From a virus: a stretch of 25,304 nucleotides of DNA. The notes below the pieces were generated by a model, which had not been told where the DNA came from, made no database searches, and saw only the letters and a list, made by a program, of their open reading frames with translations. This document shows positions 1 to 25,304 of the stretch, in pieces. The stretch spans positions 1 through 25,304 of IMG/VR virus record IMGVR_UViG_3300048930_000750; one strand, 5' to 3'. The position numbers were made by a program, and so were the translations under genes. Within the stretch, counting starts at the first letter, position 1, and every line of letters begins with the position of its first letter.

Positions 1-349
1 GCGGGTGTTCGCTGCCGAAGTAGATGCCTTCCTTGCGGTCGGGTACGCCGGAGGTGAGTTCGCCGCCGAGCGGGAACCAACCACGCCATGCCGAGCCGGC
101 CCTGGCCATCTCGATGCTCCGCTTCTCGGCGTCGGGGCGGGCGAAGAACGCGTGTGATGCGTCTTCGAGTCGATCCTGGAGCTCGGCGGGGATGCCGTGC
201 CCGACAATCGAGAAGAAGCCGACCCGTCGACAGGCATCATCGATGGCCTGGGCAACGCGCTCCCGGTCACCGGGATCGGAGGCGAGGTCCAGCATCGCCG
301 AGACGTCGATCATCGGTATCGACTCGTCCTGGGGTGCGGCCTCGTCCAC
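1..349 (-). CDS. 2-oxoglutarate/Fe(II)-dependent oxygenase (isopenicillin N synthase-like), N-terminal part
   Basis: This is a host gene cut by the window start; only about 116 codons are visible. The minus-strand reading contains SIPMIDVSAML, then ACRRVGFFSIVGHGIP and a later SAWRGWFPLGGE, which are hallmarks of the DIOX_N domain of the isopenicillin N synthase family. That family oxidises small molecules using 2-oxoglutarate or O2 with a His-Asp-His bound iron; the iron ligands lie beyond the edge. I chose the GTG at 349 because the conserved IP-x-IDxS motif should lie inside the protein. The internal ATG at 313 and an ATG at 463, in the same open frame, are alternatives. The gene points away from the tRNA and is probably chromosomal rather than phage DNA. 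The family is fairly sure; the substrate is unknown. Confidence 0.8.
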   Translation of the reverse strand, partial: MDEAAPQDESIPMIDVSAMLDLASDPGDRERVAQAIDDACRRVGFFSIVGHGIPAELQDRLEDASHAFFARPDAEKRSIEMARAGSAWRGWFPLGGELTSGVPDRKEGIYFGSEHP

Positions 350-496
350 GAGACACCAAACGTAGTGAATTTGCCGCCAGCGCGGATGGGTGATCGCGCC
401 GTGGATTGCCTGACTCGACGATTTGCGCCGCACACGGACGTTCTCGTCGAATCGCGCTATCATCGTGCTTCCCAAACCCCCGAAGTCAGGGGTCGA

Positions 497-573
497 GGGC
501 GCGTAGCTCAGTTGGTTAGAGCGCTACCATGACACGGTAGAGGTCCCGGGTTCGAGTCCCGTCGTGCCCACCA
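497..573 (+). tRNA. tRNA-Val(GAC), integration target
   Basis: A complete cloverleaf can be read. The acceptor stem GGGCGCG pairs with CGTGCCC at 563-569. The D-arm contains AGCTCAGTTGGTTAGAGC. The anticodon stem CTACC/GGTAG encloses the loop ATGACAC, giving anticodon GAC (valine, codon GTC). The T-arm has GGTTCGAGTCC. Discriminator A570 is followed by an encoded CCA at 571-573. An integrase gene starts 110 bases downstream in the same direction, so this tRNA is the likely attachment gene, kept functional by the integrated element. Confidence 0.95.
535..573 (+). other. probable attL core (tRNA 3' half)
   Basis: Tyrosine integrases encoded beside a tRNA generally recombine in the tRNA 3' half, from the anticodon loop to the CCA end. 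Here the tRNA is intact and the integrase lies just to the right, so this end is the tRNA-side junction. The core limits are inferred; the second copy would be outside the window to the right. Confidence 0.4.
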
Positions 574-574
574 G

Positions 575-622
575 AGAACCCCCAGCGTAACGGCCATTTC
601 CGGCCGGTTCGCTGGGGGTTCT
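575..622 (+). terminator. tRNA transcription terminator
   Basis: A perfect 13-bp stem pairs AGAACCCCCAGCG (575-587) with CGCTGGGGGTTCT (610-622). Its GC-rich loop itself contains a CGGCC/GGCCG pairing, and TTTC follows. It starts two bases after the CCA end and fits an intrinsic terminator for the tRNA. It may also insulate the prophage from tRNA transcription. Confidence 0.75.
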
Positions 623-669
623 TTCGCGTCCGGCGCGCGACCCGTGCGACCGAGGGTCGCGTGCGACGC

Positions 670-683
670 TACGTTCGGCGCCC
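670..683 (+). promoter_or_regulatory. candidate -10 for a leaderless integrase mRNA
   Basis: TACGTT at 670-675 fits the actinobacterial TAnnnT -10 pattern and ends 8 bases before the integrase ATG, which has no Shine-Dalgarno sequence. Transcription would begin at or next to the start codon. No convincing -35 is visible. Confidence 0.3.
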
Positions 684-1766
684 ATGTACACCCGCAAGCT
701 GCCGTCCGGTGTCTGGCAGGCCACGGCCAAACACAACGGGCTGGTACGCACAGCGACAGCGCCGACGAAGTCGCAAGCGATCCAGAAAGGCGCCGAGCTG
801 CTCGTCGAACTCGGCGGCTCCACGATCGACATCGCCCCTCAGGCGACGGTAGCGGTCGTCCTCGCCGAGCACCGCGCTCGAGCGCACGAGTCGTGGTCGG
901 CGCAGTACCTCGCCGACTTCGACCGCATGACCCGCCGCCTACCCGACGACTTCGCCGCCCGGCCCGCCGGCGGTGTGCACCCGGCCGACGTCGACGCCCT
1001 GTACCGCCGCCTCCACACCGCAGGGATGTCGCCGCATCGGCTGCAGCGGCTCCACGGGTTCCTCTCCGGGGCGTTCCGCCGTGCCGCCACCAACGGGTGG
1101 ATCCGTTCGTCGCCGTGCACGAGGGTGACTCCACCCACAGCGCAGCTCCCCGATCTGGTCGTGCCTACCGCGGCGCAGGTCGCCGCGATCATCGCCGCCA
1201 CACCCGAGGGGTCGCGACGGCTCTTCGTTCGGACCGCTGCGATCACCGGCGCACGACGTGGCGAACTCGTCGGACTGCAGTGGGACGACCTGGCCGTCGA
1301 CCGTCACGAGGTCGTGATCCGCCGCACCCGCGCCCGCGGGGCGAAGGGCGAGGCATACACAGGGATCGGCAAGACCGGCCGACGCGGACACCGCGTGCTC
1401 ACCCTCGACCCGGTCACCGTCGCCGGACTCCATGCCATGCACCTCGAGCAACGCGCCCAGGCGACAGCGAACCGGCTCCCGTCACCGGTGTGGATCTTCA
1501 CCCTCGACGCCGGCGCCACGCCGTGGCATCCCGACCACGCCACCGACGTGTTCAACACCGCACGCACCGACGCCAAGGTGCCCGGGGTTCGCTTGCATGA
1601 TCTGCGTCACTACGTCGCCACCAGCATGTTGCAGGACGGGGAGTCACCGATCGATGTCGCCGGCCAGCTCGGCGACACCGTGCCCACCGTGCTGCGCACC
1701 TACGCCCACTACCTGCCCGGCCGTGGGCGCGACGCTGCGCTGCGTCGTGCGGCCGCCCTCGGGTGA
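684..1766 (+). CDS. int: tyrosine-recombinase phage integrase
   Basis: This 360-residue protein would integrate and excise the prophage at the adjacent tRNA-Val gene. The first ~50 residues look like an arm-type DNA-binding domain (TRKLPSGVWQATAK), residues ~55-145 like the SAM-like core-binding domain, and ~160-355 like the catalytic domain. Catalytic residues can be read: R191 in TGARRGEL, K230 in GKTGRRGHR, H305 and R308 in HDLRH, and the nucleophile Y340 in LRTYAHY. The usual third His of LGH is Asp (LGDT, D331), a variant position in this family. The ATG lacks a ribosome-binding site but has a -10-like TACGTT just upstream. The stop abuts the stop of the convergent neighbour (TGATCA, 1764-1769). 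Confidence 0.95.
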   Translation: MYTRKLPSGVWQATAKHNGLVRTATAPTKSQAIQKGAELLVELGGSTIDIAPQATVAVVLAEHRARAHESWSAQYLADFDRMTRRLPDDFAARPAGGVHPADVDALYRRLHTAGMSPHRLQRLHGFLSGAFRRAATNGWIRSSPCTRVTPPTAQLPDLVVPTAAQVAAIIAATPEGSRRLFVRTAAITGARRGELVGLQWDDLAVDRHEVVIRRTRARGAKGEAYTGIGKTGRRGHRVLTLDPVTVAGLHAMHLEQRAQATANRLPSPVWIFTLDAGATPWHPDHATDVFNTARTDAKVPGVRLHDLRHYVATSMLQDGESPIDVAGQLGDTVPTVLRTYAHYLPGRGRDAALRRAAALG

Positions 1767-2534
1767 TCAGGGCATCGGTGTGAGTGTGCCATTGATCTCG
1801 AGCGCGAAGTCGGTCGCGTCGACGATGACGATCCGGGTGCCTTCGCCGAGGTCGTTGTCGATGATGTCGAGCGTGCCGTCGAGTCGGGCCCAGTAGGAGC
1901 TTCCGCCGGTGCCGCCAGTGACGCTGTACCGCCCGGGTTGCACGTCGAGGTTGACGAGGAACACGCCGTCGGTGCAGCCTTCGGCGATCGGGTCGATCGG
2001 GAATGAGTCCTCGATGCGCAGCGCGCCGCCGCTGATCTCGACGTAGGCGTCGGTGGGTTGCACGACCATGATGTTGGGGCAGTTGTCGGTCAGCCCGTTG
2101 TCGATGATCTCCTGAGCGGCATCGAGACGGGCCCAGTATCCGCCGACTCGGAACACACCGGGCTGGATGTCGGTACCGACCACGTACACCCCGCCGGAGA
2201 TCGTGGGATCCGGGATCGTGGTCGTCGTGGTGGTGCTCTCGGTCGTGGTGGTAGCCGCCTCCGTCGTATCGGGCGTCTCGGTGGTCGCGGGAGCGTCGGT
2301 GGTTGCTGTCTCCTCGATGGCCGGCGCTGTGTCGGTGGGCTCGGTGGTCTGAGGCTCGGCGTCGGCCTCTTCTTCAGGTGACGCCAGCGCGCCGATCGCG
2401 CCGAAGGCAACAACGGCCCCGATCACCAGCCACGCCCAGGTCGGGAGCTTGGCCCGCTTCTTCTTCCACCACGGAGCGGCTGCCGGATCCGTCGAGGGGG
2501 TGGATGCAGGTGGTGGGAACTGTCCGTCCGTCAT
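1767..2534 (-). CDS. membrane-anchored protein with two extracellular repeat domains; prophage accessory gene
   Basis: The 255-residue protein starts with a Pro-rich cytoplasmic segment and a WWKKKRAKL basic stretch. One transmembrane helix follows (about 33-53, WAWLVIGAVVAFGAIGAL), then an acidic Thr-rich linker (about 55-110). Two copies of a domain come last (about 114-176 and 188-250), each with a pattern close to GVYVVGTDIQPGVFRV...YWARLD...IIDN. That pattern recalls the short beta domains seen in many actinobacterial lipoproteins and surface proteins. Cys152 and Cys187 could form a disulphide outside the cell. It lies between integrase and repressor, is expressed from the prophage-silent direction, and has its own TACGGT box 6 bases before the ATG. 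This suggests a lysogenic-conversion (moron) gene. The function is unknown. Confidence 0.75.
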   Translation of the reverse strand: MTDGQFPPPASTPSTDPAAAPWWKKKRAKLPTWAWLVIGAVVAFGAIGALASPEEEADAEPQTTEPTDTAPAIEETATTDAPATTETPDTTEAATTTTESTTTTTTIPDPTISGGVYVVGTDIQPGVFRVGGYWARLDAAQEIIDNGLTDNCPNIMVVQPTDAYVEISGGALRIEDSFPIDPIAEGCTDGVFLVNLDVQPGRYSVTGGTGGSSYWARLDGTLDIIDNDLGEGTRIVIVDATDFALEINGTLTPMP

Positions 2535-2540
2535 GCCGAG

Positions 2541-2546
2541 ACCGTA
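2541..2546 (-). promoter_or_regulatory. candidate -10 for the minus-strand accessory gene
   Basis: Read on the minus strand, TACGGT lies exactly 6 bases before the ATG at 2534 and fits TAnnnT. No Shine-Dalgarno sequence is present, so a leaderless transcript is likely. The -35 is weak. Confidence 0.35.
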
Positions 2547-2672
2547 GCCGCGCGACCGACATCGGCCGAACCTTGTGACACCCTCGCGCGCATCATCTCG
2601 GGATGGCGGAACTTGACCAACTGTGGGACTTGGTGGCGGAGATCGAGGAACTACTGGAAGAGCGGACGATTC

Positions 2673-3125
2673 TCATTGAGCACGCATCCGAGGTGCTCTG
2701 TCGAGAGACCGAAGGGCATCGGCAACCTGACGAAGTTGCTCGTCTGACTCCAAGGTCTCTTTCAGCAGCAGCAGCGTCGTCCGGACAACTTGCGTCAGTT
2801 CATCAACTTGCCGACGCACGTCGTCGTCGAGTGGGATAGGACTTCCGCTGTCGACGAGTTGGGGTTCCTCGCCTCGAAGGAGTCGGTCGATGCTGTCGGG
2901 GGTCCACCCAAACGCCCTCGTCACCGGCCCGGTCGTGCGCTCCTGATACGAGCGGATCTTGCCCTTTCGGAGGTTCTTCAGACCTTCAAGGCTGAGTCCG
3001 GTCGCCTTTCTGAGCGAGGTCGGGGTGTAGCCCAGCTCGACGCGGCGTTGCTCGATCCGTTGCGCCAGGTGGTCGGAGGTCTCCCGCACCCCCACAACGT
3101 GACACAAACGTTTGGAAAACTCCAC
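2673..3125 (-). CDS. HTH-type phage repressor (immunity-like)
   Basis: A 150-residue DNA-binding protein divergent from a small Cro-like gene, the standard position of a temperate-phage repressor. Residues ~19-85 (LAQRIEQRRVELGYTPTSLR onward, then a GLSLEGLKNLRKG helix) resemble an XRE-type helix-turn-helix. Residues ~100-145 are Leu-rich and probably a dimerising helix. There is no LexA-like Ser/Lys self-cleavage domain, so induction by RecA-driven autocleavage is unlikely. The GTG start at 3125 is supported by a TGTAAT box ending 5 bases upstream on the minus strand, which would give a leaderless mRNA. GTG codons 11 and 13 are alternative starts. A perfect CAAACGTTTG palindrome sits inside codons 4-7 and could serve autoregulation. 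Confidence 0.75.
   Translation of the reverse strand: MEFSKRLCHVVGVRETSDHLAQRIEQRRVELGYTPTSLRKATGLSLEGLKNLRKGKIRSYQERTTGPVTRAFGWTPDSIDRLLRGEEPQLVDSGSPIPLDDDVRRQVDELTQVVRTTLLLLKETLESDEQLRQVADALRSLDRAPRMRAQ
3105..3114. promoter_or_regulatory. palindrome CAAACGTTTG at the start of the repressor gene
   Basis: A perfect 10-bp palindrome lies just downstream of the presumed leaderless start of the repressor. Related, less perfect elements lie at 3201-3210 (CAACGTGTTG) and 3220-3229 (GAAACGTTGG) on the other side of the control region. It is a possible operator. Confidence 0.35.
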
Positions 3126-3130
3126 CCCTG

Positions 3131-3136
3131 ATTACA
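3131..3136 (-). promoter_or_regulatory. -10 box of the repressor promoter
   Basis: TGTAAT on the minus strand (5 of 6 matches to TATAAT) ends 5 bases before the GTG start at 3125, placing the transcription start at the start codon. An inverted repeat ACACC-N5-GGTGT (3136-3150) lies immediately upstream. No clear -35 is visible. Confidence 0.4.
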
Positions 3137-3202
3137 CACCACAACGGTGTACTTCGTCCCAACCCCAGCGCGTTGCTCCAGCGTACGAGGCGATTTGGCC
3201 CA

Positions 3203-3216
3203 ACGTGTTGACACGT
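3203..3216. promoter_or_regulatory. operator-like inverted repeat over the early -35
   Basis: ACGTGT-TG-ACACGT has perfect 6-bp arms and covers the TTGACA -35 hexamer at 3208-3213. This is the expected place for a repressor to block the early promoter. Confidence 0.5.
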
Positions 3217-3236
3217 GGGGAAACGTTGGACACAAT
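3208..3236 (+). promoter_or_regulatory. early rightward promoter
   Basis: A perfect -35 TTGACA (3208-3213), an exact 17-base spacer and a -10-like CACAAT (3231-3236, 4 of 6 matches) lie upstream of the Cro-like gene. The -10 ends 6 bases before the ATG at 3243, so the mRNA would be leaderless. Both hexamers lie inside inverted repeats. Confidence 0.65.
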
Positions 3237-3241
3237 GTGTC
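3229..3241. promoter_or_regulatory. operator-like inverted repeat over the early -10
   Basis: GACACA-A-TGTGTC has perfect 6-bp arms and overlaps the -10 hexamer of the early promoter. It shares ACAC/GTGT half-sites with the repeat over the -35. Confidence 0.5.
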
Positions 3242-3242
3242 T

Positions 3243-3497
3243 ATGGCACGACCCAAGGGGCATCGGATGTCACCGGCCGCATGGACCGACATCCTCAACA
3301 TCAAGGGCTTGACGCTCACGCAAGCCGCTGAACTGGCCGACATTCAGCGAGCCACACTCAGCGGCCTCTCCGGAGGTCACGCCCGAGCGTCGGTACCGAT
3401 GGCGCACGCGATCGCCAATGCGGTTGGCTGCCATCCCGAGACGTTGTTCCCGACTCTTCGGGCCGTGTTTGTCGAGGCCGAGCAGGTAGCGGCATGA
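3243..3497 (+). CDS. Cro-like XRE-family HTH regulator
   Basis: An 84-residue protein, first gene of the rightward early operon. Residues ~10-70 form an XRE helix-turn-helix: LTLTQAAELADIQRATLSGL gives the two DNA-binding helices and VPMAHAIANAVGCHPETLF the following helices. The size and divergent position fit a Cro-type repressor or early activator. The ATG at 3243 is preferred over upstream in-frame codons because the promoter -10 ends 6 bases before it. The stop overlaps the next gene's start as ATGA, implying translational coupling. Confidence 0.8.
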   Translation: MARPKGHRMSPAAWTDILNIKGLTLTQAAELADIQRATLSGLSGGHARASVPMAHAIANAVGCHPETLFPTLRAVFVEAEQVAA

Positions 3498-4036
3498 CGA
3501 TCTCATGGGACCTACCGAGAGTGCTCGGCTGGTCCATCGTCACTGACCCGCTCGGCAGGATCTGGAGACTCCCAGTTGAGGATGACCGTCAGCCAGAGGT
3601 CATCGGACGCGACAGCTTCGATGCCGGCTGCTCCCATCTCTCGATCCCGACCGGCGTGGGCTCCTACGTCTACGTCCATCGCAACGCCGCCGGTGAGGTT
3701 CTCTATGTCGGGAGCACGACCAATCCGCTCGGCCGGACAGCGAATCACCTGGCAGGCAGCAACGGCAAGAGTCGTTGGTTCGGAGATGTGGCTGCGATCG
3801 AGTGGATCGCCTGCGATGACGAACGCTCGATGCGGTTCCTCGAGGGCCGACTCATCGAGCACTTCGCGCCGTCTCAGAACAAGCAGGGCAATCCGGAGGC
3901 GAAGCGCCCCCAGCGAGATGCTCCCGCCCCGCTGGAGTCGTGCGACGTCGATGCGCTGCAGTCGCTGCACCGACGCAGCCCGAAGAACGTGGAAGCTGCG
4001 CTTGCGTGTATCGCTTCGGTCGGGAGCTCGTCGTGA
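3494..4036 (+). CDS. GIY-YIG nuclease-domain protein
   Basis: A 180-residue protein. The GIY-YIG core spans about residues 56-130. The motif pair reads YVY (58-60) and YVG (71-73), followed by R81, H85 and the metal-binding Glu E117 in MRFLEGRLIEHFAP, ending with the family's N129. The family cuts DNA using a single metal ion; members act in repair, restriction and homing. All catalytic positions look present, so it may be active. The N-terminal ~50 residues and the C-terminal ~50 are not recognised. It is translationally coupled to the Cro-like gene by ATGA and to the next gene by GTGA. A homing role is not obvious because it is the second gene of a regulated operon. A role in host-DNA cutting or exclusion of other phages is possible. 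Confidence 0.8.
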   Translation: MTISWDLPRVLGWSIVTDPLGRIWRLPVEDDRQPEVIGRDSFDAGCSHLSIPTGVGSYVYVHRNAAGEVLYVGSTTNPLGRTANHLAGSNGKSRWFGDVAAIEWIACDDERSMRFLEGRLIEHFAPSQNKQGNPEAKRPQRDAPAPLESCDVDALQSLHRRSPKNVEAALACIASVGSSS

Positions 4037-4266
4037 CTGCGATCGCGGCAGTGACCCGCCAGCCGCTCACCCTGCGTCTCGTGGACGCTGCCGAGTTGCT
4101 CGGGTACTCGCCGTCGACTTTCCGTCGCCTGGTGGCCGCTGGTGCTCTGCCCGGGCCGATCGATCCGACGTTGTCGCCGAAGCTGCGTCGATGGTCGCGT
4201 CCGCTGCTCGAGCGGTACGCCGCCGGTGCCCCAGTGGTGACCGAGTTGCGGGCGGTGGCGTCGTGA
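4033..4266 (+). CDS. small AlpA/Xis-like HTH protein
   Basis: A 77-residue protein starting at a GTG that overlaps the previous stop (GTGA). LRLVDAAELLGYSPSTFRRL (about 14-33) followed by VAAGALPGPIDP and a C-terminal WSRPLLERYAA is the pattern of a MerR/AlpA-type winged helix, used by phage excisionases and by small DNA-recognition subunits. As the only such protein near the integrase it is the best candidate for a recombination directionality factor, although it could be a regulator. Confidence 0.65.
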   Translation: MTAIAAVTRQPLTLRLVDAAELLGYSPSTFRRLVAAGALPGPIDPTLSPKLRRWSRPLLERYAAGAPVVTELRAVAS

Positions 4267-4424
4267 TCGTCCGGGCTGTTCTCGGCGTCGTCCTGATCGG
4301 TGTCGGTGTCGGTCTGGCAGCGTCACCGGAGATCGGTGGCCTCGTGTCGGTCGGGTTCGTCTGCTTCGTCGCCGGGGTTGCGTTCGTGGCGTCGGCGCTC
4401 GTCGACGTGCTGGGGGTGGAGTGA
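4263..4424 (+). CDS. small two-helix membrane protein
   Basis: A 53-residue hydrophobic protein beginning at a GTG that overlaps the preceding stop. It consists almost entirely of two predicted membrane helices (VLGVVLIGVGVGLAAS and VGFVCFVAGVAFVASALVDV) joined by PEIGGLVS. Small membrane proteins in lysogeny operons sometimes act in superinfection exclusion, but nothing here proves that role. Confidence 0.55.
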   Translation: MIVRAVLGVVLIGVGVGLAASPEIGGLVSVGFVCFVAGVAFVASALVDVLGVE

Positions 4425-4717
4425 TGGTCGCGCCGGTGTTCGAGTGCATGGCGATCGAGTTGTCCCGGTTCTCGGGTGGCGCGCCGTCGTACTTCACGAT
4501 CGATGAGACCGACGCGGTGGCGTGGGCGAAGGCGAACACGTCCCGTGATCAGCAGGTGACGATCGACGTGTGCGCCCCTGGGGACGTGAGCACGTTCGCG
4601 GTGCGCACGATCCACCACGACGGTTCCGACTCGGGGTGGCGCTGCTGGCGTGACGGCACCCTCGTCGGAGCGATCTCGCTCGATGCGTTGTTCAACCGGA
4701 AGCCGGCGGTCGCGTGA
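4424..4717 (+). CDS. hypothetical phage protein (97 aa)
   Basis: No family is recognised. The protein is mixed alpha/beta in character with several Trp and Cys residues (GWRCWRDGTLVGAISLDALF) and no membrane segment. ATG 4424 overlaps the preceding stop as TGATG; the in-frame GTG at 4421 is equally possible. It sits in a tightly coupled operon between a small membrane protein and another hypothetical gene. Confidence 0.6.
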   Translation: MVAPVFECMAIELSRFSGGAPSYFTIDETDAVAWAKANTSRDQQVTIDVCAPGDVSTFAVRTIHHDGSDSGWRCWRDGTLVGAISLDALFNRKPAVA

Positions 4718-4989
4718 TGGCCCGCGCCGACCGGTTCGAGATCGCTCCGCACCGTGAGCAGCACCCCGCCAACGTCGTGCCGTTGCAGCGCCCGGTCGCG
4801 GTGAACCCGCGTCATCCTTCGGTGCGCGCCGAGATGTTCGATCAGGACCTTGCCGCCCCGGACCAGTTCGTGAAGCTCTCGAGGGTCGAAGCAGCCCACA
4901 TCGCCACGTTGCTGAACGTCGCCCGCGGTCACCTCCCGTCGCCGAGAGCTGTCGATGAGGCGATCCGTCTGCTCGGAGGGAAACGATGA
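4717..4989 (+). CDS. hypothetical phage protein (90 aa)
   Basis: Unrecognised. The N-terminal half is Pro/His/Arg-rich and probably disordered (HREQHPANVVPLQRPVAVNP). The C-terminal half forms helices (KLSRVEAAHIATLLNVARG, SPRAVDEAIRLL). ATG 4717 overlaps the preceding stop as TGATG, with GTG 4714 as an alternative. The gene ends in an ATGA overlap with the next one. Confidence 0.55.
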   Translation: MARADRFEIAPHREQHPANVVPLQRPVAVNPRHPSVRAEMFDQDLAAPDQFVKLSRVEAAHIATLLNVARGHLPSPRAVDEAIRLLGGKR

Positions 4990-5129
4990 GCACCACCCCT
5001 ACGGCTCCGCCGTTCCCGGCGCTGATCACGTGCGCATTCTGCGACCAGCACATTCCCACTGTGCGTCTCGCCCAGCACACCCGTGACGAGTGCCAGGCAC
5101 TCGCCGCCAAGCGAGCCAAGCCGTGCTGA
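4986..5129 (+). CDS. 47-aa zinc-finger-like protein
   Basis: A tiny gene coupled by ATGA to its predecessor. ITCAFCDQHIPTVRLAQHTRDEC gives CxxC followed by His and Cys at finger spacing (C16, C19, H31, C36), a plausible single zinc knuckle. Such mini-proteins usually bind nucleic acid or protein partners. High third-position GC and overlaps at both ends support coding. Confidence 0.55.
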   Translation: MSTTPTAPPFPALITCAFCDQHIPTVRLAQHTRDECQALAAKRAKPC

Positions 5130-5239
5130 TCTGGGTGGCACTGACCGTCATGTTCGTAGCGGCCGTGTGGTGGACCGATCCGGAACGCGCACGGCGTCGC
5201 CGTTCCCGTCGTCGATGGCACGTGAAACCACCGTCGTAG
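5123..5239 (+). CDS. 38-aa single-pass membrane protein with a basic tail
   Basis: It starts at GTG 5123, overlapping the previous gene by seven bases (GTGCTGA). The sequence is one membrane helix (LIWVALTVMFVAAVWW) followed by an Arg-rich cytoplasmic tail (ERARRRRSRRRWHV). It closes the early operon. The function is unknown; a membrane-interfering mini-protein is possible. Confidence 0.45.
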   Translation: MLIWVALTVMFVAAVWWTDPERARRRRSRRRWHVKPPS

Positions 5240-5383
5240 CTCGACGCAGACGGCGTGAGTTCACGGTCGTTGTCTGCTCCTGCCCCGTGCTCGTCTCCGG
5301 GGGTCGAACGAGACGGGTGACTTCGCCGGGTGGAAAGCAACCCGGCACCTTCCGCAGAACACCGAATCCCGAAGGGGGAATGA
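5240..5383. other. intergenic region with two hairpins between operons
   Basis: This is the first sizeable gap after the Cro-led operon. It holds CGTCTC (5292-5297) pairing with GAGACG (5310-5315), and a 7-bp stem GCCGGGT/ACCCGGC (5325-5331 with 5340-5346). The second may be a weak terminator without a T-tract. A strong AAGGGGG ribosome-binding sequence lies just before the next ATG. No convincing promoter was seen. Confidence 0.4.
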
Positions 5384-5707
5384 ATGGATACCGAAGATGA
5401 TCGCCGTCCGAAGTTCTCGGACTGGCTGGCCCAGCACCGCAACGGCCACCTCGATGACGACCTGACCGCCACGCTCGCCGAGCTGGCCGAGCGTGTGCTG
5501 TTCGAGGGCAAGCCCGGGTCGATCACGTTGAAGCTGTCGCTCTCGGAGAAGGGCGGCGGCGTGATCGTCGCTCACGAGGTGAAGGCAACCGCTCCGAAGG
5601 TGAAGACCGAAGCCTTCTACTACGTCGACGACGGAGTGCTGTCGTCCCGCGACCCGAACCAACCGCAACTCCCGTACGCAGACACCTCCGAGAGGACACA
5701 GCCATGA
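5384..5707 (+). CDS. hypothetical phage protein (107 aa), partner of the DUF2303-like protein
   Basis: A strong ribosome-binding site (AAGGGGG, about 6 bases before the ATG) opens this operon. The protein starts with an acidic helix, followed by LTATLAELAERVLFEGKPGS and a beta-rich stretch (ITLKLSLSEKGGGVIVAHEV), ending in a flexible tail. It is coupled by ATGA to the following DUF2303-like gene, suggesting that the two act together. The function is not known. Confidence 0.65.
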   Translation: MDTEDDRRPKFSDWLAQHRNGHLDDDLTATLAELAERVLFEGKPGSITLKLSLSEKGGGVIVAHEVKATAPKVKTEAFYYVDDGVLSSRDPNQPQLPYADTSERTQP

Positions 5708-6606
5708 CCGACACGACCACCGAGATCACCGGCGAACTCGTTGAACTCGACGAGCTCGCGCTGTCCGACTTCACCGGCACCGTTGGCGAAGCCATCGAAC
5801 ACGCCGTCGCGGCGCTCGAACCCATCGAAGTCGGAGACCATCACCTGCTCGTCCGAGTCCCGACCGGGTACGCCACCACGCTGCTCGACGTCCGTGCATC
5901 GGAGGACCTGCCCCGCCGCGTCGCCCACGAGCAGCTACTCGTCGGCGTCGACTCCCTCGCCCGCTACGTCGACCAGCACGCCCTGGCCGACACCCGCGCC
6001 TACATCACCGACCTGTACGGCTCCGGCACCCGAGCATTGACAGCAGACGTCCGGGCGGTCGAGGTCGTCATCGACGACCACCACGCCGGCAACGTCCCCG
6101 ACGCCCGAGAGCACCGCGCCGTCCTCGTTCTGCGTCCCACGTCGGCCGCACGCCGCTGGGGTCAGGCGCTCGCCGGCCGCGCCCGGCTCAGCCAGGAACA
6201 GTTCCTCGACCTCGTCGTCGACGGCATCGGCGAGATCGTCACCCCTGACGGTGCCCGCCTGCGTGATCTCGCTTCCGACCTCCACGCCATCCGCACAGCG
6301 GAGGTCCAGTCGGTGATCCGCACTGGCGGGCAGGGATCGATCCAACTCGCCGAGAACGTGCGGCTGTCTGCCGGCACCGGCGACAAGGTCGAGTTCCCCG
6401 AGCGCATCACGATCAGCTTCAACCCGTTCGCCGGCATCCCCGCCAATGTGACCCTCGACGTGCAGGTGAGACCGACGGTGGAGTCGAACCATGTCGCGTT
6501 CTCGCTCCACGCTGCCACGCTCGAGGACGAGCTGGCAGCAGTGCTCGGCGAGATCGCCGCCGAGATCATCGAACGGACCGGGCTGACACCGTTCTGGACC
6601 GTCTGA
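5704..6606 (+). CDS. DUF2303 (YfdQ)-like protein
   Basis: A 300-residue protein that resembles the DUF2303 family found in phages and prophages, including E. coli YfdQ. The features that suggest this are the overall length, the stretch AVLVLRPTSAARRWGQALAG (about residues 139-158) followed by LSQEQFLDLVVDGIGEIV, and a beta-rich C-terminal half with PERITISFNPFAGI. The family's biochemical role is unknown; its genes usually lie in early/recombination clusters, as here. The assignment is from memory of the pattern and could be wrong. It overlaps the next gene as TGATG. Confidence 0.6.
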   Translation: MTDTTTEITGELVELDELALSDFTGTVGEAIEHAVAALEPIEVGDHHLLVRVPTGYATTLLDVRASEDLPRRVAHEQLLVGVDSLARYVDQHALADTRAYITDLYGSGTRALTADVRAVEVVIDDHHAGNVPDAREHRAVLVLRPTSAARRWGQALAGRARLSQEQFLDLVVDGIGEIVTPDGARLRDLASDLHAIRTAEVQSVIRTGGQGSIQLAENVRLSAGTGDKVEFPERITISFNPFAGIPANVTLDVQVRPTVESNHVAFSLHAATLEDELAAVLGEIAAEIIERTGLTPFWTV

Positions 6607-7019
6607 TGACGTGGTCACGAGTCGAGGAAGCGCCCGGGGTGTTCACGCTGCGCCGCGATGGCGTTGACGTCGGGACAGTCTCGTTCCTGCCGTCGATGCC
6701 CGGGTCGGGGGAGTCGCTGTTCCCGACGGTGCTCGCCGGGGTGGTGGTCGCGGCGTTGAACGACTACTCGGCGACCGTGGTGGTCGAGACCGAGATGCGG
6801 TATCGGGCGAAGGGCTGGCCGTCCGCGGCCGCCTACCACGCCGAGTCCGAGGCGACGAAGTCGATCACCGCCGACCTGCCACCGGCGACACGTGCAGCGA
6901 TCGCGACGGCGTGGTCGCGACATGGCTGGTCGAACCCGATCACCCCGGAGCAGATGTCGCAGTGGCAGGACGAGATCCTCGACCTCGCCACCAGAGTCGA
7001 GACGGAGCCCGCCGCGTGA
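6606..7019 (+). CDS. hypothetical phage protein (137 aa)
   Basis: Unrecognised. The N-terminal region is beta-rich (GVFTLRRDGVDVGTVSFLPS), and the C-terminal region is helical (PPATRAAIATAWSRHGW, TPEQMSQWQDEILDLA). There is no membrane segment and no cysteine. ATG 6606 shares a base with the previous stop, and the end overlaps the WhiB-like gene as GTGA, so it belongs to the same translationally coupled chain. Confidence 0.6.
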   Translation: MTWSRVEEAPGVFTLRRDGVDVGTVSFLPSMPGSGESLFPTVLAGVVVAALNDYSATVVVETEMRYRAKGWPSAAAYHAESEATKSITADLPPATRAAIATAWSRHGWSNPITPEQMSQWQDEILDLATRVETEPAA

Positions 7020-7375
7020 AGCTCTCGACCCGTCTCACCCGTGCCGCTGTACGCGAGTCGTGGACCTTGCGCTACCTGACCCCACCGGAACCGCTCGATC
7101 CGACCTGGCTGTCTCGCGCCGAGTGTCGCGGTGTCCCTGCCGAAGCAGTCCACCCGCGCCTCTGCGAGACGTGCCCGGCCCGCCTCGACTGTCTCCACGA
7201 CGCCTACCTCGTCGAGGCCGACCTTCCGTTGAACGAGATCTTCCACGTCCGCGGCGGGCTCCCGGCCAGGGTCCGCATCGACGCGCTGCGTGATCACCGT
7301 CGCCCGACCGTGCTGCACCCGCTGGTCGCGTCGATCGTGGCCTACGACGACGAGACCGGCGCGGTGGCGTCATGA
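7016..7375 (+). CDS. WhiB-like iron-sulphur protein 1
   Basis: A 119-residue protein. Cysteines C37, C50, C53 and C59 (AECRG ... LCETCPARLDC) match the WhiB C-xn-C-x2-C-x5-C iron-sulphur motif. HVRGGLPARVR (about 77-87) corresponds to the family's Gly-rich turn, and Arg-rich segments follow. WhiB proteins bind a 4Fe-4S cluster and modulate transcription, usually through the primary sigma factor. Phage copies, such as that of mycobacteriophage TM4, can repress host whiB genes. The spacing between the first two Cys (12 residues) is on the short side. The GTG start overlaps the previous stop. Confidence 0.75.
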   Translation: MKLSTRLTRAAVRESWTLRYLTPPEPLDPTWLSRAECRGVPAEAVHPRLCETCPARLDCLHDAYLVEADLPLNEIFHVRGGLPARVRIDALRDHRRPTVLHPLVASIVAYDDETGAVAS

Positions 7376-7611
7376 CCCGCTGGATGATCGTCGGCGGCGT
7401 CGTCTACATGCTGGTCGTGTTCTTCGCCCTGTCACTGTGTCGCGCCGCCGGCCTCGACGACGACGCCATGTTCGACTGGGAGCACGAACCCGAGGGTCGA
7501 CCGTGTCCGATGTGCGGGACTCCGGACGTGTTCGTCGACGCCGACGACGTCTGCTTCTGCCCGTGCTGCCTCGCGTCGTATCCGCTCTCCAACGTGACCG
7601 GGTCGCCGTGA
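7372..7611 (+). CDS. membrane-anchored zinc-ribbon protein (79 aa)
   Basis: The N-terminus is a membrane helix (MIVGGVVYMLVVFFALSLCRAAG). The rest carries CPMC and CPCC knuckles (C44/C47 and C61/C63/C64) that form a likely zinc ribbon on the cytoplasmic side. It overlaps its neighbours by ATGA and GTGA. The arrangement suggests a small membrane-tethered adaptor; the function is unknown. Confidence 0.6.
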   Translation: MTRWMIVGGVVYMLVVFFALSLCRAAGLDDDAMFDWEHEPEGRPCPMCGTPDVFVDADDVCFCPCCLASYPLSNVTGSP

Positions 7612-8117
7612 GAGTCGTCGGAGGCGTCCACATCCCTGCGGTCGGCGATCGGGTCGTGCTCGAGCATGACGGCTACGCCAACATCGTCACGATCCGCGCC
7701 GTCCTCGACGGTGGCCGCAAAGCCGACATCCAGTTCGACTCCGGCTCGCAGCTGCGTGTCCCGATGACGATGCTTGGGGCAGTCCCCGCACACCACGGCG
7801 CCCGCAACACGGACCCGGAAACGTCACTGTTCGCCGCTGCGACCGCCACCGAGGGCATGACCCACAACCAGGTGCTCGTCCTGACCGCGCTCGCCGCCGC
7901 TGGTGACCGGGGGATGATCGATCACGACCACGAAGCCGTGAACGGGCTCAAGCAGGACACCGCCGGGAAACGCCGCGGGGAACTCGCCGCTGACGGCCTC
8001 GTCGTCGACTCCGGCACCCGCCGCAAGACACCTCGAGGATCGAAAGCGATCGTGTGGGTCCTCACACCCGCCGGCCACGCCACCTACCGCAGCCTGCAGC
8101 GCAGGGGTGTCGCATGA
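7608..8117 (+). CDS. winged-helix phage protein (169 aa)
   Basis: The first ~60 residues form a beta-barrel-like domain (VGDRVVLEHDGYANIVTIRA). NTDPETSLFAAATATEGMT is a motif often found in front of a winged helix in phage proteins. Residues ~85-165 give that winged helix: HNQVLVLTALAAAGDRGMI, GKRRGELAADGLVVDSG, and SKAIVWVLTPAGHATYRSL as the wing. It is probably a DNA-binding early protein. The start is GTG 7608, overlapping the previous stop; a longer open frame upstream is only a shadow of the neighbours. Confidence 0.65.
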   Translation: MRVVGGVHIPAVGDRVVLEHDGYANIVTIRAVLDGGRKADIQFDSGSQLRVPMTMLGAVPAHHGARNTDPETSLFAAATATEGMTHNQVLVLTALAAAGDRGMIDHDHEAVNGLKQDTAGKRRGELAADGLVVDSGTRRKTPRGSKAIVWVLTPAGHATYRSLQRRGVA

Positions 8118-8296
8118 CGACCTCGAAGTACGACATGGCCTACGGACGCCAGGGTGGCCGCATCGTGGCGTTCGTGCCACCGTCGCCGCCACCGGTGTGC
8201 GACGTCTGCGATCTGCCCGTCGTCTCCGGTCTCGCCCGTCACACGGCGTGCGAACCAGGCGACGACCAGCTCGACCTGTTCGGAGCGACGCCGTGA
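8114..8296 (+). CDS. 60-aa zinc protein ending in a sliding-clamp-binding motif
   Basis: The core CDVCDLPVVSGLARHTAC gives a CxxC-His-Cys zinc site. The C-terminus reads DDQLDLFGATP, and QLDLF is the consensus beta-clamp-binding pentapeptide used by bacterial DNA polymerases and mismatch-repair proteins. The protein is therefore likely to dock on the host DnaN clamp. It lies directly before the RusA-like resolvase, overlapping it by GTGA, and after a winged-helix protein. This context fits phage DNA replication or recombination. It starts at ATG 8114 (ATGA overlap). Confidence 0.65.
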   Translation: MTTSKYDMAYGRQGGRIVAFVPPSPPPVCDVCDLPVVSGLARHTACEPGDDQLDLFGATP

Positions 8297-8733
8297 CGGT
8301 CGACGACATGGCCCCGGTGTGGCACACCGACCGCACCGCCGAGCACACCCGCCTGCTGTTCCCCCAGCCCGGTCGGCTGCTCAACGTGAACCAGCGAGTG
8401 CACTGGAGCGTCCGTTCCCGTGTCACCCGCCAGTGGCGCACCTCTGCCCATCAGGTCGCCCTGATGCTCGGCACACCGCGCCAACGCGTCCACGGCGTCT
8501 CGTGGGTGCGCCTCATCATCCCGGTGCCCACCCGGGCCCGCCGCGACCCCGGGAACCTGTACCTGTTGACGAAGGCGAGTGTCGACGGGCTCGTCGACGC
8601 CGGCGTCTGGCCCGACGACACGCACGCGTTCGTCGAGACCCTCGAACCGCGCCTGATCCACATCCCCCGCACGAAGGGGATCGTCCCCACCATCGAACTC
8701 GTCATCGTCCCACGAACAGGAGACACGCCATGA
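8293..8733 (+). CDS. rusA: RusA-like Holliday-junction resolvase
   Basis: A 146-residue protein of RusA size. NVNQRVHWSVRSRVTRQWR (about 31-49) and RRDPGNLYLLTKASVDGLVD (83-102) followed by AGVWPDDTHAFVE are the family's motifs. RusA cuts Holliday junctions made during phage recombination and helps to process concatemers for packaging. In E. coli RusA the catalytic acids lie in a DLDN motif and in a later LDD. Here the first Asp is D85 and the later pair is D108/D109, but the second Asp of DxD is Gly (DPGN). Metal binding may therefore differ. GTG start, GTGA overlap. Confidence 0.8.
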   Translation: MTVDDMAPVWHTDRTAEHTRLLFPQPGRLLNVNQRVHWSVRSRVTRQWRTSAHQVALMLGTPRQRVHGVSWVRLIIPVPTRARRDPGNLYLLTKASVDGLVDAGVWPDDTHAFVETLEPRLIHIPRTKGIVPTIELVIVPRTGDTP

Positions 8734-8792
8734 GACCGCCACGCCCGACACAAATCCCCGCGGCCCGCGCCATCCGACAAGGGAACGCGTGA
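8730..8792 (+). CDS. possible 20-aa leader-like mini-ORF
   Basis: An ATG overlapping the rusA stop (ATGA) opens a 20-codon frame, MRPPRPTQIPAARAIRQGNA. It ends exactly at the start of the next gene (GTGATG). It fills the only non-overlapping gap in this chain, so it could keep ribosomes coupled. The peptide is basic and Pro-rich, and no function is suggested. It may simply be chance. Confidence 0.3.
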   Translation: MRPPRPTQIPAARAIRQGNA

Positions 8793-9280
8793 TGGCCGAC
8801 CCCGCAACCATGCCCGCCGAGCTGAGCGCAGCCGTCCGAATTGCTCACGGCATCGAACCATCCGAGCCGGTCAATGAACGGTTCGCCGACTACGTGGCGT
8901 CGACGGCGTTCTCGTTGTCGCTGAGTCGCAACATGGTGCTGACGTTCCTGTCGCTCGCTCACGCGATTGAGATGGAGCACGAGCGGTCACGCCGACCGCT
9001 GCACGACGGAGCCCTGACGGCGCTGGAGCGTCGCGGCTTGATCGTCGTGACGTGGGCACCTCGCGACTACTGCGACGACGCCAAGGACTGCCCGCGATGG
9101 TCGAACACGGCAACGATCACGACAGCTGGAAAGCTCGTGCTCCAACTGCTCGCCGAGGCCGGTCAGGCACCGCGCATCATCACGCCGATGCCACCGCCAC
9201 CGCCCGGATGGACTGACCCGCGGCCGAAGATCGACATTGGCAGATATCCGCAAGCGAACGCGGGAGACGACGACACGTGA
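8792..9280 (+). CDS. hypothetical winged-helix-like protein (162 aa)
   Basis: Residues ~70-120 (DGALTALERRGLIVVTWAP ... NTATITTAGKLVLQLLAEAG) look like the recognition helix and wing of a small winged-helix domain, interrupted by a Cys pair (YCDDAKDC). The C-terminus is Pro-rich. The start is ATG 8792, or GTG 8789 in frame. It is coupled by GTGA to the HTH-WhiB gene, and a regulatory role is a guess from this context. Confidence 0.55.
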   Translation: MADPATMPAELSAAVRIAHGIEPSEPVNERFADYVASTAFSLSLSRNMVLTFLSLAHAIEMEHERSRRPLHDGALTALERRGLIVVTWAPRDYCDDAKDCPRWSNTATITTAGKLVLQLLAEAGQAPRIITPMPPPPPGWTDPRPKIDIGRYPQANAGDDDT

Positions 9281-10146
9281 GTCACCGCCAGCACGGAACG
9301 AACGCGAAGTACAAGGTCGAGGGATGCCGCTGCCGGGAGTGCAGCGTCGCGGCCTCGAAGCACAACCGTGCTCGGGCGCGGAGCGTCGAGCCGGCCTACG
9401 TCGCCGCGGGCCCGGCGCGCGCTCACTGCCGCGAACTGTCAGAGGCTGGTGTCGGTCTCAAGCAGATCGTGAAGGCGTCCGGTGTGTCGCAGGGCGCGCT
9501 GTGGAAGCTGATGTACGGCAAGAACGGCAAGCCATCGAAGCGGATCCGTCGTTCCACTGAGCAGCGCATCCTCGCCGTCACCCCGGCCGACGCCGCCGCC
9601 GGCAGCAAGATCGACGCCGCCCCGACGTGGGTGCTCATCGACGAGATGGTCGCGGCCGGCGCCGCGAAGATCGAGATCGCAGCTGCGATCGGCCAGGCCG
9701 GCCCGCTACAGCTCGCACGCACGACCGTCACCGCACGCAACGCCCGTGCCGTGGCCGAACTCCACGAAGCCTGGCGCGCCGGGACCGTCACTCTCGGCCG
9801 CCGCGACTGCTGGGGCAACTACCGCGTCGCCCACCCACCTGTCCGTGAACGCAAGCCGGTCGCGGACGTGTCGGATCTGTACCTCGAGCTGGCTGAGATC
9901 GTCGAGGAACGCGCTGAGCAGGCTGAGTGGCGCAAGAGTGCAGCCTGCCGTGGCCGTCCGACGTATCTGTGGTTCCCGGGCCGCGGTGACGGCGAGACAG
10001 CCCAGCGCGGGCTCACGGTCTGCGGGTGGTGCCCTGTGCGTGACCGGTGCCGCGCCGCCAACTTCGACCAGGCCGAGGGCACCTACGGCGGTCTCACCGC
10101 TGCCCGCCGCCGCTCACTACGTCAACAGGACTCGACCGCAGCGTGA
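9277..10146 (+). CDS. HTH-WhiB fusion regulator (WhiB-like protein 2)
   Basis: A 289-residue protein with three recognisable parts. Residues 6-30 (HGTNAKYKVEGCRCRECSVA) are a small Cys cluster common at the N-termini of actinophage DNA-binding proteins. About 58-82 (GVGLKQIVKASGVSQGALWK) is a helix-turn-helix, perhaps with a second one at about 118-150. Residues ~217-285 are a full WhiB domain: C224, C249, C252 and C258 spaced C-x24-C-x2-C-x5-C, a Trp-Phe-Pro before them, and GTYGGLTAARRR as the Gly-turn and basic end. Typical WhiB proteins are only about 80-130 residues, so this is a fusion that combines DNA recognition with an Fe-S module. The GTG start overlaps the previous stop. Confidence 0.8.
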   Translation: MSHRQHGTNAKYKVEGCRCRECSVAASKHNRARARSVEPAYVAAGPARAHCRELSEAGVGLKQIVKASGVSQGALWKLMYGKNGKPSKRIRRSTEQRILAVTPADAAAGSKIDAAPTWVLIDEMVAAGAAKIEIAAAIGQAGPLQLARTTVTARNARAVAELHEAWRAGTVTLGRRDCWGNYRVAHPPVRERKPVADVSDLYLELAEIVEERAEQAEWRKSAACRGRPTYLWFPGRGDGETAQRGLTVCGWCPVRDRCRAANFDQAEGTYGGLTAARRRSLRQQDSTAA

Positions 10147-11051
10147 ACTCTGCGAAGCCGACGAACGCTGGGGCCCCGCTGCTCACGTACCCGCGCTTGC
10201 GGGTGAAGATGGCCGCCCTGTCGATCGAGGCGTACGTCGTGCTGAACAAGGTGTGGTTGTACTGCCAGGACGCCGGCAACGGTGGCCGGTTCCACCTCGA
10301 CGAACTCCCCGCCGCCTGCGACCGCCTCCTGACCGCCGGGAAAATGCAGCGCGCCGTCGCCGAACTCGAACGGGCAACCATGTCGCACCAGGACGGCTCG
10401 GAGTCGCCGCTGTGGCTCACCGTCGTCGACGACTACGTGCAGATGCCCGAGTGGTGGATCGAACTGAACCCGGGCGCTGAGGTGTGGCAGGACGACACGT
10501 TGCGCTGGCGTCGTCAACGCAACAAGGAACTGCACGCACCCAAGCTCGAGCAGCTGCGCGAGAAGATCCGCAAGCGAGACCGGAACCTGTGCCGGTACTG
10601 CGGTCGCCGTGTGAAGTGGGGAGCGAACAACGCCCCGCACGGCGCCACCTACGACCACGTCGATCCCGACGAAGGCAACACCCTGAGCAACGTTGTGGTT
10701 GCTTGTCGCCAATGCAATGGCCGCAAGAAGGACCGCACCCCGGAGCAATGGATCGAAGAAGATCCTGCCCAGGGCTCGTCGTTGCTCCCGGCAGGGACCA
10801 CCGCTGACCAGGTCGCGGCCGTCCGGACTGCGAGGGACGGCCCACCCCAGGGTCCAACCCAAGTCGAACCGAGGTTCGACCGTGCCGGCCGCTCGCGCGC
10901 GAGACCGTCCCGGGTCGAACCCGAGTCGAACCGAGTCGAACCGTCCGGGGCCCCTGCTTCGTCGCGCCCGGTGCTCGTCCATCCGATCTCGGATCCTGTT
11001 CCGCCTCCCGATGATCACGACTACCCGTTCCACGAAGGAGAAGCGTCATGA
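10143..11051 (+). CDS. HNH-domain protein with replication-organiser-like N-terminus
   Basis: A 302-residue protein. Residues ~15-130 (LLTYPRLRVKMAALSIEAYV and later LPAACDRLLTAGKMQRAVAE) look like the helical N-terminal region of phage replication-initiation proteins. Residues ~140-200 are an HNH nuclease domain: LCRYCG (C150, C153), YDH (H172), SNVVVACRQCNGRKK (N183, C188, C191, N192). The C-terminal ~90 residues are Pro/Arg-rich and disordered. They are encoded over a repeat array and an SOS-box-like palindrome, as lambda O carries its origin inside its gene. The GTG start at 10143 overlaps the previous stop; the longer upstream frame is a shadow. HNH is sure, a replication role is inferred. 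Confidence 0.7.
   Translation: MNSAKPTNAGAPLLTYPRLRVKMAALSIEAYVVLNKVWLYCQDAGNGGRFHLDELPAACDRLLTAGKMQRAVAELERATMSHQDGSESPLWLTVVDDYVQMPEWWIELNPGAEVWQDDTLRWRRQRNKELHAPKLEQLREKIRKRDRNLCRYCGRRVKWGANNAPHGATYDHVDPDEGNTLSNVVVACRQCNGRKKDRTPEQWIEEDPAQGSSLLPAGTTADQVAAVRTARDGPPQGPTQVEPRFDRAGRSRARPSRVEPESNRVEPSGAPASSRPVLVHPISDPVPPPDDHDYPFHEGEAS
10852..10942. repeat. iteron-like array of GTCGAACC
   Basis: Exact GTCGAACC copies start at 10863, 10914, 10925 and 10935. A one-mismatch copy (GTCCAACC) is at 10852 and an inverted copy (GGTTCGAC) at 10873. Within the two clusters the copies lie 10-11 bases apart, one helical turn. They fall in all three codon phases (read as VEP, ESN and RFD), so conservation acts on DNA rather than on protein. 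Position and phasing suggest a replication origin or a multi-site regulatory element. Confidence 0.6.
10864..10879. promoter_or_regulatory. SOS-box-like LexA site
   Basis: TCGAAC-CGAG-GTTCGA exactly fits the mycobacterial/actinobacterial LexA consensus TCGAAC(N4)GTTCGA. It is embedded in the HNH gene and is also the inverted pair of the repeat array. Whether it binds LexA or the phage initiator cannot be decided here. Confidence 0.5.
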
Positions 11052-11791
11052 CGGACATTCGTCGCCTGGTGTTGCATCTCGATGAGACGTTCGCTGTGTG
11101 CCGTTCCGAGTTGGGTGCCACGATCCGACAGTTGCACGAGTGGACCGGTGAGTTCCCTGCTTCGACGTCGGGCGCCGGCCCTGCGCAGGCGAGCGGCATC
11201 AGTGACCCGGAGTTGGACGCCGACGGGAACCCGGTCGAGGTCGAGCGGGTGGCGTTGACGAAGGTCGAGGCCGACGCCGAGCGGCCGGATGAGGCGCGCC
11301 GCATGTTGGTTCGCTGCTATGTGATCGTCGACCGGCTCGTCGCTGACCTCGGGGACCTCGCAGACTCGCTCGGCGGGGAGACTCTGCCGACTCCGGAGGA
11401 GCGTGTCGCTGCCAGGCTGGCGTTCGTGCAGTGGCAGATCAACAAGATCGTGAGACTGCGCACCGTTCCCCGTTCTGGTGTGACCAGCCTCGAGTCGTGC
11501 GTCCGACTCGTCAACGAGTTGGCGTCGATCTGCTCGACGTATCGTCCGGCCCCGAAGCAGGTGCGCCCGGTCGACGTGTGCCACGCCCATGACGCCGCCG
11601 GCCTCGACTCGGCGATCGACTCGAAGTATCGGCGCTGGCATCTGTGCCGCTGGTGCGGTGACTTCCGCTCGACGCACGGCGTGAACCCGCCGCCGAAGCT
11701 GGTCCGGTTGCATGACCGTGGGATCTCGATGTCGACGTCGCTGCTGCGCTCGGCGGGGATCAGGATCGTGGACTCTCGTCGTGGTGCTTGA
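11048..11791 (+). CDS. hypothetical zinc-binding phage protein (247 aa)
   Basis: A good ribosome-binding site (GAAGGAG) precedes the ATG, which also overlaps the previous stop. The N-terminal ~170 residues are helical and Leu/Arg-rich (ARMLVRCYVIVDRLVADLGD-like segments). The C-terminal ~70 residues carry VCHAHD and WHLCRWCGDFRSTHGVNPP, a probable zinc-binding site, ending in a conserved-looking KLVRLHDRG. It resembles a protein type common at the end of early operons in actinophages, with no known function. Its stop codon lies inside a TTGACA hexamer. Confidence 0.6.
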   Translation: MTDIRRLVLHLDETFAVCRSELGATIRQLHEWTGEFPASTSGAGPAQASGISDPELDADGNPVEVERVALTKVEADAERPDEARRMLVRCYVIVDRLVADLGDLADSLGGETLPTPEERVAARLAFVQWQINKIVRLRTVPRSGVTSLESCVRLVNELASICSTYRPAPKQVRPVDVCHAHDAAGLDSAIDSKYRRWHLCRWCGDFRSTHGVNPPPKLVRLHDRGISMSTSLLRSAGIRIVDSRRGA

Positions 11792-11817
11792 CACGAGTCA
11801 CATCGATGTGATTCACT
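11788..11817 (+). promoter_or_regulatory. candidate promoter for the late/packaging genes
   Basis: A perfect -35 TTGACA (11788-11793) is followed 18 bases later by a weak -10-like TTCACT (11812-11817). The downstream gene begins at 11900 with its own strong ribosome-binding site. The spacer is filled by a palindrome. The -10 is poor, so activation may be needed. Confidence 0.4.
11798..11811. promoter_or_regulatory. 14-bp palindrome TCACATCGATGTGA in the promoter spacer
   Basis: A perfect palindrome lies exactly between the -35 and -10 candidates and extends as an imperfect repeat to about 20 bases (GAG/TTC flanks). Its position suggests a binding site for a repressor or a MerR-like activator of late transcription. 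Confidence 0.5.
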
Positions 11818-11899
11818 GGGGCGCGATTGGTTCGCTCCCCGCCGTGGGTCTGAGCGGGCAACACTCCGCACCGACACCCCGACCCGGGGAGGTGACCCG

Positions 11900-12256
11900 A
11901 TGCGCCGCCAGTCGACCTCGATCTACGACAGCGACTACCGACGCCGTCAGGCACGCATGGTTGCGTGGGCATTGTCGAACCCGCACCTCGCTCGCTGCTG
12001 GCAGTGCGGTGAACCGCTCGCAACGTGCGGCCCGAACCGCAACGGACGGCACCGCAACGGCAGCCGAGCGAAGTGGACAGCAGGACACACCAGAGACGGT
12101 GATCGCATGGCGCCGCTCGCGCTCGAGTGCTCGCCATGCAACTACAGCCGAGGCGCAGCGCACGGCAACCGACGCCGCCAGTCGACCGGAGGGGGTGGGT
12201 CAGTTTTTCGGAGGACCCGAACACCCGCAACACCCCGCCCGAACGCGAATCTCTGA
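11900..12256 (+). CDS. HNH-like zinc protein (118 aa)
   Basis: A strong GGGGAGGTGA ribosome-binding site precedes the ATG. The protein is very basic. RCWQCGEPL (C33, C36), then WTAGHTRDGD (H63) and ALECSPCNYSRGAAHGN (C77, C80, N81) reproduce the zinc frame and His-Asn elements of a compact HNH fold. It is the second of three HNH-type genes in about 2.8 kb. It may nick DNA during packaging or may be a degenerate member; the catalytic Asp/His pair is less clear than in the next gene. Confidence 0.6.
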   Translation: MRRQSTSIYDSDYRRRQARMVAWALSNPHLARCWQCGEPLATCGPNRNGRHRNGSRAKWTAGHTRDGDRMAPLALECSPCNYSRGAAHGNRRRQSTGGGGSVFRRTRTPATPRPNANL

Positions 12257-12403
12257 CTCTGCGACGTGGTCAGTTGAGTACCTGACCGTGGCGATCGTCC
12301 GGGAGCCGTGCACCGTCGCGTGTGTCTGCCGAACTGGCGTGATCAGTCGATTTTCGTCATCCGACGCCCTGGTCGCGGACGTCGTGAGCAAGGGGGTCCT
12401 ACT
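12257..12403. other. intergenic region with a small hairpin
   Basis: The gap holds GGTCAG (12268-12273) pairing with CTGACC (12282-12287) and, near its end, a ribosome-binding AAGGGGG (about 12390-12396). No open frame with coding character and no clear promoter were seen. Confidence 0.35.
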
Positions 12404-12967
12404 GTGTCGGTGAGCAGTTCTGAGGGAAAGTGCACGTGGTGCCTGACCCCGCTCCCATCGTCCCGCCGGAAGTTCTGCACGGACGAGTGCGGGCGTCGAC
12501 ATCACAGCCGGCGCCAGTACGGCGACGCCGATGGATACGGCGCAGTCCTCGCCGAGAGGCGATGCATCGACTGCGGTGGGTCGTTGCCGGGCGCCGCCAC
12601 GCAGGGGACAGGACTCCGCAAGCTCTGCCAGGACTGCAAGCGCGCTCGCTGGCGCGAGAAGTCGCAGCGCCGTCGTGATCGCAAGGCAGAGAACGGACAG
12701 ACGCCGTACGCCCGCGAAGAGATCTTCGAGCGTGACAACTGGACCTGCCAGCTCTGCGGCGACCCGGTCGACCAGACAGCGTCGTTCCCCGAGCCGCTGA
12801 TGGCGTCGATCGATCACATCGTGGCACTCGCCGACGACGGGCCTGACATCGCTGAGAACGTGCACACGGCGCACCTCATCTGCAACTGGAGCAAGGGCGG
12901 CACCGATTCGCAGCGACTGCACGGCCCGGCGGCGAACCGCTGGACCGGGTCGTACCGTGGCGACTAA
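12404..12967 (+). CDS. HNH endonuclease beside the terminase genes
   Basis: A 187-residue protein with three zinc modules: CTWC...FCTDEC (about 10-29), CIDC...LCQDC (54-78) and the HNH domain itself (about 110-172). In the latter, WTCQLCGDP supplies C115/C118, SIDHIVAL supplies D137/H138, and ENVHTAHLICNWSKG supplies N152, H157, C160 and N161. HNH proteins encoded next to terminase genes are often needed for packaging in HK97-like phages, where they stimulate terminase cleavage. The start is GTG 12404, chosen for the AAGGGGG about 8 bases upstream. It overlaps the small terminase gene by 11 bases. Confidence 0.85.
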   Translation: MSVSSSEGKCTWCLTPLPSSRRKFCTDECGRRHHSRRQYGDADGYGAVLAERRCIDCGGSLPGAATQGTGLRKLCQDCKRARWREKSQRRRDRKAENGQTPYAREEIFERDNWTCQLCGDPVDQTASFPEPLMASIDHIVALADDGPDIAENVHTAHLICNWSKGGTDSQRLHGPAANRWTGSYRGD

Positions 12968-13358
12968 GACGACCAAGCGGTCGACCACCAAGGCGACGAA
13001 GAGCCCGAAGTCATCGGTCCCCGTCGTGCAGGCCCATGTGTGCGACTGCGGGAAGGTGTGCAAGTCAGCGAGCGGTCTGGCAGCGCACCGTCGTGCCGCC
13101 CATCCGGCCCCGCCGGCGTCGGCTCCGATCGAGTCTCCGTCGGTCGCGGTGGAACGGGTGCTCGCTGACCTGGACATCACGCCGCGTCGTGCGGTGCTCG
13201 CGGCGACGGTGCGGGAGTTGGCGAAGGCGCTCGAGGACTGTGAGCCGACGGACAAGGCGAAGACGTCGAAGGAACTGACCGCCCGGATGGCTGACCTGCT
13301 CGCTGACGCTGCGCCGACGGGTGATGGCCCGGACTGGACCGAGGACGACGAGGAGTGA
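12957..13358 (+). CDS. probable small terminase subunit with a C2H2 finger
   Basis: A 133-residue protein directly before the large terminase, the canonical position of TerS. A Lys/Thr-rich N-terminus is followed by a C2H2-type finger, CGKVCKSASGLAAHRRAAH (C31, C35, H44, H49). Then come a Pro-rich linker and a helical region (VLAATVRELAKALEDC, SKELTARMADLLADA) ending in an acidic tail. TerS recognises the pac/cos site and controls TerL. The finger may supply DNA recognition. It starts at GTG 12957 and overlaps TerL as GTGA. The function is inferred from position and architecture. Confidence 0.65.
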   Translation: MATKTTKRSTTKATKSPKSSVPVVQAHVCDCGKVCKSASGLAAHRRAAHPAPPASAPIESPSVAVERVLADLDITPRRAVLAATVRELAKALEDCEPTDKAKTSKELTARMADLLADAAPTGDGPDWTEDDEE

Positions 13359-14959
13359 GCGAACACGGTCTGGTGCTCCCGAGGTGGGGCACGCGGCGCC
13401 GCACCCGTGCCGAGTGGCTCGACGCCGGCGGTGACCCGAAGGTCGGAGCGAAGGATGACGAGTGGTGGCCGACGCTCGGTCACCAGCCCGGCATCGTGGC
13501 GCGCCGGCTGAAGCTCCCACCGATGCCGCATCAGCAGCACGTATTCGACGTCGCGTTCGAGCTGGACCCGCAACCGAAGAACCCGGGCGACCTGTGGTAC
13601 TCGGAGTCGAACGTCTGGGTGATGCGCCAGTGCGGCAAGACGATGGGGATCCTGTTCCCGGTGATCGTGCACCGCTGCACGATGATGCCGCGCCGAATGG
13701 GTGGCCGTCAGCGTGCGTCGTTCACGATGCAGGACCGCCAAGAGACCCGCAAGAAGCTGGAAATCGACCTGATCCCGCAGCTCGAAGAGGCCACCGAGTC
13801 GTTCCGTCGGATCACGAACCCGAAGGCCCGCCCCGGCCGTTCGACAGCGGAGTGGAAGTCGTCGCTGAACAACGGGTCCGAGCATCTGCTGTTCGGCAAA
13901 GGCAACTACATGCTGATCGAGACGCCCTCGCTCAAGGCCGGCCACGGCGGCACCATCGACCTGAAAGCAGCCGACGAGGTTCGATTCGGTGTCGACGACC
14001 GCCTCGAAGCATCCGCCGGCCCCGCACAGATCACCCGCCGTTCGTCGCAGCTGTGGGTCGCGTCGACCGCCGGTGATGAGCGGTCGTACTACATGTGGCC
14101 GAAGGTCGTCGCCGGCCGGAACCGTGTCGAGCGCGATGACCGTGAGACGAGGGTGTGTTCGTTCGAGTGGTCGATCCCCGAAGAGGCTGATCTGCACGAC
14201 CCTGACGTCTGGCTCGAGCATCACCCGGCGGTCGGCCACACGATCGCCCTGGACGACATCCTCTCCGAGCTGCGCAAGGCGGAGGATTCCCCGGACGAAG
14301 CCAAGGTGGACACGTTTCGTCAGGAGTACGCGAACCAGTGGGTCCGGCATCCGATCATCGGTGAGCAGCAACACGACCCGCCAGTCGATCCAGAGGTCTG
14401 GGCTGTGCAGTCAGCGCCGGCACAGTCGACGTTCCCGCAGCCGTGCACCATCGGGGTGTCGGTGTCCGACGATGGGCGTACGTCGTCGGTCGCGGTGGCG
14501 TGGTGGAGCACCGACGACACCGGCACGATCGGTGTCGTCAAGATTCTCGACCATCGGCCGGGCACGTTCTGGTTGGAACGTGAACTCGAGGTGTACCGCG
14601 ACGAACACGCACCCGAGGTGTTCACCTACGACGCGGGCGGCCCGACGAACGCTGTCGCCGGCGCCATCGGCCGTGCTGCAGGGTCGACGACGGTTGATCC
14701 GATCTCGGGGCGGGCGTACACGTCGGCGTGCTCCGGGTTCGTGACCGGGTTCGTGGAGCGCCGCTACCGGCACATGAATCAGGCGTGGCTGAACGACTCG
14801 ATCGACGGGATCAGCAAGAAACAGCGCGGCGAGTCCTGGCTGTGGGACATGCAGGCGTCGATGTCCGACCCCACGCCGACAATCGCAGCCACCGTCGCGC
14901 TCCGTGCGCTCGAGATGCATAAGCCCGGGGAACCGACTCGTCCCGTCTTCGCCGCCTGA
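13355..14959 (+). CDS. terL: terminase large subunit
   Basis: A 534-residue packaging motor. The ATPase domain (about 55-330) has a Walker A variant VMRQCGKT (89-96, K95), a Walker B ending AADE (D207, E208) and the coupling motif STAG (237-240). The C-terminal RNase-H-like nuclease (about 365-520) starts with IGVSVSDDG (D372/D373), continues with FTYDAGG (D426) and has a late acidic cluster (NDSIDG). It pumps DNA into the prohead at the portal and cuts the concatemer. Its length and order fit the HK97-like siphophage type of actinophages. GTG start, GTGA overlap with the small subunit. Confidence 0.93.
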   Translation: MSEHGLVLPRWGTRRRTRAEWLDAGGDPKVGAKDDEWWPTLGHQPGIVARRLKLPPMPHQQHVFDVAFELDPQPKNPGDLWYSESNVWVMRQCGKTMGILFPVIVHRCTMMPRRMGGRQRASFTMQDRQETRKKLEIDLIPQLEEATESFRRITNPKARPGRSTAEWKSSLNNGSEHLLFGKGNYMLIETPSLKAGHGGTIDLKAADEVRFGVDDRLEASAGPAQITRRSSQLWVASTAGDERSYYMWPKVVAGRNRVERDDRETRVCSFEWSIPEEADLHDPDVWLEHHPAVGHTIALDDILSELRKAEDSPDEAKVDTFRQEYANQWVRHPIIGEQQHDPPVDPEVWAVQSAPAQSTFPQPCTIGVSVSDDGRTSSVAVAWWSTDDTGTIGVVKILDHRPGTFWLERELEVYRDEHAPEVFTYDAGGPTNAVAGAIGRAAGSTTVDPISGRAYTSACSGFVTGFVERRYRHMNQAWLNDSIDGISKKQRGESWLWDMQASMSDPTPTIAATVALRALEMHKPGEPTRPVFAA

Positions 14960-14971
14960 GGAGGTCGCCCC

Positions 14972-15112
14972 ATGCGTAGCCTCGTCGCCGGTCTGCTCGA
15001 ACTCTGCGGTGTCACCGCCGTCGTGATTGGCACCGCTCAGATCTCGTCCGCGCTCGCATGGATCACCGCCGGATCGATGGCGCTGGTCGCGGCGTGGAGG
15101 TCGAGCCAGTGA
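14972..15112 (+). CDS. small membrane protein between terminase and portal
   Basis: A 46-residue protein with a strong GAGGAGG ribosome-binding site. It is almost entirely hydrophobic: LVAGLLELCGVTAVVIGTAQ and SSALAWITAGSMALVAAW form two helices. A tiny membrane gene at this place occurs in several actinophages, but no role is known. Its stop overlaps the portal start as GTGA. Confidence 0.6.
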   Translation: MRSLVAGLLELCGVTAVVIGTAQISSALAWITAGSMALVAAWRSSQ

Positions 15113-16236
15113 TCCTGTTCAAGTCGGCCCCGAATCGGCCCGAATCCCGCTCAGATTGGTCCGATCCGAACAAGATCCCCGGCCCGTTGGACATGCGCTC
15201 GGCGCTCTCACCGGGCCCCTACGTTGCCCGCGAGTCGCTCGAGGTAGCCGCCCTGGTCGCCTGTGTCGGGATGCGTGCGGGCGCCTTCGCTCAGCTGCCG
15301 TTGAAGGCGTACCGAGACCGTGACGGCTTCGGCGAGGTCGTGCCGTCCCAGCCGGAGTTGATGGTCGCGCCGTCGGCCGCAGTGGTGCCGTCGGTGTGGA
15401 AGACGCAGATGTCGATCTCGCGTGACATCTGGGGATACGCCGCCGGCTACATCCGTGCCGTTGATGCCGCCGGCTACCCGTCGAAGGTCGACTGGCTCTG
15501 CCCCGGATCAGACATCCACGCTCACGAACACGTCGACGGCATCGACTGGCGTATCGATCATCAACCGGTCGACGCCTCGATGATCGTGCACGTACCGTCG
15601 CGGTGGGTGCTGCCTGGCCGTCCGCTCGGGATCTGCCCGCTCGAATACTCCGGCCTCGTCGACCTGGCCCGCCGGGCGCAGGCGTTCGGTCGGGACTGGT
15701 TCGTCAACGGCGCCATGCCATCGGCGATCCTGTACTCCGATAGCGAGATCTCGTCGACCGAGGCAGATTCGCTGCTCGCTCGAATGTTGCAGCGGTGGTC
15801 GCGGCGTCAGCCGGCGGTGATCGGGTCGGGGATGAAGTACGAGGCGGTGTCGGTGAAGGCCGACGAGTCGCAGTTTCTCGAGACGATGCGTCAGGTATCT
15901 GCGGACATTGCGATCTCGTTCAACCTGCCACCGGAGCGCATCAACGCCGCGACGGGTAAGGGCAACGAGTACGCCAACATCTCGCAGAACCAGCAGCAAT
16001 ACCTACTCGACTCGATCAACCCCGACCTCGTCGTGATCCAAGAGGCGCTCGGCAAGCACACGCCACGCGGGCAGTACCTGCGCTGGCAGACCGGAGCGTT
16101 CCTGCGCTCGGACCTGAAGACCCGCTACGAGTCCTACAAGGTCGGCCTCGAAGGTGAGTTCATCACCGTCGACGAAGTGCGCGCGTGGGAAGAGCTGCCA
16201 CCTCTCGGCGATGACATCGAAGGAGACATGCCATGA
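15109..16236 (+). CDS. portal protein (HK97 family)
   Basis: A 375-residue portal, forming the dodecameric ring at the head vertex through which DNA enters. Typical elements are the early helix ALVACVGMRAGAFAQLPLKA, MSISRDIWGYAAGYIRAV, then SMIVHVPSRW and LGICPLEYSGLVDLARRAQA. The stem region with RQVSADIAISFNLPPERINA and YANISQNQQQYLLDSINP follows. GTG 15109 is preferred because it overlaps the previous stop and the upstream extension from 15058 is the neighbour's DNA. It is coupled to the protease gene by ATGA. Confidence 0.92.
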   Translation: MILFKSAPNRPESRSDWSDPNKIPGPLDMRSALSPGPYVARESLEVAALVACVGMRAGAFAQLPLKAYRDRDGFGEVVPSQPELMVAPSAAVVPSVWKTQMSISRDIWGYAAGYIRAVDAAGYPSKVDWLCPGSDIHAHEHVDGIDWRIDHQPVDASMIVHVPSRWVLPGRPLGICPLEYSGLVDLARRAQAFGRDWFVNGAMPSAILYSDSEISSTEADSLLARMLQRWSRRQPAVIGSGMKYEAVSVKADESQFLETMRQVSADIAISFNLPPERINAATGKGNEYANISQNQQQYLLDSINPDLVVIQEALGKHTPRGQYLRWQTGAFLRSDLKTRYESYKVGLEGEFITVDEVRAWEELPPLGDDIEGDMP

Positions 16237-16967
16237 CGAAGGTGATCGAGCGCCGTTTGGCGTCCGGGTCGATCGAGATCCGCAAGTCCCCGGACGGCAA
16301 GACCGTCGGCGTGCGCGGCTATGCCGCCGTGTTCGACTCCGAGGCGTACGGCGAAGTGATCCGCAAGTCGGCGTTCAACCGCACCATCGCACAGCGCGAC
16401 AACGTCCGTCTCCTCGTGAACCACGAAGGGGTGCCGTTGGCATCGACGAAGTCGGGGACGATGACGATCGGTGTCGACGAGCGAGGCCAGTGGTTCGACG
16501 CCCCGGCGCTCGATCTCGCCAACCCCGACGTGCAGCGTCTCGTGTCGGCGATGGAACGAGGAGACATCGACCAGTGCTCGTTCGCCGGCTACTTCAACGA
16601 CGCCCCGGAGGTCAACGGTCTGCGCGAGGTACGCGAGGTGACCCTGGTGGACAACTCGATCGTCACCTATCCGTGGTACGAGGAGACCGAAGTCGGTCTC
16701 ACCGGTGACCGTCAGGGCGACCTCGCCCTCGTCTGTCTCCGTTCGCTGAGCCCGGAGCAGCGCACCGAGGTGCTCGCTCTGCTCGACGAGCGTGACGCCA
16801 GCGACGCCGAGACGCCCGACTCCGACGAGGAGCGAGCGTCCGAGGATCCAGACGAGCGGGAAGAGCCGCCCGTCGACGAACAGATCGATGACAGCGAACC
16901 GGCCGAGAAGGCTGCACCGCTGTCCATCTCCGAGGCTCGGGCACTGCTCGGTCTCCCTGCCACCTGA
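16233..16967 (+). CDS. prohead protease (HK97-type, S78)
   Basis: A 244-residue protease that matures the prohead by trimming scaffold and capsid N-termini. GVRGYAAVFDSEAYGEVIRK is the family's start. The catalytic His is H64 in LLVNHEGVPLAST, and the Ser is S116 in DIDQCSFAGYF, with VREVTLVDNSIVTYP following. After residue ~165 the chain becomes a long acidic tail (DSDEERASEDPDEREEPP), which could be a scaffold-like extension. The final ISEARALLGLPAT is probably helical. ATGA overlap with portal. Confidence 0.92.
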   Translation: MTKVIERRLASGSIEIRKSPDGKTVGVRGYAAVFDSEAYGEVIRKSAFNRTIAQRDNVRLLVNHEGVPLASTKSGTMTIGVDERGQWFDAPALDLANPDVQRLVSAMERGDIDQCSFAGYFNDAPEVNGLREVREVTLVDNSIVTYPWYEETEVGLTGDRQGDLALVCLRSLSPEQRTEVLALLDERDASDAETPDSDEERASEDPDEREEPPVDEQIDDSEPAEKAAPLSISEARALLGLPAT

Positions 16968-16975
16968 CGGTGGCA
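16958..16975 (+). other. 7-bp hairpin across the protease stop codon
   Basis: TGCCACC (16958-16964) and GGTGGCA (16969-16975) pair around the loop TGAC, which contains the stop codon. No T-tract follows. It may be a processing or stability element between protease and capsid. Confidence 0.45.
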
Positions 16976-17085
16976 CCAACTGACGAACCCGGAGCCTGAC
17001 CCGGAGCCGCCCAGCGGTCACCACGCAGCGCCACCACGTCGTCATCCCCCAATCCCCGAATCACCATCCGAGGAGGATGACCACC
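16976..17085. other. leader of the capsid gene
   Basis: A 110-base non-coding stretch, C-rich and poorly structured, ending in AGGAGG (17071-17076). That sequence is 9 bases from ATG 17086 and decides the capsid start. No promoter could be supported. Confidence 0.4.
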
Positions 17086-18426
17086 ATGAGCAAGAAGCTC
17101 ACCGATCTCCAGATCGCCAAGCGCGACGAGATCATCGCCCAGGGCCGCGACGTCATCGCCGCCGCCGAAGCCGAAGAGCGTGAACTCACTGACGACGAGG
17201 CTGCCATCGTGCGCGATGCCGCCGAGCGTTCGGCCGAGATCACCGCCACCATCGAGGCGACCGCATCGGTCACCCGCACCCTCGACGACCTCGTCCCGGC
17301 CAAGCGCGCCGTGGGCGGTGCAGTCGTCCGTTCCGAGCCGCTCACCTACATGGAGCGCGGCGGCAAGCACTCCCACGTCCGCGACACCGCCACCGTGGCG
17401 CTCAACCTGGCCGGCGCTTCGCAGGCCCGCGAGCGTCTCGAGCGTCACGCCGCCGAGATCGCCGTCGAACTCCGCGCCGGTGACACCGGTGACACCGCCG
17501 GTGGCACGTTCGTGCCGCCTCTGTGGGTGCTCGACGAGTTCGTCGGCACGCAGCGCGCCGGTCGTGCGACCGCGGATCTGGCCCGCCAGATGGCGTTGCC
17601 GTCCGGCACCGACGCGATCAGCATCCCGACGGTCACCACCGGGAACCTGACCGCCGTGCAGGCGACCGAGAACTCGGCGATCACGACTCGTGACATGGTC
17701 ACGGCGTCGACGACCGCCGAAGTGACCACCATCGCTGGTGGCTACGACTTCTCGATCCAACTGCTCGAGCAGTCCGCCCTCGCAGGTGGCTGGGACGCCC
17801 TCGTATACCGCGATCTGCTCGCGGACTACAACCGGGCCCTCGACGTGCAGGTGCTCTCCGGCACAGGTGCGAACAACCAGGTTCCCGGCGTCCACACGGT
17901 CGCTGGTACCACGGTGTTCGCGTCGTCGACCAGCTCGACCACGGCACAGAACCAGATCTACGCCGGCATCGCCGACGCCCTGAACCGTGTCGCCACGACC
18001 CGGTTCGAGACGCCGGAGGTCATCGTGATGCACCCGCGGCGCTGGTTCTGGCTGGCTTCGCGGTTCGACACCGCCGGCCGTCCCGTCATCGTCCCCGACG
18101 CTCAGGCAGGTCGTTCGATGCTCGCCTCGTTCGGCATCACCGCCGTGCAAGGCGTCGTCGGCACGATGCTCGGCCTCCCGGTCGTCATCGACGCCAACGT
18201 GTCGACGTCGGCTGGCACGTCGGAGGACCGCATCCTGGTATGGAAGGCGTCCGACGCCATCCTGATGGAGGGCACCCCGACCTTCGAGGTGTTCCGCACC
18301 ACCGGTGGCACCACGGACACCCTGACGGCACGTGCCCGTCTGTACAACTACGCCGCGTTCACCACGCGGTACACGACGGGCGCTGCGCTCGTCGGCGGTA
18401 CGGCCCTCTCGTCGCCGACCTTCTGA
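17086..18426 (+). CDS. major capsid protein (HK97 fold, with scaffold-like N-terminus)
   Basis: A 446-residue capsid protein. The first ~85 residues are a charged, helical delta-domain (KKLTDLQIAKRDEIIAQGRD, EAEERELTDDEAAIVRDAAE) that would act as scaffold and be removed by the neighbouring protease. The capsid domain begins near GGTFVPPLWVLDEFVG. It includes GGYDFSIQLLEQSA, LLADYNRALDVQVLSGTGAN, the P-domain-like PEVIVMHPRRWFWLASRFD and LPVVIDANV, and ends in a beta-rich tail. The start ATG 17086 is favoured over ATG 17077 because AGGAGG abuts the latter but lies 9 bases from the former. The gene is flanked by non-coding structured segments, consistent with special, high expression. Confidence 0.92.
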   Translation: MSKKLTDLQIAKRDEIIAQGRDVIAAAEAEERELTDDEAAIVRDAAERSAEITATIEATASVTRTLDDLVPAKRAVGGAVVRSEPLTYMERGGKHSHVRDTATVALNLAGASQARERLERHAAEIAVELRAGDTGDTAGGTFVPPLWVLDEFVGTQRAGRATADLARQMALPSGTDAISIPTVTTGNLTAVQATENSAITTRDMVTASTTAEVTTIAGGYDFSIQLLEQSALAGGWDALVYRDLLADYNRALDVQVLSGTGANNQVPGVHTVAGTTVFASSTSSTTAQNQIYAGIADALNRVATTRFETPEVIVMHPRRWFWLASRFDTAGRPVIVPDAQAGRSMLASFGITAVQGVVGTMLGLPVVIDANVSTSAGTSEDRILVWKASDAILMEGTPTFEVFRTTGGTTDTLTARARLYNYAAFTTRYTTGAALVGGTALSSPTF

Positions 18427-18442
18427 TCACTCTCGGGTGATC
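18425..18442 (+). other. hairpin 1 after the capsid gene
   Basis: GATCAC and GTGATC pair (6 bp) around a 6-base loop. The stem begins inside the capsid stop codon. It is the first of three consecutive hairpins. Confidence 0.5.
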
Positions 18443-18444
18443 TC

Positions 18445-18467
18445 CCGGGCGACCTGCGTTCGCCCGG
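18445..18467 (+). other. hairpin 2 after the capsid gene
   Basis: CCGGGCGA (18445-18452) pairs perfectly with TCGCCCGG (18460-18467) around a 7-base loop. The stem is GC-rich and has no T-tract. Confidence 0.55.
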
Positions 18468-18473
18468 CCGTTC

Positions 18474-18524
18474 CTCCCCGCGACCGACGACCAACGACGC
18501 AGGTGTGTCGTCGGTCGCGGGGAG
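18474..18524 (+). terminator. 18-bp hairpin 3 after the capsid gene, terminator or mRNA-stabilising element
   Basis: Arms 18474-18491 and 18507-18524 are perfectly complementary over 18 bases around a 15-base loop, starting CTCCCCGCG and ending CGCGGGGAG. This is one of the strongest hairpins I found in the window. No T-run follows, as is common for actinobacterial terminators. It separates capsid expression from the glycosyltransferase cassette, whose first gene has its own AAGGAG at 18534-18539. Confidence 0.7.
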
Positions 18525-18544
18525 CCCTGCGTCAAGGAGTCGCG

Positions 18545-19408
18545 ATGAGCGATGACCAACTGCCCTCGTGGACGCCGCTCGGCGTCGAGGAGGCTGACCT
18601 GCCCGAAGGCTTCGAGCCCGGCAAGGTGACGGTGTGCTACCTGTCCGGCACTGACGTGTCGAACGGGTTCCTGACGTCGCTGCTCGGGATGCGTGACGCC
18701 GACCGCATCAACGACTGGGGAAGGCTGGATCATCCGGCGTGGTGGATCAACCAACGCTCCGGTGTGAACGTGGCCCGCACCCGCAACTCGGTGGTGCGCA
18801 AGTTCCTTTCGGTGCGTGACCCGGCGCCCGAGTGGATGCTGATGGTCGACGCCGACATGACGTTCGACCCGCACGCCCTCGAGCTCCTGGTCCGGGCCGC
18901 GGAGTCGTCACGCGAGAATCCGGACGTCCCGGATGTGCACGTGATCGGCGGGTTGTGCGTGGCGTTCGGGAACCGTGGAGACGGCACGAACGCTGTCCGG
19001 GTGATCTCGACGATGTTCGACCCCGGTGAAGCGATGCCAGGGATCTCGGTGCCGGCGTTCACTCCGGTCGAGCCACGCGACGCGAAGGCGAAAGCGGTCC
19101 GTCAGGTGTACGGCACCGGGGCTGCGTTCCTGCTCGTTCACCGTCAGGTGCTGATCGACATCGCCGCAGCGTGCCGGACGACGTACCCGTGGTTCCGTGA
19201 GGAGATCGTCGAAGACAACCGTCCGGACGTGCACTGGACTGAGCTGAACGACCTGTGGATCTCGGAAGATCTGTTCTTCTGTATGCAGGCGCAGAGGTGC
19301 GGTTACCCGATCTTCGTGCACACCGGGGTACCGATCGGTCACGTGAAAGCGGTCGAGTTGACCGAGGAGACGTGGCGGTATCACTCGACGATGGTGGACA
19401 TGGCGTGA
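18545..19408 (+). CDS. glycosyltransferase-like protein 1 (GT-A fold)
   Basis: A 287-residue protein, first of the accessory cassette behind the capsid gene. PEWMLMVDADMTFDPHALEL contains a DAD metal/nucleotide-sugar motif. Before it, INQRSGVNVARTRNSVVRKF matches the helix that precedes DxD in phage and bacterial GT-A enzymes. YGTGAAFLLVHRQVL and WISEDLFFCMQAQRCGYPIF give the acceptor-side part with an ED pair, and IGHVKAVELTEETWRY contains the usual late metal-binding His. It would transfer a sugar from a nucleotide donor, perhaps to a virion protein. The upstream frame beyond ATG 18545 is non-coding hairpin DNA. Confidence 0.75.
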   Translation: MSDDQLPSWTPLGVEEADLPEGFEPGKVTVCYLSGTDVSNGFLTSLLGMRDADRINDWGRLDHPAWWINQRSGVNVARTRNSVVRKFLSVRDPAPEWMLMVDADMTFDPHALELLVRAAESSRENPDVPDVHVIGGLCVAFGNRGDGTNAVRVISTMFDPGEAMPGISVPAFTPVEPRDAKAKAVRQVYGTGAAFLLVHRQVLIDIAAACRTTYPWFREEIVEDNRPDVHWTELNDLWISEDLFFCMQAQRCGYPIFVHTGVPIGHVKAVELTEETWRYHSTMVDMA

Positions 19409-20055
19409 TCGACGTCATCATCCCCACCCTGGGCCGCCCGCATCGTCTCGCCGATCTGGCCGCCAACATCGACGCCACGACAGTGCACGAGCATCGCGTC
19501 GTGTTCGTCATCGAAGGGACTGACGTCGCATCCGTCGAAGCCGTCCTCGACCTCGACCTGGTGCCACTCGTGAACCGTCGCACCCCGAACTATCAGGGCG
19601 CCGTGAACACCGCCTACGCAGAGACGTCGGGGGACTGGCTGTTCTGCGGTGCCGACGATCTCGTGTTCCACGACGGCTGGGACGCCGACCTTTCTGGCGG
19701 TCGAGTGCTCGGCACGAACGACCTGTACAACGGCCACGTCCTCGCCGGCGTCCACTCCACCCATTCGCTGGTGCAGCGCAGCTACCTCGACCAGCTCGGT
19801 GGCGTGGTGGATGAGGGTCCAGGGTCGTTCCTGTTCGAGGGATACGACCACAACTTCTGTGACACCGAGTTCATCGCCACCGCCAAGATGCGCTGCGAGT
19901 TCGTCCCCCGGCTGGACAGTGTCGTCGAGCATCTTCACCCGGCCGCCGGCAAGGCCGACTTCGATGACACCTACGCCCGTTCGTTCGCCGGGTTCGACGT
20001 CGACGCCCGCCTGTTCGAGATGCGCTCCACACTGTGGGGAGCGATGTACCGATGA
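19405..20055 (+). CDS. glycosyltransferase family 2-like protein 2
   Basis: A 216-residue protein starting at GTG 19405, overlapping the previous gene (GTGA). VIDVIIPTLGRPHRLADLAA is the classic GT2 N-terminus. GAVNTAYAETSGDWLFCGAD followed by DLVF supplies the GADD (DxD-like) donor-binding motif. SHxxLVQRSYL and FEGYDHNFCDTEFIATAKMR give the ED-type acceptor region (DTEF). It is shorter than most GT2 enzymes but seems complete. It probably acts with its neighbours on a common glycan. Confidence 0.8.
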   Translation: MIDVIIPTLGRPHRLADLAANIDATTVHEHRVVFVIEGTDVASVEAVLDLDLVPLVNRRTPNYQGAVNTAYAETSGDWLFCGADDLVFHDGWDADLSGGRVLGTNDLYNGHVLAGVHSTHSLVQRSYLDQLGGVVDEGPGSFLFEGYDHNFCDTEFIATAKMRCEFVPRLDSVVEHLHPAAGKADFDDTYARSFAGFDVDARLFEMRSTLWGAMYR

Positions 20056-20651
20056 GCATCACCGTGTGCATCCCGACCATCCCTTCCCGCCGGTCGACGC
20101 TGTCACGTGCGCTGTGGCACCTGCGAGGCCAGGACTGCGACGTGCTAGTGGCGGACGGCATGGCGCCGATGGGCGACAAGCTGAACGAGATGTTCGCCAA
20201 GGCGACCACGACTCACGTCGTGTGCCTCGACGACGACGACTACCTAGGCCCGGAGCGCATCATCGACCAGGGGTTCGTGATGGCCGACTTCGTTGGCTAC
20301 CGGATCCTGTGGTTGGAGAACGGCCGCTTCGCAGGGTCGGTCGCCCACCGCGGTGACGGTGACACGACGTGGCGGACATTCGACCGTGGCGTGTCACCGA
20401 AGTGTCTGGTGCGCACCGAGATCGCCCGGGCTCACGAGTTCGGGAACCACTACACCGCCGATCGGGAATGGTCCGAAGCGGTACAGGCCGACATCGAGAC
20501 GCACACGTTCATCGACCAGCACCTGTACGTGTACGACCACTGGGACGCCCACATGGTAGGCACCACACCGGACGCCGGTCGCATCGACGCTCCGCAACGT
20601 GACGTCGGTGTGTGGCCGTTCGACGAAGGAGCAGTGACATGGCTCGTGTGA
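20052..20651 (+). CDS. glycosyltransferase-like protein 3 (GT-A fold)
   Basis: A 199-residue protein. MSITVCIPTIPSRRSTLSRAL is a GT2-type start, and THVVCLDDDDYLGPERI holds a DDDD donor-binding cluster. DRGVSPKCLVRTEIARAHEF and YTADREWSEAVQADI follow the family order. ATG 20052 overlaps the previous stop. Its 3' end overlaps the epimerase gene by 13 bases. It has no membrane helix, so it is likely cytoplasmic, acting before virion release. Confidence 0.75.
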   Translation: MSITVCIPTIPSRRSTLSRALWHLRGQDCDVLVADGMAPMGDKLNEMFAKATTTHVVCLDDDDYLGPERIIDQGFVMADFVGYRILWLENGRFAGSVAHRGDGDTTWRTFDRGVSPKCLVRTEIARAHEFGNHYTADREWSEAVQADIETHTFIDQHLYVYDHWDAHMVGTTPDAGRIDAPQRDVGVWPFDEGAVTWLV

Positions 20652-21784
20652 CGGTGCTCGGTGGCGGCGGGTTCATCGGATCGAACCTGGTCCGCCGCCT
20701 GGTCTCGCTCGGGCACGATGTGGTCGCAGTGGATGTCGAGTTCCCGACGTGGCGTCTCGACGCCCTCGACGGTGCATCGCGGTGGACCGCCGATCTCAAC
20801 CAACCGTCGGCGGCGTCAGGTCCGATCCTCGGCGCCGACGTCGTCTACCACCTGGCCGCCGACATGGGCGGGGTCGCATGGTTCCACGGCCCGCAGGACT
20901 GGCCGGCGTCACTGACCAACGGGCGCATCACCAACAACGTGCTGACCGAATGCACGAAGCAGAACACGCCCCGGCTGGTGTACACGTCATCAGCGTGCGC
21001 CTACGCCACCGAGATCCAGCAGACCCCAGGCGACGCCCCGAAGCTGCGTGAGTCCGAACATCTGTCGTGGGGGACACCCGACGCCGGCTACGGCTGGGAG
21101 AAGCGATACGGCCTCGAGCTGTGCATGAGAGCCCCGATCGATGCTCGGGTGGCGATCTGTCACACGATCTTCGGTCCGCTGCAGGAACACCACGGTCAGC
21201 GGATGAAGTTCCCGGCCGCGGTGATCACGAAGGCGCTCGTGGCCCGACGCACTGGTCGCCTGGAACTTTGGGGCAGTGGTGAGCAGAGGCGTTCCTACCT
21301 GTACGTGGACGACGCTGTCGACCGGCTGATAACGCTCGGGTTCGATGACCGCTACGCCGGCCCGGTGAACGTCGGCGCTGAAGGTGCGGTGACGTGCGAA
21401 GAGGTCGCCCGGATGTGTCTCGACATCGTCGGCGCATCCGACGCAGAAGTGGTCACGATCGAAGGGCCGGTGGGTGTGATGTCCAGAGACTGCGACAATA
21501 CGAAGTGGCGCGACACCTACGGCGACGCCCCGCAGACACCGCTGCGCGAGGCGTTCACCGAGTTCGCCGACTGGGTCGAACCTCACCTCGAGACCACGAC
21601 CCGCACCCAGGGCGTCGAGCGTGCCGTGCGCACACCTGAAAGGCTGAGAGCAGTGCTGCTGTCGACGGTCGCCGATCAACAGATTCTCGCCGGGACCGCG
21701 GCCACCCTGTCGTGGCAGCCGGTCGACTCTGACGGTGAACCTGCCGATCCGGGCACGGTGACTCGCACATCTGAGAGGCGGTGA
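20639..21784 (+). CDS. GDP-mannose-3,5-epimerase-like NAD-dependent enzyme, with extra C-terminal tail
   Basis: A 381-residue extended SDR enzyme. VLGGGGFIGSNL (7-18) binds NAD, YHLAADMGG (70-78) is the family's strand, Y151-x3-K155 (YGWEK) is the catalytic pair, and LWGSGEQRRSYLYVDD (210-225) is the sugar-binding region. TSSACAY with C120 and QRMKFPAAV with K190 match the acid/base Cys and Lys of plant GDP-mannose-3,5-epimerase, which makes GDP-L-galactose. It would therefore supply an activated sugar to the adjacent glycosyltransferases. The exact substrate is inferred. Residues ~339-381 do not belong to the SDR fold and may be a remnant of another gene. The start ATG 20639 overlaps the previous gene. 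Confidence 0.85.
   Translation: MARVTVLGGGGFIGSNLVRRLVSLGHDVVAVDVEFPTWRLDALDGASRWTADLNQPSAASGPILGADVVYHLAADMGGVAWFHGPQDWPASLTNGRITNNVLTECTKQNTPRLVYTSSACAYATEIQQTPGDAPKLRESEHLSWGTPDAGYGWEKRYGLELCMRAPIDARVAICHTIFGPLQEHHGQRMKFPAAVITKALVARRTGRLELWGSGEQRRSYLYVDDAVDRLITLGFDDRYAGPVNVGAEGAVTCEEVARMCLDIVGASDAEVVTIEGPVGVMSRDCDNTKWRDTYGDAPQTPLREAFTEFADWVEPHLETTTRTQGVERAVRTPERLRAVLLSTVADQQILAGTAATLSWQPVDSDGEPADPGTVTRTSERR
21653..21784 (+). pseudogene. possible remnant of a head-connector gene, fused in frame to the epimerase
   Basis: An in-frame GTG at 21653, with AAAGG about 9 bases upstream, would start a 43-residue peptide. STVADQQILAGTAATLSWQP continues with DGEPADPGTVTRTSERR. This looks like the N-terminus of a beta-rich phage structural protein, whose next residues would normally be a TVTVTRADG-like strand. 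It breaks off just before the connector gene. I read it as the truncated first gene of the connector cluster, left where the cassette joins it. Confidence 0.4.
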
Positions 21785-21786
21785 CC

Positions 21787-22380
21787 ATGACGCTCTACGC
21801 CACGGTCGAGGAAACCGAGCAGTATCTGCGTTCGACGGTCACTGCGGATCTCGCCGAGATCGAGGTGGCGTTGACGGTCGGCTGCCAGGCGATCGATCTC
21901 GCTACGGTCCGCACGTTCGGTGTCCCCGACGACGAGACGACGAAGGTCTACGCCCCGATCAGTGGTGATCTGGTGAAGGTGGACGACATCGCGAACACGA
22001 CAAACCTCGTGATCGTCGACAACGGCTCCACGCTTTCGGCGTCCGACTACCAGCTGGAGACGTGGCCCGGTCGCGCCAATCAGATGTCGCAGACGGGGAT
22101 CATGTACCCGTTCGCCTACATACGACGCCTCTCGGGTTCGTGGCATGTTGCTTGCAACGGTGAGGCGACGTTGTCGGTGACGGCGCAGCATGGGTGGCCG
22201 GCGGTCCCTGACTCGATCAAGTTGGCATCGAAGCTCGCCGCGAAGGACTACCTCGACATGCGTGATACCCGGTTCGGGTTGGTGCAGGTCGGTGACTTCG
22301 CTCGTCGGATCATGGAGAACTCGACGATCGGCGGTCTGCTGCAGCCGTTTCGTTCCGGCGATTCTTGGGGCATTGCCTGA
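21787..22380 (+). CDS. head-tail connector (adaptor) protein
   Basis: A 197-residue protein. TLYATVEETEQYLRSTVTAD and CQAIDLATVRTFG form the helical start of gp6-type (HK97) adaptor proteins. The central beta-rich part and the helical C-terminus (PDSIKLASKLAAKDYLDMRD, FARRIMENSTIGGLLQPFRS) complete the pattern. Adaptors sit below the portal and receive the tail. GAGAGG (21773-21778) lies 8 bases before ATG 21787, which decides against GTG 21781. Confidence 0.75.
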   Translation: MTLYATVEETEQYLRSTVTADLAEIEVALTVGCQAIDLATVRTFGVPDDETTKVYAPISGDLVKVDDIANTTNLVIVDNGSTLSASDYQLETWPGRANQMSQTGIMYPFAYIRRLSGSWHVACNGEATLSVTAQHGWPAVPDSIKLASKLAAKDYLDMRDTRFGLVQVGDFARRIMENSTIGGLLQPFRSGDSWGIA

Positions 22381-22820
22381 TGAGCGTCCTGTCCGATGTT
22401 CGAGAGGGTGTCGCCGACCTGATCCGAAATGCTGGGTTCGATTCGTCGCTGAACGTGTACGAGTACCGGCCGGTGTCGATCCGTCTGCCGGCTGTGGTTG
22501 TCCGCCCGACCGAGGGAACCTACATCGAGTATCACGGCACATTCGGTGCGTTGCGAATGCAGACGGTGTTCCTCACGGTCGAGGTGATCGTCCCGCACGC
22601 CGGTTCTCCGGAGTCGGGTGAGCGGATGCTCGACGACCTGCTGTCGTCAGGTACCAGCGAATCGTCATCGATCGCCGATGTTCTCGTCGGTGCGCAGACC
22701 TTCGGCGACGTCTTTCCGGGCGATGCCCGCGAGCACAGATATGGCGCCCTCGTGGAGTCTCCGCAGACGCCAACCGTGTCCGCGGAGTTGCCACTGTCCA
22801 TCGTGTTCAAGAGGAGCTGA
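22380..22820 (+). CDS. head-tail joining / tail-completion protein
   Basis: A 146-residue protein in the usual place between adaptor and tail tube. VLSDVREGVADLIRNAGFDS gives an N-terminal helix. LPAVVVRPTEGTYIEYHGTF and RMQTVFLTVEVIVPHAGSPE are beta strands, followed by the helix GERMLDDLLSSG and a final strand. This is the alternating order of phage neck and tail-terminator proteins. ATG 22380 overlaps the previous stop (TGATG). Confidence 0.7.
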   Translation: MSVLSDVREGVADLIRNAGFDSSLNVYEYRPVSIRLPAVVVRPTEGTYIEYHGTFGALRMQTVFLTVEVIVPHAGSPESGERMLDDLLSSGTSESSSIADVLVGAQTFGDVFPGDAREHRYGALVESPQTPTVSAELPLSIVFKRS

Positions 22821-22823
22821 CTC

Positions 22824-22970
22824 ATGCTGCGCTGTATTCGCGCCCACACCGTCGTCGAGTTCGGCGATATCCCTGTCAGCTCGCTGTGGGCGGACGACTC
22901 GCCATACGTGACGGATCTGGCGTACTTCGTCGACGCTGACGCACCCGCAGACGAGTCTGAGGAGGACTGA
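22824..22970 (+). CDS. 48-aa acidic protein in the connector cluster
   Basis: AAGAGGAG precedes the ATG. The peptide begins MLRCIRAHTVVEFGDIPVSS and ends in an acidic tail (ADAPADESEED). Tiny proteins of this type lie before the tail tube in many actinophages and may be minor head-tail parts. No known function. Codon use supports coding. Confidence 0.6.
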   Translation: MLRCIRAHTVVEFGDIPVSSLWADDSPYVTDLAYFVDADAPADESEED

Positions 22971-22974
22971 CCAA

Positions 22975-23709
22975 ATGGCCATCCAGTATTGGCAGGACAT
23001 GTCGATCCTCGTCGACGACATCGAGATGGCGTGCCACGCCAAGAGCTTCAGCCTGACCAACGAGGTCGCGCAGCTCGACACGACGTCGCTCTGCTCGACC
23101 GGGTGGACGTCGTCTATCGGCGGTCTGAAGTCCGGCTCTGTGAACATCGAGTTCATGCAGGACGTAGCGACTGGCTCGGTCGACGACACGCTGTACCCGC
23201 TGCTCGGCGTCGCCGGCACACCGAAGTCGATCTGTCTTGGCTCGGCTGACGGCTCGCCGGCGTACCTGCTCAAGTCGATCCCGCTGGCCTACACGCCCGT
23301 GAGCGGCGCGGTCGGCGAGCTCGCGATGGGCACGCTTGCGGGTTCGTCGTCGACTGGCCCGGTGGTTCGCGGCAAGCTGCTGCACCCGTCGAACGTGTCG
23401 CGCACGTCAAGTTCGACCGGCACCGGCCGCCAACTCGGAGCGGTCGCCGCCGGCCAGTCCGTCTATGCAGCCATCCACGTCATCTCCGCCAGCGGCACGC
23501 CGACGCTCGACGTCATCGTGCAGTCAGACGACAACGCCGGCTTCACGACACCAACGACCCGCCTGACGTTCACGCAGGCGACTGGCAAGACGTCGCAGAT
23601 CGTGTCGGCCGCCGGTGCGATCACCGACGACTACTGGCGGGTGTCGTACACGATCGGCGGCACCGGCACGCCGACGTTCGCGTTCGCAGTGACCGTCGGA
23701 ATCCTCTAA
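22975..23709 (+). CDS. tail-tube protein paralogue A, with extra C-terminal domain
   Basis: A 244-residue protein. Residues ~1-140 are clearly homologous to the next gene: both share the QLDTT, GW, IGGLKSG and DVA motifs and a later GAVG-LAM. Residues ~140-244 are a Thr/Ser/Gly-rich beta domain (GQSVYAAIHVISASGTPTLD, TRLTFTQATGKTSQIVSAAG) absent from the neighbour, probably displayed on the tail surface. Whether A or B forms the main tube is open. A decorated minor form is plausible. A GAGGAGG lies about 10 bases before the ATG. Confidence 0.8.
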   Translation: MAIQYWQDMSILVDDIEMACHAKSFSLTNEVAQLDTTSLCSTGWTSSIGGLKSGSVNIEFMQDVATGSVDDTLYPLLGVAGTPKSICLGSADGSPAYLLKSIPLAYTPVSGAVGELAMGTLAGSSSTGPVVRGKLLHPSNVSRTSSSTGTGRQLGAVAAGQSVYAAIHVISASGTPTLDVIVQSDDNAGFTTPTTRLTFTQATGKTSQIVSAAGAITDDYWRVSYTIGGTGTPTFAFAVTVGIL

Positions 23710-23736
23710 GACCCCTCAACCCAAGGAGCAACACAC

Positions 23737-24147
23737 ATGGCCATTCAGGCTCTGACGGCTGAGGTCGTCAGTATCAACAGCGTCGACATCTCCGCCTACT
23801 GCAAGTCGGCGACCTTGACGATCGACGTCAACCAGTTGGATACGACCGACTTCGCCAGCGATGGCTGGACGGAGATGATCGGCGGTCTGAAGTCGGGCAC
23901 GCTCGCCATCGAGTTGATGGATGACGTCGCGGACGACTCGATCGACGAGGACTTCTACGCGCTGCTCGGCACGGTCGTGCCGTTTGCGTTGAAGCTTGAC
24001 GACGCTGCTATCTCGGCGTCGAATCCCGAGTATCAGGGCAACGTGCTCATCACGTCGCACTCGCTCGGTGGAGCCGTCGGTGACCTGGCGATGAAGTCCT
24101 ACAGCTTCCCGATCACAGGCGCAATCGTCCGCGACGTCACCGCCTGA
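23737..24147 (+). CDS. tail-tube protein paralogue B
   Basis: A 136-residue single-domain protein preceded by AAGGAG. ATLTIDVNQLDTTDFASDGW, MIGGLKSGTLAIELMDDVAD and SLGGAVGDLAMKSYSFPITG make a compact beta-sandwich, the pattern of major tail proteins that stack as hexamers into the siphophage tube. It lacks the extra domain of paralogue A. The two are tandem duplicates that diverged. It is followed by a non-coding structured region rather than by tail-assembly chaperone genes. Confidence 0.8.
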   Translation: MAIQALTAEVVSINSVDISAYCKSATLTIDVNQLDTTDFASDGWTEMIGGLKSGTLAIELMDDVADDSIDEDFYALLGTVVPFALKLDDAAISASNPEYQGNVLITSHSLGGAVGDLAMKSYSFPITGAIVRDVTA

Positions 24148-24323
24148 CCTGGCCGAGCTGGCGTGGACCAAGAGTTGCGAGTAGCCTGAAATCTGTCGGC
24201 CGCCCTGAGGGCCTGGGCCAAGTCTGGTCTACAGCTCCAGGAGGATGGGGCGCCACTAGGCGTGGGCGGCCGCGAGGCAAGCCCCGGCCGACATTCGCTG
24301 GCGCGAGGTCAAGGAGGTCGCTT
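24148..24323 (+). ncRNA. intergenic region predicted to form a multibranched RNA (core 24194-24293)
   Basis: A 9-bp perfect stem (TGTCGGCCG at 24194-24202 with CGGCCGACA at 24285-24293) closes an 82-base interior. Inside I can draw CCC-TGA-GGG, CTGG/CCAG around TCTACAGCT, GGGGC paired with GCCCC near the 3' side, CGCC-ACTA-GGCG, and GCC-GCGA-GGC with a GNRA loop. No gap in the window's structural genes is longer. The downstream gene has its own AAGGAGG at 24311-24317. One plus-strand frame stays open through the region and joins the next gene, so an unusual coding extension is not excluded. The family is unknown. Confidence 0.45.
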
Positions 24324-24788
24324 GTGGCTGACACGTTCGAGTCGTTCGGCCGCAAGGTCGGCAAGTTCCAGAAGGAACTGACCGACGATCGACTGATGCA
24401 CGAGATCGGCCGGATGGCGAAAGCCGAAGCCGACCGGGCAGCAAAGGCCGACCTCGGACCTGACGGCCAGTTCTCGGGTTGGCCGGGTGCGTTGTCGACT
24501 CGTTACGAGATCGTCGGGCCGGGTCGGTTGTCGTTCAAGCCGTCGAACGCCCGCGCTGCCGGGAAGATCACGGTCGCCGAGCTCGGTCGCAACGCGTCGG
24601 CCGGGCCTCGGTTGCGGTCGTCGTCGTTGACGGTGACCGGGCGTCGTCGGTCGGCGCGTTCGATCCGGCGCTGGAACGGCGTGACGCAGGGTAAGGGCAC
24701 GGCGTCGGATGCGCTCGCGGCGATCGAGCCGAAGGTGCCGAAGATCGTAGACCAGCGAATCGGCCGGGCGATCCGCAAGACGTTCTAG
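24324..24788 (+). CDS. basic hypothetical tail-region protein (154 aa)
   Basis: AAGGAGG precedes the GTG start by about 6 bases. The N-terminal helix VADTFESFGRKVGKFQKELT is followed by a helical MHEIGRMAKAEADRAAKADL. A Gly/Ser/Arg-rich middle part (GRNASAGPRLRSSSLTVTGR) and a C-terminal helical VPKIVDQRIGRAIRKTF come last. It is strongly basic. It occupies the slot usually held by tail-assembly chaperones but does not resemble them. It could be a tail-completion or minor tail protein. Confidence 0.65.
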   Translation: MADTFESFGRKVGKFQKELTDDRLMHEIGRMAKAEADRAAKADLGPDGQFSGWPGALSTRYEIVGPGRLSFKPSNARAAGKITVAELGRNASAGPRLRSSSLTVTGRRRSARSIRRWNGVTQGKGTASDALAAIEPKVPKIVDQRIGRAIRKTF

Positions 24789-24955
24789 AGGTCTTCGATC
24801 CAGACCATCGGATCGGGGTCGGCTCCGAATGCGAGCACGGCGACGGCGTAGGCGATGAGCACCGCCGCCGTCGCGCTCCACCAGAAGATCTCGGTCTTGT
24901 TCCAGTACCGGCCCTGCATGGGGCTCGACGCTACACGCAGGGGGCGCTGAGACAT
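24785..24955 (-). CDS. antisense small membrane protein (56 or 44 aa)
   Basis: A minus-strand frame exactly fills the gap between the basic tail protein and the tape measure. The translation begins MSQRPLRV and has one membrane helix (WWSATAAVLIAYAVAVLAFG), ending with DPDPMVWIEDL. Its codons have strongly GC third positions, unlike a random shadow. The ATG at 24955 shares CATG with the tape-measure ATG. An internal ATG at 24919 has TAGCGT (24928-24933) eight bases upstream and may be the true, leaderless start. It would be expressed against the late transcript, perhaps in the lysogen. Confidence 0.5.
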   Translation of the reverse strand: MSQRPLRVASSPMQGRYWNKTEIFWWSATAAVLIAYAVAVLAFGADPDPMVWIEDL

Positions 24956-25304
24956 GGCGAACAAGATCAGCGTGATCGTGGACGTGGCGGTCGACGGTGC
25001 GAACCGTGCGCTCGGCTCGTTCAAGAAGTCGGTCGCTGACGCCGACGGGGCGGCGGGCAAGTTCAGGGCGGGGGCCGCGTCGGCGTTCGACTCGGTCAAG
25101 CAGAACGCCGGGAACTTGGCGCTCGCCGCCGGCACTGCGCTCGTGGCGTTCGGTGTGCAGGCAGTCAACGCCTTTCAGGAGACAGCACTCGCCGCTGGTG
25201 AACTTCGCGACAAGCTCGGTCTGACCGCCGAGGAGGCGTCGCGGTTCATCGAGGTTGCCGGCGACATGGGCATCAACGTGGCCGACCTCGAGTCGACGAT
25301 CGGC
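24954..25304 (+). CDS. tape-measure protein, N-terminal part
   Basis: Only 117 codons are inside the window. MANKISVIVDVAVDGANRAL and GSFKKSVADADGAAGKF are typical of siphophage tape-measure starts, followed by a hydrophobic helix (GNLALAAGTALVAFGVQAVN) and LRDKLGLTAEEASRFIEVAG. Tape-measure proteins set tail length and help DNA entry into the cell; they are usually over 700 residues, so most lies beyond the right edge. AGGGGG lies about 10 bases before the ATG. Confidence 0.85.
   Translation, partial: MANKISVIVDVAVDGANRALGSFKKSVADADGAAGKFRAGAASAFDSVKQNAGNLALAAGTALVAFGVQAVNAFQETALAAGELRDKLGLTAEEASRFIEVAGDMGINVADLESTIG

Follow-up and report, generated by a model that had tools for sequence, protein, structure and literature searches.

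Glycosyltransferase and GDP-mannose-3,5-epimerase-like genes behind the capsid gene of an uncultured phage: a probable virion glycosylation island with an RNA pseudoknot leader

The window analyzed here is a stretch of 25,304 nt from the IMG/VR virus record IMGVR_UViG_3300048930_000750 (positions 1 to 25,304), which has no close DNA relative among named phages and whose host is probably actinobacterial. Four co-directional genes, encoding three GT-A-type glycosyltransferases (GT1, GT2, and GT3) and a short-chain dehydrogenase/reductase (SDR) resembling GDP-mannose-3,5-epimerase, occupy the interval between the HK97-type major capsid gene and the head-tail adaptor gene (Table 1). Neighboring genes overlap by 4 (GT1/GT2), 4 (GT2/GT3), and 13 bases (GT3/epimerase); the coordinates, these overlaps, and the PHROG and Pfam assignments of the neighbors all agree with the original prediction of a tandem, overlapping cassette between capsid and connector genes. 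Because the four genes have dN/dS values of only 0.07–0.14 when compared with L002, the closest relative, and their order is kept in relatives, these ORFs are real genes under purifying selection. The order capsid-GT1-GT2-GT3-epimerase is common to L002, L003, and L007, with variants in L046, L004/L005, and L009 (the last lacking GT3), and the island layout is seen again in many uncultured, divergent phages. When GT1 loci were gathered independently of the capsid gene, 69 of 76 had a capsid gene no more than 3 kb upstream.

Table 1. Features of the post-capsid island and its borders (positions in the window).
Feature	Position	Strand	Evidence or details
HK97-type major capsid gene, directly before island	17077..18426	+	PF05065 3.5e-17; TIGR01554; PHROG 2263 1.9e-47
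Small upstream hairpin, loop CCTGCGT	18446..18466	+	Pairs in 85% of cells, four relatives
H-type RNA pseudoknot leader	18474..18533	+	18-bp stem 18474-18524; then AAGGAG and GT1 start
GT1, GT-A-type glycosyltransferase, homologue of Cluster J Optimus gp12	18545..19408	+	PHROG 1574/34859; AlphaFold model
GT2, GT-A-type glycosyltransferase, GTG start, constant epimerase neighbor	19405..20055	+	PHROG 14945 2.7e-15; PF00535 1.5e-4
GT3, GT-A-type glycosyltransferase	20052..20651	+	PHROG 14775 4.8e-13; AlphaFold model
GDP-mannose-3,5-epimerase-like SDR; epimerase proper to ~21652	20639..21784	+	PF01370 7.5e-34; PDB 8sg0 2.9e-38
Recombination scar, 110 bp, 5' piece of Ig-like/adaptor gene	21654..21763	+	Identity to L048/L049
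Head-tail adaptor gene, distal island border	21781..22380	+	PHROG 442 1.3e-12

Structure prediction and profile searches bore out the folds expected of the four proteins, with GT-A predicted for GT1 and GT3 from AlphaFold models, supported for GT2 by profile, and an SDR fold for the fourth. The models of GT1 and GT3 both have a pLDDT of 88.8; the top structural match of GT1 is STIV A197 (Z 19.0), GT3 matches TarP, TarS, and WrtF (Z 15–17), and the GT2 profile matches a solved glycosyltransferase (9jma, 1.1e-4). The DxD-type motifs that had been noticed in all three transferases proved invariant in alignments: D102/D104 of GT1 (n = 55 sequences), D84/D85 of GT2 (n = 8), and D60/D62/D63 of GT3 (n = 12). 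No named phage was matched by GT2 or GT3 at 1e-5. Fold matches to LH3/COLGALT1 had prompted the idea of collagen-type hydroxylysine glycosylation; a 2OG-Fe(II) oxygenase, considered as the constant partner of GT1 in such a reaction, is present in few islands and hence not general. A search for transmembrane stretches in the four island proteins found none (top 19-residue hydropathy 1.5), as expected for modification of proteins in the cytosol.

The fourth protein has an extended SDR fold with the glycine motif GGGGFIG, and its best PDB match is a GDP-mannose-3,5-epimerase (GM35E). Diagnostic residues were taken from the GM35E literature (PMC8787198). The Cys120/Lys190 pair named in the original prediction is present and aligns with the acid-base pair Cys145/Lys217 of the Arabidopsis enzyme; likewise, the triad S118, Y151, and K155 aligns with S143, Y174, and K178, R218 is the equivalent of the diphosphate-binding Arg243, and R283 that of Arg306, a position held by Lys in GDP-fucose synthase (PMC8787198). 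The highly conserved Asn203, found in plant, bacterial, and other phage enzymes, is replaced in the window epimerase by Thr176, and the whole GT2-linked phage group carries Thr or Ser at this position (Asn in 79 of 80 genome loci). Epimerases of the window type form a separate, phage-only group in a quick tree. Because Asn203 is replaced, the enzyme is called, from its sequence, a GM35E-like sister group and not GM35E itself. The family assignment made earlier thus stands as regards fold and the Cys/Lys and Arg residues, but the change of Asn203 to Thr means that substrate or product may differ, and the sugar is less certain than had been implied. Wherever flanks are readable, the Thr/Ser-type epimerases adjoin GT2, an adjacency that recurs across many divergent uncultured phages; no epimerase of this type was detectable in the actinophages among 50,697 named records.

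The end of the epimerase ORF has a different origin. Identity to L048 and L049, in which the Ig-like/adaptor gene is intact (295 aa), reaches 90–94% only within the 110-bp scar, identity to L009 rises from 67 to 88% at the same point, and in the relatives L045 and L002 a stop codon lies ahead of the scar. By this comparison the final ~43 residues of the ORF are read-through into a recombination scar; as scar sequence, and with relatives stopping earlier, they were ruled out as an epimerase domain.

Ahead of the island, an H-type pseudoknot lies next to the GT1 ribosome-binding site, as established by covariation of its stem and by recurrence. Its loop GACGCAGG (18496–18503) is complementary to CCTGCGTC (18526–18533), folding of 18427–18544 gives a z of −3.7, and the element is found in 36 of 52 capsid-to-GT1 regions, vs. 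10 of 520 shuffles. The main loop could alternatively pair with the loop of the small hairpin upstream. No Rfam 15 family covers the pseudoknot, which gave only chance-level matches below gathering scores, and a literature search returned no relevant description of one of this kind. Stimulation of frameshifting or stop read-through was discarded since the element lies at too inconsistent a distance from the capsid stop, and an intrinsic terminator was rejected for want of a site with a stem plus T run. Given its place behind a presumably highly expressed gene and its long, GC-rich stem, the RNA element might instead stabilize the 3′ end of the capsid message or partly terminate it, rather than lead the island. 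This is rather unlikely: besides the missing terminator-like site, anywhere from 5 to 105 nt separate it from the capsid stop, whereas in 34 of the 36 cases a start codon with a Shine-Dalgarno-like motif follows its 3′ strand at 6–29 nt; in L007, it is parted by an HNH gene from the capsid gene but not from GT1; and it is rare at capsid genes that lack the island (1 of 19). As an island leader, the pseudoknot would set translation of the catalytic genes apart from that of the abundant capsid message.

Taken together, the post-capsid island probably serves virion glycosylation. The epimerase would convert GDP-mannose to a GDP-L-hexose, of the GDP-L-galactose or L-gulose type, or to something close to it; GT2, which consistently adjoins the epimerase gene, would transfer the resulting sugar; GT1 most likely begins or lengthens a glycan chain carried by the capsid or a different virion protein; and GT3 may attach a further sugar. 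The island holds no gene for GDP-mannose synthesis, and GDP-mannose would therefore be supplied by the host. The earlier idea of a self-contained system accordingly holds in that the cassette brings its own epimerase, unlike the annotated island of Cluster J mycobacteriophages, but not as regards synthesis of GDP-mannose. Capsid C-termini, considered as markers of the acceptor, were set aside because capsids with and without the island end alike, giving no island-specific sign. A more ambitious reading, which we hold only tentatively, is that these uncultured phages form a widespread class whose capsid-linked glycosylation unit couples three novelties: an epimerase subfamily confined to phages (Asn203 to Thr) that would make a dedicated GDP-sugar, a GT2 that would use it, and a pseudoknot of an unrecorded class, placed at the first gene's ribosome-binding site, that would control the level of the unit relative to capsid.

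It is improbable, although better founded than a DNA target, that the enzymes act on wall polysaccharide or glycolipid and so alter the surface of the host, either at a late stage of infection or in the lysogen, for example to block superinfection. Phage glycosyltransferases can change host surfaces, the phage is probably temperate, with an integrase adjoining a tRNA gene, and host targets could not be excluded by the authors who in 2013 left open the choice between viral and host targets for Cluster J (PMC3706429). However, the genes are integrated into the late head operon, the proteins lack membrane stretches, and the four genes that separate capsid from adaptor include no flippase and no membrane-bound GtrB-like gene. 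Glycosylation of phage DNA (hypermodified bases) is very unlikely: phage DNA-hypermodifying glycosyltransferases exist (Pyle 2024, as cited in PMC12619734), but no base-hydroxymethylating or thymidylate-synthase-like gene was seen among the scanned window proteins, which represent part of the ORFs of a fragmentary record, and the island is consistently linked to the capsid gene rather than to genes for replication.

The analysis suggests that uncultured phages with this island make and attach their own sugar to their particles. Through its recurrence, its pairing of epimerase and GT2, and its RNA leader, the island turns the question of viral or host targets into testable ones of sugar, acceptor, and switch, the pseudoknot being a simple RNA element that lends itself to such tests. 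Phages with their own sugar-nucleotide chemistry could bear glycans that are not native to the host, a point relevant both to how phages are recognized by immune systems and to rare-L-sugar enzymes.

Among known GDP-mannose-3,5-epimerases (plants, Methylacidiphilum, and bacterial homologues), the window enzyme shares the fold, the Cys/Lys pair, the Ser-Tyr-Lys triad, and the equivalents of Arg243 and Arg306, but differs in its Thr for Asn203 and its phage-only grouping. The epimerases of cyanophages S-SSM7, S-CAM9, and S-SCSM1 are 31–34% identical to it and, in the regions inspected, sit among other sugar genes with no capsid gene nearby and no link to GT1 or GT2. Capsid and tail tube of the mycobacteriophages Che8, Corndog, and Myrna are reported to be glycosylated by phage-encoded transferases (Freeman 2023, as cited in PMC12363180, PMC12619734); no epimerase was found there, and GT1, GT2, and GT3 have no tblastn match in mycobacteriophages at 1e-5. 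The nearest parallel is Cluster J (Omegavirus: Omega, Optimus, BAKA, and Thibault), whose capsids are the closest named relatives of the window capsid (38–41% identity) and whose post-capsid region holds 8–10 genes, many of them glycosyltransferases (PMC3706429), at the same capsid-connector site. Optimus gp12 is homologous to GT1 (profile E 1e-33; both match PHROG 1574), and gp15 bears a weak likeness to GT3. The Cluster J region also has kinase, methyltransferase, and zinc-protease genes and no annotated epimerase, whereas the kinase and methyltransferase were not found in the window island, which is thus a variant and not the Cluster J island; Optimus has hairpins there, but the criteria used detected no pseudoknot. 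A glycosyltransferase island at the post-capsid site was therefore already known from Cluster J (PMC3706429), and what is new here is the epimerase, the pseudoknot, and the scar.

The four genes that the original prediction placed behind the capsid gene are present there: three GT-A-type glycosyltransferase genes (GT1-GT3) and a gene for an epimerase of the SDR sugar-enzyme fold overlap by 4, 4 and 13 bases and are followed by the head-tail adaptor gene (see table). All four are maintained, given their low dN/dS against L002, the nearest relative (GT1 0.116, GT2 0.099, GT3 0.138, epimerase 0.069). Pfam alone gives weak matches for the transferases (E 0.006 to 1.5e-4); PHROG matches are clear. 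Structure prediction and profile search, the checks proposed for the four proteins, bear out the assignments: structure models establish which fold GT1 and GT3 have (pLDDT 88.8 for each), GT2 is assigned by profile, with a match to the solved glycosyltransferase 9jma (1.1e-4), and for the epimerase the nearest solved structure in the PDB is plant GDP-mannose-3,5-epimerase (2.9e-38). For the GT1 model the best match is A197 from the archaeal virus STIV (Z 19.0), ahead of lysyl hydroxylase LH3 (residues 294-519), Mnn9 and COLGALT1; at Z 15-17 the GT3 model matches TarP, TarS and WrtF, a fucosyltransferase that uses GDP-fucose. The aspartates of the DxD-type motifs, read earlier in all three transferases, are invariant in alignments. 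The epimerase would act on GDP-mannose to give an L-hexose, which GT2 would transfer, with a virion protein as the putative acceptor.

Coordinates of features in the window and in loci of relatives
Feature	Sequence	Position	Strand	Match
tRNA-Val gene	window	497-573
Tyrosine-type integrase gene	window	684-1766		PF00589 6e-11
Free-standing endonuclease genes (one GIY-YIG, two HNH)	window	3494-4036, 10047-11051, 12308-12967
289-residue ORF, C-terminal WhiB domain	window	9277-10146		PF02467 2.6e-10
Capsid gene	window	17077-18426	+
H-type pseudoknot	window	18474-18533	+
GT1	window	18545-19408	+
GT2	window	19405-20055	+
GT3	window	20052-20651	+
Epimerase	window	20639-21784	+
Recombination scar	window	21654-21763
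Head-tail adaptor gene	window	21781-22380
Mutually matching ORFs	window	22975-23709, 23737-24147
Reversibly glycosylated polypeptide family gene	L118	9034-9996		PF03214 8.4e-46
2OG-Fe(II) oxygenase gene	L004/L005	5694-6305		PF13640 8.7e-15 (L005)

The epimerase of the window is a phage variant. The Cys/Lys pair that had been recognized in it is present as the equivalents of Cys145 and Lys217; among the residues listed in PMC8787198, placed by HMMER alignment, those of Ser143, Tyr174, Lys178, Arg243 and Arg306 are retained as well, and Asn203 of the family is replaced by Thr176. Phage ORFs that have the Cys/Lys/Tyr/Lys set usually carry Thr at this position; a single lineage (L005) has Ser, and the rest are 13 Asn-type ORFs. 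These counts refer to loci rather than to phages, because several of the loci overlap and belong to one contig. All Thr/Ser-type genes with readable flanks adjoin GT2 and no Asn-type gene does; adjacency to GT2 is built into the part of these loci that the GT2 scan yielded, and those from the epimerase scan (L053-L076) repeat the pattern. The sole apparent exception is L046, in which GT2 shares the open frame of GT1. In bacterial and archaeal genome assemblies, 79/80 loci carry Asn; the exception, L246 (JAKQDH010000078.1), belongs to a Planctomycetota genome bin and has a Thr-type epimerase; this contig is probably phage DNA, since a terminase and GT2 also lie on it. A quick tree, which includes long branches, unites the Thr/Ser-type epimerases in one group (98% SH-aLRT). 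In a search of 50,697 named phage records, epimerase matches came mainly from cyanophages, other marine phages, and Maribacter and Flavobacterium phages, and no record in this tally is named for an actinobacterial host.

The island is headed by an RNA pseudoknot, for which Rfam has no family. The hairpin between the capsid gene and GT1 of the window has 18 bp; its loop, GACGCAGG, complements CCTGCGTC, which lies close to the stem on its 3' side and directly precedes AAGGAG and the GT1 start. With near-copies removed, the pattern (hairpin of 10 bp or more, loop-tail match of 6 or more) was found in 36/52 capsid-to-GT1 regions vs. 10/520 dinucleotide shuffles, an enrichment that is large but somewhat optimistic because a few loci had already shown the pattern when the search was set up. 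The loci are still related, so the number of independent regions is at most 52. Random 200-nt windows from the same loci, searched under laxer limits, gave 93/3,000; strict limits gave 51 sense-strand matches in about 2.6 Mb, 23 of them no more than 210 nt from the end of a capsid gene and many of the others between capsid and GT1. In 34/36 cases the tail strand is followed, after 6-29 nt (median 13.5), by a start codon that has a Shine-Dalgarno-like motif, and the element may exert translational control. It goes with GT1, because in L007 an HNH gene separates it from the capsid gene. Covariation establishes the stem: four relatives have 9 pairs with changes on both sides, and 13 sequences from the second group of contigs (e.g., L070; see below) have 10 such pairs (29 cells), against 0/500 shuffles each and far lower values in slid controls. 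Within each set, any variation of the second stem is limited to G-U; across lineages its letters differ altogether and complementarity is kept. Downstream of the capsid gene in L214, L236, L240 and L223, three CCTGCG copies follow the hairpin, the last touching the Shine-Dalgarno, and the loop GCGCAGG therefore has several alternative partners.

Recombination has exchanged the island-bearing head module and the tail module at a joint marked by a scar, as argued by a match to L048 and L049 that is confined to the scar (90-94%; the rest of their head region has no DNA match) and by the identity of L009 to the window, which rises from 67% before this point to 88% after it. In L048/L049 the matching stretch begins an intact 295-residue gene. 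What remains in the scar is the 5' part of an Ig-like/adaptor gene; in L002, whose upstream sequence is almost the same, the sequence continues into the intact gene where the contig ends. Because the window has lost the epimerase stop ahead of the scar, the last 43 or so residues of the ORF are foreign. Farther downstream, two ORFs match each other (roughly 38% identity across about 130 residues in L009/L045), a pattern that would fit tandem duplication of a tail-tube-like domain.

The window is the complete IMG/VR record of 25,304 bases, and this record is probably a fragment. TerL, portal, protease and capsid genes follow in this order on the + strand. An actinobacterial host is a candidate, judging from the WhiB gene, a G+C content of 67% and the likeness of the capsid to those of mycobacteriophages. 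The tRNA-Val gene, directly followed by the integrase gene, looks like the attachment site of a temperate phage. Three free-standing endonuclease genes lie in the window, and HNH genes also interrupt the island of L007.

The island is widespread and in part already known. Scanning IMG/VR with the GT1 alignment revealed a capsid gene no more than 3 kb upstream on the same strand in 69/76 loci with enough upstream DNA; an SDR sugar enzyme lies downstream in 28 loci, 5 of them with the epimerase type of the window. A second group of contigs (e.g., L070) has the order capsid, two GT4-type genes, GT2, epimerase and adaptor. Other islands carry different sugar enzymes: L118, for example, has a dehydratase-like SDR together with a protein of the reversibly glycosylated polypeptide family, the latter of the UDP-arabinopyranose mutase type. 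A 2OG-Fe(II) oxygenase gene lies in or near the capsid-GT1 island in L004/L005, L141, L142 and L161; this gene and the fold likeness of GT1 to LH3 and COLGALT1 suggest that these phages could glycosylate hydroxylated residues. In Cluster J mycobacteriophages, 8-10 genes, many of them glycosyltransferases with targets unknown at the time, were described at the post-capsid site in 2013 (PMC3706429), and gp12 of the Cluster J phage Optimus is a homologue of GT1; in prophage prophiGD43A-5, a related capsid gene is followed by one small gene and then the adaptor, which represents the site without the island.
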